Shown: piece after piece, positions 1-64,000 of the stretch
Numbering within the stretch: position 1 is the first letter of the stretch
How the letters are laid out: every line of letters begins with the position of its first letter
Assembly (NCBI RefSeq): GCF_900215535.1
Contig: NZ_OCND01000005.1
Location: 241,501-305,500 of the forward strand
Reading direction: 5' to 3'
DNA: 64,000 nt
From: Pseudoxanthomonas wuyuanensis
GTDB taxonomy: Bacteria > Pseudomonadota > Gammaproteobacteria > Xanthomonadales > Xanthomonadaceae
Translations under genes and position numbers: made by a program
The notes under the pieces: model-generated
What the model saw: the letters and a program-made list of their open reading frames with translations, nothing else
Database searches by the model: none
Told to the model about the DNA's origin: nothing

Positions 1-1
1 C

Positions 2-328
2 TGGGGCCCCAAGCGGCTTGCCGGGCTGCTGCTGCCCTCGTTCCAGTCCATGCTGGCGCAGCGCGCGCTGGCCGCGCTGGTGGCCGCCATCACCTGGTTT
101 ACGGTGATTCCGAAGGTGGCGCCGGTGCTGGCCTATTGGGGCCAGTTGCGGATGGAATACCTGGTCGCCACCTGGCTGCTGCTGCTGGTGCTGCTGCTGG
201 GCTTCGCGCTGACCGTCCCGGCGCTATGGCTGAAATCGTTCACCCGCGGCCTGCTGGCGATGGGATTGATTGCCCTGGTCGAACGCGCGCTGGTGTTCCT
301 GTTCCGCAGCCAGGGCTGGCTGGGGTGA
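2..328 (+). CDS. C-terminal part of an unidentified membrane protein (5' end outside window)
   Basis: The reading frame is open from the first bases of the window, so this is the 3' part of a longer gene. A Met at position 50 exists, but the frame continues upstream of it. The visible 108 residues form about three hydrophobic segments (around AALVAAITWFTVIP, LVATWLLLLVLLLGFAL and GLLAMGLIALVERALVFLF) separated by short basic loops, so the product is very likely an inner-membrane protein. I do not recognise the family. It ends at TGA 326-328, directly before a repeat-rich stretch. Confidence 0.6.
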   Translation, partial: WGPKRLAGLLLPSFQSMLAQRALAALVAAITWFTVIPKVAPVLAYWGQLRMEYLVATWLLLLVLLLGFALTVPALWLKSFTRGLLAMGLIALVERALVFLFRSQGWLG

Positions 329-352
329 AGCGGGGAACGAGTGAGGAGTGAG

Positions 353-489
353 GAGTGAGGACAGTTTCCGCATTTCACTCGTTCCTCACTCCTCTTCACT
401 CGTTCCTAGCTTATTGCGGCGGCGCCGCCAGTTCCTTCGCGCTCAGATGGCCGTCGCCGTTGACGTCCTGCTTCTTGAACGTGGCCGTC
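353..489. repeat. Direct repeat, copy 1 of a duplicated 3' end of the EF-hand gene
   Basis: This stretch is nearly identical to about 613-767, which carries the 3' end and downstream flank of the intact EF-hand gene. Both copies share the flank beginning gaggacag(t/c)ttccgcattt and about 75 bases of coding sequence ending near cttcttgaacgtggccgtc. Copy 2 has an extra 16-base piece around 668-683. The arrangement looks like a local tandem duplication followed by decay of the outer copy. Confidence 0.75.
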
Positions 490-536
490 CGGCAGTTCGT
501 CGGCGCTCAGCACACCGTCGCGATTGATAAGGCGGA
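411..536 (-). pseudogene. Truncated, frameshifted duplicate of the EF-hand gene
   Basis: On the minus strand this stretch encodes INRDGVLSADELPDG, close to LNRDGVLSADELPGG in the intact neighbour at 686-1015. It then jumps out of frame into the sequence corresponding to the last EF-hand and the shared stop codon (tta at 411-413). About 45 bases between the two EF-hands are missing compared with the intact copy, and there is no start codon or signal peptide. It is a non-functional remnant of the duplication and marks the locus as recombinogenic. Confidence 0.7.
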
Positions 537-561
537 TGCCGTGGAGCGGGGAACGAGTGAG

Positions 562-621
562 GAGGAACGAGGAACGAGGAACGAGAAGTGAGAAGTGAGA
601 AGTGAGAAGTGAGGAGTGAGG
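562..621. repeat. Heptamer tandem repeat (7-bp units)
   Basis: Eight consecutive 7-base units can be read directly: GAGGAAC three times (562-582), GAGAAGT four times (583-610) and GAGGAGT once (611-617), then a partial unit. Looser versions (gaacgag, gtgagga) flank it at 336-360 and 549-561, and their complements occur at 376-408 and 642-680. The array is non-coding and lies between the pseudogene and the intact EF-hand gene. Arrays of this kind change length by slippage. Confidence 0.8.
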
Positions 622-685
622 ACAGCTTCCGCATTTCACTCGTTTCTCACTCCTCTTCACTCGTTCCTCGCCTTTCGTTCCTAGC

Positions 686-1015
686 TTATTGCGGCGGAGC
701 CGCCAGTTCCTTCGCGCTCAGATGGCCGTCGCCGTTGACGTCCTGCTTCTTGAACGTGGCCGTCAGGCGTTCGCGGTGCTGTTCGCGGGTGATGGGCTGG
801 CCGCGGCCGCCCGGCAGTTCGTCGGCGCTGAGTACGCCATCGCGATTGAGATCTCGCGCGTCGAAGGCGTAGCTCATCCAGTCCAGGAATTCCTCCAGGC
901 CGACGCGGCCATCGCCATCGCTGTCCATCCGCGCCAGGTAGTCGCTGCTCGCTTCGACCTGGGCGGCCGCCAGCGGCGGTAACGCCAGCAGCGCGAGCAC
1001 AAGCGCTATGCGCAT
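686..1015 (-). CDS. Small secreted EF-hand calcium-binding protein
   Basis: The predicted 109-residue protein starts MRIALVLALLALPPLAAAQ, a Sec signal peptide with cleavage expected after AAA. Three EF-hand-type loops follow: DSDGDGRVGLEE, LNRDGVLSADE and DVNGDGHLSAKE, each with Asp/Asn at the chelating positions and Glu/Asp at the end. It is therefore probably a periplasmic calcium-binding protein of the short bacterial EF-hand class. The frame stays open upstream to 1210, but the signal peptide makes the Met at 1015 the best start. A degenerate copy of its 3' half lies immediately downstream at 411-536. Binding partner and role are unknown. Confidence 0.75.
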   Translation of the reverse strand: MRIALVLALLALPPLAAAQVEASSDYLARMDSDGDGRVGLEEFLDWMSYAFDARDLNRDGVLSADELPGGRGQPITREQHRERLTATFKKQDVNGDGHLSAKELAAPPQ

Positions 1016-1125
1016 GCTGCGGCCCGTAAGGTCGAACCCGCTCGACCGCCCCGCTCGGGCAAGTCCGCCCCCCAAAAAGCTCCGCCCGGCAACGGTGCCC
1101 GGCAACCGCCGCTTCTCCGGTTCCA

Positions 1126-2328
1126 TCAATGCGCCGCCAGCGTGTAGCCTTTCAGCCGCGCCGAATAGTCCTGCAGCACGCGGATGCCGCTGGCCTCGGC
1201 CTGATGGCACCAGGCCTGCAATTGCTTCAGCCGCTCGGAGGCATCGTTGCTGCGCGCTTCCAAAAGCGCCGACAGGCTGGCGCGGTATTCGACCAGCGTG
1301 CGGATGCGCGGGCGCTGCGAAACCCAGCTCTGCAGTTGCTGGCGCGCATCGGGCTTGAGCCAGCGGCCATCGTCGACCAGGCCCTTGCGCAGGCGCCGCG
1401 GCAGCAGTTTGCGCAATTTGGCGCCGGCCTGGGCGGCTTCTTCCTTCAGCGCGGGCGTCAGCACGTTGCGCTGGTAGTCGGTCATCGCCTGGAAGCGGTG
1501 CGACAACAGCGCACGCAGCGTATCGGTATCGGGCACCGAGATGTTGGGGCGGATATCCAGGCTGGGCGCGACCCGCAGCACTTTGGCCAGGCCCAGCTTC
1601 TCCAGTCCCTTGATGGCCGCCCAGCCGATATCGAATTCCCAGCGCCGCATCGAAAAGCGTGCCGAGCTGGGGAAGGCATGGTGGTTGTTGTGCAGTTCCT
1701 CACCGCCAATCCAGACGCCCCACGGGGTCAGGTTGGTGGATGTGTCGGCCGATTCGAAGTTGCGGTAGCCCCACCAGTGGCCCAGGCCGTTGACGACGCC
1801 GGCGGCCCAGAACGGAATCCACGCCATCTGGATGGCCCACAGCGCAATGCCGGGAATGCCGAACAGCGCGAAATTGACGAACAGCAGCACGGTCGGCCCC
1901 ATCGTCGCATGCGGGGTGTACAGGTGGCGCTCTATCCAGTCGTCCGGCGCGCCCTTGCCGTACTGCTCGATGTCGGCATGCTGCCAGCGCGCTTCGCGGT
2001 ACAGTTCCACGCCGCGCCAGAACACGTTGCCGATGCCCTTGAACTGCGGGCTGTGCGGATCTTCCTCGGTCTCGACCTTGGCGTGGTGCTTGCGATGGAT
2101 GGCCACCCACTCCTTGGTGATCATCGAGGTGGTCAGCCAGGTCCAGAAGCGGAACACATGGCTGATGGCCGGATGGAAATCGACGCCGCGGTGGGCCTGG
2201 CTGCGGTGCAGGTACAGCGTGACCGAAAAGATGGTCAGCTGGGTGAAGACCAGCAGCACTGCCAGCAACCCAAGCCAACCCAGGCCCAGCAGGCCGCCAC
2301 TGAGAAACTGGAAAAACGCGTCGGACAT
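1126..2328 (-). CDS. Membrane-bound fatty acid (acyl-CoA) desaturase
   Basis: A 400-residue integral-membrane desaturase that would introduce a double bond into acyl chains using a di-iron centre in the inner membrane. All three histidine boxes of the stearoyl-CoA desaturase family are visible: HRSQAHR (about residue 41), HRKHH (about 78) and ELHNNHH (about 210). Hydrophobic segments lie near residues 10-35 and 140-180. About 140 residues follow the last box, as in proteobacterial members; this helical tail has no recognised motif. The regiospecificity (delta-9 is usual) cannot be told from sequence. It is divergent from the ABC ATPase at 2441, with a 112-bp shared upstream region. Confidence 0.9.
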   Translation of the reverse strand: MSDAFFQFLSGGLLGLGWLGLLAVLLVFTQLTIFSVTLYLHRSQAHRGVDFHPAISHVFRFWTWLTTSMITKEWVAIHRKHHAKVETEEDPHSPQFKGIGNVFWRGVELYREARWQHADIEQYGKGAPDDWIERHLYTPHATMGPTVLLFVNFALFGIPGIALWAIQMAWIPFWAAGVVNGLGHWWGYRNFESADTSTNLTPWGVWIGGEELHNNHHAFPSSARFSMRRWEFDIGWAAIKGLEKLGLAKVLRVAPSLDIRPNISVPDTDTLRALLSHRFQAMTDYQRNVLTPALKEEAAQAGAKLRKLLPRRLRKGLVDDGRWLKPDARQQLQSWVSQRPRIRTLVEYRASLSALLEARSNDASERLKQLQAWCHQAEASGIRVLQDYSARLKGYTLAAH

Positions 2329-2440
2329 TGCTAAGGACCCGGCAAGTGACAGGAAGAGAACGCGGCAGCGCCACTACCCCGCCATAATGAGGGCTTCGGC
2401 GGCAAACTTCACCCGTCGCCGACGTATGGTATTCAGGTAA

Positions 2441-3310
2441 ATGGATGAAGTACTTTTTGCGAAACCGCCCCGCATGAACCTGCCGTTGCCCGCTGACCTC
2501 GCCGGGTCCACTCCGCTGTTCGAACTGGACCGCGCCACCGTGGTGCGCGGCGGCGTGCGGGTGCTGCGGGACCTGACCCTGCGCATCCCGCTGGGCGAGC
2601 ACACCGCCATCCTGGGTCCCAACGGCTGCGGCAAGTCGACCTTCATCAAGCTGATCAGCCGCGAGCTGTACCCGCTGGCGCGCGAGGGCGATGCGCCGGT
2701 CAAAGTGTTCGGTTTGCGCCGCTGGAACGTCAATGAGCTGCGCAACCGGCTGGGCCTGGTCACCAGCGATCTGACCCGCGATTTGCAACAGATGCCGGCG
2801 CTGGGCGTGGAAGAGGCGGTCATCAGCGGCTTCTTCTCCAGCTTCGTGGTGCCGCCGCACCGCGACATCGACGCCGGCATGCGCGAACGCGCGCGCCAGG
2901 CGCTGGCGCAGGTGGGCGCAGGCGCCCTGGCCGACCGCCAGGTGGCGGAACTGTCCACCGGCGAGATGCGCCGCGTCCTGATTGCCCGCGCGCTGGTGCA
3001 TCAGCCGCAGGCGCTGCTGCTGGACGAACCCACCGCCGGCCTGGACCCGGTGGCGCGGCAACATTTTCTCGGCTTGATGCGGCAATTGACCCGGCGCGGC
3101 ATCACCCTGGTGCTGGTGACCCACCACATCGAGGAAATCATTCCCGAAATCGACCGCGTGCTGCTGCTGCGCGATGGCGCAGTGCATGCCGATGGCGACC
3201 GCCAGGCCATCCTGACCACCGATCTCCTCAGCCGCGCCTTCGCCGGGCCGGTGCAGGTCCGTCACGAAGCCGGGTTCTACCACGCCATTCCGGACGTCGC
3301 CGATGCCTGA
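2441..3310 (+). CDS. ABC transporter ATP-binding protein
   Basis: A 289-residue single-domain ABC ATPase. Walker A is GPNGCGKST (about residue 59), the signature is LSTGEMRR (about 170), Walker B is ALLLDEP (about 190) and the switch histidine is in LVTHH. The domain most resembles the soluble YlmA/YhcG-like ATPases rather than an importer with a known substrate. No permease gene is adjacent, so its partner is unknown. A second Met at codon 12 (2474) is an alternative start. The 3' end overlaps mutM by 8 bases, which suggests co-transcription. Confidence 0.85.
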
Positions 3311-4130
3311 ACTGCCCGAGGTCGAAACCACCCGCCGCGGCCTGGCGCCCCACCTCGAGGGCCGGCGCATCCAGGCGGTGACGCTGCGGCGGCCGGATCT
3401 GCGCTGGCCGATTCCGGCGGACATCGGCCAACGGCTGCCGGGGCAGCGCATCGCCGCGGTACGCCGGCGCGCCAAGTACCTGCTGCTGGATACCGACGCC
3501 GGCAGCGCGCTGCTGCACCTGGGCATGTCCGGCAGCCTGCGGGTGTTGCCGGCCGGCACCGCGGTGCGTGCGCACGACCATGTCGACATTGCGCTGGCCG
3601 GCGGCCGCGGCGGACCTGGCAGCGTATTGCGCTTCAACGATCCGCGCCGGTTCGGCTGCCTGTTGTGGCAGACCGCTGGCGAGGTCCATCCGCTGCTGCG
3701 CGATCTGGGCCCGGAACCGCTGTCGGACGACTTCGACGGCGACTACCTGTTTGCGCTCAGCCGCGGCCGCAAGGCGCCGGTAAAGACCTTCCTGATGGAT
3801 CAGGCGGTGGTGGTCGGAGTGGGCAACATCTATGCGGCCGAAAGCCTGTTCCGCGCCGGCATTGCCCCGCTGCGCGCGGCCGGCAAGGTCTCGCGCGAGC
3901 GTTACCAGGCGCTGGCGACGGCGGTGCGCGACATCCTGGCCCATGCCATCGCCCGCGGCGGCACCACGCTGCGCGATTTCATCAGCCCGGACGGTGCGCC
4001 CGGCTATTTCGAGCAGGAACTGTCCGTCTACGGCCGCGGCGGCCTGCCCTGTCCCAATTGCGGGCGCGCGCTGAAGCAGGCCAGCATTGGCCAGCGCGCC
4101 ACGGTCTGGTGCGGCCACTGCCAGCGCTGA
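3303..4130 (+). CDS. mutM: Formamidopyrimidine-DNA glycosylase (Fpg/MutM)
   Basis: Base-excision repair enzyme that removes 8-oxoguanine and Fapy lesions and nicks the abasic site. The 275-residue protein begins [14 protein letters not shown], giving the catalytic N-terminal proline and the following Glu after Met removal. The conserved Lys lies in RRAKYLLLD (about residue 59). The C-terminal zinc finger is CPNCG...WCGHC (about residues 247-270). Length matches the family. It starts inside the end of the upstream ABC ATPase gene, so the two are probably translated from one message. Confidence 0.97.
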
Positions 4131-4262
4131 AGCGTCTGCCGGTGGCGGAAGACGTTCGCCCGGCGCATTTCCCGGGTCGCCGCTCCGGCGCATATGGGGG
4201 TTCCCGCCGGACCGTTTTCCGCCCGTGGGCTGCCGCCTCACGCCGGCGTGCGCGTTTCCCGC

Positions 4263-4268
4263 TATATT
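4263..4268 (+). promoter_or_regulatory. Candidate -10 box of the sigma-factor/kinase operon
   Basis: TATATT lies 28 bases before the sigma-factor ATG and just ahead of a good ribosome site (ggggaaggga at about 4285-4294). No convincing -35 box is seen at the usual spacing, so only the -10 is supported. Confidence 0.4.
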
Positions 4269-4295
4269 CCCCGGCTGGCAGCACGGGGAAGGGAC

Positions 4296-4862
4296 ATGGC
4301 CGACGCACCTGACATCACTCTATGGCTGGACTCGGCCCGCAACGGCGATCGCGCCGCGCTGGACCGGGTGCTGTCCACGCTCTACCAGGAACTGCACACG
4401 ATGGCGCGCCGGCAGCTGTCCGGCCAGCACGGCTACACGCTGGACGCCACCGCGCTGGTGCACGAGTCCTACCTGAAGCTGATCGGCAGCGGCGGCAACG
4501 CCCGCTTCGAGGACCGCGCGCACTTCTTCGCCTACGCCGCCTCGTCGATGCGCAGCGTGGTCGTCGACTACGCGCGCAGCCGGCTGGCGCGCAAGCGCGG
4601 CGGCGACCTGAAGCGGGTCGCCGATATTCCCGAGGAAATCGAAGGCGGCCTGCGCCTGGACGAAAACCTGCTGGCGCTCAATGCCGGCCTGGACAAGCTG
4701 GCCGAAGCCGACGAGCGGCTGGCCAAGGTTGTCGAGCTGCGCTATTTCGCCGGCCTGTCGGAGCTGGAAATCGCCGAACTGCTGCAGCGCTCCGAGCGCA
4801 GCATCCGCCGCGACTGGCAGAAGGCCCGGCTGTTCCTGCTGGCGGCGATGCAGGAAGACTAA
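4296..4862 (+). CDS. ECF-type RNA polymerase sigma factor (SigX6/TIGR02999, ECF43-like)
   Basis: A 188-residue two-domain sigma-70 factor. Region 2 includes LDATALVHESYLKL and FFAYAASSMRSVVVDYAR, both hallmarks of the TIGR02999 group. Region 4 includes VVELRYFAGLSELEIAELL with its helix-turn-helix. The ATG at 4296 is preceded by a strong Shine-Dalgarno; the frame is open further upstream but without one. The next gene, 28 bases downstream, is a Ser/Thr kinase, and no anti-sigma gene is present. In the ECF43 group such sigma factors are known to be activated by threonine phosphorylation by a linked kinase; that this pair works so is inference. The threonine in LDATALVHE is one candidate site. 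Confidence 0.9.
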   Translation: MADAPDITLWLDSARNGDRAALDRVLSTLYQELHTMARRQLSGQHGYTLDATALVHESYLKLIGSGGNARFEDRAHFFAYAASSMRSVVVDYARSRLARKRGGDLKRVADIPEEIEGGLRLDENLLALNAGLDKLAEADERLAKVVELRYFAGLSELEIAELLQRSERSIRRDWQKARLFLLAAMQED

Positions 4863-4890
4863 GGCGCCACGCCCTAATCCACGCACGATC

Positions 4891-7701
<2,811 letters not shown>

Positions 7702-7719
7702 GGCGGGCCCAGGCCCGCC
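7702..7719. terminator. GC hairpin directly after kinase gene (weak terminator candidate)
   Basis: GGCGGGCC (7702-7709) and GGCCCGCC (7712-7719) are a perfect inverted repeat next to the kinase stop codon. No T-run follows, so it is at most a weak or Rho-assisted terminator, or an mRNA 3'-end stabiliser. The formal two-base loop would open to a larger one. Confidence 0.35.
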
Positions 7720-7841
7720 ATTGCCTTCTCCCAGCACCCTGGCAATCATCGAAACCATCCATGCCAAAGATCATCGGCACGGCGAGGTAAAAAACGGTTC
7801 TTCCCCCAAGTGCGGGTGAACGTCTATGTGGAAGCCGTTGA

Positions 7842-7927
7842 CCAGGGCAGTGCGGGACACGCCGTAAATACGTCCATGTAAGCTCTTCCGCGGCATCCAT
7901 GCCGCGGACGGTCCCGCACCACCCTGG
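7842..7927. repeat. Nested inverted-repeat element
   Basis: Three nested arms are readable. The outer pair is CCAGGG (7842-7847) with CCCTGG (7922-7927). The middle pair is GTGCGGGAC (7850-7858) with GTCCCGCAC (7911-7919). The inner pair is TCCGCGGCAT (7887-7896) with ATGCCGCGGA (7899-7908). The layout resembles the short intergenic palindromic elements that Xanthomonadaceae carry in many copies (family knowledge). It has no coding content. It lies in the 642-base gap between the kinase gene and tdk. Confidence 0.65.
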
Positions 7928-8069
7928 CCACCGGCTTCTGGACACCTGGTCGGCGCTCGAAGAAAGGCCGTCCGAAGTCGCGGCCTGTCATCTGCCCTAA
8001 GGCGACGGCCGGCGGGCTGGGGGGTGCGGAGAGCAGACCAGGGATGGTCTGCGGCCCGACCGAGAGCGG

Positions 8070-8216
8070 GTTATGGCCTTTGGGGTGAGTGCGAAGGCTG
8101 CTGTCGCGGTGGCAGGCAAGGCGCACGCCGCCGGGCAGGCTGGTGGCCTGGGCAAGGCGTGCAACGCGGCATGGCGCCGCGACAGCAGCCTTCGCACTCA
8201 CCCCAAAGGCCATAAC
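8070..8216. repeat. Perfect 40-bp inverted repeat with 67-bp loop
   Basis: The 40 bases at 8070-8109 are the exact reverse complement of 8177-8216. The intervening 67 bases carry further GC-rich short repeats (ggcaaggcg..., gggcaaggcg). The gap has no credible gene in it; short open frames across it are GC-driven. The element could fold as a long hairpin in RNA or as a cruciform. It could also be a non-autonomous mobile element, but no target-site duplication is obvious. The rest of 7720-8343 shows only weak repeats (for example gaccagggatggtc at 8036-8049). Confidence 0.85.
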
Positions 8217-8343
8217 ACGCTCTTAAGACACGATGTCGTCAGGAGGGCGGAGCACCCCCCCAGCCTGACGGGCGGCGGCTCCTACCGAAGCCGAGCCCGC
8301 CGAAGCCGACATCCCCGGAAGCGGGAGAAGAACCAAAAGCGCC

Positions 8344-8967
8344 CTACCCCAGCGGCAACGGCGCCTGCAACGGATCGATGCGGCCCTCGCCACGAGCGAT
8401 CTTCTTGAACTCGGCGCGGCTGACCGACACGTAGCGCTCATTGCCGCCAATCTCCACCTGCGGCCCGTCCTGCACCGCATGGCCCTGCTCGTCCACGCGC
8501 ACGGTCATCGTCGCCTTCTTGCCGGTATGGCAGATGGTCTTGATTTCGCTCAGTTCGTCGGCCCAGGCCAGCAGGTACTGGCTGCCCTCGAACAGTTCGC
8601 CGCGAAAGTCCGTGCGCAGTCCGTAGCAAAGCACCGGTATCCGCAACTGGTCCACAACCTCGCTGAGCTGCCAGACCTGGGAGCGGCTGAGGAACTGCGC
8701 CTCGTCCACCAGCACGCAGTCCAGCTTGCCGGCAGCGGCGATATCGCGCTCGACCAGCGTCTGCAGGTCGGTACCGCGGTCGAAGCCGACACCCTCGGCC
8801 TGCAGGCCGATGCGCGAGGCCACCACGCCGCTGCCGCCACGATGATCCAGCCGGGGGGTCAGGATCAGCACCCGCATCCCGCGCTCGCGGTAGTTGTGCG
8901 CCGACTGCAGCAGGGTGGTGGTCTTGCCGGCGTTCATCGCCGAGTAGTAGAAGTAGAGCTTGGCCAT
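8344..8967 (-). CDS. tdk: Thymidine kinase (type II)
   Basis: A 207-residue cytosolic enzyme that phosphorylates thymidine with ATP in the pyrimidine salvage pathway. The P-loop is SAMNAGKTT (about residues 9-17), the DEAQFL motif with the catalytic acid region is near residue 90, and the TGKKATMT segment is near 150. Length fits the type II family. Only one cysteine is visible around the lasso region, so the paired zinc cysteines of the human/Gram-positive type appear to be missing. It is divergent from rep, with about 80 bases between them. Confidence 0.95.
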
Positions 8968-9018
8968 GCGGGAATTCTAACCGGCCGCCGTCCCGGCCCG
9001 ATGGGGCGGCGCTGCCTG

Positions 9019-9024
9019 TAAAAT
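9019..9024 (+). promoter_or_regulatory. Candidate -10 box of rep
   Basis: TAAAAT lies 24 bases before the rep start codon in the 81-bp gap between tdk and rep. No clear -35 is seen. An equivalent TAAAAT at 12808-12813 precedes the phosphatase gene at 12843. Confidence 0.4.
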
Positions 9025-9048
9025 GGCCTGCCATACAGCGGTTCCTGA

Positions 9049-11028
9049 ATGCACGATCTCAACCCCCCCCAACGCGCCGCGGTGCTGCATACGCAGGGAC
9101 CGCTGCTGGTGCTGGCTGGCGCCGGCAGCGGCAAGACGCGCGTCATCGTCGAGAAGATCGCCCACCTGATCGCGTCCGGGCGGATGCCGGCCAAGCGCAT
9201 CGCGGCCATTACCTTCACCAACAAGTCGGCCAAGGAAATGCGCGAGCGCGTCGGCAAGCGCATCAAGGGCGATGCCGCCGACGGGCTGACCATCTGCACG
9301 TTCCATGCGCTGGGGCTGAAGTTCCTGCAGATCGAGCATGCCGCAGTGGGGCTCAAGCGCGGCTTTTCCATTTTCGATTCCGACGACAGCAGCGCGCAGG
9401 TCAAGGACCTGATGAGCGGGGCCAAACCCGATGAGGTCGAAGCGGCCAAGAACCTGATTTCCCGCGCCAAGAACGCCGGCCTGTCGCCGGACGAGGCGCT
9501 GGCCGCCGCTCGCGGCAATCGCGAAAAGGAAGCCGCGCTGCTGTACCAGCGCTACCAGGCGCGGTTGTCGGCATTCAACGCGGTCGATTTCGACGATCTG
9601 ATCCGGCTGCCGGTGCAGGTGCTGGAAGGCAATGCCGACATCGCCGCCGCCTGGCGCGAGCGTATCGGCTACCTGCTGGTCGACGAATGCCAGGACACCA
9701 ACGACGCCCAGTACCGGCTGTTGAAGATGCTGGCCGGCGAGCGCGGCGACTTCACCTGCGTGGGCGATGACGACCAGAGCATCTACGCCTGGCGCGGCGC
9801 CAATCCCGACAACCTGCTGGCGATGGCGCGCGATTATCCCAAGCTGCAGATCGTCAAGCTGGAGCAGAACTACCGCTGCAGCAACCGGGTCCTGCGCGTG
9901 GCCAACGCGCTGATCGCGCACAACCCGCACGAGCATCTGAAGAAGCTGTGGAGCGATCAGCCCGATGGCGACCGTATCCGCGTCTGGGAGTGCCGCGACA
10001 ACGACCACGAAGCGGAAAAGGTCGCCGCCGAAATCGCCTTCCTGCACACCGCCCGCAACGCGCCGTGGAGCGACTTCTGCATCCTGTTCCGCGGCAACTT
10101 CCAGTCGCGGCCGCTGGAAAAGGCGCTGCAGTTGCTGCGCATTCCCTACCACCTGACCGGCGGCACCGCCTTCCTGGAGCGGCAGGAAGTCAAGGACGCG
10201 CTGTCGTGGCTGCGGCTGGTCGCCAACCCCGACGACGACACCGCGTTCCTGCGCGCGGTGCAATCGCCCAAGCGCGAAGTCGGCGCGACCTCGCTGGCCA
10301 AACTGGCCGAACTGGCGCAGAGCGCCCACCTGCCGCTGTCGCGCGCCGCCGAGTCGATGGCGGCGCTCAGGCAGCTGCCGGCACGCGCAGGCAACGGCCT
10401 GAGCGCGTTCAACGACATCATCGGCGACCTGCGCGATCACGCCGCCACGCTGTCGGCCAAGGATCTGCTGCTGCGGCTGATCGAACGGTCCGGGCTGCTG
10501 GCCGAGCTGCGTGCGCAATGCAAGGACGAGGCCTCGTTCCAGCGCCGCCGCGCCAACCTGGACGAGCTGGCCGACTGGTTCGACGGCGGCCCGCGCGGCG
10601 GCAACGTCGGCGATCTGGCCGCGCAGCTGGCGCTGCTGTCGCGCAACGACAAGGACGATGGCGGCAACCAGGTGCGGCTGATGAGCCTGCACGCGGCCAA
10701 GGGGCTGGAATTCCGCTACGTGTTCATCGTCGGCTGCGAGGACGGCACCTTGCCGCACGAGATCAGCGTCGAGGAAGGCAATCTGGAAGAGGAGCGCCGG
10801 CTGCTGTACGTGGGCATCACCCGCGCCAAGCAGGCGCTGTGGCTCAGCTACAGCCGCCAGACCCGCCGCTTCCGCGAACTGGTGAGGCTGAAGCCCAGCC
10901 GTTTTCTGGACGAGCTGCCGCAATCGGAGCTGCAGCGCGACGGCGCCGATCCGGTCGCCGATGCCGAACGCAAGAAGGAACGCGCCAGCGCCGGCCTGGC
11001 CGCGATCCAGGCGATGCTGGACGGCTGA
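9049..11028 (+). CDS. rep: ATP-dependent DNA helicase Rep (UvrD/Rep family)
   Basis: A 659-residue superfamily 1A 3'-5' helicase that assists replication forks and removes proteins from DNA. Motifs appear in order: Q-motif LNPPQRAAV, Walker A AGAGSGKT (about residue 23), TFTNKSAKEM, VDECQDTN (Walker B), DDDQSIYAWRGA (motif III), LEQNYRC (motif IV), LMSLHAAKGLEF (motif V) and VGITRAK (motif VI). The opening MHDLNPPQR and the length match Rep rather than UvrD. Monocistronic in appearance; it is followed after 51 bases by a small membrane protein gene. Confidence 0.95.
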   Translation: MHDLNPPQRAAVLHTQGPLLVLAGAGSGKTRVIVEKIAHLIASGRMPAKRIAAITFTNKSAKEMRERVGKRIKGDAADGLTICTFHALGLKFLQIEHAAVGLKRGFSIFDSDDSSAQVKDLMSGAKPDEVEAAKNLISRAKNAGLSPDEALAAARGNREKEAALLYQRYQARLSAFNAVDFDDLIRLPVQVLEGNADIAAAWRERIGYLLVDECQDTNDAQYRLLKMLAGERGDFTCVGDDDQSIYAWRGANPDNLLAMARDYPKLQIVKLEQNYRCSNRVLRVANALIAHNPHEHLKKLWSDQPDGDRIRVWECRDNDHEAEKVAAEIAFLHTARNAPWSDFCILFRGNFQSRPLEKALQLLRIPYHLTGGTAFLERQEVKDALSWLRLVANPDDDTAFLRAVQSPKREVGATSLAKLAELAQSAHLPLSRAAESMAALRQLPARAGNGLSAFNDIIGDLRDHAATLSAKDLLLRLIERSGLLAELRAQCKDEASFQRRRANLDELADWFDGGPRGGNVGDLAAQLALLSRNDKDDGGNQVRLMSLHAAKGLEFRYVFIVGCEDGTLPHEISVEEGNLEEERRLLYVGITRAKQALWLSYSRQTRRFRELVRLKPSRFLDELPQSELQRDGADPVADAERKKERASAGLAAIQAMLDG

Positions 11029-11079
11029 TCGCGGCACCGGTGTTGTAGGCTGCGCGCAACACCGCAACGAGGAACTGCC

Positions 11080-11466
11080 ATGACCCGCTCCAGCCCCGCC
11101 TGGCTGGCCATTGGCTTTGCCATCGCCTTGGTCGGCGTCGGCTTTCCGCATTGGCAGCTGGCCTATTCTCAGGTCGGTCTGCCCGACAGCCTGTATGGCC
11201 CCGGGCTGGTGGCGGTGGCCGTGGTGGCGCTGATGCTGCGCGCATTCGGCACCGCGCGGTTCTGGAAGGTCTGGCTGATCATCGCCGCCGCGGTACCGGC
11301 CGCCGTCGCCGTGCGCGTGGCGATGGACGTGACCGGCGATCCGACCAGCCATAACCTGTGGCCGTTCGAACTGTTGATTGCGGCGGCGCTGGGATTGGCC
11401 GCTTCGTTGGCCGGCACGCTGCTGGGCAGCCTGTTCCTGCTGCGCAGCAGCAGGCGGCCGGATTAG
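11080..11466 (+). CDS. Small integral membrane protein of unknown function
   Basis: A 128-residue protein with four hydrophobic segments: about residues 8-25, 40-57, 66-84 and 98-120. A basic tail (LRSSRRPD) follows, suggesting a cytoplasmic C-terminus. A ribosome site (gaggaa) lies about seven bases before the ATG. I do not recognise a family. It stands between rep and a DinB-like gene, with no functional clue from context. Confidence 0.7.
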   Translation: MTRSSPAWLAIGFAIALVGVGFPHWQLAYSQVGLPDSLYGPGLVAVAVVALMLRAFGTARFWKVWLIIAAAVPAAVAVRVAMDVTGDPTSHNLWPFELLIAAALGLAASLAGTLLGSLFLLRSSRRPD

Positions 11467-11499
11467 CATTGTCATCCTTGTCCTGATGAAGGCACATCG

Positions 11500-12063
11500 A
11501 TGTCACTGCCAGAAGCCGCTGCGATGCAACGGCCCCTCGAACCTCTTTCGCTGCTGGCCGCATACAACCAGTGGATGAACGTCCGTCTCTACGATGCGGC
11601 CGCGACGCTCCCGCATGAGGAGCTTATCGCCGACCGCGGCGCCTTCTTCAAATCGATCCTGGGTACGCTGAACCACCTGGCGGTCGCCGATACGATCTGG
11701 CTCAAACGTTTCGCCTTGCATCCAACCGCGCCGACAGTCCTCGCGCAACTGCAGGACACCCCGTTACCTGCTGCGCTGGACGCGATGCCTTACGCCGACC
11801 TGCATGCCCTACGGCAACGGCGGCAGTGGCTGGACGACATCATCGTGGCCTGGGTGGAAGCGCTAAAGCCCGGCGATCTCGATTCGGTGCTGGAATATCG
11901 CAATACCCGCGGGACCGCCTTCCGCCGCCCGCTGGGCAGCCTGGCGATGCATTTCTTCAACCACCAGACCCATCACCGCGGCCAGATCACCACCTTGCTG
12001 TCGCAGGCCGGCGTGGATGTCGGTGTGACCGATCTGGTCGCGCTGATTCCCGAAGTCGGCTGA
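11500..12063 (+). CDS. DinB/YfiT-family putative metal-dependent protein
   Basis: A 187-residue four-helix-bundle protein of the DinB superfamily. The three histidines that bind a divalent metal in this fold are plausible at LNHLAVAD (about residue 55), and at FFNHQTHHRGQ (about 152-157) near the C-terminus. The N-terminal YNQWMNVRLYDA is also typical. Family members are thiol-dependent transferases or damage-inducible proteins of unclear function, so the exact role is open. It is convergent with the yceH-like gene, with a gap of only about nine bases. Confidence 0.8.
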   Translation: MSLPEAAAMQRPLEPLSLLAAYNQWMNVRLYDAAATLPHEELIADRGAFFKSILGTLNHLAVADTIWLKRFALHPTAPTVLAQLQDTPLPAALDAMPYADLHALRQRRQWLDDIIVAWVEALKPGDLDSVLEYRNTRGTAFRRPLGSLAMHFFNHQTHHRGQITTLLSQAGVDVGVTDLVALIPEVG

Positions 12064-12072
12064 GCTGCCGTT

Positions 12073-12747
12073 TCAGTCGGCGCCAGCATCCAGCAACGCC
12101 TGCAACTGGCTCTGCAGCTGCGCAAGCTGTTCCTCCAGCGCCGCCACGCGCGCTTCCAATCCGGTTGCTGCAGGCGCCGACGCTGCGGCGGCAGCGGCAT
12201 AGGCGGCAACGTCCACCGGCCCACCCAGCAGGTGCAGATAGCGGTCTTCGCGCTGGCCGGGGCCGCGCGGTATCCGCACCGCCAGCGCCGGTTGCCGTTG
12301 GCATAACCGCTCCAGGTGATGGCGCACGTCATCGGCATCGGCGAACTTGCACAGCCGTTCGCTGCGCGCCAGCAGTTCGTGCACGGTTTGCGCGCCGCGC
12401 AGCAGCAGCAATCCCAGCAGGGCGACCTGCTGCCGCGGCAGATCGAAAAAGCCGGTGGCGCGGTGCTCGTAGCGCTCGGCGCGCGAGGAGAACACCTGCC
12501 TGGCCAGCCCCTTGGCTTCCAACTGGCGCAGCGCGTGATTGACCTCGCCCGGCTCCAGCGCCATCACCGGCTCGCGTGCGGTCTTCTGGTTGGCGGCCAC
12601 ATGGGCAGCATTGACCGTCAGCGGGTAAGTATCGGGGGTGGTGGCTTCCTTTTCGATCAGGCAGCCCAGCACGCGCAGTTCGGCGGCGGAGAGCGGCGGC
12701 AGCGGGGTTGTTGCGGCGGGACTGGAAGCGTTGTCGGTCGGATTCAT
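12073..12747 (-). CDS. YceH/DUF480 (UPF0502) family protein
   Basis: A 224-residue cytosolic protein with tandem winged-helix domains. Family hallmarks are [32 protein letters not shown] and the [15 protein letters not shown] stretch. The C-terminus is an Ala/Gln/Leu-rich coiled coil (about 190-220). The start at 12747 (MNPTDNAS) gives the normal family length; an upstream Met at 12780 is possible. The function of the family is not firmly known. Confidence 0.85.
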
Positions 12748-12842
12748 GCCGGAAAGGATAACGCGTTGCCGCTGGCGCACTGAAATCCAGCCGCCACGAG
12801 GCTCGGGTAAAATCGGCGGACTTACCGCTCAGCGAATCGACG

Positions 12843-13739
12843 ATGCGCCTTTCCCTGCTTACCGCCAGCGTGCTGGCTTCCGTCCTGTCCCTGTCGGCCT
12901 GCAAGCGCAGCGAAGCCCCGACCCCCGCCCCGACCAGCACCGGAACGCCGGCGGTAGCGGCCAGTCCCGCCGACGACAACCTCAATGCGGTGGCCTGGGT
13001 GCAGACCTCGATCGAATACGGCGCCATCACCACCCAGACCTTCCGCGCCGCGGCCGATCATCTGGACATCGCGTTGAAGGAGAAGAACTGGGACGCGCTG
13101 GTGCCGGAGGAGCGCGGCAATGCCGCCACCGGGCTGAAGCCGGCGGTCATCATGGACGTGGACGAGACGGTGCTGGACAACTCGCCGTACCAGGCGCGGC
13201 TGATCCGCGACGGCAGCGAATACGATGAGGTCAGCTGGGATCAGTGGGTGGCCGAGAAGAAGGCCAAGCCGCTGCCTGGCGTGGTCGATTTCACCCGGGC
13301 CGCCGCCGCCAAGGGCGTGACCATCCTGTACATCTCCAACCGCGCCGTGCATCTGAAGGAGGCGACCCTGGCCAACCTGCGCGAAGCCGGCCTGCCGGTC
13401 GCCGACGACAGCGTGTTCCTGGGCCTGGGCACCACGCTGGAAGGTTGCGAACAGAACGGCAGCGAGAAGGACTGCCGGCGCAAGCTGGCCGGGCAGAACT
13501 ACCGCGTGCTGATGCAGTTCGGCGATCAGATGGGCGATTTCGTCCAGGTCATCGCCAATACCCGCGACGGCCGCAGGCAGTTGCTGGACGAATACGCCGA
13601 CTGGTTCGGCGAGCGCTGGTGGATGCTTCCCAACCCGACCTACGGCTCGTGGGAACCGGCGCTGTTCAACAACGACTGGGCGCAGCCGCGCGAAGCCCGG
13701 CGCCAGGCCAAGCGCGATGCGCTGGACTACGCGCCATGA
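12843..13739 (+). CDS. Lipoprotein e(P4)-type acid phosphatase / 5'-nucleotidase (HAD class)
   Basis: A 298-residue lipoprotein. The signal ends in the lipobox LSAC (cysteine at about residue 20). A Pro/Thr/Ala-rich linker and a class B/C acid phosphatase domain follow. The HAD nucleophile motif is [12 protein letters not shown] (about residues 100-111), and the downstream acidic residues lie in GDQMGDF. In Haemophilus the e(P4) enzyme dephosphorylates nucleotides at the outer membrane; a similar nucleotide-scavenging role is inferred. Its last four bases overlap the pyrF start (ATGA), so the two are translationally coupled. Confidence 0.92.
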
Positions 13740-14476
13740 CCGCCCCGGCAGCAAAGGCGCTGCGCGACCCGCTGCGGTTGGAGCCGCGCGAGCGGCTGAT
13801 CTTCGCGCTGGACGCGCCCACCGGCGTCGACGCGCTGGCGTGGGTGGACCGGCTGGGCGATGCGGTGCAGTTCTACAAGATCGGCATGGAACTGCTGGCC
13901 TCGGGCGACTATTTCGCGGTGCTGGACGAACTGGCACGCCGCAACAAGCGGGTGTTCGTGGATCTGAAGTTCTTCGACATCCCGGCCACCGTGGCCGGGG
14001 TCGTGCGTGGCCTGTCGCGCTGGCCGGTGACCTACTGCACCATCCACGGCTGGCACGCCGGCATGATGGAGGCCGCTGCCGAGGCGCGCAGCGGCGAACT
14101 GCGGTTGCTGGCGGTGACGGTGCTGACCTCGATGGACGGCGGCGACCTGCAGACGATGGGCATCGACGGCCAGCCCGCCGAAGTGGTGGTGCAGCGCGCG
14201 TTGGCGGCGCAGGCAGCCGGCATCGACGGCGTCATCGCCTCCGGCCAGGAAGCCGGCCTGATCCGTGCGGCCACCGGCGCGGGATTCTCGATCGTCTGTC
14301 CGGGCATCCGCCCCGGCGGGCCGGTCGATGACGATCAGAAGCGCACCGTCGGCGTAGCCGAGGCGTTCCGCCGCGGCGCCGACGCCATCGTCATCGGCCG
14401 CCCAATCCGCCAAGCCGCCGATCCCGTCGCCGCCGCCGAGGCGATTCAGGCCGAAATCCTGACATCAATCAAATAA
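13736..14476 (+). CDS. pyrF: Orotidine 5'-phosphate decarboxylase
   Basis: A 246-residue cytosolic enzyme that converts OMP to UMP, the last step of pyrimidine synthesis. The catalytic [11 protein letters not shown] motif (Asp-x-Lys-x-x-Asp) is near residues 75-85. FALDAP near the N-terminus and the phosphate-binding end ([17 protein letters not shown]) also fit subfamily 1. The ATG at 13736 overlaps the phosphatase stop by four bases. Other upstream in-frame starts lie inside that gene. Confidence 0.95.
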
Positions 14477-14526
14477 AATCAATGATTTATATTGCAATAT
14501 TTCAGGTATTGCATTAGCTTGCGTGG

Positions 14527-14644
14527 CCCGGTAGGCTTGCCGCGTCCGGCCTTGGCCGGAAATGTGCCACAACCATAGTCCTCCAGCTTCGGCCGGATTT
14601 CAGGAGGCCCGCTGCTTTCGTCAAGAAAGCATGGCCTCTTTTTT
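14527..14644 (+). ncRNA. Structured leader or small RNA ending in a terminator, with mutually exclusive stems
   Basis: After pyrF comes an unusually AT-rich stretch (14477-14520) and then a GC-rich structured segment. TCCGGCC/GGCCGGA form one hairpin (about 14545-14560). CCTCC (14580-14584) can pair with GGAGG (14603-14607). That second pairing shares bases with the terminator stem at 14604-14638. The layout is that of an attenuator ahead of the lipoprotein/phospholipase genes, or of a free small RNA. The promoter guess (TTGCAA 14492-14497, TAGCTT 14515-14520) is weak, so the 5' end is a guess. The terminator alone could serve pyrF. Confidence 0.3.
14604..14644 (+). terminator. Rho-independent terminator
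   Basis: GAGGCC (14604-14609) pairs with GGCCTC (14633-14638). GCTTTC (14613-14618) pairs with GAAAGC (14625-14630) inside it, and TTTTTT follows. It is a convincing intrinsic terminator on the plus strand, 127 bases after the pyrF stop and 128 bases before the next gene start. Confidence 0.8.
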
Positions 14645-14772
14645 ATGCGCCGTAGAAATTGAACCGGCTCACCTTTCTCACCCGCAGCCGCCCTTCTGAT
14701 CGCCTTGCGCGGCGCCCGGACACCGTCGCTTGTGGTATCACTTTGTCCTGCACCGACACTGATGAGGCCGAT

Positions 14773-15426
14773 ATGGATTGTCGCCGATGTTCTTCCGAAA
14801 AACGCCCGACCGCCCGCACAGGTTCCTGGTCGCACAAGCGCCGTCCCCCCGGCCTTGCTTTCGCGCTTTTCGCTTTCTCACTTACGGGATGCCAGTCCGC
14901 CATGCCTTCGCCCAATCCTGCTTCCAACGGCACGGGCACCATCGTGCCGAATGAATTCCCGCTGCGCTTCGACCAGCACAACTTCGAAGCGCATTGCTAC
15001 AACACGATCGGCTGTTCGGTGTTCTACGCTGGCGTCTATCAGATAAAGAAGGCTCCGCAGGAAGTTTCGCCTGCACCGAAGACAGCCGACTACCAACGCA
15101 ACTGGGGCGGAGCGCTGCACATAGGCATCGTCAACTTCCCCGAGCCGGCCACAGTGAAGTGGCAGTCATCGGATGGGCAGGCGCATCAAGCCGATATCGA
15201 TATCGGCGCAATCTTCAAGGACCAGATCATCCTGCACAACGTGCCGGAAAAGGACGTTCCTGAAGGCGCGAAAATCGTCTCGCCAAGCATTCTTCTGGAA
15301 GTCGACGATCGCACCATACGCGTCTATATGAAGGCGCACATACCGACCAGGCAGCTGCAAAGTCCCGGCAACAGATACAGCGACTTCCGAGATGATCTGA
15401 TCCTGGCGTGGAGCGATACCTACTGA
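14773..15426 (+). CDS. Lipoprotein, probable immunity protein of the adjacent phospholipase effector
   Basis: A 217-residue predicted lipoprotein. An unusually long basic n-region (MDCRRCSSEKRPT...HKRRPP) precedes the hydrophobic stretch AFALFAFSLTGC, with the lipobox cysteine at about residue 40. The ATG at 14773 has a GAGG ribosome site a few bases upstream; further in-frame starts lack one. The mature part is predicted beta-rich and I recognise no named domain. It sits 16 bases before a Tle1-like phospholipase bearing the XVIPCD type IV secretion signal. Xanthomonadales killing effectors (X-Tfe) are typically paired with a periplasmic lipoprotein inhibitor (X-Tfi), so the immunity role is inferred from context. 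Confidence 0.65.
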   Translation: MDCRRCSSEKRPTARTGSWSHKRRPPGLAFALFAFSLTGCQSAMPSPNPASNGTGTIVPNEFPLRFDQHNFEAHCYNTIGCSVFYAGVYQIKKAPQEVSPAPKTADYQRNWGGALHIGIVNFPEPATVKWQSSDGQAHQADIDIGAIFKDQIILHNVPEKDVPEGAKIVSPSILLEVDDRTIRVYMKAHIPTRQLQSPGNRYSDFRDDLILAWSDTY

Positions 15427-15442
15427 AAGAACGGAGGCTTCA

Positions 15443-17053
15443 GTGACCGACAAGCACAAAATCGGGAAGGATGGTCTGCCTGACGATGGCGTAGCGCACT
15501 ACAGTGCGGATGCGGAAGATATGGCGCTGTTCGATCGGGCTCACGCCGAGCTCGATGAAATGCTCATTCCGGTATTACATGCAAGCTCCAGGGACCGGCT
15601 TTATCTTGCCGCTTTCGATGGCACCTGGAACGATGCCGACCTGGATCCCGAGCATATGACCAACGTCGGGCGGATACGCGAACAGATAAATGCGCTCCGC
15701 GAGAACGGCGAAACCGGCATCGGAGTGGGCTATGTCAATGGTGTCGGCACGCAAAGCAACGCATTGGTCAGAACGCTGGACGGTGCGCTCGGCTATACCT
15801 ACGAAGAACGACTGGAAGAGATGTACAGCCTGTTCTCCACGCAGGCCAAAGCGTGGCTGCGTGAAGATCCCGACGTACGGATCAGCATTGCCGCTGTCGG
15901 TTTCAGCCGTGGCGCCGAGCAGGCTGCGGGTTTCGCACGCCTGCTGCACGAACGCGGCATTCAGGATCCCGATGGCGCGATCGTCCGCAGCGATGGCTCC
16001 GGCCGTACCACCATCGAGTACAGCAAGCCGCCACTGGTGCCAGCGGGGCAGGTTGCACAGGCGGTGGGGCTGTTCGATCCGGTCGGCACCGGCGAGCCGC
16101 GCAATCACGACCGGCGCCTGCCGCCATCGGTGATTTCTGGTTTCCAGATCACCGCGCAGGACGAGCGGCGCGGACTGTTCAAGTCGACCAGCATCATCGA
16201 TCAGGGCATGACCGCCGATGGCCGTTTGCTGGCGGTGATGGGCCCCGGCGCGCATTCGAACATCGGCGGCGGCTATCACCGTAACGGACTGTCCGAGCGC
16301 AGCGGCAACCTGATGGTCGACTTCCTCAATTCGCTCAGCGGCAAGCCGTACCTGCAGAAGCAGCCGGAGCCCGACGACCCGCGGTTGAACGTCGTACACC
16401 GCTCCGAACAGGGCATGCTGCTGTACCGGCTGTGGAACAAGGTCGATCGGCAGGGTCCGGACGGCGTGGTCGAGGAACTGGCCCCGCGCGGGGTCTGCCG
16501 CGTCGTCCCCGACTGCCGCAATGCCGAACCGATGGACAGCCAACTGGCCAGCCGGTTCGAATTCCGCCGCAATGGCGAGGCGCTGCCGTCGGCCGCTGCT
16601 GCCCGCCTCACCACGCCACTGGATCCCGGGCATCCGGATCATGCGCTGCTGCGGCAAAGCCAGTCCGCGGTGTACCGGCTTGACGCCAGCCTGGGACGCA
16701 GGCCGGACGAACACAGCGAGCGCTTGGCCGCGTTTCTGCTGCCAGCCGCCAAGCAGGCCGGACTGCGGCGTATCGATCACGCCGTACTCAGCCAGCAGAC
16801 TGCGACCAGCGCCCAAGGCCAGTATGTGTTTGCCGTCGAAGGCGACCTGGATTCGGTCATGAACAAATGGGCACGCGCCGAAACCGGGGTCGCCATCGAC
16901 ACGCCGGCCGCCGATTCGTTCCGGCGGTTGGAGCGGGTCAACCGCGAGCAGGCATTGGAAGCTGACGCGCAGACCAACCAATTGCAACCGCCGCCGGAGC
17001 CACAGTCGCAGTCGCAGCAGAACCAGGATCAGCAGCGCGCAATGGCGCGCTAG
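15443..17053 (+). CDS. XVIPCD-containing Tle1-like (DUF2235) phospholipase, predicted type IV secretion antibacterial effector
   Basis: A 536-residue protein. The DUF2235/Tle1 alpha/beta-hydrolase core starts at FDGTWND (about residues 58-64) and has the nucleophile elbow GFSRGAEQ (Ser near 156), then HSNIGGGYH (about 272-280). From HPDHALLRQ (about residue 395) to the end lies a Xanthomonadales VirD4-interacting protein conserved domain: GLRRIDHAVLS, YVFAVEGDLDS, VAIDTPAADSFRRLERV and a Gln-rich tail. Known XVIPCD proteins are recruited by VirD4 and injected by the bacterial-killing X-T4SS. No virB/virD4, VgrG or PAAR gene is in the window, so it is an orphan cargo locus. The ATG follows a good ribosome site (ggagg). 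Confidence 0.88.
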   Translation: MTDKHKIGKDGLPDDGVAHYSADAEDMALFDRAHAELDEMLIPVLHASSRDRLYLAAFDGTWNDADLDPEHMTNVGRIREQINALRENGETGIGVGYVNGVGTQSNALVRTLDGALGYTYEERLEEMYSLFSTQAKAWLREDPDVRISIAAVGFSRGAEQAAGFARLLHERGIQDPDGAIVRSDGSGRTTIEYSKPPLVPAGQVAQAVGLFDPVGTGEPRNHDRRLPPSVISGFQITAQDERRGLFKSTSIIDQGMTADGRLLAVMGPGAHSNIGGGYHRNGLSERSGNLMVDFLNSLSGKPYLQKQPEPDDPRLNVVHRSEQGMLLYRLWNKVDRQGPDGVVEELAPRGVCRVVPDCRNAEPMDSQLASRFEFRRNGEALPSAAAARLTTPLDPGHPDHALLRQSQSAVYRLDASLGRRPDEHSERLAAFLLPAAKQAGLRRIDHAVLSQQTATSAQGQYVFAVEGDLDSVMNKWARAETGVAIDTPAADSFRRLERVNREQALEADAQTNQLQPPPEPQSQSQQNQDQQRAMAR

Positions 17054-17072
17054 AACTCAGGGGGAAAACGAA

Positions 17073-17429
17073 ATGAAGGCATCGGCAAATTGGCAAACTG
17101 GACTCGCGCTGCCGTGCTGGTCCGCCTGCGCGGCGCCGATTCTACTCGGCGCCGCCACGCACACGCTGTACTTTTCCAGCGCGTTCCTGTTTGCCGGCCT
17201 CGCGCTTATGGCTTCGCCGAAATCCGTCCGGCTTGGTCTGTGCGCGATCGTTTTCGGACTGGCCTACTTCCTGCTCGTATTCGGCTACGGCGTCGGCAGT
17301 GACCTGGCGCTGCGCTCGGCGCCATCACCGGCGTCGAGCGCGCATTCTTGGCCATCGGCTGAGTCGCGACGGGTCGTCCAGACTGGATTCGCACAACGCT
17401 GCGGGTACCTCCCGATACCCGCAGCGTGA
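17073..17429 (+). CDS. Small membrane protein downstream of the effector
   Basis: A 118-residue protein with a strong ribosome site (aggggga) eight bases before the ATG. It has about three hydrophobic segments up to residue 75 (LPCWSACAAPILLGA, SSAFLFAGLALMA, LCAIVFGLAYFLLVFGYGVG). The rest (residues 76-118) is Ser/Pro/Arg-rich with no hydrophobic or family-like character. In another frame the same DNA reads ALGAITGVERAFLAIG then stop at 17357-17359, which looks like a more natural ending. A frameshift near 17303-17312 is therefore possible. Position suggests a third member of the effector/immunity operon, but no function can be assigned. Confidence 0.55.
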   Translation: MKASANWQTGLALPCWSACAAPILLGAATHTLYFSSAFLFAGLALMASPKSVRLGLCAIVFGLAYFLLVFGYGVGSDLALRSAPSPASSAHSWPSAESRRVVQTGFAQRCGYLPIPAA

Positions 17430-17495
17430 CGCCGGTGCTTGCCGCCCGGCGGATTTTTCCCGCAAGATGCAGGCCGACTGGGGAGTCCGCGCGTC

Positions 17496-18434
17496 ATGCC
17501 ACGCACGCCATACGGGAAACGATTGAACAGGTGGATCCTGCCGGTGTGCGGGCTGTTGCTGCTGGCCGCGTGCAAGCGCGAGACGGTCGAGCTGCAGGGC
17601 TCAACCAGCGAACCGGCCGCCGCGGTGCGCGGACTGGCCCAGCACCTGCAGCGCAACGATCTGGCCGGCTTTGCCCGCAGCGCGGTGCCTCCCGACTACC
17701 ACGCACAGCTGGAAACCGCATGGCGGCAGGGCCATAGCCGCTGGCCGCTGACCGAACTGCCGCTGGACGACAAGCTGGTGCCGCTGCTGGCGGCATTGGC
17801 CGCGCCGGGCTCGGAAAAGGAGCTCATCGCCAGCTTCGACCGCCAGTTCGCCCGCCAGGACCGCGATCTTAAGGACGCCGCCCGCGCGCTGGGCCAGTTT
17901 GGCGTGCAATACGTCAGGCACGAAGGCGACTACACGGCCGAGGAGCGCGATCACTACGTGCAGTTGATCGGCGCGCTCGGCGAATGGGCCGCGCAGGCGC
18001 CACTGGGCGACCCCAGGCTTGCCCATGCCGCCATCCCGCAGCTGACCGCCGCCGCCCGCCAGGCCGGGCTGGATACCGAAGAGGCGCTGCAGCAGGCCGG
18101 CATGGCTGCTTCGCTGCAACGGCTGACCCCGCTGCTGGTGGAGGTCAAGGCCGTCCTGGCCAGCTATGGACTGTCGCTGGACCGGACCTTCGCCGATCTG
18201 CGCACCGGCCTGGTCCAACAACAGGGCGATCGCGCCAGCGTGCGCATCCACTACCCGCTGGGCGATCGCGAAATCGACACCGTGGTCAGCCTGGAGCGCC
18301 GCAACGGCCGCTGGTACCTGAGCGACTACCTGCGCCATGCCGAACAGGCGATTGCCGCGATGCAGCCGGATCCGGGCGCGGTGCCCCCCATCGATCCCGA
18401 CAGCCTCCCCGGCGCGGTCGCGCCCCCAGGCTGA
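17496..18434 (+). CDS. Lipoprotein of unknown function
   Basis: A 312-residue lipoprotein. The signal RWILPVCGLLLLAAC ends in lipobox LAAC (cysteine at about residue 27). The mature part is mostly helical (about 40-210), then a short beta-rich C-terminal module with HYPLGDREIDTVVSLERRNGRWYLSDY split over about residues 250-280, and a Pro-rich tail. The ATG at 17496 has GGGAG about ten bases upstream. I do not recognise the family. The last module resembles the small lumicin/SnoaL-like domains that close many proteobacterial lipoproteins, but this is a weak impression. It is followed closely by plsB. Confidence 0.7.
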   Translation: MPRTPYGKRLNRWILPVCGLLLLAACKRETVELQGSTSEPAAAVRGLAQHLQRNDLAGFARSAVPPDYHAQLETAWRQGHSRWPLTELPLDDKLVPLLAALAAPGSEKELIASFDRQFARQDRDLKDAARALGQFGVQYVRHEGDYTAEERDHYVQLIGALGEWAAQAPLGDPRLAHAAIPQLTAAARQAGLDTEEALQQAGMAASLQRLTPLLVEVKAVLASYGLSLDRTFADLRTGLVQQQGDRASVRIHYPLGDREIDTVVSLERRNGRWYLSDYLRHAEQAIAAMQPDPGAVPPIDPDSLPGAVAPPG

Positions 18435-18467
18435 CCCCGCGGTTTCGGTCCTGCCCCCCGGCTGGGC

Positions 18468-18473
18468 CATAAT
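18468..18473 (+). promoter_or_regulatory. Candidate -10 box placing transcription start at the plsB ATG
   Basis: CATAAT ends seven bases before the ATG at 18481, and no Shine-Dalgarno is present. A start site about seven bases after the -10 would make the message leaderless. The ATG at 18472 overlaps this box and is therefore the less likely start. Confidence 0.35.
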
Positions 18474-18480
18474 GCCGCCG

Positions 18481-21120
18481 ATGCCTGAACAGAATCCCCT
18501 GCCCTTCCCGGACCCGCCGGCGCCGCCTTCGCAGGCGCCGAAAGCGGAAACCACTTCGTCCGAGGCCGCCACAACGGCGGCAGCGGCGCTCACCACGTTG
18601 CCCGGAAAGCCCGGCAAGCGGCCATTGTGGGCGCGGCTGCTGAGCAAGCTGGCCGACCCGTGGCTGGGGCTGCGCATCGAACCGGAAAACCCGGGCGAAC
18701 TGGCCGACGGCCGCCCGCTGTGCTACGTGCTGGAAGACTACGGCCTGTCCAATGCGCTGATCCTGGACCGTGCCTGCCGCGACGCCGGCCTGCCTTCGCC
18801 GCTGATGCCGCTGCCGGTGGCAGGCGACCCGCTGGGCCGCAAGCGCGCCTACGTGGCGCTGTCGCGCCGCAACGCCGGCCCGCTGGTGCCTGATGCCGGC
18901 GCCGCCAAGAGCACCCACTCGGGCTCGCTGGCCAAGCTGCTGCAGGCCCACCGCCACCGCCCGGAGCTGGATGTGCAACTGGTGCCGGTGTCGATCTTCG
19001 TCGGCCGCGCGCCGGACCGGCAAAGCGGCTGGTTCTCGGTGCTGTTTTCCGAAAACTGGGCCATCGTGGGCCGCTTCCGCCGGTTGCTGGCCATCCTGCT
19101 CAACGGCCGCGGCACCATCGTCCGCTTTGCCCCGCCGGTCTCGCTGCGCGAGGCGGTCGGCGAAGGGCTGGACCCGGAACGCACGGTGCGCAAGCTCTCG
19201 CGCGTGCTGCGCACGCACTTCCACCGCATCCGCGAAGCGGTGATCGGCCCGGACCTGTCCACCCGGCGCCTGCTGGTGGACCAGGTACTGGCCGCCGAGC
19301 CGGTGCGCGAAGCCATCGCCGCCCAGGCCAAGCGCGACAACATCAAGTCCGAGGACGCGTGGAAGAAAGCCCACGCCTATGCCTGGGAAATCGCCGCCGA
19401 CTATTCCAACCCGGTGGTGCGCTCGGCCAGCTTCCTGCTGTCGCACGTCTGGAACCGCATCTACGACGGCGTGCTGGTGCACCATCTGGACCGGTTCAAG
19501 CAAGCCGCGCCCGGCCACGAAGTGGTCTATGTGCCGTGCCACCGCAGCCACATGGACTACCTGCTGCTGTCCTACCTGCTGTACGAACGCGGCATCGTGC
19601 CGCCGCATATCGCCGCCGGCATCAATCTCAACCTGCCGGTCATCGGCACGTTCCTGCGCAAGGGCGGCGCGTTCTTCATGCGCCGCAGCTTCCGCGGCAA
19701 TCCGCTGTATTCGGCGGTGTTCACCGAGTACGTCAGCCAACTGGTTGCCGGCGGCTATTCGCTGGAGTACTTCATCGAAGGCGGGCGCTCGCGTACCGGC
19801 CGGCTGCTGCCGCCCAAGGGCGGCATGATCTCGATGACCGTGCGCGCATTCCTGCGCCAGCCGAGAAAGCCGGTGCTGTTCCAGCCGGTCTATATCGGCT
19901 ACGAAAAACTGCTGGAAGGCAGCAGCTATCTGGACGAACTGAGCGGCCGGCCGAAGGAAAAGGAATCGATCTGGGCGCTGCTGTGGAGCATCCCCAAGGT
20001 GCTGCGGCAGAACTACGGCCAGGTGGTGGTGAATTTCGGCGAACCGATCCCGTTGAGCGATGCACTGGCCCGCCATGCGCCGGAATGGAACGGCCACGCC
20101 GTGGGCGAGGAAGACAAGCCGGCCTGGCTGTCGGACACCGTGGATGCGTTGGCCAACCAGATCCAGGTGAATATCAACCGCGCCGCCGACGTCAATCCGA
20201 TCAACCTGCTGGCGCTGGCGCTGCTGTCCACGCCCAAGCATGCGATGGGCGAAGCCGACCTGATCGCGCAGATCGAACTGTCGAAGATGCTGCTGGCCGA
20301 ACTGCCGTATTCGGAGCTGGTGACCGTCACCCCGCACACGCCCGAGCGCATCATCGCCCATGGCGAGGAAATCAACGTGCTGCGCCGGGTCAAGCACCCG
20401 CTGGGCGATGTGCTGAGCGTGGTCGACGACGACACCGCGGTGCTGATGAGCTACTACCGCAACAACGTGCTGCACCTGTTCACCGCCTCGGCATGGATTG
20501 CCTGCTGTTTCCAGAACAACCGGCGCATGAGCCGCACCGGCGTGCTGCGGCTGGGCCGCGGCCTGTACCCGTTCCTGCAGGACGAGCTGTTCCTGCCCTG
20601 GAGCGAGGACGAGTTCGTCGAACGGATGGATCTGACCATCGGCCTGTTCATCCGCGAAGGCCTGCTGCAGCTGATCAACGAGGACGATGGCGGCATCCTG
20701 GCGCGCAACGCCGGGCAGACCGACGAGGTGTTCCGTCTGCGCGCCATCGGCCATTCGCTGCAGCAGGCATTCGAGCGCTACTACATCGCCATCTCGGTGC
20801 TGGTAAAAAACGGCCCCGGCAAACTCGGTGCGGCCGAGCTGGAAAGCCTGTGCCAGCAGGCCGCGCAACGGCTGAGCCTGCTGTACGCGCCAGCGGCGCC
20901 GGAGTTCTTCGACAAGACCCTGTTCCGCGGCTTCATCCGCAAGATGCGCGACATGCGCCTGGTCTGGCCGGACCAGAACAGCAAACTGCTGTTCGACGAG
21001 CGCCTGGACGCCTGGGCCCGCGACGCCAAGGCCATCCTGGGCCGCGAGCTGCGCCACACCATCGAGCGGGTCAGCCCGGAAGCGGCCGTGGTGGAAGCCG
21101 AGCCGGCGCCGCAGGAGTAG
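18481..21120 (+). CDS. plsB: Glycerol-3-phosphate 1-O-acyltransferase PlsB
   Basis: An 879-residue peripheral inner-membrane enzyme that makes lysophosphatidic acid from glycerol-3-phosphate and acyl-ACP/CoA. The four acyltransferase motifs are in order: CHRSHMDYLLL (catalytic His-x4-Asp, about residue 357), GAFFMRRSFRGNPLY (about 397), FIEGGRSRTGRLLPPKGG (about 430) and PVLFQPVYIGYEK (about 463). The first 45 residues are Pro/Ala-rich and variable. Length is slightly longer than E. coli PlsB. Alternative ATG at 18472. The TAG stop (21118-21120) is also the outer end of an inverted-repeat element. Confidence 0.96.
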   Translation: MPEQNPLPFPDPPAPPSQAPKAETTSSEAATTAAAALTTLPGKPGKRPLWARLLSKLADPWLGLRIEPENPGELADGRPLCYVLEDYGLSNALILDRACRDAGLPSPLMPLPVAGDPLGRKRAYVALSRRNAGPLVPDAGAAKSTHSGSLAKLLQAHRHRPELDVQLVPVSIFVGRAPDRQSGWFSVLFSENWAIVGRFRRLLAILLNGRGTIVRFAPPVSLREAVGEGLDPERTVRKLSRVLRTHFHRIREAVIGPDLSTRRLLVDQVLAAEPVREAIAAQAKRDNIKSEDAWKKAHAYAWEIAADYSNPVVRSASFLLSHVWNRIYDGVLVHHLDRFKQAAPGHEVVYVPCHRSHMDYLLLSYLLYERGIVPPHIAAGINLNLPVIGTFLRKGGAFFMRRSFRGNPLYSAVFTEYVSQLVAGGYSLEYFIEGGRSRTGRLLPPKGGMISMTVRAFLRQPRKPVLFQPVYIGYEKLLEGSSYLDELSGRPKEKESIWALLWSIPKVLRQNYGQVVVNFGEPIPLSDALARHAPEWNGHAVGEEDKPAWLSDTVDALANQIQVNINRAADVNPINLLALALLSTPKHAMGEADLIAQIELSKMLLAELPYSELVTVTPHTPERIIAHGEEINVLRRVKHPLGDVLSVVDDDTAVLMSYYRNNVLHLFTASAWIACCFQNNRRMSRTGVLRLGRGLYPFLQDELFLPWSEDEFVERMDLTIGLFIREGLLQLINEDDGGILARNAGQTDEVFRLRAIGHSLQQAFERYYIAISVLVKNGPGKLGAAELESLCQQAAQRLSLLYAPAAPEFFDKTLFRGFIRKMRDMRLVWPDQNSKLLFDERLDAWARDAKAILGRELRHTIERVSPEAAVVEAEPAPQE

Positions 21121-21306
21121 GGCGTGTCATCACTTCCCGAGCAGGTCGCGCCGTTCTTGCGCGCGCTGGGGGCAAGGAAGTGGACGTGTCGGTCCACGCC
21201 CGAGCGATGACACAGCTTCCAGTGTGCGCAAGAACAGCCCTGCGGGTTGGGCCTTGCGGGCCGCCAGACCCAACGCGGCCTACTCGGGAAGTGATGACAC
21301 GCCCTA
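21118..21306. mobile_element. MITE-like element with ~33-bp terminal inverted repeats
   Basis: The outer 24 bases at 21118-21141 are the exact reverse complement of 21283-21306. The match continues inward with one mismatch and one wobble to about 21150 and 21274. A second inner pair is gttcttgcgcgcgctgg (21154-21170) against ccagtgtgcgcaagaac (21219-21235). There is no open frame, so it is a 189-bp non-autonomous element. The ends (AGGGCGTGTC...) recall the termini of IS5-family elements (family knowledge, not checked). A TA step at both ends is compatible with a short target duplication. The element fills the whole gap between plsB and the next gene. Confidence 0.75.
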
Positions 21307-21307
21307 G

Positions 21308-22033
21308 TCATTCCCTCGCCGCAGCGAAGGCCCGGCCCAGCCAGGCGCGGGCCGGAACGCCGATCACCGGCTGTTCGATCAAATACTGCAGCGGCGAGTT
21401 GCAGGCCTGCAGGTGCGGGGCATCGTCGATCACCAGCGCCATCCGCAGCAGCTCCACGCCGCCGGGCAGGATCGCCGGCGGCAGGTATTCGCTGAAGCCG
21501 TAGTGCTCGAACACGCTGTGCAGGTACGGTTCGCAGGCCAGCAGGCAGAATCGGATGCCCTTGCTCTGCGCCCAGCGGTAGCTGCCTTCCATCAGGCGGT
21601 CCACGACCGGCTTGCTGCGCTGATCGGCCTGCACCGCAAACCGGGTCGCCACCGCCACCGATGGCAGCGGCCAGGTGCGGGCGAACGCATCCAGCTCGAA
21701 CAGGCTGCCGTACTCCACCTGCACCGCCGAAGAGCCGAAATCGTGCAGCCGCAAAGTAGCCACCGCCTGCGCGTCGCGCTCGACCACCAATGTGGTACCG
21801 CAGCCATCCAGCCCATCCGATACCCGCTTGCTGCGGTCGGTGTACTGCCCCCGCTCGTGGAAGTAGACCTCGCGCCGCAGCCGCTGCACATCGCCCAGCG
21901 CTTCGCCGGGCGCGATCCGCCGGATCCGCAGCGGCACGCTGTCGGCCCGGCCCGCACGCGGCGGCAAACCCTGAGACCTGGACGGCGAGTGCGTTGGCGA
22001 TGTTTGCTCCATTGATTGCTTCTCCTCTGTCAT
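21308..22033 (-). CDS. GNAT-fold N-acyltransferase (FeeM / PEP-CTERM-associated acyltransferase type)
   Basis: A 241-residue predicted cytosolic acyltransferase. The core (about residues 35-200) has the LRREVYFHERGQY start seen in autoinducer-synthase-like N-acyltransferases, then VATLRLHDF and VAVATRFAVQADQRSKPV (acyl-donor-binding beta4/alpha3). HSVFEHYGFSEY closes the fold. This layout matches FeeM-like N-acyl amino acid synthases and the acyltransferases that accompany PEP-CTERM/exosortase systems; no exosortase gene is in the window. GGAGAG five bases before the ATG at 22033 decides the start. A strong sigma-54 promoter match lies about 105 bases upstream. The gene ends against the MITE-like element. 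Confidence 0.7.
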   Translation of the reverse strand: MTEEKQSMEQTSPTHSPSRSQGLPPRAGRADSVPLRIRRIAPGEALGDVQRLRREVYFHERGQYTDRSKRVSDGLDGCGTTLVVERDAQAVATLRLHDFGSSAVQVEYGSLFELDAFARTWPLPSVAVATRFAVQADQRSKPVVDRLMEGSYRWAQSKGIRFCLLACEPYLHSVFEHYGFSEYLPPAILPGGVELLRMALVIDDAPHLQACNSPLQYLIEQPVIGVPARAWLGRAFAAARE

Positions 22034-22136
22034 CGGACTCTCCGCACGCGGCGATCGCCGCCGTCGGACGCAGCCTCTCGCAGCAGGACCGGCCAGTCGC
22101 CCGGTTGGTGGAGCGGTAGCGGCTATCGAATTGGCA

Positions 22137-22152
22137 AGCAAGCATCGGGCCA
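22137..22152 (-). promoter_or_regulatory. Sigma-54 (RpoN) promoter of the acyltransferase gene
   Basis: Read on the minus strand from 22152, the sequence is TGGCCCG-ATGC-TTGCT. This matches the consensus TGGCACG-N4-TTGCW at 11 of 12 defined positions, with the obligatory GG and GC exactly ten bases apart. Transcription would start near 22126, giving a leader of about 93 bases. PEP-CTERM-associated genes are known to be RpoN-controlled through PrsK/PrsR, which fits the product class. The remaining 22034-22340 gap shows no gene. Confidence 0.65.
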
Positions 22153-22340
22153 AGTGGCCGCTGCCGCGCGGACGCCGCTTTGCCAGCCATTGCGGGGACG
22201 GCCGGGGTCATCGCGCAGACAAAAGGTGGCCGCCGCCACGCGCCGCGGGGCAAGGGCGCGCCGGTGCCGGCACGCGGGTGACACGCAGCGTCAGTATTGG
22301 TCCGATCCGGTTGGCGGCCAGCGCCGCCGGTACGCGCCGG

Positions 22341-22571
22341 TCAGGCCGGTTCGTCGGGAATCAATGCGCTTTCCAGCCGCGAGATGCAGTCCTTGAGCCA
22401 CAACTTGCGCTTCTTGAGGCGTTTGATGGCCACCTCGTCGGCTTCGATGTTGGACACCAGTTTTGCGATCGCCTCATCCAGCTGGCGATGTTCCTGCCTG
22501 AGCTCGGCTATCCGCTGGGCGGTCTGGGCGGGGTTCTGGGGTTCCACGCGTGCAGCGTACACCGCCGGCAT
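22341..22571 (-). CDS. YdcH/DUF465-family small coiled-coil protein
   Basis: A 76-residue protein consisting mainly of one helical hairpin. IAELRQEHRQLDEAIAKL is followed by the family hallmark IKRLKKRKLWLKDCISRLE. The ATG at 22571 gives 76 residues. A GTG at 22547 would give 68 residues starting at the family core; neither has a clear ribosome site. DUF465 proteins are widespread small cytosolic proteins of unknown function. The gene is divergent from the lipoprotein at 22615. Confidence 0.8.
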   Translation of the reverse strand: MPAVYAARVEPQNPAQTAQRIAELRQEHRQLDEAIAKLVSNIEADEVAIKRLKKRKLWLKDCISRLESALIPDEPA

Positions 22572-22598
22572 GGAGACCGTCACCGGTCGCCGAGCCGG

Positions 22599-22604
22599 TA
22601 GAAT
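22599..22604 (+). promoter_or_regulatory. Candidate -10 box close to the lipoprotein start
   Basis: TAGAAT lies ten bases before the ATG at 22615, followed by cccggctcc and no Shine-Dalgarno. The same arrangement, TAGAAT then nine bases then ATG, recurs at ttcA (23421-23436). Confidence 0.4.
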
Positions 22605-22614
22605 GCCCGGCTCC

Positions 22615-23367
22615 ATGAACATGCTTTCCCGCCGTCGCCCCATCCGGCCGCAACCGGCCCTCCGCAACCGTCGCCTCCCCTTCGCCGCCACGCTATCGGC
22701 CGCCCTGGCCCTGGCCGGTTGCGCCAGCACGCCTGCCGCGCTACCGCCGCAATGGGACGCCACCCGGCTGGAGCTTCCGGCCGACTGGCGGGTGCTGGCA
22801 GGCGCGCGCGGCGATCTGAATCGCGATGGCCGGCGCGACATCGCCCTGTTGATGGGTGCCTCCGCCGCGCCGGCCGAAGGCCACGCGCGCGCCAACCTGC
22901 TGGTGTTCCTGTCGCAGGCGGACGGGCGCTACCGGCTGGCCGAACGCAGCGGGCAGGCATTCACCCGGTTGCAGCAGGACTGCGCGCCGGCGCGCTGTTC
23001 CGAAGCGGTGACCATCCGCCGCGGCGTGCTGTGGCTGGAAGAACGCTACCAGCTCCAGGCTGGCCCCTACCTGCGCCAGCAGCGCAGCGGTTTTCGCGTT
23101 TCCGCCGATCGCGACCGGCTGTTGCTGACGCAGAGCCAGTTCCGCCTGGGCAATGCACTGACCGGCCAGTCGCTGGAGGTCGCATGGAATGTGGATCGCG
23201 GCGTCCGCCGGGTCCGCCGCATCACCCCCGGTGCGGCAGCCTGCGACCGGCAGGACGACAAAGTGCCGGCCAGCACCGCGCTGTCGGACTTCGAGCCGGA
23301 GCTGGTCGCCGCGGCCGGCTGCCAGCTGCCCGGTCAAGCCAAGCCGATGCTGAACTTCTCGTCCTGA
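22615..23367 (+). CDS. Lipoprotein with an FG-GAP/VCBS-like beginning, unknown function
   Basis: A 250-residue predicted lipoprotein. The signal ends at ALAGC (cysteine at about residue 36). The mature protein begins WRVLAGARGDLNRDGRRDIALLMG, where DLNRDGRRD looks like the calcium-binding loop of an FG-GAP/VCBS repeat. The rest is beta-rich with four later cysteines (DCAPARCSE, ACDRQ, GCQL) that could form two disulfides. Possible starts are 22603, 22615 and 22621. 22615 is chosen because the -10-like TAGAAT overlaps 22603. Function unknown; likely anchored in the outer-membrane inner leaflet. Confidence 0.65.
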   Translation: MNMLSRRRPIRPQPALRNRRLPFAATLSAALALAGCASTPAALPPQWDATRLELPADWRVLAGARGDLNRDGRRDIALLMGASAAPAEGHARANLLVFLSQADGRYRLAERSGQAFTRLQQDCAPARCSEAVTIRRGVLWLEERYQLQAGPYLRQQRSGFRVSADRDRLLLTQSQFRLGNALTGQSLEVAWNVDRGVRRVRRITPGAAACDRQDDKVPASTALSDFEPELVAAAGCQLPGQAKPMLNFSS

Positions 23368-23420
23368 CCGCAGCCAGAGCCCGGCTGAACCGGCGGGTTC
23401 GGCGGGGTCTGCCGGTCCCG

Positions 23421-23426
23421 TAGAAT
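23421..23426 (+). promoter_or_regulatory. Candidate -10 box of ttcA
   Basis: TAGAAT lies nine bases before the ttcA ATG, with no -35 and no Shine-Dalgarno between. It would give a leaderless or nearly leaderless message. Confidence 0.4.
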
Positions 23427-23435
23427 AGCCGGCTG

Positions 23436-24329
23436 ATGAGCGCCACTCTGCCCCTGCTCGACCCCAGGCTACGCCGCGATGCTGGCGATGGCAGCCGCGA
23501 TTCGGCCCGGCTGGCCATGCGCCTGCGCCGGCAGGTCGGCCAGGCCATTGCCGACTACAGCATGATCGAGGCCGGCGACAAGGTGATGGTGTGCCTGTCC
23601 GGCGGCAAGGACAGCTACACGATGCTGGACATCCTTCTGCAGCTGCAGAAGAAGGCGCCGGTGGACTTCGAGCTGGTCGCGGTCAACCTGGATCAGAAGC
23701 AGCCCGACTTCCCCGCGCAGGTGCTGCCGGACTACCTGGAATCCATCGGTGCGACCTACCGGGTGCTGGAGCAGGACACCTATTCGGTGGTCAGCCGGGT
23801 GGTTCCGGAAGGCAAGACGATGTGCTCGCTGTGTTCGCGGCTGCGCCGCGGCGCGCTGTATTCGTACGCCGAGCAGCAGGGCTTCACCAAGATTGCGCTG
23901 GGCCATCACCGCGACGACATGGTGGCGACCTTCTTCCTCAACCTGTTCTTCCACGCCAAGCTGTCCGGCATGCCGCCCAAGCTGCTGTCCGACGACGGCA
24001 GGCATGTGGTGATCCGTCCGCTGGCCTACGTGCGCGAAGCCGATATCGCCGACTATGCGCAGGCCCGGCAGTTCCCCATCATCCCCTGCAACCTGTGCGG
24101 CAGCCAGGAAAACCTGCAGCGCAAGCAGGTGCAGAAGATGATGGCGCAGTGGGAGCAGGACGCGCCCGGCCGCATCGATCAGATCGCGCGGGCGCTGGCC
24201 GATGTGCGCCCGTCGCAGCTGGCCGACCCCAAACTGTTCGATTTCCTTTCCCTGGGGCGCCGCGAAGACACCGCCTTGCCGGCAGATGCCCGCGCATGGC
24301 TGACGGGAGAGCCGCCTCCCCACGACTGA
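23436..24329 (+). CDS. ttcA: tRNA 2-thiocytidine(32) synthetase TtcA
   Basis: A 297-residue cytosolic enzyme that thiolates cytidine 32 of several tRNAs using ATP and an Fe-S cluster. The PP-loop is [11 protein letters not shown] (about residues 52-62). The cluster cysteines are in [11 protein letters not shown] (about 130) and IPCNLCGSQ (about 222). [16 protein letters not shown] is also characteristic. Length and motif order match the family. A GC hairpin (24391-24408) follows before rdgC. Confidence 0.95.
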
Positions 24330-24390
24330 TTCTTCCGCGGAGGGATGGGCGCTGCGGAATCGCAAGCAGCCGCGCCCCCTCCCCAACCCT

Positions 24391-24408
24391 CCCCTGCCTG
24401 CGCAGGGG
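24391..24408. repeat. GC-rich palindrome of the CCCTCCCC...GGGGAGGG type
   Basis: CCCCTGC (24391-24397) pairs with GCAGGGG (24402-24408), preceded by ccccctccccaaccct. The same kind of C-rich/G-rich palindrome occurs at 41889-41911 and, elaborated, at 39601-39734. Each lies just downstream of a gene, so they may protect or terminate the 3' ends. Confidence 0.6.
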
Positions 24409-24451
24409 GAGAGTGATTTCCGATTCCCCTTTCCCCATTTCCGGCTCTCGA

Positions 24452-25357
24452 ATGTTCTTTCGCAACCTGACGCTGTTCCGCTTTCCCACCTCCCAGGATT
24501 TTTCCCAACTCGACGAACTGCTGCCGGAGGCCGCGCTGAAGCCGGTCGGTCCGCTGGAGCTGTCCTCGCGCGGTTTCATCTCGCCGTTCGGCCGCGGCGA
24601 GGAAGCGCTGTCGCACCGCATCGGCGACGCCATCTGGCTGACCGTCGGCGGCGAGGACAAGATCCTGCCCGGCGCGGTGGTCAACGATCTGCTGGCGCGC
24701 AAGCTCGAGGAGATCGAGCAGAAGGAAGGCCGCAAGCCCGGCGGGCGCACCCGCAAGCGGCTGAAGGACGACCTGCTGCACGAACTGCTGCCGCGCGCCT
24801 TCGTCAAACCCTCGCGCACCGACGCGCTGCTGGATCTGCAACACGGCTTCGTCGCGGTCGATACCTCCTCGCGCAAGAGCGGCGAGAACGTGGTTTCTGA
24901 AATCCGCCGCGCGCTGGGCAGCTTCCCGGCGCTGCCGCTGAACGCCGAAGTCGCGCCGCGTTCGATCCTGACCGGCTGGATCGCCGGCGAACCGCTGCCC
25001 GAAGGGCTGTCGCTGGGCGAGGAGTGCGAACTGAAGGACGCGATGGACGGCGGCGCGGTGGTCAAGTGCCAGAACCAGGAGCTGCAATGCGATGAAATCG
25101 GCAAGCATCTGGAAGCCGGCAAGCAGGTCACCAAGCTGGCGCTGACGCTGGACGATCACGTCTCCTTCGTCCTTGGCGAGGACCTGATCGTGCGCAAGCT
25201 GAAGTTCCTCGAAGGCGCGGTGGATCAGCTGGAGAACACCGAACGCGACGACCTGCGCGCCGAACTCGACGCGCGCTTCGCGCTGCTCAGCGGCGAGGTA
25301 AGGCGGTTGTTCATGGTGCTGGAAAGCGCGCTGAAGCTGAGCAAGGCCGACGCCTGA
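24452..25357 (+). CDS. rdgC: Recombination-associated protein RdgC
   Basis: A 301-residue nucleoid-associated DNA-binding protein that forms a ring dimer and limits RecA activity. The N-terminus MFFRNLTLFRF, the segment GFISPFGRGEEALSH and the long RdgC-type ending (DELRAELDARFALLSGEVRRL interrupted by other residues) identify the family across the full length. The ATG at 24452 yields the standard 300-residue protein; the frame is open upstream only through ttcA in another frame. Confidence 0.95.
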   Translation: MFFRNLTLFRFPTSQDFSQLDELLPEAALKPVGPLELSSRGFISPFGRGEEALSHRIGDAIWLTVGGEDKILPGAVVNDLLARKLEEIEQKEGRKPGGRTRKRLKDDLLHELLPRAFVKPSRTDALLDLQHGFVAVDTSSRKSGENVVSEIRRALGSFPALPLNAEVAPRSILTGWIAGEPLPEGLSLGEECELKDAMDGGAVVKCQNQELQCDEIGKHLEAGKQVTKLALTLDDHVSFVLGEDLIVRKLKFLEGAVDQLENTERDDLRAELDARFALLSGEVRRLFMVLESALKLSKADA

Positions 25358-25382
25358 GCGGCGCCGCGCAGCTACGGGCAAC

Positions 25383-26126
25383 TCAGACCTGCCGCGTCGC
25401 CGCGGCAGGATCGAAACGGGCGATCAGATCGTAGGAATCGCCCAGGAACATCTGCTTGACGTAGGTGATGCATTGTTCGCCGCGCCAGGTCTGGCGCTCT
25501 ATCACCAGACACGCGGTTCCCGCCGCCACCTGCAACTGCCCGGCCTGCACCTGATCGGCGTTGACCGCGGTGATGCGGTGCTGGGCGCGCGTCCACGGCA
25601 CATGCTGCAGCAGCCAGCTGCCCGGCGCGATGCCGGAAAAATCCTGCTCCAGCGCCTCGGGCACCGCCGCCAGATTGATCACGCGTTCTTCCAGCGCGAA
25701 CGGGCGGCCATCGGCCAGGTGCAGGCTGTGCACCGCCAGCAGGGTACCGTCGCTGGCGACATCCCGTTCCTGCGGCACGCTCCGGCGCGGCTTGCGCCGG
25801 CGCTTGTCCAGCAGATGAAAACGGTAGCTGTGGCCGCGCTTGGCGACCTCCGCGGCAATATCGGGGATATCCAGCGCCACCGATTCGATATGCGGATGCG
25901 GCCGGGTCACGAATGAGCCTGCGCGGCGGCGGCGCTGAATCATGCCGCTCTCGGCCAGCATGGTCACCGCCTTGTTGACGGTCATGCGCGAGCAGCCGTA
26001 CTGCTCCATCAATTCGTGCTCGAATGGAATCCGGTAGCCCGGCGGCCATTGGCCGCTGAGGATGCGGCCCTCGATATCGCTGCGAATGCGCTGATGCAGG
26101 GAGGTCGGGGCTTTTTCCGTCACCAT
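25383..26126 (-). CDS. hutC: GntR-family histidine-utilization repressor HutC
   Basis: A 247-residue transcription repressor. The N-terminal GntR winged helix includes MEQYGCSRMTVNKAVTMLA (about residues 38-56) and RRRRAGSFV. The C-terminal UTRA ligand-binding domain runs from about 90 to 240; in HutC it senses urocanate. The start at 26126 gives the family length. It is divergent from hutH, and a perfect 12-base palindrome of HutC type lies between them. Expected to repress both its own gene and hutHU until urocanate accumulates. Confidence 0.92.
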   Translation of the reverse strand: MVTEKAPTSLHQRIRSDIEGRILSGQWPPGYRIPFEHELMEQYGCSRMTVNKAVTMLAESGMIQRRRRAGSFVTRPHPHIESVALDIPDIAAEVAKRGHSYRFHLLDKRRRKPRRSVPQERDVASDGTLLAVHSLHLADGRPFALEERVINLAAVPEALEQDFSGIAPGSWLLQHVPWTRAQHRITAVNADQVQAGQLQVAAGTACLVIERQTWRGEQCITYVKQMFLGDSYDLIARFDPAAATRQV

Positions 26127-26299
26127 TGCATTCCCGACCGTGCCTCGCCGAATGAAAGATCCATGGAACCGCGCTCCACCCGTGGATCGCGCCGCATCCG
26201 GGCAATGATAGCGTCCGCCGCCAACCCGCCTTGGCTGGCGCCAGGCCCGTGGAAGGCGGCGCGGCCGCGGCCACTGGACGCCACCGCGCATTGCCAATA

Positions 26300-26311
26300 T
26301 TGTATATACAA
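26300..26311. promoter_or_regulatory. HutC operator
   Basis: TTGTATATACAA is a perfect palindrome in the 308-bp gap between divergent hutC and hutH. It matches the TGTATATACA core known for HutC operators in Pseudomonas. It sits 124 bases before the hutH GTG and 174 bases before the hutC ATG. No other strong signal is seen in 26127-26434 apart from the hutH ribosome site. Confidence 0.75.
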
Positions 26312-26434
26312 ATACCATCCACCGTTCGTCGTTTCCATGCCCAGCCATACGCTCCGTTCAACGCCCGCCGTTCACCCGTCCCCAGCCGGCGATACTCGGC
26401 AACGGCCGGTGCGCGCCAACCAGAGGGAAATCCG

Positions 26435-27976
26435 GTGACCTCACCCATCGTTCTGACTCCCGGTGCGGTAACGCTGGCGCAATGGCACGCCATCCACGCC
26501 GGCGCCGCGCTCGCACTGGATCCGGCCGCCGCTGAAGCGGTCGCGCGCAGCGCGCAGACCGTCGAGGCCATCGTCGCCCGCGGCGAGCCGGTCTACGGCA
26601 TCAATACCGGCTTCGGCAAGCTGGCCAGCGTGCGCATCGAGCGCGACGATCTGGAAACCCTGCAACGCAATATCGTGCTCTCGCATGCGGCCGGCGTCGG
26701 CGAGCCGATGCCCATCGCGGTGGTGCGGCTGATGATGGCGCTGAAGCTGGCCAGCCTGGCCCAGGGCGCCTCCGGCATCCGTCCGCAGACGCTGGCGCTG
26801 CTGGAAGCGATGCTGCAGCGCGATGTGATGCCGGTGGTGCCGGCGCAGGGTTCGGTCGGCGCCTCCGGCGATCTAGCGCCGTTGTCGCATCTGGCCACGG
26901 TGATGATCGGCGTCGGCGAAGCCTTTGTCGGCGGGCAACGGCTGCCCGCGGCCGAAGCGCTGCAGCGCGCCGGCCTGCAGCCGATCGTGCTGGGCGCGAA
27001 GGAAGGCCTGGCCTTGCTCAACGGCACCCAGTTCTCCACCGCCAATGCGCTGGCCGGGTTGTTCGCCATCGAAAACGTGTTCCAGGCCGCGCTGGTGGCC
27101 GGCGCCTTGTCGGTGGAAGCGGCCAAGGGGTCCGACACGCCGTTCGATCCGCGCATCCATGCGCTGCGCCGCCACCGCGGCCAGATCGACGCCGCCGCCG
27201 CGCTGCGCGAATTGATGCGCGGCTCGGCCATCCGCGCCTCCCACCTCAGCGGCGATACGCGCGTGCAGGATCCGTATTGCCTGCGCTGCCAGCCGCAGGT
27301 GATGGGCGCGGCGCTGGATGTGATGCGGCAGGCGGGGGCCACGCTGGCCGACGAGGCCAATGGCGTGTCCGACAATCCGCTGGTGTTCACCGACACCGGC
27401 GAGGCGCTGTCCGGCGGCAACTTCCATGCCGAGCCGGTCGCCTTTGCCGCCGACATGCTGGCGATGGCGGTCTGCGAGATCGGCTCGATCAGCGAGCGCC
27501 GCACCGCGATGCTGGTCGATCCGGCGCTGTCCGGACTGCCGGCGTTCCTGACCCCCAAGCCGGGCCTGAATTCGGGCTTCATGATCCCGCAGGTCACCGC
27601 CGCCGCGCTGGTTTCGGAAAACAAGCAGCGCGCCTATCCGGCCAGCGTCGATTCGATTCCCACCTCGGCCAACCAGGAAGACCATGTGTCGATGGCCGCG
27701 CACGGCGCACGCCGCTTGCTGGCGATGGCCGAGAATGCCGCCAATGTGATCGGCATCGAACTGCTGGCCGCCGCCCAGGGCTGCGACTTCCATGCGCCGC
27801 TGCGCTCCAGCGCCGCGCTGGAAGCGGCCCGCGCCCTGCTGCGCGCGCAGGTGCCCACCCTGCAGGACGACCGCTACTTCCATCCCGACATGACCGCGGC
27901 GGCGGATCTGGTGCGCTCCGGCGCGCTGGCCGACAGCGTGGGCCTGGCGTTGCCGGGCGTGGAACGACGCGCATGA
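26435..27976 (+). CDS. hutH: Histidine ammonia-lyase
   Basis: A 513-residue cytosolic enzyme that deaminates histidine to urocanate, the first step of histidine degradation. The self-forming MIO cofactor motif is [11 protein letters not shown] (about residues 144-154). [11 protein letters not shown] near residue 55 and GNFHAEPVA near 327 are family signatures. A GTG start at 26435 is chosen because of the clear ribosome site agaggga six bases upstream; the open frame extends further without one. hutU follows after 79 bases. Confidence 0.97.
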
Positions 27977-28055
27977 ACATCGGGCCGGCGCACCTGGCGC
28001 CAGCCGACCACCGTAATCCCGCACCGCTCGCATCCCACGCTACGAGGAACTCCGC

Positions 28056-29723
28056 ATGACCCGCCGCGATCCCAGCCGCGTCATCCACGCCCCCACCGGC
28101 ACCACGCTGAATGCCAAAAGCTGGCTGACCGAGGCGCCGCTGCGCATGCTGATGAACAACCTGCATCCGGACGTGGCCGAGCGGCCGGAGGAACTGGTGG
28201 TCTACGGCGGCATCGGCCGCGCCGCGCGCGACTGGGAGTCGTACGACAAAATCGTCGAAACGCTCAAGCGCCTGGAAGACGATCAGACCCTGCTGGTGCA
28301 ATCCGGCAAACCGGTCGGCGTATTCCGCACCCACGCCGATGCGCCGCGCGTGCTGATCGCCAACTCCAACCTGGTGCCGCGCTGGGCCAACTGGGATCAC
28401 TTCAACGAGTTGGACAAGAAGGGTCTGGCGATGTACGGGCAGATGACCGCCGGCAGCTGGATCTACATCGGCGCGCAGGGCATCGTCCAGGGCACCTACG
28501 AGACCTTCGTGGAGATGGGCCGCCAGCACTACAACGGCGATCTGGCAGGGCGCTGGCTGTTCACCGGCGGCCTCGGCGGCATGGGCGGGGCGCAGCCGTT
28601 GGCCGCGGTGATGGCCGGGGCCTCGTGCCTGGCGGTGGAATGCCGCAAGTCCAGCATCGACATGCGCCTGCGCACCGGCTACCTGGACACCTGGACCGAC
28701 AACCTGGATGAAGCGCTGCGCCTGATCGACGAATCCTGCGCGGCGAAGAAGCCGCTGTCGGTCGGCCTGCTGGGCAATGTCGCCGACGTGCTGGCCGAAC
28801 TGCTCGAGCGCGGCGTCAAACCGGATCTGCTGACCGACCAGACCTCCGCCCACGACCCGGTCAACGGCTACCTGCCGCAGGGCTGGACGGTCGAGCAGTG
28901 GGACGACAGGCGCGTATCCGCGCCGAAGGAAGTGGAGAAGGCCGCGCGCGCCTCGATGGCCAACCACATCCGCGCCATGCTCGGCTTCCACGCGCTCGGC
29001 GTGCCGACCGTGGACTACGGCAACAACCTTCGGCAGATGGCGCTGGAAGAAGGCGTGGCCAATGCCTTCGACTTCCCCGGTTTCGTGCCGGCCTACATCC
29101 GCCCGCTGTTCTGCCGCGGCGTCGGCCCGTTCCGCTGGGCCGCGCTGAGCGGCGATCCGGAAGACATCGCCAGGACCGACGCCAAGGTCAAGGAACTGAT
29201 TCCGGACGACCCGCACCTGCACCGCTGGCTGGACATGGCGCGCGAGAAGATCAAGTTCCAGGGCCTGCCCGCGCGGATCTGCTGGGTCGGCCTGGGCGAT
29301 CGCGACCGCCTGGGCCTGGCGTTCAACCAGATGGTCGCCAATGGCGAGCTGAAGGCGCCAGTGGTGATCGGCCGCGATCACCTGGACAGCGGCAGCGTGG
29401 CCTCGCCCAACCGCGAGACCGAGGCCATGCAGGATGGCTCCGATGCGGTGTCCGACTGGCCGCTGCTCAACGCCCTGCTCAACACCGCCTCCGGCGCCAC
29501 CTGGGTGTCGCTGCATCATGGCGGCGGCGTCGGCATGGGCTTCTCGCAGCATGCCGGCATGGTGATCGTCTGCGATGGCAGCGAAGCGGCCGCCAGGCGC
29601 ATCGCCCGCGTGCTGTGGAACGATCCGGCCAGCGGCGTGATGCGCCATGCCGATGCCGGCTACGGCATCGCCATCGAATGCGCCAGGGAAAAGGGACTGG
29701 ACCTGCCGGGCATTCTTGGCTGA
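28056..29723 (+). CDS. hutU: Urocanate hydratase
   Basis: A 555-residue cytosolic NAD-dependent enzyme that hydrates urocanate to imidazolone propionate. [29 protein letters not shown] (Gly-rich NAD-binding) and [17 protein letters not shown] (about residue 350) identify it. Length matches the family. A gaggaa ribosome site precedes the ATG. It is co-oriented with hutH. The later enzymes HutI and HutG/HutF are not in the window. Confidence 0.97.
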
Positions 29724-29795
29724 GGCCGATGCGCTCATGCCGCGCGGGATGACTCGAAGTCTTTCGTTCGGGCGACGCGATTGGCGTGCCTGGAT

Positions 29796-29801
29796 TATGC
29801 T
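29796..29801 (+). promoter_or_regulatory. Candidate -10 box close to the YgjP-like start
   Basis: TATGCT ends six bases before the ATG at 29808 with no Shine-Dalgarno between, again suggesting a leaderless message. Confidence 0.3.
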
Positions 29802-29807
29802 GTCGGC

Positions 29808-30593
29808 ATGTCCCTGCGCCTTTTTCGCCTGCGCCCGCCGCCGCGCCCTGTCGAGCGCGATACCGTGTCGCTGGCGCTGGAAGGACTGGGCGAAATCAGC
29901 ATCCAGCGCGTACGCGACCCGCGCGCCAAACGGCTCAAGCTCAGCGTCGACGAGCGCGGCGCCCGGCTGACCCTGCCGGCGCGCGCCAGCCTGGTGTCCG
30001 GCGAACGTTTCCTGCACCAGCATCGCCACTGGCTGGCGGCACAATTGGCCAAGCTGCGTCCTGCCGACGATCTGCCGGCGTTGCTGCGCGGACAGACCGC
30101 AGCGTTACCGTTGCGCGGCCAATCGCTGCCGCTGCACTGGCAGGAAGGCCGCTACGCGAACCTGGCACAGGACGACGCCGGCCTGCATTTCCAGCTGCCC
30201 GCCCGCGCCAGCGACGCAACGATGCGGCGCACGCTGCGCAATTTCTACGAGGCCCAGGCGCGCGCCGATGTCGGCCGCTGGCTGCCGAAGTACCTGCCCG
30301 GTCTGCCGCGCGCGCCTGCGCGGCTGCGGCTGAAGATCATGTCCTCGCAATGGGGCTCGCTGAGTCCGGACGGATCGATGGCGCTGGATCTGGCGCTGGT
30401 GCTGGGTCGCGCTTCGGCGTTCGAATACGTATTGGTGCACGAGCTCTGCCACCTGATCCAGGCCAATCATTCCCCGGCGTTCTGGCGCGAGGTCGAGGCG
30501 CGCTTCCCGGCCTGGCAGGACGAACGCGATTATTTCCACGCCGAAGGCCGGCGGTTGAAGTCCACGCTGCATCGGCTGCTGTCGGCGGAGTGA
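29808..30593 (+). CDS. YgjP-like (DUF45/M48-type) metallopeptidase domain protein
   Basis: A 261-residue protein. The C-terminal half holds the zinc motif VLVHELCHLIQANHSPAFW (HExxH near residue 207, third His in NHSPAFW), preceded by SSQWGSLSPDGSMALDLAL. These are the hallmarks of the YgjP/DUF45 family. The N-terminal RDPRAKRLKLSVDERG segment is also typical. Members are predicted metal-dependent hydrolases of unknown substrate. The start at 29808 is preferred; 29781 would add nine residues. Confidence 0.85.
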   Translation: MSLRLFRLRPPPRPVERDTVSLALEGLGEISIQRVRDPRAKRLKLSVDERGARLTLPARASLVSGERFLHQHRHWLAAQLAKLRPADDLPALLRGQTAALPLRGQSLPLHWQEGRYANLAQDDAGLHFQLPARASDATMRRTLRNFYEAQARADVGRWLPKYLPGLPRAPARLRLKIMSSQWGSLSPDGSMALDLALVLGRASAFEYVLVHELCHLIQANHSPAFWREVEARFPAWQDERDYFHAEGRRLKSTLHRLLSAE

Positions 30594-30621
30594 TCGCGAC
30601 GCGCGGCGCTTATGCGCCCTT

Positions 30622-30698
30622 GTGGGAGCGACGTCAGTCGCGGCCGGACATCGGCAAATTCTTCCTCGGCGGCACGTCGCGACTCACGTCGCTCCCAC
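30622..30698. repeat. REP-like inverted repeat pair 1
   Basis: GTGGGAGCGACGTCAGTCGC begins at 30622. Its near-exact reverse complement (one difference) ends at 30698, with about 35 bases between. The same unit occurs at 52311-52446 and 58657-58786. These are Xanthomonadaceae/Pseudomonas-type REP sequences arranged head-to-head. No REP-associated transposase is in the window. Confidence 0.85.
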
Positions 30699-30730
30699 GC
30701 GCCAAGACCGCGTAGGGCCGGGGCCTGGCC

Positions 30731-31576
30731 CTACGCGAGGAAATCGCCGATGGCTGCGGCGACTGCGGCCGGGTCTTCCATGTGCAGGTGGTGGGTGCCG
30801 GTAATGACCCGCAACTGGCCCCGAGGCAGGCGGGCGACGCGCGCGCTGCGCAGCGGTTCGGGGAAATACGGCTGCGGCGGATCGGCGTAGATCACCCGGG
30901 TCGGGCAATCGATGCCGGCGACCAGGTCGTCGATCTGCGCTTCGCTGAGCCGCTGTGGGGTGGGCAGGGTCAGGCGCGGATCGCTGCTCCAGACATAGCC
31001 GCCATCCACCGCTTTCACGCCGCGCTCGACCAGCAACCGCGCGGCCGCTTCGCTGAGCTGGTTGGCGACCATGCGCGCGCGCACCGGCGCCGAGAGATCG
31101 GCGAACACGCGCAGCTTCTTGCCCGGCAGCGCGCGGGCGGCGGCGATGGCCTCGCGCCAGCGTGCCGCGGTGCGCGCTTCGGTTTCCGACAGCGCTCCCA
31201 ACGCCTCGATGGCGACCAGCCTGTCGATGCGCTGTGGCGAGGACGCGGCGATCAGGCTGGCGATGCCGGCGCCCATCGAATGGCCCAGCAGCGAAAACCG
31301 CTGCCAACCCAGCGCATCGGCCACGTCCAGCACCGCATTGACCGCCACGCCGCTGGTGTATTCGGCGCCGGCCGGCAGATGCGCGCTGCGGCCATGCCCG
31401 GGCAGATCCAGCAGCACCAGGTCCAGGCCGGCCAGGTACGGCGCCAGCGGCACGAAGCTGGCGGCGTTGTCCAGCCAGCCATGCAGGGCCAGCACCTTGC
31501 GGCCTCCGGTGCCGCCTGCGCGCAATGCGCTGACGCGTCCCAGCGCAATATCGAACGCTGCCTCGTCCAGCTTCAA
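30731..31576 (-). CDS. Alpha/beta-hydrolase
   Basis: A 281-residue hydrolase of the alpha/beta fold. Oxyanion region LHGWLDNAAS (about residue 30), nucleophile elbow GHSMGAG (Ser near 99), acid near VIYADPP and the catalytic His in GTHHLHMEDP (about 263). The best start is a TTG at 31576 overlapping the hemH stop by four bases (TTGA), which implies translational coupling. No in-frame ATG exists near the family start. It resembles small carboxylesterases; the substrate is unknown. Confidence 0.85.
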   Translation of the reverse strand: MKLDEAAFDIALGRVSALRAGGTGGRKVLALHGWLDNAASFVPLAPYLAGLDLVLLDLPGHGRSAHLPAGAEYTSGVAVNAVLDVADALGWQRFSLLGHSMGAGIASLIAASSPQRIDRLVAIEALGALSETEARTAARWREAIAAARALPGKKLRVFADLSAPVRARMVANQLSEAAARLLVERGVKAVDGGYVWSSDPRLTLPTPQRLSEAQIDDLVAGIDCPTRVIYADPPQPYFPEPLRSARVARLPRGQLRVITGTHHLHMEDPAAVAAAIGDFLA

Positions 31577-32535
31577 GCGGCCGGTCCCACGCTGCGCCGC
31601 ACCAGCGACGCCAGCGCGTCGGCATGGGCAGGCGCATCGTTCAGGCAAGGGATGTAACGCAGCTGGCCGCCGCGCGCGGAAAACCGTTCGACCAGACCGA
31701 TGCCGATTTCCTCCAGCGTCTCCAGGCAATCGACCGCAAATCCCGGGCAGACCACATCGACCTGGCGCAACCCGCGCGCGGCCAACGCATCCAGCGTGCT
31801 GTCGGTGGCCGGCTCCAGCCATTTTTCCTTGCCGAAGCGCGACTGGTAACTCAGCGTCCACTGATCCTCGCGCAGGCCCAGCGCCGCGGCAATCGCACGG
31901 GTGCTGGCTTGGCAACGCTGCGGGTACGGGTCGCCGCCGTCGGCGATCCGCTGCGGCAGGCCGTGGTACGAAAACAGCAGGTGCTCGCCGGTGCCGTTGC
32001 GCTGGCGCCACAGCCGGACCGCGTCGGCCACCGCCGCTACCCAGCCCGGGTCGACCGCATAGTCCTCGATGAAGATCACGTCGAATCCCTGCGCCTCGCG
32101 CGCCAGCACATCGGTGACCGAGGCGGTGGTGGTGGTCGAATACTGCGGGTACAGCGGCAGCACCACCAGCCGGCGGACGCCCTGTTCGCGCAGTTGCCGC
32201 AAGACGGTCGGCAGCGACGGCTGGCCATAGCGCATCGCATCGGCGACCTGCCATTGCGGCAACCGCGCCTGCAGCGCCTGCGCCAGCCGATGGGTATGGA
32301 CCGCCAGCGGCGAGCCTTCCGGCAGCCAGATCTGCGCATATTTTTCCGCCGCGCGCGGCCCGCGCAGCGGCAGGATCAGAAAATGCAGCAACGGGCACCA
32401 CAGCCAGCGGGTCAGCTGGACCACGCGGCGATCGTGCAGGAACTCGGCAAGGTAGCGGCGCACCGCTGACGCAGTGGGCGCGTCCGGCGTGCCTAGATTG
32501 ACCGCGATCAACGCGGTGTTGGGGGCGTCGGGCAT
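31573..32535 (-). CDS. hemH: Ferrochelatase
   Basis: A 320-residue enzyme inserting ferrous iron into protoporphyrin IX, the last step of haem synthesis. Catalytic LLFSYHGLPQR (His near residue 193), the family signature VLPLYPQYSTTT (about 124) and the acidic site near CLETLEEIGI are present. ATG 32535 gives the normal length, and a -10-like CAGAAT ends six bases upstream on the minus strand. The downstream hydrolase overlaps by four bases. Confidence 0.96.
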   Translation of the reverse strand: MPDAPNTALIAVNLGTPDAPTASAVRRYLAEFLHDRRVVQLTRWLWCPLLHFLILPLRGPRAAEKYAQIWLPEGSPLAVHTHRLAQALQARLPQWQVADAMRYGQPSLPTVLRQLREQGVRRLVVLPLYPQYSTTTTASVTDVLAREAQGFDVIFIEDYAVDPGWVAAVADAVRLWRQRNGTGEHLLFSYHGLPQRIADGGDPYPQRCQASTRAIAAALGLREDQWTLSYQSRFGKEKWLEPATDSTLDALAARGLRQVDVVCPGFAVDCLETLEEIGIGLVERFSARGGQLRYIPCLNDAPAHADALASLVRRSVGPAA

Positions 32536-32745
32536 GGGCGTATTCTGACAGACGCGCCCGCCATCAAGCGGGCTGGCGCCATCGAACCAAGCCATCGGAT
32601 GCCACGGCGCCGGCTATCGCGGCAACTTCGCCGGCCGGGGCCTGCGCTGCCGCAGCAAGCCGGTCGCCTCAGCGCCGATTCATCCGCCGGCGCCTAAAAC
32701 AACGCGTTACGGCAAACTGCTGCCAATCCGCATTCGGAGACTTCC

Positions 32746-33606
32746 ATGACCCGTTCCCGCCGCCTGATCCTGCTGCCTGCCGCTACGCTGCTGGCTGCAT
32801 CGCTGTTCGCCGGCCTGGCCCTGGCCGGGCCCAAGGAGGATGAGCGCGCCACCAACGCGGTGCGCGTGCTTACGGAAATCCAGAAGATTCCCGAACAGGG
32901 CATCCCCGACAAGCTGCTGGACGAAGGCCGCGCCATCGTCGTCATCCCCGACACGCTGAAGGCCGGCCTGGTGTTCGGCGGCCGCCGCGGCCACGGTCTG
33001 ATGTCGGTCAAGAATCCCGACGGCGCGTGGTCGCAACCGGTGTTCATCAAGCTCACCGGCGGCAGCATCGGCTTCCAGGCCGGCGTGCAGTCGTCCGACG
33101 TGGTGCTGGTGTTCCGCAACGACCGCAACCTGGACAACATCGTCAACGGCAAGTTCACCCTGGGCGCCGATGCCGGGGTGGCCGCCGGCCCGGTCGGCCG
33201 CAACGCTTCGGCCTCCACCGATGGCCAGCTGAAGGCGGAAATCTGGTCATGGTCGCGCGCGCGCGGCCTGTTCGCCGGCGTCGCCCTGGATGGCGCCGTG
33301 TTGCAGATCGATGACGACGCCAATGTTGCCGTCTACGGCAGCGCCGCCACCCCGCGCGCGATTTTCGAGGGCCGTGCCGGCTATCCGTCCGATGCGGTGG
33401 TCGGCTTCCGCGACCAGTTGGAGGAAGCCACGATGATTGCGCGTTCGGCCCGCGGCACCAGTGCGCCGGCCGCGCGCGCTGCGCCTCCGGTCCACATCGA
33501 GCCCGCGCAGACCGCGCCGCCGGCCGAACCGGCCCCGCAGACGCAGGGTTTCCAGCCGGTCGGCGACGACGAAGTGCGCAGCGAGCCGCTGGATACCACG
33601 CCGTAA
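32746..33606 (+). CDS. Secreted SYLF-domain (DUF500/Ysc84-type) lipid-binding protein
   Basis: A 286-residue protein. A signal peptide (ATLLAASLFAGLALA) is followed by the SYLF domain (about residues 35-220), with IPDKLLDEGRAIVVIP, FGGRRGHGLMS and GGSIGFQAGVQSSDVVLVF. The C-terminus (about 235-286) is Pro/Ala-rich and probably disordered. SYLF proteins bind phospholipids; bacterial members are periplasmic with unclear roles. GGAGA lies before the ATG. Confidence 0.9.
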   Translation: MTRSRRLILLPAATLLAASLFAGLALAGPKEDERATNAVRVLTEIQKIPEQGIPDKLLDEGRAIVVIPDTLKAGLVFGGRRGHGLMSVKNPDGAWSQPVFIKLTGGSIGFQAGVQSSDVVLVFRNDRNLDNIVNGKFTLGADAGVAAGPVGRNASASTDGQLKAEIWSWSRARGLFAGVALDGAVLQIDDDANVAVYGSAATPRAIFEGRAGYPSDAVVGFRDQLEEATMIARSARGTSAPAARAAPPVHIEPAQTAPPAEPAPQTQGFQPVGDDEVRSEPLDTTP

Positions 33607-33710
33607 GTGCCGCCTGAACGCCGAATGCGGTCCGGGTCCGCGATGGAAGACACGCGCCGGACCGCCAGCTGCGCTATCCTGAGCATCCTTTCCTTTCCTG
33701 CGAGCACACC

Positions 33711-33935
33711 ATGGGCGGTTTGAGCATCTGGCATTGGATCATCGTGCTGGTGGTCGTGCTGCTGGTCTTCGGAACCAAGCGCCTGCGCAACGCCGGGCAG
33801 GACCTGGGCGAGGCCGTGAAGGGATTCAAGAAGGGCATGAAGGACGAAGACAAGCCGGCCGGCCAGCTGGACGATCAGTCCCGCAGCGACGAAACCAGCA
33901 GCGCATCGAAAGAGCGCGACCGCGACGCCAACTGA
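33711..33935 (+). CDS. tatA: Sec-independent protein translocase TatA
   Basis: A 74-residue subunit of the twin-arginine translocase; it polymerises to form the passage for folded proteins. The N-terminal membrane helix ([20 protein letters not shown]), the [14 protein letters not shown] hinge and amphipathic helix, and the [11 protein letters not shown] charged segment are all present. First gene of tatABC. Confidence 0.96.
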
Positions 33936-33985
33936 TCGTGCGGCGTGAGCTGCGCGTGCCGCGTTAGCAGGGGCTGTTAGCCGTC

Positions 33986-34378
33986 ATGTTCGATCTGGGT
34001 TTCAGCGAACTGCTGATTGTCGCCGTTGTCGCATTGGTCGTGCTCGGCCCCGAGCGGCTGCCGAAGGCTGCGCGTTTCGTCGGCCTGTGGGTACGCCGCG
34101 CGCGCTCGCAATGGGACTCGGTCAAGAGCGAGCTGGAACGCGACCTGGCCGCCGAGGAGCTCAAGCGCAACCTGAAAAGCGCCCAGGACGCGCTGCGCGA
34201 TACCGAACAGCAGATCCGCGACAGCGGCCAGCAGGCGCGGCGCGAATTCGACGAGATCCGCGCCTCGGTGCAGGACAAGCCGGCGCCGGATGCGGATGCC
34301 GGCGCGGCGCCGCCCGCGGACCCGGAATCGCAGGACCAACCCCAGGATGGACAGGGCGATGAACCGCGCAACCCCTGA
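33986..34378 (+). CDS. tatB: Sec-independent protein translocase TatB
   Basis: A 130-residue membrane protein that, with TatC, recognises twin-arginine signal peptides. MFDLGFSELLIVAVVALVVL is the membrane helix, followed by GPERLPKAARFVG and a long charged amphipathic helix. The C-terminus (about 95-130) is Ala/Pro/Asp-rich. Its 3' end overlaps tatC by 20 bases. Confidence 0.96.
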   Translation: MFDLGFSELLIVAVVALVVLGPERLPKAARFVGLWVRRARSQWDSVKSELERDLAAEELKRNLKSAQDALRDTEQQIRDSGQQARREFDEIRASVQDKPAPDADAGAAPPADPESQDQPQDGQGDEPRNP

Positions 34379-35120
34379 GCACGACAGCGAAAGCACGCTG
34401 ATCGATCACCTGATCGAATTGCGCTCGCGGCTGGTGCGCGGACTGATCGGCGTCGGCGTGGCGCTGGCGGCGCTGCTGCCGTTCACCACCCGCATCTACA
34501 ACTGGCTGGCCGAACCGCTGATCGCGCGGCTGCCGGCCGGCGAGACTTTCATTGCGATGAACCCGGCCGGCGCGTTCTTCGCCCCGGTCAAGCTGACCTT
34601 CTTCGTGGCGCTGTTCGCGGCCGCACCGTGGCTGCTGTACCAGGCCTGGGCGTTCGTGGCGCCGGGGCTGTACCAGCGCGAACGCAAGCTGGCCATGCCG
34701 CTGCTGGCCTCGGCAATCAGCCTGTTCTACATCGGCTGCGCGTTCGCGTATTTCCTGGTGCTGCCGATGGTGTTCAACTTCCTGACCACCTTCAAGCCCG
34801 ACGTCATCGCCATCACCCCCGATGCCGGTTCGTACCTGGATTTCGTGCTGGTGATCTTCCTGGCCTTCGGCATCAGCTTCGAACTGCCGGTGGCGCTGGT
34901 GATCCTGGTCCTGCTGGGCTGGGTCACGCCGCAGCAGCTGCGCGAGTCGCGCGGCTACGCCATCGTCGGCGTGTTCGTGCTGGCTGCCATCATCACGCCG
35001 CCGGACGTCATCTCGCAGCTGATGCTGGCCATCCCGATGTGCCTGCTGTACGAGGCCGGCATCATCGTCGGCAGCTGGCTGAAGAAGTCGGTCGAAGACG
35101 AAACCGCCGAACCGCGCTAG
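34359..35120 (+). CDS. tatC: Sec-independent protein translocase TatC
   Basis: A 253-residue inner-membrane protein with six membrane segments that forms the Tat receptor. LIDHLIELRSRLVRG is the TatC N-terminal signature. FYIGCAFAYFLVLPMVFNF and FLAFGISFELPVALV fit helices 3 and 4. The ATG at 34359 lies inside the end of tatB; an ATG at 34347 is also possible. Completes a standard tatABC operon. Confidence 0.96.
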   Translation: MNRATPEHDSESTLIDHLIELRSRLVRGLIGVGVALAALLPFTTRIYNWLAEPLIARLPAGETFIAMNPAGAFFAPVKLTFFVALFAAAPWLLYQAWAFVAPGLYQRERKLAMPLLASAISLFYIGCAFAYFLVLPMVFNFLTTFKPDVIAITPDAGSYLDFVLVIFLAFGISFELPVALVILVLLGWVTPQQLRESRGYAIVGVFVLAAIITPPDVISQLMLAIPMCLLYEAGIIVGSWLKKSVEDETAEPR

Positions 35121-35130
35121 CGCGGTCCGT

Positions 35131-36009
35131 TCACACCTCGATCCGCGACGGCGCGGATGCGGCGACGGAGGTATCGGCACCGGCCAGCATCTGCCGCCAG
35201 GCGGTGTACATGGCGCCGGCCAGCACCGGCATCAGCACCGCCATCAGCAGCAGCTGCCACACCAGCAACGCCAGCGTCGCCCCGCCGATCAGCTGGACCA
35301 GCGAGGTCAGCAGCAGCAGGCCCAGGGTGATCGCGAAGATGGCGATGCCGGCCAGCAGGTAGAACACCAGCATCGCGGTCCAGTTGCGCGCACAGGCGCG
35401 CAGGCTGGTGCGCATCGCCGTCCACGCCTGGGCGCCGGAAAACACGATCTGCGGCGCGGCGACGAAGGTCATCCACTTCACCGCCACGAAGGTCAGCGCC
35501 ACCAGCAACAGCCACAGCAGCAGGCGGCCGGCCGGCAGTTCCTCGACCAGCGACGGATCCGGCTGCCCGCCGGCTTCAGCGATGGCCTGCATCTGCATCC
35601 AGACATCGGCCAGCTGCTTGAGCTGATCGGTGCCGACCATCGCCAGCAGCAGCGCGCCCAGCACGATACCGGCGGCGACCTGCGGCAGCAGCGTGGCCAG
35701 CAGCTTCGGCGCATGCCCGTCGCGCAGGCCCTGCAGCAGGTTGGACGGCAGCGGCGGGCGGCCGTGATCGACTTCGCGCACCGCCCAGATCATGCCGGCG
35801 AACAGCAGCGGGCCGGCCAGCACCAACAGGAACTGCATCGCCATCAGCATCGGCGGCGCCAGCACCGCGACCAGCATCAGCAGCAGCGACAGCAGCCCCC
35901 ACAGCATGCCCAGCATGCCCAGCCCGACCGGCGCCCTGCGCAGCAGCGCAAAGCCGGCCAGCAGCCATTCCGCACCGGCACTGGCCGGTACCTTGTTGAT
36001 GTTCGACAT
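35131..36009 (-). CDS. BPSS1780-like multi-pass membrane protein
   Basis: A 292-residue protein with about seven hydrophobic segments. The beginning VPASAGAEWLLAGFALLRRAP is typical of the BPSS1780 membrane family. FSGAQAWTAMRTSLRACARNW lies between segments near residue 200. No enzymatic motif is seen. Convergent with tatC (11-base gap). Function unknown. Confidence 0.75.
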   Translation of the reverse strand: MSNINKVPASAGAEWLLAGFALLRRAPVGLGMLGMLWGLLSLLLMLVAVLAPPMLMAMQFLLVLAGPLLFAGMIWAVREVDHGRPPLPSNLLQGLRDGHAPKLLATLLPQVAAGIVLGALLLAMVGTDQLKQLADVWMQMQAIAEAGGQPDPSLVEELPAGRLLLWLLLVALTFVAVKWMTFVAAPQIVFSGAQAWTAMRTSLRACARNWTAMLVFYLLAGIAIFAITLGLLLLTSLVQLIGGATLALLVWQLLLMAVLMPVLAGAMYTAWRQMLAGADTSVAASAPSRIEV

Positions 36010-36035
36010 TACGGTTTCCGAAGTGGGGACGCGGG

Positions 36036-36760
36036 TCAGCGCGAATGCAGGCCGCGTGCGTGCCTGACGAAACGCCGCAATAGTTTGCGGGCTTGCGGCG
36101 CCGCCGTCACGTCGCGGGCGATGGTGGCCGGGCAGCGGCCTTCCCGGCGCAGGTGCTCCTGCCGCGCCAGCACATAGCCGCGCATGTGGTGGGTGGCGAA
36201 TTCCGGGTGAAACTGAACGCCCCAGGCGCGGTCGCGCCAGCGGAAGGCGTGGCAGTTGTCCTGTTCGGACCGGGCCAGCACGGTGGCGCCCTCGGGCGCG
36301 CGCAGCACGGTCTGCACATGGGTGGCATGGGCGGCGAACTTCAGCGGCATGCCGGAGAACAGCGGATCCTCGCCGGCATGCGGATGCAGATCGATGTGCA
36401 CGGTGCCCGATTCGCGCCCGGCCGGGTTGTCGGCGACCTCGCCGCCCAGCGCATGCGCCAGCAGCTGATGGCCGTAGCAGATGCCCAGCAGCGACACCCC
36501 TTCGTGGGCGGCATCGCGCAGCCAGTCGGCCGAGCGTTCGCTCCAGTCGGCGCGGTCGGTGACCATCGCCGCCGAGCCGCTGACGATGACCCCGGCAAAC
36601 CCTTCGCGGCGCGGCAGCGGGTCGCCGCGTTCGACATTGGCCACCACGGTTTCGTCGGCCTCCAGCCCGGCGGCGACCCGGATCCAGTGCGGAAAACCGC
36701 CATAGCGGCGCATCGACGGCACCGGCTGGCCGGTTTCGACAATCAGGAAGGGCGCGTACT

Positions 36761-36764
<4 letters not shown>
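36036..36764 (-). CDS. Class I glutamine amidotransferase-like protein (YfeJ/GuaA-type)
   Basis: A 242-residue single-domain glutaminase. The nucleophile elbow is LLGICYGHQLLAHALGG (Cys near residue 96) and the catalytic His-x-Glu is GVQFHPEF (about 185-190). No synthetase partner domain is attached. Such stand-alone domains often act on glutamyl compounds, but the substrate cannot be predicted. The ATG overlaps the stop of the GspE-type gene by four bases, so both are on one message. Confidence 0.88.
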
Positions 36765-38584
<1,820 letters not shown>

Positions 38585-38625
38585 TTCAGGCGCCTGTTGC
38601 GCGGAAGTCCCCGCAAGTCGGCCGG

Positions 38626-38631
38626 TATACT
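38626..38631 (+). promoter_or_regulatory. Candidate -10 box of glyQ
   Basis: TATACT lies 30 bases before the glyQ ATG, just upstream of the divergent GspE-type gene's start. TTGCGC (38597-38602) is too far (23 bases) to be a normal -35. Confidence 0.35.
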
Positions 38632-38661
38632 AGCGCACCCCTTTCGCACGGCCCTTGCTGC

Positions 38662-39594
38662 ATGTCCGCTTTCCGGCACGTCCCGCCCGCCTTCCAGGGC
38701 CTGACTTTCCAAAGTCTGATCCAGACCCTCAACCAGTACTGGGCCGATCAGGGCTGCGTGCTGATCCAGCCGCTGGACATCGAAGTCGGCGCCGGCACCT
38801 TCCACCCGGCCACCTTCCTGCGCGCGCTGGGTCCGGAGCCGTGGAACGCCGCCTACGTGCAGCCCTGCCGCCGCCCCACCGATGGCCGCTACGGCGAAAA
38901 CCCCAACCGCCTGCAGCGCTACTACCAGTACCAGGTGGCGATGAAGCCGAATCCGGACAACATCCAGGAGTTGTACCTGGACTCGCTGAAGGCGCTGGGC
39001 ATCGACCCGCGCGTGCACGACCTGCGCTTTGTCGAGGACAACTGGGAATCGCCCACCCTGGGCGCCTGGGGCCTGGGCTGGGAAGTCTGGCTCAACGGCA
39101 TGGAAGTCACCCAGTTCACCTATTTCCAACAGGCCGGCGGACTGGAATGCCGGCCGGTGCTTGGCGAGATCACCTACGGCCTGGAGCGGCTCTGCATGTA
39201 CCTGCAGAACTGCGACAACGTCTACGACCTGGTGTGGACGTTCGGGCCGGACGGCACGCCGGTGACCTATGGCGATGTCTACCACCAGAACGAAGTCGAG
39301 CAGAGCACCTACAACTTCGAGCACGCCGACGTCGAAGAGCTGTTCCACCGCTTCGACGCCTGCGAGGCCGAGTCGGTGAAGCTGGTCGAAGCCGGCCTGC
39401 CGCTGCCGGCCTACGAGCAGGTCTGCAAGGCCAGCCACTGCTTCAACCTGCTGGATGCGCGCCGCGCGATCTCGGTGACCGAGCGCCAGCGCTACATCCT
39501 GCGTGTGCGCAAGCTGGCGCAGGCGGTGGCCGAGGCGTATTACGCGCAGCGGGAAAAGCTGGGTTTTCCGGGCTTGAAGAAAGAGACGACGTGA
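38662..39594 (+). CDS. glyQ: Glycyl-tRNA synthetase alpha subunit
   Basis: A 310-residue catalytic subunit of the bacterial alpha2beta2 glycyl-tRNA synthetase. [19 protein letters not shown], the class II motif [17 protein letters not shown] and [11 protein letters not shown] are diagnostic. The ATG at 38662 gives the family length. glyS follows after 161 bases containing a palindromic repeat. Confidence 0.97.
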
Positions 39595-39600
39595 ATACCT

Positions 39601-39734
39601 CTCCCTCCGGGAGAGGTCGGCGCGCGCAGCGCGCCGGGTGAGGGAATGCAGACCCCGCACCCGCAAACGCTTGGCGCAACGGCAACATCATTCCCTCATC
39701 CGCCCTCCGGGCACCTTCTCCCGGGGGGAGAAGG
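39601..39734. repeat. Composite palindromic repeat between glyQ and glyS
   Basis: Three nested or serial palindromes are readable: CTCCC...GGGAG (39601-39613), TGAGGGAATG (39639-39648) with CATTCCCTCA (39689-39698), and CCTTCTCCC (39714-39722) with GGGAGAAGG (39726-39734). The element may fold in the glyQS transcript and adjust glyS expression. Such CTCCC/GGGAG elements are dispersed in Xanthomonadaceae genomes (family knowledge). Confidence 0.7.
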
Positions 39735-39755
39735 AAAAAGCAAGGCAATCGCGAC

Positions 39756-41852
39756 ATGACTGACACCAAACCGCTGCTGATCGAACTGGGCACCGAAGAG
39801 CTCCCGGTCAAGGCGCTGCCCGGGCTGGCGCAGGCGTTCTTCGACGGCGTGATCGAGGCGCTGGGCAAGCGCGGTATCGCCATCGAGCGCGGCGACGCCA
39901 AACCGCTGTACACGCCGCGCCGGCTGGCGGTGCTGCTGCCGGGCGTGGCGGTCGAACAGCCCGAGCAGCGCTCGGAAGTGCTGGGGCCGTACCTGAATAT
40001 CGCGCTGGATGCCGATGGCCAGCCGACCAAGGCCTTGCAGGGCTTTGCCGCCAAGGCCGGCATCGACTGGACCGCGCTGGAGCGTACGACCGACAACAAG
40101 GGCGAGCGCTTCGTCCACCGTGCGGTCAAGCCCGGAGCGCAGACCGCCTACCTGCTGCCGGAGATCGTCCGCGAGGCCATCGCCAGCATGCCGATTCCCA
40201 AGCCGATGCGCTGGGGCGGCCACGACTACGCGTTCGCCCGCCCGGTGCACTGGCTGGTGCTGCTGCTGGGCAACGAGGTGGTGGAAGCCGACGTACTGGG
40301 CGTGCGCAGCGACCGCATGAGCCGCGGCCACCGTTTCGAACACGACAAGCCGGTCTGGGTCGGCCAGCCGGGCGATTACATCGACGCGTTGCGCGGCGCG
40401 CATGTGCTGGTCGACGCCGACGAGCGCCGTGCGCGCATCGTCGCCGAAGCCGAAGCCGTCGCGCGCCAGGCCGGCGGCAGCGCGCGCATCAGCGACGACA
40501 ACCTGGAGCAGGTGGTCTGCCTGACCGAATGGCCGGCGGCGGTGCTGTGCAGTTTCGACAAGGCGTTCCTGGCGGTGCCGCAGGAAGCGCTGATCGAAAC
40601 GATGGAAGTGAACCAGAAGTTCTTCCCTGTGCTGGACGACAACGGCCGGCTGACCGAGCGTTTCATCGGCATCGCCAATATCCAGTCGCAGGACGTGGCC
40701 GAAGTGCGCAAGGGCTACGAGCGCGTGATCCGGCCGCGCTTTGCCGACGCCCGCTTCTTCTTCGACGAGGATCTGAAACAGGGCCTGGCCTCGATGAACG
40801 AGGGCCTGAAAACCGTCACCTACCAGGCCAAGCTGGGCACGGTAGCCGACAAGGTCGCGCGCGTGGCCGCACTGGCCGAAACCATCGCCGTGCAGGTCGG
40901 CGCCGACCCGGCGCAGGCGCGCCGCGCCGCCGAACTGGGCAAGGCGGATCTGCAATCGCGGATGGTCAACGAATTCCCGGAACTGCAGGGCATCGCCGGC
41001 CGCCACTACGCGCTCGCCGCGGGCGAGCCGAAGGAAATCGCGCTGGCCATCGACGAGGCCTACCAGCCGCGCTTCGCCGGCGACGATATCGCGCTCAGTC
41101 CTCTTGGCAAGGTGCTGGCGATCGCCGAGCGGCTGGATACGCTGGCCGGCGGTTTCGCCGCCGGACTGAAGCCGACCGGCAACAAGGATCCGTTCGCGCT
41201 ACGGCGCAATGCGCTGGGGTTGGCAAGGACGGTGATTGAGAGTGGGTTCAATCTGAATATCCAGCAGCTCATCGACGAGGCGGCAAATAACCTGCCAAAG
41301 AGCGTACAGCCGCATGCGGATCGAAACACCGAAACTCTCCGGACGGATCTTTACGACTTCATCCTCGACCGCCTGCGCGGCTACTACGCCGACAAGGACG
41401 TGCCGATCCAGCACTTCAACGCGGTGGCCGAGTTGAGGCCCGCCTCGCTGTACGACTTCGATACCCGCATCGACGCCATCGGCACCTTCGCCACGCTGCC
41501 GGAAGCCGAAGCATTGGCCGCCGCCAACAAGCGCATCAACAACATCCTGAAGAAGGCCGAAGACGAGATTCCGCCCGGCGTCGACCGCAGCCTGCTCAAC
41601 CACCCGGCCGAAAGCGCGCTGGCCGAAGCGGTGGAAGCGGCCATCGGCGATACCGACGAGGCCCTGCACCATCACGACTACATCCGCGTACTCAGCCGGC
41701 TGGCGCTGCTGCGCCCACAGGTGGACGCGTTCTTCGACGGCGTGATGGTCAACGTGGAAGACGCCGACGTGCGCAGCAACCGGTTGGCCCTGCTCAAGCG
41801 TCTGGCCGACCGCTTCCGCACCGTCGCCGCCATCGAGCATCTGTCGGCCTGA
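39756..41852 (+). CDS. glyS: Glycyl-tRNA synthetase beta subunit
   Basis: A 698-residue tRNA-binding subunit. The start [35 protein letters not shown] (about residue 152) and [14 protein letters not shown] (about 285) are GlyS signatures. The C-terminal DALR-type anticodon-binding domain ends the protein. A local dip in GC around 41220-41330 (aatctgaatatccagcagct...) differs from the rest of the gene, but the frame is intact. Confidence 0.97.
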
Positions 41853-41888
41853 GCGCGGTCCGACCTCTTCCGCGCATCGCGGACCACC

Positions 41889-41911
41889 CCCTCCCCTGCT
41901 AGCGGGGAGGG
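41889..41911. repeat. GC-rich palindrome after glyS
   Basis: CCCTCCCC (41889-41896) pairs with GGGGAGGG (41904-41911) around tgctagc, followed by a G-rich tail. It lies 37 bases after the glyS stop in the 329-bp gap before tamA. The rest of 41853-42181 holds no gene or other element that I can support. An open frame at 41917-42117 has no family-like features. Confidence 0.6.
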
Positions 41912-42169
41912 TTGGGGTGGGGGGCCGAGTGCAGACGCGATCCGCACGGCGCACCGCACGCGACACGGGCGTGCCCGACTACCGCAGCACCGCATCGCAC
42001 GACGCTTGCCGTTGCCCGCGGACGGGAAAAGGACAGCTTCCGTACTTCCGCCACGCTCCTTCACCGCCTACGGTGAACGGATCCCGCTGTTCCCTGACTC
42101 CTGACCAGGGCGCATGAAGCCGGCAAGCGCGCCGATACCGTCCGTTCACCGTATTTAACGCCCACCCGT

Positions 42170-42175
42170 TATCCT
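42170..42175 (+). promoter_or_regulatory. Candidate -10 box close to the tamA start
   Basis: TATCCT ends six bases before the tamA ATG; TTCACC at 42145-42150 is a possible -35 with a long 19-base spacer. No Shine-Dalgarno is present, so the message may be leaderless. Confidence 0.35.
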
Positions 42176-42181
42176 CCCCGC

Positions 42182-43969
42182 ATGCGACGACTCCCCCGCC
42201 TCGCCACCGCTGCGATCGCCCTGTTCTCCGTCAGCGGTCCGGCGTTCGCCGCCGCCACTATCGGGAAAGTCAACGTCGAAGGACTGGACGACGAGCTGAT
42301 GGTCGAGAACGTCAATCTCGCGTTGTCGCTGAACGAAGTGATCGGCCAACGCCTGGGCGAGTCGCGGCTGGAATACCTGTTGAGCGAGGCCGTGGCGCAG
42401 ACCCGGGAAGCGCTGGAGCCGTTCGGCTACTACACGCCGCAGATCGAGGTCGCGGCGCCGCGCAACGAAGCGGACGACAACGAGCGCATCACGGTGACCA
42501 TCCGCGTCGACAAGGGCGAACCGGTGCGGGTGCGCAACGCCAATCTGACCATCGACGGCGAAGGCGGCGAGGACCGCTACCTGCAGGAAGACCTGGAAGC
42601 GTTCCGTCCGCAACCGGGCGAGGTGTTCGATCACACCACCTATGAAGCGGCCAAGCTGACCATCGTGCGGCGGCTGGCCGAACGCGGTTACTTCGATGCC
42701 GACTTCACCCATCGCCGGGTCGAAGTGACCCGCGCCGAACATGCCGCCGACATCGACCTGGGCTGGGTCAGCGGCATCCGCTACGACATGGGCCCGACCA
42801 CCTTCCACCAGGACCAGTTCGACCCCGGCCTGCTGGACAAACTGGTGTACTGGGAGGAAGGCAGCTACTACCACCAGGGCAAGCTGGACCGGCTGCGCGA
42901 ATCGCTGACCGGGCTGGACTATTTCAGCAGCATCGACATCCAGGCCGATCCGGACGAGGCGGTCGACGGACGCGTGCCGATCGACGTCAACCTGGCGCTG
43001 GCCAAGCGCAGCATCTACACCGCCGGCCTCAGCTACGGCAGCGAAAGCGGCGCGGGTATCCGGCTGGGGCTGGACCGGCGCTATCTCAATTCGCGCGGGC
43101 ACAAGCTGTCCACCCAGCTGGACTACGCGCAGAAGCGCAAGACGCTGCTGACCCAGTACCGGATACCCGCCTTCAAGTGGCTGGACGGCTGGTACACCGT
43201 AGCCCTGCAGGCCAGCGACGAGCAGACCGACTACATCGATCTGCGCCACCTGGAACTGATTGGCAGCCGCAGCGGCCAGATCAGCGAAAACTGGACCGCG
43301 GTGGCGTCCCTCCATGCCCTGCGCGAACGCTGGCGCTACCTGGAAACCGAGGACGGCAACGGCGAACCCGAGGCGCTGTACCGCTATGCCACCTTCACCT
43401 ACCCCTCGTTCAAGCTGGACTATCTGAATGCGCCGCTTGGGTCCAACCGGCCGGATCGCTTTGCCGGTTCGCTGGTCCTGCGCGGCGGCGTGGAAGGCGC
43501 CGGCTCGGACGCCAATTTCCTGCAGGCGCACCTACGCGCCCGTTGGTCGCGCGAGTTCGGCAGCAACAGCGCGCTGATCCTGCGCGGCGAGTACGGCCAC
43601 ACCTTCACCAGCGAGCTGGTCGGCATGCCGCCGTCGCTGCGCTTCTTCGCCGGCGGCGACCGCAGCATCCGCGGCTACGCCTGGCGCGAAGTCGGTCCGC
43701 GCATCGGCAAATACGCGCTCGGTGCGAAAAACGTGCTCACCGCCAGCACCGAGTACGAGTACTACCCCGGCGGCGGCCCGTGGGGCGGCGCGGTGTTCGT
43801 CGATACCGGCAGCGCATTCGACGACAGCACCCCGGATCTGAGCACCGGCATCGGCTTCGGCCTGCGCTGGCGTTCGCCGGTGGGTCCGGTGCGCATCGAC
43901 ATCGCGCACGGCCTGGACGACCCGGATTCGCAGTTCCAGCTCTACCTCAACATCGGCGTTGATCTGTGA
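42182..43969 (+). CDS. tamA: Outer-membrane translocation/assembly module protein TamA (Omp85 family)
   Basis: A 595-residue outer-membrane protein. The signal peptide ends near FAAA, then three POTRA domains (about 25-260) and a 16-strand beta-barrel. The Omp85 lid motif appears as GGDRSIRGYAWREVGP (about residue 490). It ends in the aromatic-poor strand FQLYLNIGVDL. With TamB it links the inner and outer membranes and aids insertion of outer-membrane proteins and lipid transport. The stop overlaps the tamB GTG by three to four bases. Confidence 0.95.
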   Translation: MRRLPRLATAAIALFSVSGPAFAAATIGKVNVEGLDDELMVENVNLALSLNEVIGQRLGESRLEYLLSEAVAQTREALEPFGYYTPQIEVAAPRNEADDNERITVTIRVDKGEPVRVRNANLTIDGEGGEDRYLQEDLEAFRPQPGEVFDHTTYEAAKLTIVRRLAERGYFDADFTHRRVEVTRAEHAADIDLGWVSGIRYDMGPTTFHQDQFDPGLLDKLVYWEEGSYYHQGKLDRLRESLTGLDYFSSIDIQADPDEAVDGRVPIDVNLALAKRSIYTAGLSYGSESGAGIRLGLDRRYLNSRGHKLSTQLDYAQKRKTLLTQYRIPAFKWLDGWYTVALQASDEQTDYIDLRHLELIGSRSGQISENWTAVASLHALRERWRYLETEDGNGEPEALYRYATFTYPSFKLDYLNAPLGSNRPDRFAGSLVLRGGVEGAGSDANFLQAHLRARWSREFGSNSALILRGEYGHTFTSELVGMPPSLRFFAGGDRSIRGYAWREVGPRIGKYALGAKNVLTASTEYEYYPGGGPWGGAVFVDTGSAFDDSTPDLSTGIGFGLRWRSPVGPVRIDIAHGLDDPDSQFQLYLNIGVDL

Positions 43970-46900
43970 ACCGGCCCGGCGAAACCATCACCCCGGAACA
44001 GCGCGAGGAGCGTATCGCCGAGCTGCGCGCGCGCCGCCGCGCCCGCGTACGCAAGCTTGCCGTGCGCGGCGCGATGGGTGCGGCTGCGCTGACCATGCTG
44101 CTGTGCATTGCCGTGTACTGGCTGCTGCAGACGGTGGCCGGCCGCGATGTGCTGCTGGGCCAGATCATCGCGCGGCTGCCGGCCAACGCGTCGCTGACCT
44201 GGCAACGGGCGGAAGGTCCGCTGGCCGGGCCGCTGACGCTGTACGGCGTGGATCTGCGCTGGGACCAGATACATTTCAGCGCCGACCGCGTGCATCTGGA
44301 TCCGGACATCCGCCCGCTGCTGGGCAAGCGGCTGCGGCTGGACGTACTGGAGATCGACAACGCTTTGTTGAGCCTGCCCAGGAGCGAGGACGAACCTTTC
44401 AAGCTGCCGCATTGGCCCGAATCGCTGCCGCAGATAGAAATGCCGCTGGCGATCCAGGCCGACACGCTGACCATTGCCGGCTTTCGCATCGTGCAGGCCG
44501 GCGAGCCGGTCATCGACATCGGCAGCGCCCGCGGCGGCATCGATATCGGCAACGGCTATTTCCATGCCGAGCAGTTGGCATTGAACAGCGACCGCGGCCG
44601 TTTCGGCGCGCACGGCGGCTATGCGCCGCGCAACGGCTACAAGACCGATCTGACCGTCACCGCGGTGTTTCCGGCGCGCCCAGGCCGCCGTCCGGCGCGG
44701 CTGGGGCTGATCGCCAATGGCGACGTGGATGCGATGGAAATCGGCCTCGGCGGCGATGCGCCGGCGCCGCTGCGCGCATCGCTGAGCCTGCGCGGCCAGG
44801 ACAAGCCGACCTGGCGCTTCGATGCCCGCACCGAGCAACTGGATCTGGCCGCACTGGCCTTGACCGAAGCCGACACGCCGCTGGCCTTCGATTTGACCGC
44901 CCAGGGCGCCGGCGGCAAGGCCAGCTTGCGCGGTCGCATCGAGCAGGGCGAATGGGTGGCGGTGATCGAGCCCTCGCAGATCGCGATCGCCGACGAGGTG
45001 CTGACGGTGGAACCGCTGGCGGTGCGGCTGCTCGATGGCCTGGCCACGCTGCGCGGCCGCGCCGATTTCACCGTGCCGGAAGATCCCACGTTCAAGTTCG
45101 CCATCAACGCGCGCGGCCTGCGCTGGGGCGACGTGCCGGGAACCGCCATCGGCGCCGATGCCGATTTCGGTTTCGCCGGCCGCCTGCAGGACTGGGCCGC
45201 GGTCGGCAAGGCCACGCTGACCCGCGCCGGCGAACGTGCGGCCGTGGCGTTCGACGGCATCGGCAATGCCGATGAGCTGACCCTGCGCACGCTGCAGGCG
45301 AAGATGCCGACCGGCACGCTGGACGCCAGCGGCAAGCTCGGCTGGGCACCTGGGTTGCACTGGGATATCGGCGCCAAGCTGGCCGGTTTCGATCCGGGTT
45401 ATTTCTTCGCCGGCTGGCAGGGCAGCATTTCCGGCGAAGCGTCGTCGGCCGGCAAGGCGCGCGATGGCGGCGGCTTCGATGCAAGCGCGGACATTCCGCG
45501 GCTGAGCGGCCGCCTGCGCGACCGACCGCTGGAAGGCAGCGGCAATTTCCGGCTGGCCGGCGAAGAGGCCAGCGGCAAGCTGGCGCTGGCGCTGGGCGGG
45601 AGCCGGGTCAACGCCGAAGGCCGGCTCGGCGCAACCCTGGACATCGACGCCTCGTTGCAGCCGCTGCGCCTGAACGATCTGCTGCCCGATGCCAGCGGCA
45701 CGCTGAGCGGCACCGTGCACCTGACCGGCGCGCGCAACGCTCCTGACATACAGGCGGACCTGTCCGGCAGCGGCCTGCGCTGGAACGACTGGAGCGCCGA
45801 TGCGCTGAGCCTGCGCGGCCGTCTGCCCTGGCGCGGCGGCAGCGGCGAACTGGCCGTGCGCGGCAACGCTGTCAGCGTGGGCGTGGTGCTGGACGAGCTG
45901 AGCGTGGATGCGCGCGGCGCCGTCGAAGACCTGCAGTTGCAGGCGCAAACGCGCAACGCCATGGGCGCGCTGGCGTTGGCCGGCACCGCGCAGAAGCGCG
46001 GCGCCAACTGGCAGGGCAGTCTGGACATGCTGCGGCTTACGCCCGCCAAGGGCAGCGACTGGCGCCTGCAGCAACCGGCGCGCTTTGCCCAGAACGGCGC
46101 CGCGTGGACATTGTCCGAAACCTGCCTGGCTGCCAGCGTCGGCGGCGCGCTGTGCGCCAACGCCAACTGGCCGCGCGAGGGCCTGGCCATCCGCGGCGAT
46201 GCGTTGCCGCTGGCGCTGGTGCAACCGTGGCTGCCCCCCAGCGCCGGCCGTCCGCTGACGCTGCGCGGCGACTTCCAGCTGGATGCCACGCTGCGCCCCG
46301 CCGGCAATGCCTGGCAGGGCCATGTGCGGCTGGCATCGCTGGATGGCGGTCTGAGGATGGGCACCAACAGCCGCGGCGAAATCATCCGCTACGACAACTT
46401 CAGCTTCGATGCCGATTTCGATCCGCAGCGCATCCAGGCCCGGCTGGGTACCGGCTTCAAGGGCGACGGCTATGTCGATGCCACCATCGTCACCGGCTGG
46501 GACCAGTTTTCGCCGCTGCAGGGCGACATCTACGTGCACAACTCGCGGCTGTTCTGGATGGAACTGCTATCGCCGGATCTGGTGCGCCCGCGCGGCAAAA
46601 TCGCCGGCCATATCGGCCTGCGCGGCACCCGCGGACAGCCGGCGCTCAGCGGCGAAGCCACCTTGTCCGAATTCACCGGCGAACTGCCGTCGCTGGGCAT
46701 CACCCTGAGCGAAGGCAGCGTCGACCTGATAGCGCTGGCCGATGGCAGCGCCAGCATCGACGGCAGCGTCAAATCCGGCGACGGCGTGCTGCATGTGGCC
46801 GGCTCGCTGGGCTGGAACAACGACACCACGCCACTGCGGTTCAGCGTGCGCGGGGACAACGTGCTGGTGTCCGATACCAGCAAGCTGCGCGCAATCGCCT

Positions 46901-47772
46901 CGCCGGATCTGCAGATTGGATTCGCCGACAACACCATCGAGGTCCGCGGCCAGGTCGGCGTGCCTTCGGCCAGCATCGACGTGGAGCGGCTGGACAGCGG
47001 CGTGTCCGCCTCCGAGGACGTGGTGGTGCTGGACCCGGCCGATCCCGGGCGCGCCCCGAGTTCGCGCCTGGATCTGGATCTGGCCATCACCCTGGGCGAT
47101 GCGGTGCTGCTCAAAGGCTACGGACTGGACGGTTCGCTGGCCGGCACGATGCGGGTGCGCTCGCGCCCGGGCCAGGAGATGCTCGCCACCGGCCGCATCG
47201 ACGTGGACGGCCGCTACACCGCCTATGGGCAGAAGCTGCGCATCTCCCGCGGCGAACTGACCTGGAGCAACAACGCGGTTTCCGATCCGCGCATCAACAT
47301 CCGCGCCGAACGCGAAGTGGTCGGCGCCAACGTCACCGCCGGCATCGATGTCACCGGCCGCGCCAGCGCGCCCCGGGCCAAGGTCTGGTCGGACCCGGCA
47401 ATGGGCGAATCCGAGGCGCTTGCATACCTGGTGCTGGGGCGCCCGCTGACCACCGCCAGCAGCGACGAAAGCCGGCAGATCACCGCGGCCTCATCGGCGC
47501 TGTCGGCCGGCGCCGGGCTGCTGGCCTCGCAACTGGGCGCGAAGATCGGCCTGGACGACGCCGGCGTGCTGGAATCGCGCACGCTGGGCGGTTCGGTGTT
47601 CGGCGTCGGCAAGTACCTGTCGCCGCGGCTGTACGTCAGCTATGGCGTATCGATGGTCGGCTCCGGCTCGGCGGTGACGCTGAAGTACCTGCTGCGCAAG
47701 GGCTTCGATGTCGAAGTCGAATCCAGCACCATCGAGAGCCGCGCGTCGATCAACTGGCGCAAGGAGAAATAG
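43966..47772 (+). CDS. tamB: Translocation/assembly module inner-membrane protein TamB
   Basis: A 1268-residue AsmA/TamB-family protein. A basic cytoplasmic start and one membrane segment (AALTMLLCIAVYWLL, about residues 40-55) are followed by a long periplasmic beta-groove. The C-terminal TamB (DUF490) domain ends GKYLSPRLYVSYGVSMVGSG and INWRKEK. The start is a GTG at 43966 overlapping the tamA stop (GTGA), indicating translational coupling. The groove is thought to move phospholipid between membranes (family knowledge). Confidence 0.95.
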   Translation: MNRPGETITPEQREERIAELRARRRARVRKLAVRGAMGAAALTMLLCIAVYWLLQTVAGRDVLLGQIIARLPANASLTWQRAEGPLAGPLTLYGVDLRWDQIHFSADRVHLDPDIRPLLGKRLRLDVLEIDNALLSLPRSEDEPFKLPHWPESLPQIEMPLAIQADTLTIAGFRIVQAGEPVIDIGSARGGIDIGNGYFHAEQLALNSDRGRFGAHGGYAPRNGYKTDLTVTAVFPARPGRRPARLGLIANGDVDAMEIGLGGDAPAPLRASLSLRGQDKPTWRFDARTEQLDLAALALTEADTPLAFDLTAQGAGGKASLRGRIEQGEWVAVIEPSQIAIADEVLTVEPLAVRLLDGLATLRGRADFTVPEDPTFKFAINARGLRWGDVPGTAIGADADFGFAGRLQDWAAVGKATLTRAGERAAVAFDGIGNADELTLRTLQAKMPTGTLDASGKLGWAPGLHWDIGAKLAGFDPGYFFAGWQGSISGEASSAGKARDGGGFDASADIPRLSGRLRDRPLEGSGNFRLAGEEASGKLALALGGSRVNAEGRLGATLDIDASLQPLRLNDLLPDASGTLSGTVHLTGARNAPDIQADLSGSGLRWNDWSADALSLRGRLPWRGGSGELAVRGNAVSVGVVLDELSVDARGAVEDLQLQAQTRNAMGALALAGTAQKRGANWQGSLDMLRLTPAKGSDWRLQQPARFAQNGAAWTLSETCLAASVGGALCANANWPREGLAIRGDALPLALVQPWLPPSAGRPLTLRGDFQLDATLRPAGNAWQGHVRLASLDGGLRMGTNSRGEIIRYDNFSFDADFDPQRIQARLGTGFKGDGYVDATIVTGWDQFSPLQGDIYVHNSRLFWMELLSPDLVRPRGKIAGHIGLRGTRGQPALSGEATLSEFTGELPSLGITLSEGSVDLIALADGSASIDGSVKSGDGVLHVAGSLGWNNDTTPLRFSVRGDNVLVSDTSKLRAIASPDLQIGFADNTIEVRGQVGVPSASIDVERLDSGVSASEDVVVLDPADPGRAPSSRLDLDLAITLGDAVLLKGYGLDGSLAGTMRVRSRPGQEMLATGRIDVDGRYTAYGQKLRISRGELTWSNNAVSDPRINIRAEREVVGANVTAGIDVTGRASAPRAKVWSDPAMGESEALAYLVLGRPLTTASSDESRQITAASSALSAGAGLLASQLGAKIGLDDAGVLESRTLGGSVFGVGKYLSPRLYVSYGVSMVGSGSAVTLKYLLRKGFDVEVESSTIESRASINWRKEK

Positions 47773-47807
47773 CTACACTCCCGCAAACCGTAGGCAAGGA
47801 GCAAGGC

Positions 47808-48515
47808 ATGCGCGCAGTTCTGGGACTGGTGTTGATGATGGTCGTTTGCGTGGCGATGGCGGGTACGCCCCTGCCGGACGGCCCGCATATCGTGGTGGCC
47901 GGCGAGGGCAAGGTGACGGTGACGCCGGATAGCGCGCGGGTAAGCGTCGGCTTTGAGCAGCGTGCCAGCCAGCCGCTGCCTGCCAAGCAGACGGTCGATC
48001 GTCAGGTGAACGCTCTGCTGGCGGGCAGCGAACGCTTCGGTATCGCCGAGAAGGATATCCATGCCTCGGATCTGAACGTCAGCGAGGATGTCGACTACGA
48101 CGACAAGGGCCGGCGCATCTCCAACGGTCATGTCGCCGGACGCCGTGTCGGCATGATATTGAAGGATCTGGATCGCTTGAACGAATTCCTCGACTTCTGC
48201 CTGTCCGTCGGTGCCAGCGATATCTCACAGGTTTCGTTCGAGTCTTCGCGCGCGGCCGAACTGCGCGTTGAGGCCAAACGCAAGGCCGTGGCCAGCGCGC
48301 GCGAAAAGGGTGAAGAGATGGCCAAGGCCTTCGGCACCCGGCTCGGCCAGGTCTACAGCATCGATAGCATCAACTCGCGCACTGCCGATGGCTGGGGCGC
48401 CACCACGCTGGATCGTATCCAGGTGACTGGTTCGCGGTTGGAAACCGGCCGCTACCTGCAGCCCACCGTGGACTACAGCGAAAGCGTGCATGCGGTCTTC
48501 GAACTGGTGCGCTGA
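47808..48515 (+). CDS. Secreted SIMPL-domain (DUF541) protein
   Basis: A 235-residue periplasmic protein. The signal peptide (VLGLVLMMVVCVAMAG) is followed by a SIMPL/DUF541 domain: VVAGEGKVTVTPDSARVSVGF at the start and AVASAREKGEEMAKAFGTRLGQ near residue 165. Members such as E. coli YggE affect oxidative-stress tolerance, but no activity is known. An aaggag ribosome site lies before the ATG. Placed 35 bases after tamB, it may belong to the same operon. Confidence 0.9.
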   Translation: MRAVLGLVLMMVVCVAMAGTPLPDGPHIVVAGEGKVTVTPDSARVSVGFEQRASQPLPAKQTVDRQVNALLAGSERFGIAEKDIHASDLNVSEDVDYDDKGRRISNGHVAGRRVGMILKDLDRLNEFLDFCLSVGASDISQVSFESSRAAELRVEAKRKAVASAREKGEEMAKAFGTRLGQVYSIDSINSRTADGWGATTLDRIQVTGSRLETGRYLQPTVDYSESVHAVFELVR

Positions 48516-48554
48516 CCACGGCCGGAGCGCTTCGGTGTCCATTCACGACAGATT

Positions 48555-48603
48555 CGTCATCCCGGCGCAGGCCGGGACCCAGTGCCTTGAACCCGGGATG
48601 ACG
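48555..48603. repeat. Palindromic repeat (CGTCATCCCGG...CCGGGATGACG)
   Basis: CGTCATCCCGG (48555-48565) is matched by CCGGGATGACG (48593-48603) with internal gcaggccgggacccagtgcc. It is the common interspersed type found downstream of genes in many Proteobacteria. It lies in the 195-base gap between the SIMPL gene and the AlkZ-like gene. Confidence 0.75.
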
Positions 48604-48710
48604 GAAAGTCGCCGGGTGATCACCCTTTCGGCTGTTGAAGAGCTTTCGGCCCGCGCCAGGATGAGCGGAAGCTCGATACGAAAGCGCCCCAGCGCCGGCA
48701 GGATGTTCCG

Positions 48711-49784
48711 ATGACCCCGCAGCGACTGACCGCAATGCGCCTGCATCATCAGGGTATCGCCAGTCCGCAGGCCGCAACGGTGGCCGACACCGTTGCCCGG
48801 CTTGGCGCTGTGCAGGCGCAGGACTACCACGCCGCGCTGTGGGCGGTTGGCCTGCGCACGGCGGGCGCCAGCGAGGCCGACGTGGAAGCGGCCATCGCCC
48901 GCGGCGAAATCATCCGCACCTGGCCGATGCGCGGCACCCTGCATCTGCTCACCGCCGCCGATGTGCGCTGGATGCTGGCGCTGATGGCATCGCGGGTGAT
49001 CGCGCTGGATGCGGCGCGGCGGCAACGCGAATACGGGCTGGACCAGCGGCTGGCCGGACTTTGCGCGGACGTGCTGAGCCGGGCCCTGGAAGGCGGCCGC
49101 CGCCTGACCCGCAGCGCGCTGTACGAGGTGCTGGAAACCGCCGGCATCGCCACCGGCCAGCAGCGCGGCCTGCACATCCTGGGTCTGCTTGCCCAACAGG
49201 GCGTGCTCTGCCAGGGACCGCGCGAGGGCCGGCAACCGACCTTTGCGCTGCTGCGCGAATGGGCGCCGCAGTCCCGCGATCTGCCGCGCGAGCAGGCGCT
49301 GACGGAACTGGCGCTGCGCTATTTCCGCAGCCGCGGCCCGGCCACCGTGCAGGATTTCTCCAACTGGTCCGGCCTCACCGTGACCGACGCCAGGCGCGGC
49401 CTACAGGCGGCGGCGCAACAGCTGCAGAAAACCAACCTGGATGGCCGCGACTACTGGTTCGCCGCCGATGCCGAACCGCACCCTGCGCCAGCGGTGCATC
49501 TGTTGCCGGCCTTCGACGAGTACCTGATCGCCTACAAGGACCGCAGCGCCGCGCTGGATCCGGCCATCGCGCGCCAGGTGATCGGCGTCAACGGCCTGTA
49601 CAACCCGGTGATCGTCATCGATGGCCGTGTTGCGGCGACGTGGAAACGCAGCATCGGCAAGGAATGTGTTGCGCTGGAACTGCAACCGCTGCGTACGTTG
49701 AAGAGAACCGAGCTGCGCGCCATTGGCGATTGCGTACGCCGCTATGGACAGTTTCTGGGAAAACCCGTGCGACTGGGCGATTGA
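48711..49784 (+). CDS. AlkZ/YcaQ-like winged-helix DNA-binding protein (HTH_42)
   Basis: A 357-residue protein of the HTH_42 family (PF06224). The pattern ARLGAVQAQDYHAALWA carries the Gln-x-Gln motif used by AlkZ/YcaQ glycosylases to unhook interstrand crosslinks. TWPMRGTLHLLTAADVRWML and LLPAFDEYLIAYKDR are also family features. Several winged-helix units are expected. DNA crosslink glycosylase activity is plausible but not proven for this subfamily. Confidence 0.82.
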   Translation: MTPQRLTAMRLHHQGIASPQAATVADTVARLGAVQAQDYHAALWAVGLRTAGASEADVEAAIARGEIIRTWPMRGTLHLLTAADVRWMLALMASRVIALDAARRQREYGLDQRLAGLCADVLSRALEGGRRLTRSALYEVLETAGIATGQQRGLHILGLLAQQGVLCQGPREGRQPTFALLREWAPQSRDLPREQALTELALRYFRSRGPATVQDFSNWSGLTVTDARRGLQAAAQQLQKTNLDGRDYWFAADAEPHPAPAVHLLPAFDEYLIAYKDRSAALDPAIARQVIGVNGLYNPVIVIDGRVAATWKRSIGKECVALELQPLRTLKRTELRAIGDCVRRYGQFLGKPVRLGD

Positions 49785-49959
49785 ACCGGTCCCGCAACGA
49801 TGGATTGCGCGGGAGCGGCGCAGCGGGCCGGATCGACCGCGTATCGACGCGATGGGACAGCCCGTGCCGCCGCATGCACCCTGCTGATCGGACCGCGCGC
49901 ATTGCCCCGGCTCCGCGCGGCCGTTATCTTCGTCCGCTGCCGCCGTCCGGAACCTGCCG

Positions 49960-52101
49960 ATGCCCCGTTTCAATCCGCTTTCGCTGCTGACCCTGGGCAT
50001 TGCCCTGTCCCTGCCCGCCCATGCCGACGAAGGCATGTGGCTGCCGGCGCAGATGCCCGAACTGGCCAAGCCGCTGCGCAATGCCGGCTTCAAGGGTCGG
50101 CCCGCGGCGCTGGCGGACCTGACCGCCGCCCCGCTCAGCGCGGTGGTGCGGGTCGGCGGCGGCACAGGCTCGTTCGTTTCCGATGCCGGCCTGTTGCTGA
50201 CCAATCACCACGTCGCCTACGGCGTCATCCAGTACAACAGCAAACCGGACAACAACCTCATCGACAACGGTTTCATCGCCGCCGACCGCGCCGCCGAGCT
50301 GCCGGCCAATCCGGATTACCGGGTGCTGGTGACGGTGGGCTTCGACAAGGTCACCGACACCGTGCTCGGTGCGGCCACGGGCAAACGCGGACGCGAGTAC
50401 TTCGACGCCGTGGACCGCGCCAGCAAGGCCATCATCGCCGAATGCGAGCAGGAAGCGGGCATGCGCTGCAGCGTGGCCAACATGTACTACGGCACCGACT
50501 TCTACCGCATCAAGCAGCTGGAACTGCGCGATGTGCGCCTGGTGTATGCGCCGCCGCGCGCCATCGGCAACTACGGCGATGAGATCGACAACTTCATGTG
50601 GCCGCGCCATACCGGCGATTTCACCCTGCTGCGCGCCTACGTCGGTCCGGACGGCAAACCGGCCGCCTACAGCCCCGACAACGTGCCCTACCGCGCGCCG
50701 GCGCATCTGCGGCTGGCCGGCGATGGCCCCAAGGCCGGCGATTTCGCCATGTTGGCCGGCTACCCCGGCGTCACCTATCGCCACCGCACCGCCGCCGAGT
50801 TCGATGAGCAGGTCAACTGGACCTTGCCGCAGCGGGTGGCCGTGTTCGATCAGCTCATTGGGGTCATCGAGTCCGCCGGTGCGGCCGATGCCGAAGCGCG
50901 CACGCGCTACGCCGCGCAGCTGCAGTCGCTGAAGAACGGCAGCAAGCGGGCGGCGGGCGAGCTGGAAGGCCTGCGCCGCAGCCATGCGGTGCAGGTCCGC
51001 GCGGAGGACGAGCGCGGCATGCTGGAGACCGCCGCCGCCGCGAAGGAACGCGCCGGCATCGACGCGCTGGCCGCGGCGCTGGCGGAAGGTTCGGCCGTGC
51101 GCGAACGCGAACTGCTGCTGGGCCTGTTCGGTTCGCAGACCCAGCTGATGCGCACGGCAATCACGCTCGAGCGCCTGCGCCTGGAGTCGGCCAAGCCCGA
51201 TGCCGAACGCGAATCGGGATACCAGGCGCGCGACCATGCCTTGATCGAAGGCATCCTGAAACAGGTGCAGCGCCGCTATGCTCCGGCCGTGGAAAAGCAG
51301 TTGCTTACCGTGTTGCTGGCCCGCTATCAGCAACTGCCCGACGCGCAGCGGCTGCCGGAGTTCGACGTCGCCTTCGGGCGCACGCCGGCGGCGCTGAAGA
51401 AGTCGCTCGATGCGCTGTATGCCGGCACCACGCTGGGCGACGAAGCCGCGCGCCTGTCGCGCTTTGCCGCCGCGCGCGAAGGCCGGCCGCTGGCCGCCGA
51501 CCCGCTGATCGACCTGGCCATCAGGCTGGTGCCCGCGCAGCTGAGGCTGGAGCAGGAACGCAAGACCCGCGACGGCGAACAACTGCGCCTGCGCCCGGCC
51601 TATATGCGCGCCTTGTTCGCCTGGCGCCAGCAACAGGGCCGCGCACTGTACCCCGATGCCAACGGCACGCTGCGCATCAGCTACGGCAAGGTCGATGGGT
51701 TCTCGCCGCGCGACGGCGTGATCTACACGCCAGTGACCACGGTGGACGGCATTGTCGAGAAGAACACCGGCGCAGTCCCGTTCGATGCGCCCAGGCCGCT
51801 GCTGGATGCCATCGCCAACGGCGATTTCGCCGGCACCGCCGATCCGGCGCTGAAAACGCAGACGGTCAACTTCCTGACCAACCTGGACACCACCGGCGGC
51901 AATTCCGGCTCGCCGGTGCTCAACGCGCGCGGCGAACTGATCGGCCTGAACTTCGACAGCAACTGGGAAGCGGTCAGCGCCAGCTGGATGTTCGACCCGC
52001 GCTACAAGCGCGCCGTCCACGTCGACCTGCGCTACATGCGCTGGCTGATGGCCAAGGTCTACCCGGCGCCGCACCTGTTGCAGGAAATGCAGGCCGATTG
52101 A
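49960..52101 (+). CDS. S46-family serine dipeptidyl-peptidase (DPP7/DPP11 type)
   Basis: A 713-residue periplasmic exopeptidase. Signal peptide LLTLGIALSLPAHA. The chymotrypsin-like double barrel has its His in LLTNHHVAYG (residue 83 or 84), its Asp in the DEIDNFMWPRH region (about 207-215) and its Ser in TGGNSGSPV (Ser649). An alpha-helical lid occupies about 270-560. The residue 18 positions after the catalytic Ser, which sets P1 preference (Gly in DPP7, Arg in DPP11), is Ser667 here (NFDSNWE). The preference is therefore uncertain. The next small gene overlaps the stop. Confidence 0.93.
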   Translation: MPRFNPLSLLTLGIALSLPAHADEGMWLPAQMPELAKPLRNAGFKGRPAALADLTAAPLSAVVRVGGGTGSFVSDAGLLLTNHHVAYGVIQYNSKPDNNLIDNGFIAADRAAELPANPDYRVLVTVGFDKVTDTVLGAATGKRGREYFDAVDRASKAIIAECEQEAGMRCSVANMYYGTDFYRIKQLELRDVRLVYAPPRAIGNYGDEIDNFMWPRHTGDFTLLRAYVGPDGKPAAYSPDNVPYRAPAHLRLAGDGPKAGDFAMLAGYPGVTYRHRTAAEFDEQVNWTLPQRVAVFDQLIGVIESAGAADAEARTRYAAQLQSLKNGSKRAAGELEGLRRSHAVQVRAEDERGMLETAAAAKERAGIDALAAALAEGSAVRERELLLGLFGSQTQLMRTAITLERLRLESAKPDAERESGYQARDHALIEGILKQVQRRYAPAVEKQLLTVLLARYQQLPDAQRLPEFDVAFGRTPAALKKSLDALYAGTTLGDEAARLSRFAAAREGRPLAADPLIDLAIRLVPAQLRLEQERKTRDGEQLRLRPAYMRALFAWRQQQGRALYPDANGTLRISYGKVDGFSPRDGVIYTPVTTVDGIVEKNTGAVPFDAPRPLLDAIANGDFAGTADPALKTQTVNFLTNLDTTGGNSGSPVLNARGELIGLNFDSNWEAVSASWMFDPRYKRAVHVDLRYMRWLMAKVYPAPHLLQEMQAD

Positions 52102-52283
52102 GCTCGCCCACGGCCACCGACGATCCGGATGACCCACGCCCGCTGGAACCCGAGCGGCCGCTGGCCAGCGATTGCTGCGAAAGCGGCTGCCCGATCTGCG
52201 TATTCGACCTTTACGCCGAACAGATGCAGCATTACCGCGAGCGACTGGCGGCGTGGAAGGCGCGGCATCCAGGCGCGGAATGA
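52098..52283 (+). CDS. Small oxidoreductase-like (PF09791) cysteine protein
   Basis: A 61-residue protein with DCCESGCPICVFDLYAEQMQ, the conserved four-cysteine signature of the oxidoreductase-like N-terminal family. It probably binds a metal or forms disulfides. The start is a TTG (52098-52100) overlapping the peptidase stop as TTGA, so expression depends on the upstream gene. The role is unknown. Confidence 0.75.
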   Translation: MSSPTATDDPDDPRPLEPERPLASDCCESGCPICVFDLYAEQMQHYRERLAAWKARHPGAE

Positions 52284-52310
52284 ACGCCGCACCGGCGCAG
52301 TCCTGTTATG

Positions 52311-52446
52311 GGAGCGACGTCAGTCGCGACCGCGCCCCGATGGCAATCTGCGGCGCACGGCGATGAACGCGCCGCAGCGCGCCCGGATCGTGAACGAACG
52401 TGCTCTAGGCGCATCCGACACGCGCGGTCGCGACTGACGTCGCTCC
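52311..52446. repeat. REP-like inverted repeat pair 2
   Basis: The 24 bases at 52311-52334 (starting GGAGCGACGTCAGTCGCGAC) are the exact reverse complement of 52423-52446. The internal segment shares gcgcgccgcagcgcg(c/t)ccggat with pair 3 at 58657-58786, so the two are copies of one larger element. The element fills most of the 172-bp gap between the convergent small cysteine-protein gene and mnmG. Confidence 0.88.
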
Positions 52447-52455
52447 TACAGGCAC

Positions 52456-54345
52456 CTACGCCACCCGGCTGCGCCTTGCGCGCTCCAGGTGCACCAGCAG
52501 CAGCGAGATCGCCGCCGGCGTCATGCCGGGGATGCGTTGGGCCTGGCCCACCGTTTGCGGACGCACGCGTTCGAGCTTCTGCTGCACTTCGGCCGACAGG
52601 CCGCGCACGCCGGCGTAGTCGAACGCTTCGGGAATCGGCGTGCTCTCATGGCGCTGCTGGCGTTCGATTTCGCCGCGCTGGCGGTCCAGGTAGCCGGCGT
52701 ACTTGATGCCGATCTCCACCTGCTCGGCCACTTTGGCATCGGCCACGCCCGGCCCCAGCGCCGGCACCTGCATCAGCTTGGCGTAGTCCAGTTCCGGCCG
52801 CTTGATCAGGTCCAGCACGTTGGTTTCGCGGCTGACCGCCACGCCCAGCGCCGCTTCCAGTTCGCGGCCCAGCGCGTTGGCAGGCGTGGCCCACAGCGCG
52901 CGCAGGCGGCCGGTTTCCTGCGCCACCGCTTCGCGCTTGGCTTCGAAGCTGGCCCAGCGCGCATCATCGACCAGTCCCAGCGAACGGCCGATAGCGGTCA
53001 GGCGCGCGTCGGCATTGTCCTCGCGCAGCTGCAACCGGTATTCGGCGCGGCTGGTGAACATGCGGTAGGGCTCGCTGGTCCCGTGGGTGATCAGGTCGTC
53101 TATCAGCACGCCGATATAGGCTTGATCGCGGCGCGGCGACCATGGCTCTTCCTGCTGTACGAAGCGCGCGGCGTTGAGGCCGGCGATCAGGCCCTGCGCG
53201 GCCGCTTCCTCGTAGCCGGTGGTGCCGTTGATCTGGCCGGCGAAGAACAGCCCGGACACCGCCTTGGTTTCCAGCGAGGACTTCAGCCCGCGCGGATCGA
53301 AGAAGTCGTATTCGATGGCGTAGCCTGGCCGGGTGATGTGCGCGTTTTCCATGCCGCGGATGCTGCGCACCAGATCCAGCTGCACATCGAACGGCAGCGA
53401 AGTGGAGATGCCATTGGGGTAGATCTCGGCCACGTCCAGGCCTTCGGGCTCGACGAAGATCTGGTGGCTGGCCTTTTCGGCGAAGCGCACCACCTTGTCT
53501 TCGATGGACGGGCAGTAGCGCGGGCCGATGCCTTCGATCTGGCCGCTGTACAGCGGCGAACGGTGCAGCGCGTTGCGGATGATCTCGTGGGTACGCTCGC
53601 TGGTATGGGTGATCCAGCACGAGACCTGGCGCGGATGAGCGGCCGCATCGCCGATGAACGACATCACCGGCAACGGGCTGTCGCCCGGTTGTTCCTCCAT
53701 CACCGAATAGTCCAGCGAACGGCCATCGATGCGCGGCGGCGTGCCGGTCTTCAGCCGGTCGACCACGAACAGCCCTTCGCGCAGCCTGTGCGCCAGCGCG
53801 GTGGCCGGCGGGTCGCCGGCGCGGCCGGCCGCGTACTGGGTCTCGCCGACATGGATCTTGCCGGCCAGGAAGGTGCCGGCGGTCAGCACCACCGCCGGTG
53901 CCTCGAAGCGCAGCCCGGTCTGGGTGATGGCGCCGCGTACGCTGCCGTTGTCGATGATCAGATCGTCGACCGCGGCCTGGAAGAGGGTCAGATTGGGCTG
54001 CGATTCCACCGCCGTGCGGATCGCGCTGCGGTACAGCGCACGGTCGGCCTGGCAACGGGTCGCACGTACCGCCGGCCCCTTGGAAGCATTGAGCGTGCGC
54101 CACTGGATGCCGGCACGGTCGGCCGCCCACGCCATCGCCCCGCCCAGTGCATCGATTTCCTTGACCAGATGGCCCTTGCCGATGCCACCGATGGCCGGGT
54201 TGCAGCTCATCGCGCCCACGGTTTCCACGTTGTGGGTCAGCAGCAACGTGCGTGCGCCGGCGCGCGCGGCCGCCAGCGCGGCCTCGGTGCCGGCATGGCC
54301 GCCGCCGATGATGATCACTTGGTACTGGTGGAAAGACGGGTTCAT
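52456..54345 (-). CDS. mnmG: tRNA uridine-5-carboxymethylaminomethyl synthesis enzyme MnmG (GidA)
   Basis: A 629-residue FAD enzyme that, with MnmE, modifies wobble U34 of several tRNAs. The dinucleotide fold is [19 protein letters not shown] (about residues 10-28). [18 protein letters not shown] and [16 protein letters not shown] are MnmG signatures. The C-terminal helical domain includes LKRPELDY-type sequence. The start at 54345 gives the standard length; 54354 would add three residues. mnmE is not in the window. Confidence 0.96.
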
Positions 54346-54432
54346 GGCAGTCATTGGATGGAAACGGCGGGCAGCGCCCGGCTGCGTGGTTCGGTAGTGG
54401 GCAAGCCGGCGAAGCCGCACAACCGGCAAAGT

Positions 54433-54448
54433 TGGCACGCTTTCTGCT
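54433..54448 (+). promoter_or_regulatory. Sigma-54 (RpoN) promoter upstream of a short terminated transcript
   Basis: TGGCACG-CTTT-CTGCT matches the consensus TGGCACG-N4-TTGCW at 11 of 12 positions, with GG (54434-54435) and GC (54446-54447) exactly ten bases apart. No protein gene follows on this strand for over 1 kb. A strong intrinsic terminator does, 90 bases on. An imperfect dyad (TGCGtggTTCG at 54383-54393, CGAAgcCGCA at 54410-54419) lies upstream, where an enhancer-binding activator could sit. Confidence 0.65.
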
Positions 54449-54458
54449 TCACCCAGCT

Positions 54459-54571
54459 GGCACCCGATGTGGCAAGCGACCAGGGGCGCGGGTTGGAATT
54501 GGAACAGGGGCCAGCCAGGCGCACGTCGGGGATGCCGGGGCCGGTAGTCGGGGGACTGCCGGCCCTTTTTT
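54459..54571 (+). ncRNA. Candidate sigma-54-dependent small RNA
   Basis: From the expected start about 12 bases after the -12 GC to the terminator T-run is about 113 bases with no coding frame of merit. The segment is G-rich, with ttggaattggaacagggg near 54493-54510. That gives GGA motifs in potentially unpaired regions, as in CsrA/RsmA-binding RNAs, though loops were not computed. A G-rich RNA could also pair with C-rich sequence. Promoter and terminator on the same strand, with nothing else between, are the main support. Confidence 0.5.
54538..54571 (+). terminator. Rho-independent terminator of the candidate small RNA
   Basis: A 12-pair stem (54538-54549 with 54554-54565, one G-T pair) closes a GGGG loop and is followed by six Ts (54566-54571). 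On the minus strand there is no T-run, so it works only for plus-strand transcripts, although both flanking genes are on the minus strand. Confidence 0.85.
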
Positions 54572-54599
54572 ATGCCCGCAAGAATACCGCGCCACCCGT

Positions 54600-54627
54600 A
54601 AAAAAGCCCGGCATTGCCGGGCTTTTG
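54600..54627. terminator. Bidirectional Rho-independent terminator
   Basis: AAAAAGCCCGGC then att then GCCGGGCTTTT: a perfect 7-pair GC stem with A/T tracts on both sides, so it can end transcripts from either direction. It separates the two candidate small RNAs. On the minus strand it lies between the region upstream and mnmG, so mnmG must be transcribed from a promoter to its left or by read-through. Confidence 0.9.
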
Positions 54628-54697
54628 TCTGGCGCCGACGTCCGGCGGGGCCGGAACAGGGGGGATCCAGATTTCCCCACCGAACGTCGACATTGAA
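54600..54697 (-). ncRNA. Candidate small RNA convergent with the sigma-54 one
   Basis: On the minus strand a possible promoter (TTGCGT at 54733-54728, 18-base spacer, GACAAT at 54709-54704) precedes about 97 bases ending at the bidirectional terminator. The RNA would fold GGGGA/TCCCC around 54661-54678 and TCCGGC-ccc-GCCGGA around 54640-54655, leaving C-rich loops. C-rich loops are used by some Xanthomonas small RNAs to pair with G-rich ribosome sites; homology to any of them has not been tested. It could instead be the leader of an mnmG transcript. Confidence 0.4.
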
Positions 54698-54703
54698 GCT
54701 TGT

Positions 54704-54733
54704 ATTGTCCAGTTACGTCAGAAAGCGACGCAA
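54704..54733 (-). promoter_or_regulatory. Candidate sigma-70 promoter of the minus-strand small RNA
   Basis: TTGCGT (-35, four of six) and GACAAT (-10, four of six) are 18 bases apart on the minus strand. TTGACC at 54741-54736 is a better -35 but has no matching -10 at normal spacing. The 54734-54869 remainder of the gap shows no gene. Confidence 0.3.
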
Positions 54734-54869
54734 CCGGTCAACTCCTGCTAGCTAGCTTGCGACTGCCGGCGCCGCAAAGCAATAGCCAGGATTCGAGGCC
54801 CCTTCCGTTAGGTTTGGCGCTGTGTCCAGGCCGCCCTTGAGCGCGCCAACAGGCCGTTTTCCATGGCCT

Positions 54870-55448
54870 CTAGGGCTCCTGAACGCGTATTCCGCGCGGA
54901 TTGCTGCTCCGCGGCTGGCTCCGCACCGCCGGTTGCGAGCGCTCCACCCGGGCGGGCGGTGCCTGGCGGGGCGCCGGAGATGTCGGTGGCCGGACCTCGC
55001 TGCGCACCCGCGGCGCGCTGGGCGCCGGGGTAACCCGATTCTCATGGCGTGGCGGAATCATCACCTGCCCGGATTCGCGCCAGGCGCCATTGGTGGGGTC
55101 GCGCCACGGCGGCGCCCGGTTGCCGCTGCCGGTGGGCGGCTTGGGCGGTTTCTGCCCGTGGCCGGGGTCGTGCGGACGCGGTGGCCGGTAACGCGGCGGG
55201 TAGTACGGGTAATACGGGTTGTAGTGCCCGTAGTACGGGTAACGGGAGTAGCCGTAGTAGCCATAGCCGGACCCGATATAGATGCTGGTGCCGGGGTAGC
55301 CATAGCCGCCGTAGTAGGGGCCGTAATACTCGGTCGTCGGACGACCGTGGTAGTAACCGCCAGGCGCGCTGCCGCCGGCGTAGTCATAGGTCGCGCAACC
55401 GCTCAGGGCGGTGGCGAACACGGCGGCCAGCAGGACTTTCTTGTTCAT
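54870..55448 (-). CDS. Tyr/Gly/Pro-rich lipoprotein of unknown function
   Basis: A 192-residue lipoprotein: MNKKVLLAAVFATALSGC has the lipobox LSGC at residue 18. The mature N-terminal half is highly repetitive in Tyr, Gly and Pro (YYGPYYGGYGYPG, YGYYGYSRYPYYGHY). The C-terminal half is Pro/Arg-rich and basic. This low-complexity composition suggests an extended surface or cell-wall-associated protein. A ggggg-tag ribosome site precedes the ATG. No named family is recognised. Confidence 0.8.
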   Translation of the reverse strand: MNKKVLLAAVFATALSGCATYDYAGGSAPGGYYHGRPTTEYYGPYYGGYGYPGTSIYIGSGYGYYGYSRYPYYGHYNPYYPYYPPRYRPPRPHDPGHGQKPPKPPTGSGNRAPPWRDPTNGAWRESGQVMIPPRHENRVTPAPSAPRVRSEVRPPTSPAPRQAPPARVERSQPAVRSQPRSSNPRGIRVQEP

Positions 55449-55625
55449 GGCGGTAGCTACCCCCTGTTTTCAAAGCCCTTGCAGCATCGGCCCCGGGCAT
55501 TGAATCCGTGCTTAACCTCCCCGGCCCGGAAAAACCCGCTCAGGCCGCGGCCAGTCTGGCCTTCCGGCAACCGACCGGGCACCGCGACACCGGGCAGACG
55601 GCGTCGCATGCGTTAACCTTTTGCT

Positions 55626-56585
55626 ATGCCCCTGCCCCTGCCTGTCTTCGACGACATCCTGGCCGCCGCTGCGCGCATCGCGCCGCACGCCCAGGCCACC
55701 CCGGTGCTGCGTTCGCGGACGCTGGATGCGCTGGCCGGCTGCCGGCTGCATTTCAAGGCCGAACCGCTGCAACGCGGTGGCGCGTTCAAGTTCCGCGGCG
55801 CCTGCAACGCGGTCTGGGCGCTGCCCGAAGCCGAAGCCGGCAACGGCGTGGTCACGCATTCCTCGGGCAATCACGGCGCCGCGCTGGCGCTGGCCGCCAG
55901 TACCCGCGGCATCGCCTGCCATGTCGTGGCGCCGGAAGGCGCCGTAGCGGCGAAACTGGCGTCGATTCAGCGCTATGGCGCGACGCTGCACCGCTGCGCC
56001 GCCACCATCGCCGCGCGCGAACAGGCCTGCGCAGAGGTGCAACGGCAGACCGGCGCCACGCTGGTGCACCCGTACACCGACTTTCATGTCATTGCCGGCC
56101 AGGGCACCGCGGCGCTGGAACTGTTCAACGGCGCCGGTCCGCTGGACGCGCTGGTGGCCCCGGTGGGCGGTGGCGGCCTGCTGGCCGGCAGCGCGATTGC
56201 CGCAGCGGCACTGGCGCCGGATTGCCGGGTGCATGGCGCCGAACCGTCCGGCGCGGCCGATACCGCGCGTTCGCTGGCCACGGGCACGCGCCAGCCCGAT
56301 TTCACCCCCGATACGATCTGCGACGGCCTGCGCGGCACGCTGGGCGAACCGAATTTCCGCGTGCTGCAAGCGCATGCGGTCGAGGTATCGGTGGTCGACG
56401 ACACCGATACCATCGCCGCGATGCGGCTGATCTGGCAATGCCTGAAGCTGCTGGTGGAGCCGTCCTCGGCAATTGCGCTGGCCGCGGTCCTGGCGCAGCG
56501 CGAGCGCTTCGCCGGACAGCGGGTCGGCGTCATCCTGTCCGGCGGCAATGTCGATCTCGATGCCCTGCCGTGGAGCCGCGCGTGA
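55626..56585 (+). CDS. PLP-dependent threonine/serine dehydratase
   Basis: A 319-residue fold-type II PLP enzyme. The cofactor lysine is in RGGAFKFRGACNA (about residue 54). SSGNHGAALALAA (about 80) and the phosphate-binding VGGGGLLAG (about 180) are standard; LSGGNVD ends the domain. There is no C-terminal ACT domain, so it is the catabolic or racemase-like type rather than biosynthetic IlvA. Substrate preference (Thr, Ser or related) cannot be set. The next gene overlaps the stop. Confidence 0.88.
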   Translation: MPLPLPVFDDILAAAARIAPHAQATPVLRSRTLDALAGCRLHFKAEPLQRGGAFKFRGACNAVWALPEAEAGNGVVTHSSGNHGAALALAASTRGIACHVVAPEGAVAAKLASIQRYGATLHRCAATIAAREQACAEVQRQTGATLVHPYTDFHVIAGQGTAALELFNGAGPLDALVAPVGGGGLLAGSAIAAAALAPDCRVHGAEPSGAADTARSLATGTRQPDFTPDTICDGLRGTLGEPNFRVLQAHAVEVSVVDDTDTIAAMRLIWQCLKLLVEPSSAIALAAVLAQRERFAGQRVGVILSGGNVDLDALPWSRA

Positions 56586-57196
56586 GCACGGCGCGGCGGC
56601 GGCGCAAGGCCGGGCTGGGACGCTGGCTGTGGCGCCTGCTGCTGTTGATACTGCTATGGCTGGCCGGCGTGGCCGGCTACATCAGCCTGGTCGGCCAGCG
56701 CGACCAGGCCGCGCCGGCCGATGTGATCATCGTGCTTGGCGCCGCCGCCTACGATGCCAAGCCCTCGCCGGTATTCGAGGAGCGCCTGCGCCATGGCATC
56801 GACCTGTACAAGCGCGGGTTGGCGCCGAGGATCATCTTCACCGGCGGCTATGGCGGCGCCGCTGCGCGCTTTTCCGAATCGCAGGTCGGCCGCCGCTATG
56901 CGTTGCGGCAGGGCGTGCCGGACGAGGCGATCCTGATCGAATCGGTTTCGCGCAACACCCGCGACAACCTGCGCCAGGCCGCGCTGCTGATGCAGACCCA
57001 CGATCTGCACCGTGCCATCATCGTCAGCGACCCGCTGCACATGGCCCGCGCGCTGCGCGTCGGCCGCGAAGTGGGCATCGACGCGCTGGGCTCGCCCACC
57101 CCCACCAGCCGTTTCCGCACATTCGCCACCCGCTGGCGCTTCCTGCTGGCGGAGATGTACTTCTTCCATCGCGACCGCTTTGCCGAACCTCGCTGA
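56582..57196 (+). CDS. YdcF/SanA-like (DUF218) membrane-anchored protein
   Basis: A 204-residue protein starting with GTG at 56582, overlapping the dehydratase stop as GTGA. A basic start (ARRRRKAGLGRW) and one membrane segment (LLLLILLWLAGVAGYISLV) anchor a DUF218 domain. That domain contains DVIIVLGAAAYDAKPSPVFEERL, GYGGAAARFSESQ, ESVSRNTRDNL and IIVSDPLHMARAL. Relatives act in envelope maturation; the activity is unknown. Confidence 0.88.
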   Translation: MSTARRRRKAGLGRWLWRLLLLILLWLAGVAGYISLVGQRDQAAPADVIIVLGAAAYDAKPSPVFEERLRHGIDLYKRGLAPRIIFTGGYGGAAARFSESQVGRRYALRQGVPDEAILIESVSRNTRDNLRQAALLMQTHDLHRAIIVSDPLHMARALRVGREVGIDALGSPTPTSRFRTFATRWRFLLAEMYFFHRDRFAEPR

Positions 57197-57245
57197 GTCC
57201 GGCGCGGGTATGATGATCGGTTCCTGCCAGACCCGAGCCACGACA

Positions 57246-57683
57246 ATGAAGATCGACGGCAACCGCAAACAGGACCGCACCACCGAGCTGGTGCTGACCT
57301 ACTACGCCGCGTTCAACCGCGGCAACTGGGACGGCATGCTGGCGCTGCTGAGCGACGACGTGGCCCACGATCTGAACCAGGGCGCGCGCGAGGTGGGGCG
57401 CGAGGCCTTTGCCGCGTTCCTGCAACGGATGAACGCCAGCTACAGCGAACAGTTGCGCGACATCGTGGTGCTGGCGTCGCTGGACGGCAACCGCGCCGCT
57501 GCCGAATACGTCGTGCATGGCCAGTACCGGCACACCGACGAAGGCCTGCCGCCGGCCAACGGCCAGCGCTATGTGCTGCCCGGCGGCGCGTTCTTCGAGA
57601 TCCGCGACGACCGCATCGCACGGGTGAGCAACTACTACAACCTGCAGGACTGGTTGCGCCAGGTGGCGCCCGATAACTCTTGA
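57246..57683 (+). CDS. Ketosteroid isomerase-related (SnoaL/NTF2-fold) protein
   Basis: A 145-residue single-domain protein of the TIGR02096 type. TYYAAFNRGNWDGMLALLSDDVAHDLNQG and GREAFAAFLQRM match the family across the domain start, and FFEIRDDRIARVSNYYNLQDWL is the usual ending. The putative acid/base Asp is in DDVAHDLN. The substrate is unknown. TATGAT at 57209-57214 is a possible -10 box. Convergent with bioC. Confidence 0.85.
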   Translation: MKIDGNRKQDRTTELVLTYYAAFNRGNWDGMLALLSDDVAHDLNQGAREVGREAFAAFLQRMNASYSEQLRDIVVLASLDGNRAAAEYVVHGQYRHTDEGLPPANGQRYVLPGGAFFEIRDDRIARVSNYYNLQDWLRQVAPDNS

Positions 57684-57744
57684 GCACGCGCCGGGCATAA
57701 CGAGCCGCAGCGAGTGGGGAAGGTGAACCGCGACGCTTGCCGCG

Positions 57745-58629
57745 TCATTCCGCCCGGCGCCGGATCGGAATCGACGACAACGGCACCGCGGCGATTTCCT
57801 CGCCCTGCCCGCGGATCGGCGCGCCCGGCGGCGGCGCCCAGGCGTGGGCATAGATGACTTCCCAGGTGCTGGGCAGCCTGCCGTCGGCGCCGCGGAACGT
57901 TTCGTAGGCCGCGGTGGCGGCGGCAAAACGCGCGCGTCCGGTCAGCGTATGCCGGCGGTTGTGCAGCGCGTTGGTCGCACCCATCGCACGCAGCTCGCGC
58001 ATCAGCGCCGGCAGATCGTCATAGGTCAAGGTGAAACGATCGCGGTCCAGCACCGGGTCGCGGAAGCCGGACATCATCAGCGCATCGCCGAACTGGGCGA
58101 TGGGCGCGAACGGACTGACGTGGGGCACGGCATCGGCCTGGGCGAAGGACTCGCGCAGTTCGTGCAGCGTCTCCGGACCGAAGGTGGAGCACAGCAACAG
58201 CCCGCCCGGCTTCAGCACGCGGCGGAAGCCGGCGAACACCGCCGGTAGATCCTCGACCCACTGCAGGCACAGGTTGGTGAACAGCACATCGGCGCTGGCC
58301 TCGGCCAGCGGCAGCGCGCGCGCGTCGGCGCAGACGCGCGCGAACGGCTTCCACCAGCCGGCCTGCTTCTTCGCCTGGCGCAGCATCGGCAGCGCCAGAT
58401 CCAGCGCGATCACCTGCGCGCGCGGCCAGCGCTTGCGCATCGCCGCGGCTGCATGCGCCGGGCCGCTGCCGACATCCAGCAACACCTGCGGCACGCGCTC
58501 GCCCAGATAGTCCAGCGATTCCAGCAGGCGTTTTTCGACCTCGTGCTGCAACGCCGCCGCCGCGTCGTAGCTGCCGGCGGAACGCGAAAAAGCGCGGCGG
58601 ATATGGCGTTGGTCGAAGGTACGGGTCAT
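57745..58629 (-). CDS. bioC: Malonyl-ACP O-methyltransferase BioC
   Basis: A 294-residue SAM-dependent methyltransferase that masks malonyl-ACP so fatty acid synthesis can extend it to pimeloyl-ACP methyl ester. The N-terminus FDQRHIRRAFSRSAGSYDAAAALQ is typical of BioC. Motif I is VLLDVGSGPAHAA (about residue 50), then VIALDLALPML and DVLFTNLCLQWVED. Start 58629 (MTRTFDQ). bioH lies upstream, separated by a REP pair, so co-transcription is likely but with a structured spacer. Confidence 0.93.
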   Translation of the reverse strand: MTRTFDQRHIRRAFSRSAGSYDAAAALQHEVEKRLLESLDYLGERVPQVLLDVGSGPAHAAAAMRKRWPRAQVIALDLALPMLRQAKKQAGWWKPFARVCADARALPLAEASADVLFTNLCLQWVEDLPAVFAGFRRVLKPGGLLLCSTFGPETLHELRESFAQADAVPHVSPFAPIAQFGDALMMSGFRDPVLDRDRFTLTYDDLPALMRELRAMGATNALHNRRHTLTGRARFAAATAAYETFRGADGRLPSTWEVIYAHAWAPPPGAPIRGQGEEIAAVPLSSIPIRRRAE

Positions 58630-58656
58630 TGGCGGAATAGTTCTGGAACTGTCATG

Positions 58657-58786
58657 TAGGAGCGACGTGAGTCGCGATGGCGCCGCGCGAAGCACGCAGC
58701 GTGCGCGATGACGAGCGCGCCGCAGCGCGTCCGGATGGAAAATGGTCAGGCTTTCACCACTAATCAGTCGCGACTCACGTCGCTCC
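58657..58786. repeat. REP-like inverted repeat pair 3, reaching into bioH
   Basis: GGAGCGACGTGAGTCGCGA (58659-58677) is the reverse complement of 58768-58786. The internal part shares gcgcgccgcagcgcg(t/c)ccggat with pair 2. The right arm covers the bioH stop codon (58775-58777) and encodes its last residues (VGAT). Confidence 0.88.
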
Positions 58787-59557
58787 CACAGCAGGGATCT
58801 GGAGATTGTGCATGAACTTTTGCACTTCCTGCGCCACCTGGTCGGCATGGCCCAGGAACGGCGCGTGGCCGCCACTGGCGATGTCCAGGTAGCGGCTTTG
58901 CGGCGCCAGCGCAGCGGCTTCGCGCATGCCGGCCGGCGGCACCAGCCGGTCGCGGCGGCCGGAAATCCACAGGCTGGGCACCGACAACGCCGGCAGCGCA
59001 GCGCGCAGATCGCTTTGTTCCAGCAGTCCCAGCCCCTGCTGCAAGGCGACCGGCGCCGGCTCGCCGCGGGCATACAGCGTCTGCTTCAACGTGCGCAGTT
59101 CGGCGCGTGCGTGTTCCGAGCCGATGGTGTCCAACGCCAGGAAGCGTTCCAGCGTGCCGCGATAGTCCTGCTGCAGTTCGCTGCCGAACTGCGAGAACAC
59201 CGCCGGCTCGACCGCGTGAGTCCAATCCTGGCCGCGGACGAAGCGCGGCGTGGCCGCAATCATCGCCAGTCCGCGCACCTGCGGCGACAGCGCGGCGGCC
59301 TGCAACGCGAACAGGCCGCCCAGCGACCAGGCCAGCCAGACCGCCGGCGGCGTGCGCGCCAGGATTTCGTTTGCGGCCGGCTCCAGCGCCAGCGGTATTC
59401 CGGCGTCGCGACTGCGACCATGGCCGGGCAAGTCGACCAGATGCAGTTGATGATGCGCCGACAGCCGTTCGACCAGCGGGGCGAACACCCCGCCATGCAA
59501 CGCCCAACCGTGGATCAGCACCAGCGGCGGGCCGCTGCCTGTGACTTCGATATGCAT
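58775..59557 (-). CDS. bioH: Pimeloyl-ACP methyl ester carboxylesterase BioH
   Basis: A 260-residue alpha/beta-hydrolase that releases pimeloyl-ACP from its methyl ester. LVLIHGWALHGGVF, LVDLPGHGRS, nucleophile AWSLGGL (Ser near residue 79), DRLVPP with the catalytic Asp and GGHAPFLGH with the catalytic His are all BioH-like. The C-terminal VGAT and the stop come from a REP arm, so the natural end may have been replaced. Other catalytic residues are intact. Confidence 0.93.
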   Translation of the reverse strand: MHIEVTGSGPPLVLIHGWALHGGVFAPLVERLSAHHQLHLVDLPGHGRSRDAGIPLALEPAANEILARTPPAVWLAWSLGGLFALQAAALSPQVRGLAMIAATPRFVRGQDWTHAVEPAVFSQFGSELQQDYRGTLERFLALDTIGSEHARAELRTLKQTLYARGEPAPVALQQGLGLLEQSDLRAALPALSVPSLWISGRRDRLVPPAGMREAAALAPQSRYLDIASGGHAPFLGHADQVAQEVQKFMHNLQIPAVGAT

Positions 59558-59653
59558 GGCGCTATTGTCGCCGATCCGCCGCGCGGCGTCGGCGGCAACG
59601 CCCTCATGCGGGGCGGACAGGCGCCGCCTGGGCGGCGCACCGGCGGCGCGGCG

Positions 59654-60025
59654 CTACCCGGCCCCGCGCTCGCGCTGGATCAACGGCGCCAGGATCCTCC
59701 ACTGCTGCCGCGGGTAGCCGCAGAACAGGCAGCCGAACGGCCGCCGCCAACGCGGCCGCGCCAGCCGGCGGACGATCCGGTCGGCCAGCCAGCCGGGGTC
59801 GAATCCGGCCCACTCGCCGGCCACGCCGGACAGGTTGTAGCGCAGCGCCGGATGCACTTCATCGCGCAGGATCCGCCACAGCACGTCCAGCGAATACGGC
59901 GACTGCGCAAGCACGCGTGCGACGCGCGCGTGGAGCGCGTCGACATCGGTGTCCAGATAGAGATCCGACAGCGCCTGCCAGACTGGTCGCCGGACCAGCA
60001 GTTGCTCGGCGCCGGGTGCGGTCAC
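59654..60025 (-). CDS. DUF7079-like small protein coupled to bioF
   Basis: A 123-residue protein with [38 protein letters not shown] and [17 protein letters not shown], which I recall as the DUF7079 pattern. GTG start at 60025 overlaps the bioF stop by four bases (GTGA), so it is translated with bioF. It has two cysteines in FGCLFCGYP, possibly metal-binding. No known role in biotin synthesis. About 96 non-coding bases separate it from bioH. Confidence 0.7.
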
Positions 60026-61218
60026 GCCACCGCGCGGATACGCTGCACCGCGTCCCAGGAGCGCGCCAGCACTTCGACCAGCGCATCGACTTCCTGCGCC
60101 GAATGCAGCGCCGACAGCGTCACCCGCAGCCGCGCCTTGCCTTCGGGCACGGACGGCGGACGAATGGCCGGAACCAGGAAACCGGCGCTTTCCAGCGCCG
60201 ACGACAGCGCCAGCGCGTTGGTGTCCTCGCCGCACAGCACCGGCTGGATCGGCGATTCGGACGCCATCAGTTCCAGGCCCCGGCGCTGGGCCGCACCGCG
60301 GAAGCGCTCGACCAGTTCCATCAGCTTTTCGCGGCGCCATTGATCGCGCCGCGCGTGTTTGACGGCCACGCGGGTGGCTGCGGCCTGTGCCGGCGGCAGC
60401 GCGGTGGTGTAGATGTACGGCCGCGCGGTTTCGGACAGGTGCTGGATCAGATCCTCATTGCCCACCACGACCGCACCATAGCCGCCCAGCGCCTTGCCCA
60501 GCGTGATCAGTTGCAGCGGCACATCGGCCGCGCTCATCCGCGCTTCGGCCACGCTGCCGCGGCCTTCCGGCCCGCGCACGCCGATGCCGTGCGCATCGTC
60601 GACGTAGAACAGCGCCTGCTGCATGCGCGCCACCAGGCTCAGCGCGCGCAGCGGCGCCACGTCGCCGTCCATGCTGAAGACGCCGTCAGTGGCCAGCATC
60701 GCTGCGCCCTCGGGGGCCTGCTTGAGCTGGCGCAGCGCGCCTTCCGGGTCCAGGTGCGGGTAGCGGCGCAGCTTGCAGCCGGCCAGGCGGGTGGCGTCGA
60801 TCAGGCTGGCGTGATTGAGCCGGTCCTGCACGCAGACGTCGCCGTCTTCCAGCAGCGCCTGCTGCACGGCCAGGTTGGCCAGGAAACCGCTGCCGAACAG
60901 CAGCGCCCGCGGGTATTCCAACCATTGGGCAATGTCGCGCTCCAGCGCATCGTGCACCGCATAGTGGCCGCTGACCAGGTGCGAGGCGCCGGCGCCGGCG
61001 CCATCGCGCGCGGCGCTGTCCTGCAGCGCGTTGATCACTTCGAACTGCTGGGCCAGGCCCAGGTAGTCGTTGCCGCTGAATTCGGTCAGCCAGCGGCCGT
61101 TGACCTCGACCCGCACGCCGTCGCGGCGGCCGATGCTGCGGCGAACGCGCGCGCGGCCCTGGGCGATGCGTTGCTTGCGCGCGGCCAGGAGGCGTTGCTG
61201 GATGTCGGGACGGGTCAT
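60022..61218 (-). CDS. bioF: 8-amino-7-oxononanoate synthase
   Basis: A 398-residue PLP enzyme that condenses pimeloyl-ACP with alanine, the first ring-forming step of biotin synthesis. [10 protein letters not shown] (about residue 49), [32 protein letters not shown] (about 200-216) and the PLP lysine in [13 protein letters not shown] (about 235) are all present. Length fits the family. Followed by the coupled DUF7079-like gene. Confidence 0.96.
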
Positions 61219-61325
61219 GGGAACGGATGCCTGGGCTGCAGGGGTGGGGATCGATCAGGCTGCATACCGGCAGGCACCAACGCGGACAGCGGCGCCGAGG
61301 CCATTGCGCCGATGCGCAGGCCTCG

Positions 61326-61467
61326 GAACCTGTTCAAAGTCTGTCGCGAGCGCAGCCATACGGTGCGTGGCGGAGCGCAGAAAGCGCAGTGTACGTCCAG
61401 GTACATGAGCATTTCGAGCACCGCACGCGCGCCATATGGCAAGCGCAGCAAGACTTTGAACAGGTTC
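61326..61467. mobile_element. MITE-like inverted-repeat element between bioB and bioF
   Basis: GAACCTGTTCAAAGTCT (61326-61342) is the exact reverse complement of 61451-61467. After a small bulge the match continues (gccata-cgg-gcg against cgc-cc-atatggc) for about 45 bases in total. The 142-bp element has no reading frame of merit and lies in the 287-bp gap between bioF and bioB. Elements with this GAACCTGTTCAAAGTC end recur in Xanthomonads (family knowledge). It may separate or modulate read-through from bioB into bioF. Confidence 0.75.
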
Positions 61468-61505
61468 TTATGTTCGCTGTCCCAGCCCCCTGTCTACAAC
61501 CCCGA

Positions 61506-62579
61506 CTACGCCGCCCGTCCGCACAGCGGCGCGGGTTCGGTGATGTCAGCGTGCACCGTACCGCTGCCGGGTCCGTCGTTTCTGTGACCGTCGTGCATGT
61601 TTTCCATCTGCACCGGCATCGGCCGCAGGCCCAGCCGGGCAAACAGCGCCTGGTCGCGCTCGACGTCGGGGTTGCCGGTGGTCAGCAGCTTCTCGCCGTA
61701 GAAAATCGAATTGGCCCCGGCCAGGAAACACAGCGCCTGCAGCTCGTCGCTCATGCTTTCGCGGCCGGCCGACAGCCGCACCATCGAGCGCGGCATGGCG
61801 ATGCGCGCCACCGCAATGGTGCGGACGAACTCGAACGGGTCCAGCTCTGCGGTGCCGTGCAGCGGCGTGCCGGCCACCTGCACCAGCCGGTTGATCGGCA
61901 CCGAATCCGGATGCGCCGGCAGGTTGGCCAGCGCCTGCAGCAGGCCGGCGCGCTGTTCGCGCGATTCGCCCATGCCGACGATGCCGCCGCAGCAGGTCTT
62001 CATGCCGGCGTCGCGAACGTGTTCCAGCGTGTCCAGCCGGTCCTGGTAGTCGCGGGTGTGGATGATGTCGCCGTAGAAGTCCGGCGCGGTATCCAGGTTG
62101 TGGTTGTAGTAGTCCAGCCCGGCATCCTTCAGCGCGTGGGCGTGATCGGCCTTCAGCATGCCCAGGGTGGCGCAGGTTTCCAGGCCCAGCGCCTTCACTT
62201 CGCGGATCATTTCGGCCACCTTGGGGATGTCGCGGTCCTTGGGGCTGCGCCAGGCCGCGCCCATGCAGAAGCGCGAGGCGCCGGCGGCCTTGGCCTGGCG
62301 GGCTTTTTCCAGCACCGCCGCGGTGTCCATCAACTTCTGCGCCTGCACGCCGGTGTCGTAGCGCTGCGCCTGCGGGCAATAGGCGCAGTCCTCCGGGCAG
62401 CCGCCGGTCTTGACCGACAGCAGCGTGGACACCTGCACCTGCGCCGGGTCGAAGTGCTGGCGGTGGACGCTGGCGGCGCGGTGCAGCAGTTCGGGCAACG
62501 GCAGCTCGAACAGCGCCAGCAGTTCGCCGCGCTGCCAGTCGTGGCGGAGGTCGGAAGAAACGGGGGCTGGGGCGGACAT
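61506..62579 (-). CDS. bioB: Biotin synthase
   Basis: A 357-residue radical-SAM enzyme that inserts sulfur into dethiobiotin. The SAM-cluster motif is [10 protein letters not shown] (about residue 59). [30 protein letters not shown] and [12 protein letters not shown] are BioB signatures that hold the second cluster residues. ATG 62579 is chosen; the frame runs on upstream without BioB sequence. It is divergent from comF, with a BirA-type operator between them. Confidence 0.96.
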
Positions 62580-62607
62580 CGCGGGCTCGCGGCGGTAAAG
62601 TCCGGGA

Positions 62608-62636
62608 AGTCTGGAAACCGGAAGCAAGACTGTCAA
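62608..62636 (-). promoter_or_regulatory. Candidate bioB promoter
   Basis: On the minus strand TTGACA (62636-62631, perfect -35) is followed after 17 bases by CAGACT (62613-62608, three of six, with the key A and T in place). The -35 lies inside the left half of the BirA-type operator, so repressor binding would block it. Confidence 0.45.
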
Positions 62637-62663
62637 CCGCATGGATGCTTTCAAAGTTGACAA
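62630..62663. promoter_or_regulatory. BirA-type biotin operator between bioB and comF
   Basis: CTGTCAACC (62630-62638), then 16 bases, then AGTTGACAA (62655-62663). This matches the half-site and 16-base-spacer layout of the E. coli BirA operator (TTGTAAACC-N16-GGTTTACAA), with C/G replacing A/T at one inner position on each side. It overlaps the bioB -35 and the comF ATG (62641). Confidence 0.65.
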
Positions 62664-63345
62664 TTGGCTGGCCACTGCCCAGCGTTGGCTGTTCGCACCG
62701 CGCTGCCTGTTATGCGGCGAACGCGGCGCCAACGGCCGCGATTTGTGCGGCAACTGTACCGAAATGCTGCCCTGGAGCGGCGACGCTTGCCGCCATTGCG
62801 CCATCCCGCTGGCGGAATCCGGCGTGTGCGGCGCCTGCCTGCAAACGCCGCCGCCGGTCAGCCAGACCCATGCCGCCTTCGTCTACGGGTTTCCGCTGGA
62901 CCGGCTGGTGCCGCGCTTCAAATTCCACCGCGACCTGGCTGCCGGCCGCTTGATGGCCGGGCTGATGGCGCAGGCGCTGGCCGCAGCGCCGCGGCCGCAG
63001 GCGCTGATGCCGGTGCCGCTGCATGCCGCACGGCTGCGCCAGCGCGGCTACGACCAGGCGCTGGAACTGGCCAAACCGCTGGCGCGCGCGCTTGCGTTGC
63101 CGCTGATGGCCGACGCCCTGTTGCGCACCCGCGCCACCGCCGCGCAATCCGAACTCGATGCCGCCGCGCGCCGGCGCAACCTGCGTGGCGCGTTCGCCGT
63201 CCGTGCGCAGGCGCAGCTGCCCGATCACGTCGCCCTGATCGACGATGTGATGACCACCGGCGCCACCCTGCATGCGGCGGCCAAGGTTCTGCGCCGGGCC
63301 GGAGTGGCGCGGGTGGATGCCTGGGTCTGCGCGCGGGTGCCGTGA
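62641..63345 (+). CDS. comF: ComF-family phosphoribosyltransferase-like protein
   Basis: A 234-residue cytosolic protein. An N-terminal zinc-finger region ([28 protein letters not shown]) precedes a PRTase domain with the PRPP-binding [13 protein letters not shown] (about residue 198). ComF proteins support DNA uptake or purine-related metabolism in different bacteria. The ATG at 62641 lies between the two BirA half-sites and has no clear ribosome site, so a later start cannot be excluded. Confidence 0.9.
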
Positions 63346-63371
63346 CGCCTTTCGGAACAGGGGCCTGGCGG

Positions 63372-63890
63372 TCAGGGCTGCGCCGCAGGCTTGCGCTCAG
63401 GTTGCGGAATATCCGCCCTGGGCGCGCGCCCGGAACCGATGACCGCTTCGGCGCGCAGTTCCATCGGCGCATCGACCGAAAACAGCGCCGAGGTACCCAC
63501 CGCCGTCCACGCCGGGTAGTGGTCCTTGAAGAACTCGCGGTGCACGCGCAGCACCGGCTCGATGCGCTCGCGGAATTCGGCGTGATCGCGGGCGACATGG
63601 AAGCTGGTCAGCTCGACCACATCCTCCAGCGTCGCCCCGGCTTGCTCCAGGTGCCGCTGCAACTGGTTGAACATCCAGCGGACCTTGGCCTCGTCGTTGT
63701 CGCCCTCTATGGCCGGGATGCCCGACACGATGACCCGGTCGCCGATCTTCACCACCGGGGAATAGTGGATGCCGTGATAGGAGCCTTCCCAGCCTGGCGG
63801 CGCCAGGTGCTCGCGCGAGGGCGGCGCCTCGCCCGCGAACGCCGGCACGGCCAGCGCGGTGAAGACCAGCCAGCAGAGCAGTTTCTTCAT
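63372..63890 (-). CDS. Secreted RidA/YjgF-like protein lacking the catalytic arginine
   Basis: A 172-residue protein. A signal peptide (LLCWLVFTALAVPAFA) places it in the periplasm, unlike cytosolic RidA. The YjgF fold is recognisable from RVIVSGIPAI, LEQAGATLEDVVELTSFHVA and PMELRAEAVI. The arginine that binds the imine substrate in RidA (PAR-S-T context) is replaced by Trp in HYPAWTAVGTSAL, so imine deaminase activity is unlikely. Ligand or role unknown. A Pro-rich tail follows. About 35 bases separate it from ubiA upstream. Confidence 0.85.
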   Translation of the reverse strand: MKKLLCWLVFTALAVPAFAGEAPPSREHLAPPGWEGSYHGIHYSPVVKIGDRVIVSGIPAIEGDNDEAKVRWMFNQLQRHLEQAGATLEDVVELTSFHVARDHAEFRERIEPVLRVHREFFKDHYPAWTAVGTSALFSVDAPMELRAEAVIGSGRAPRADIPQPERKPAAQP

Positions 63891-63925
63891 TGGGCAATCC
63901 TCGCAAGAAGTGGTGGGGACAGCCG

Positions 63926-64000
63926 CTAACCGCCCAGAGCGGAATCCAGGGCGATGCCGGCAAACACCGCCACGCCGATCCAGTGGTTATGCAGAAATGC
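63926..64000 (-). CDS. ubiA: 4-hydroxybenzoate octaprenyltransferase UbiA, C-terminal end (partial)
   Basis: The last 24 codons are visible on the minus strand, stop at 63926-63928. They read AFLHNHWIGVAVFAGIALD then SALGG, the usual ending of UbiA with its last membrane helix. The gene continues beyond the window, so the assignment rests on this short stretch and on the known ubiA-comF-bioB neighbourhood in Xanthomonadaceae. Confidence 0.65.
   Translation of the reverse strand, partial: AFLHNHWIGVAVFAGIALDSALGG

Follow-up and report, generated by a model that had tools for sequence, protein, structure and literature searches.

The small RNAs GlmY/GlmZ and Qrr are sigma-54-dependent, and we know of few sRNAs under such control. 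CrcZ and CrcY of Pseudomonas and Azotobacter are likewise made from an RpoN-dependent promoter, in a CbrB-dependent manner, and antagonise a post-transcriptional regulator (passages of PMC8657755). They counteract Hfq-Crc, whereas the partner that we propose for the small RNA asX1 is itself an RNA, and the two are likened by description and not by sequence. GlmY acts as a decoy (PMC7073468), which is also the role proposed here for asX1, but its target is the protein RapZ, and this likeness again is one of description. Moreover, one locus has been described that encodes both a trans-acting sRNA and an antagonist RNA (PMC8687705), an arrangement similar to the one proposed here for asX1 and a second structured RNA, which we call RNA2. 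The antagonist in that system is cis-encoded, whereas asX1 and RNA2 occupy non-overlapping positions in the window (the whole 64-kb stretch of DNA that was analysed) and match each other between loops. Finally, RNA2 resembles sX13 (RF02232) in its C-rich apical loop with CCCCUG, and mRNAs repressed by sX13, a C-rich-loop sRNA, tend to bear G-rich motifs (passages of PMC3771888). RNA2 differs from sX13 in being a single hairpin followed by a terminator, and sX13 sits elsewhere in the genome.

The small RNA at this locus is the known Rfam family asX1 (RF02235). A covariance-model search placed it at 54461-54572 on the plus strand with 94.7 bits (gathering score 70), the sole Rfam match to reach gathering score across the 64-kb window, and the locus belongs over its full length to this family, which is seen across the bacterial family. 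The score above gathering is accompanied by the consensus fold and by compensatory changes. A preliminary description had proposed an RNA of 113 nt, which fits 54459-54571 and agrees with the Rfam extent to within two bases, on a strand without a protein gene; indeed, no protein gene is evident on the plus strand at asX1, and mnmG lies on the minus strand in divergent orientation. Its statement that no such RNA had been described at this locus was wrong for the RNA, since it is already listed as asX1. The founding paper is reportedly Schmidtke 2012, which is also cited in PMC4652430. In the open-licence papers searched, we found no statement on sigma-54 control of asX1 or on a convergent partner. 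Passages of PMC3224663, PMC12316311, PMC8657755, PMC10433810, PMC7694677 and PMC3744752 likewise hold none on its sigma-54 control. According to passages of PMC4652430, asX1 is one of 12 ncRNAs, out of 23 from X. euvesicatoria 85-10, that every X. campestris genome studied there was found to contain, and asX1 was expressed in one strain, Xanthomonas campestris pv. raphani; in Xylella, asX1 is annotated with cellular RNA-seq reads (passages of PMC12189769).

With the covariance model, asX1 was matched in 36/38 genomes within the genus and in 123/397 genomes across the order, 109 of the latter above the cut-off. We take this genus to be Pseudoxanthomonas, as some of its loci share sequence with records of P. 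spadix, P. composti, P. sacheonensis and P. sangjuensis. Genus and order combined gave 143 genomes, and 138 loci from 30 genera were used (G206, G273, G294, G299 and G316 are absent from these loci). A wider search beyond the Rfam matches, using a model built on 40 sequences and a lax limit of E 0.05, detected asX1 in 125 of 128 genomes of the window's own family and in three genomes from two other families; outside the own family the models rarely detect it. A weak match (L261 in G127, E 0.005) has a -24 element without GG in an own-family genome in which rpoN is present. A search of plasmid sequences returned no match, and one assembly titled Bacillus subtilis (L172) bears an asX1 locus with its promoter, probably through contamination.

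The predicted fold of asX1 is a three-way junction (54463-54530, plus strand) closed by helix P1 (54463-54473 with 54519-54530), followed by an intrinsic terminator (54537-54571, plus strand), and its z-score is -4.1. Compensatory changes were seen in 19/27 pairs of a 40-sequence alignment, whose covariation score was reached by 0/500 shuffles, and 10/11 pairs of P1 are changed on both sides, which bears out the earlier proposal of an sRNA. The dereplication behind this alignment omitted L127, L129 and L131, and L128 and L130 are also absent from it, while counts over 138 loci keep all five. The terminator (54537-54566) has 13 pairs, one more than the 12 given in the preliminary description, a GGGG loop at 54550-54553 and, as that description had it, six T (54566-54571); our own terminator scan detected it in 121/138 loci. 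Hairpin P3 (54491-54516, plus strand) carries the loop GGAACAGGGG at 54501-54510, of which AACAGGG is largely exposed in the predicted fold and is kept in 132/138 loci. Five or more consecutive G in the 3' part, mostly those of the terminator loop, were likewise found in 132/138.

We consider it very probable, from comparison of genomes, that asX1 is a sigma-54-dependent sRNA. The predicted -24/-12 promoter element, TTGGCACGCTTTCTGC, lies at 54432-54447 on the plus strand, with GG at 54434-54435 and GC at 54446-54447 and a spacing of ten bases, so that the GG-N10-GC promoter of the preliminary description stands. The positions which that description gave for RNA, promoter and terminator are correct to one or two bases. 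The motif by itself proves nothing, because near matches are no commoner than chance: TGGCACG-N5-TGC has one exact match in the whole window, and with at most one mismatch it has 9 matches there against 14.8 expected from shuffles. The motif in isolation was dropped as evidence on these counts and, as near matches are frequent by chance in the window, the case for the promoter therefore rests on comparison. Conservation among relatives had been proposed as a check, and TGGC and TGC stand in register in 138/138 asX1 loci; the C of GC lies 13-16 bases ahead of the start of the Rfam match in every one of them (14 in the window). Among 95 dereplicated loci, the TGGC/TGC positions carry about 2 bits, as compared with at most about 0.3 bits at -140 to -9, and a best score of at least 12 was reached at the true promoter place in 88/138 loci versus 13/8496 control windows from the same loci. 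Because the promoter lies outside the Rfam asX1 model, the loci were not selected for it. A scan of named genomes used a DNA pattern of two asX1 core strings without the promoter and gave at least 80 loci; among the matches listed, the element is present in 67/67 loci with enough upstream DNA (L201, whose upstream DNA is too short, is excluded) and in 1/12 clearly unrelated chance matches, the one being a poor TGGC-N8-TGC in L214. We regard the sigma-54 reading of this element as strongly supported, and asX1 would accordingly depend on RpoN in the cell. Two rpoN matches are present in the genome of the window, and rpoN was found in 35/35 genomes tested, several of them without detected asX1, so that loss of asX1 does not track loss of rpoN.

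A second conserved hairpin beyond asX1 first showed in outgroup loci. In the window, it belongs to RNA2, a structured RNA at 54602-54691 on the strand opposite to asX1 and converging on it, which consists of a hairpin (54634-54691, minus strand) whose C-rich loop spans ten bases (loop region GGAUCCCCCCUGUUCC at 54653-54668), followed by a terminator-like hairpin with a T-run (54602-54626, minus strand) that could also serve the plus strand. The string GGAACAGGGG occurs downstream within 400 bases in 133/138 asX1 loci and within 500 in two more; a third copy in the window, at 63354-63363, is probably there by chance. Counts for RNA2 refer to 135 loci, from which L058 (one mismatch), L059 and L072 are excluded, RNA2 being present in another arrangement in the genomes of the latter two. 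The fold z-score for 54599-54697 is -6.1, and compensatory change was found in 13/16 pairs. RNA2 was assigned to the minus strand because G-U cells outnumber C-A cells in its stem there by 128 to 8, the reverse strand having a poorer fold and 39 C-A cells, and because our own scan found the terminator on the minus strand in 102/135 loci versus 4/135 for the plus-strand control; the same counts rule out an RNA2 on the plus strand. A standard terminator scanner did not list the RNA2 terminator of the window. Upstream of RNA2 lies a conserved GAC-N7-GTC-N7-GAC element (54716-54741, minus strand), possibly a promoter or operator, which in the form GAC-N6to8-GTC-N5to8-GAC was found in 121/135 loci against 0.7 expected in shuffles. 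As elements, RNA2 and the asX1 promoter are both well supported by these comparisons, and RNA2 would be transcribed as a separate RNA.

RNA2 has the C-rich apical loop and, in 102/135 loci, the terminator of an sX13-like sRNA, yet no match to the sX13 family model RF02232 was reported at RNA2 in the window, and no Rfam family reached gathering score for RNA2 in the window or at other loci. Rows below gathering score that fall on RNA2 in the window (Leu_leader with 24.6 bits against 50, asX2 with 22.2 against 70) were taken as chance. A covariance model detected RNA2, at one match per row listed, in 222/348 genomes of the order, including, among the rows listed, 103/104 of the own family; in a sample of the class it matched 5/321 genomes, of which four belong to the own family and the fifth, with a weak match (E 0.009), lies outside it. 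The loop is present as a single copy in the window's genome. RNA2 also occurs without detected asX1 in G279 and G370; at the former (L265) some 60 bases separate it from the mnmG N-terminus. Searches of open-licence papers with its loop letters and in general terms did not retrieve RNA2, and it would constitute a new RNA family kept through much of the order. By description, RNA2 is similar to sRNA-Xoo4 of Xanthomonas oryzae pv. oryzae, an abundant single-hairpin sRNA reported to lack a similar sequence in Xylella (passages of PMC3039613), and sRNA-Xoo4 might be RNA2.

The C-rich loop CCCCUGUUCC of RNA2 is complementary to the asX1 loop. In 131/135 loci the longest perfect complement between the two RNAs is that of the P3 loop with the RNA2 loop, over 9-11 bases; L026, L104, L128 and L130 are without this match. 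With one locus per genus (30 in all), the mean complement is 9.4, whereas shuffled RNA2 gives 7.1 and 200 shuffle means reach 7.6 at most, and the predicted duplex of the P3 and RNA2 loops has -19.1 kcal/mol, as compared with a mean of -8.5 and a best value of -19.7 among 1000 shuffled loops. This complementarity is partly built in, because the string GGAACAGGGG served to locate RNA2 in the first place; the covariance model refound RNA2 without that string, yet was built from loci located with it. sX13 was found in 237/397 genomes of the order, and none of the misses listed belongs to the own family. Its C-rich loops, taken from four genomes, resemble the RNA2 loop, two of three containing CCCCUG, and yield -7.4 to -10.8 kcal/mol with P3, within the shuffled range, and -9.3 to -12.5 with the asX1 terminator loop. 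We treat sX13 as a lead only, since its pairing with P3 is not better than that of many shuffled loops.

We propose that an active enhancer-binding protein would act on RpoN polymerase waiting at the -24/-12 element and thereby start transcription of asX1; this structured RNA, about 112 nt long, would end at its own terminator and accumulate. Its exposed G-rich loops, that of P3 and the GGGG of the terminator, would then pair loop-to-loop with C-rich-loop sRNAs, first with RNA2, convergent next door and with a match of 9-10 bases, and possibly with sX13, for which the match is weaker. Such pairing would remove C-rich-loop sRNAs from G-rich sites on mRNAs and make asX1 a sigma-54-controlled antagonist. 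We give this model as a whole, in which asX1 made by sigma-54 pairs with and antagonises RNA2 and perhaps sX13, a probability of roughly one half. Pairing of asX1 with RNA2 in the cell and its outcome are hypotheses, and the antagonist role itself we advance tentatively. A further extension appears rather doubtful, namely that the two RNAs are a linked pair throughout the order, with RNA2 repressing G-rich mRNA sites and asX1 serving as its sigma-54-switched decoy. In that case asX1 would damp sX13 as well, and a single sigma-54 signal would release all GGGG-marked mRNAs together. What looks new here is the sigma-54 promoter of asX1, kept in nearly all relatives, together with a conserved convergent RNA2 that has a complementary loop. 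The sigma-54 network includes nitrogen assimilation, pili, flagella and plant pathogenicity among its functions (passages of PMC3224663). If asX1 is under sigma-54 control throughout Xanthomonadaceae, it would tie this network to post-transcriptional control in genera that live with plants or are opportunistic. The asX1/RNA2 pair could be an answer to how the C-rich-loop sRNAs of this group are switched off, in the form of a testable control circuit.

The same promoter evidence would serve equally well if sigma-54-dependent asX1 acted directly on mRNAs through its P3 loop, the likeness to RNA2 then reflecting shared targets or a common origin. The exposure of AACAGGG and its retention are in line with such an activity, whereas no complement found nearby is better conserved than RNA2, which lies on the opposite strand, and we regard direct action on mRNAs as unlikely. 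In the genome of the window, ACAGGGG lies 4-10 bases ahead of an ATG 22 times versus 7 times for the reversed control; several of the 22 sites have no convincing gene behind them. At two places in this genome (L301 and L309), ACAGGGG stands immediately before a start codon, and the complementarity to the RNA2 loop goes beyond this string. One of the two gene products is a polysaccharide-export protein (Poly_export), and the other is presumably a PgaD-like protein. The gene gpsA was ruled out as a conserved RNA2 target, as its site is conserved in 2 of the 29 loci counted from 30 genomes searched.

Alternatively, the locus could act in cis on mnmG, RNA2 being a leader with an attenuator and asX1 its antisense regulator. 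The gene mnmG (gidA; 52456-54345, minus strand, the start codon being inferred as likely the ATG at 54345) lies divergently beside asX1 in 136/138 loci, and RNA2 is on the mnmG strand and upstream of it, as such a leader would be. On the other hand, the terminator that follows RNA2 in most loci, the lack of overlap between RNA2 and asX1 in the window and the rearranged order in L059 speak against action in cis, which we consider quite improbable. In that rearranged locus (G259), mnmG is on the asX1 strand, with RNA2 upstream on that strand too; in L060, mnmG is absent within the locus. In support of the proposed sigma-54 model, a survey upstream of mnmG found a sigma-54-like site divergent from mnmG in 18/19 genomes of family f12 and 3/3 of family f3; it found one in 0/3 genomes from three other families (one covering 191 bases only) and in 1/4 own-family genomes that were chosen because asX1 had been missed in them. 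Of 30 genomes taken, one gave no mnmG, and about one of the other 29 would be expected from shuffles to have a site. CAGGGG follows the site in 19/21 of the f12 and f3 genomes, and 12/29 genomes have a second sigma-54-like site farther along. In L267 (726-911, minus strand) and at similar places in f12, this second site lies about 430 bases past the first, and a small ORF (61 aa in L267, MNNVFDFQPVYPRHDL...) follows it in several f12 genomes. In the window, 54870-55448 on the minus strand encodes a 192-aa Tyr/Gly/Pro-rich, lipoprotein-like ORF without a Pfam match.

The GGA motifs of asX1 raise the possibility that it sequesters RsmA/CsrA, as the preliminary description had suggested. At least two GGA are present in each of the 138 copies, mostly three or four, and RsmU, an RsmA-sequestering sRNA, is known in Xanthomonas (passages of PMC7694677). 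Yet GGA arises by composition in a G-rich RNA, and the P3-loop GGA sits within TTGGAAC, a string missing from 27/138 loci while AACAGGG persists in 132, so that of the suggestion the presence of the motifs stands and RsmA/CsrA binding is not favoured; we take sequestration to be distinctly improbable.

It is very improbable that the -24/-12 element is conserved for some other function while a different promoter drives asX1: although we found no conserved enhancer site, the invariant bases coincide with the sigma-54 consensus, the distance from the C of GC to the RNA start is constrained in all loci, and no sigma-70 promoter-like site was found within 54300-54900, a region that covers RNA2 as well as asX1. 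As to the activator in the proposed sigma-54 circuit, no conserved column and no conserved activator site were found upstream of the promoter element in the 95 dereplicated loci, and patterns for NtrC, PilR, GlrR, LuxO, FleQ and CbrB were not enriched upstream of asX1. Upstream dyads are GC-rich and were rejected as activator sites, since we read them as due to the mnmG coding sequence. A perfect CRP/Clp-like TGTGA-N6-TCACA occurs in 11/15 loci of genus g5 (Xanthomonas) versus 1/123 others and is therefore not a general activator site. Within L031-L044 and L051, this CRP/Clp-like site is centred 60 bases ahead of the asX1 start, where it could serve either asX1 or mnmG.
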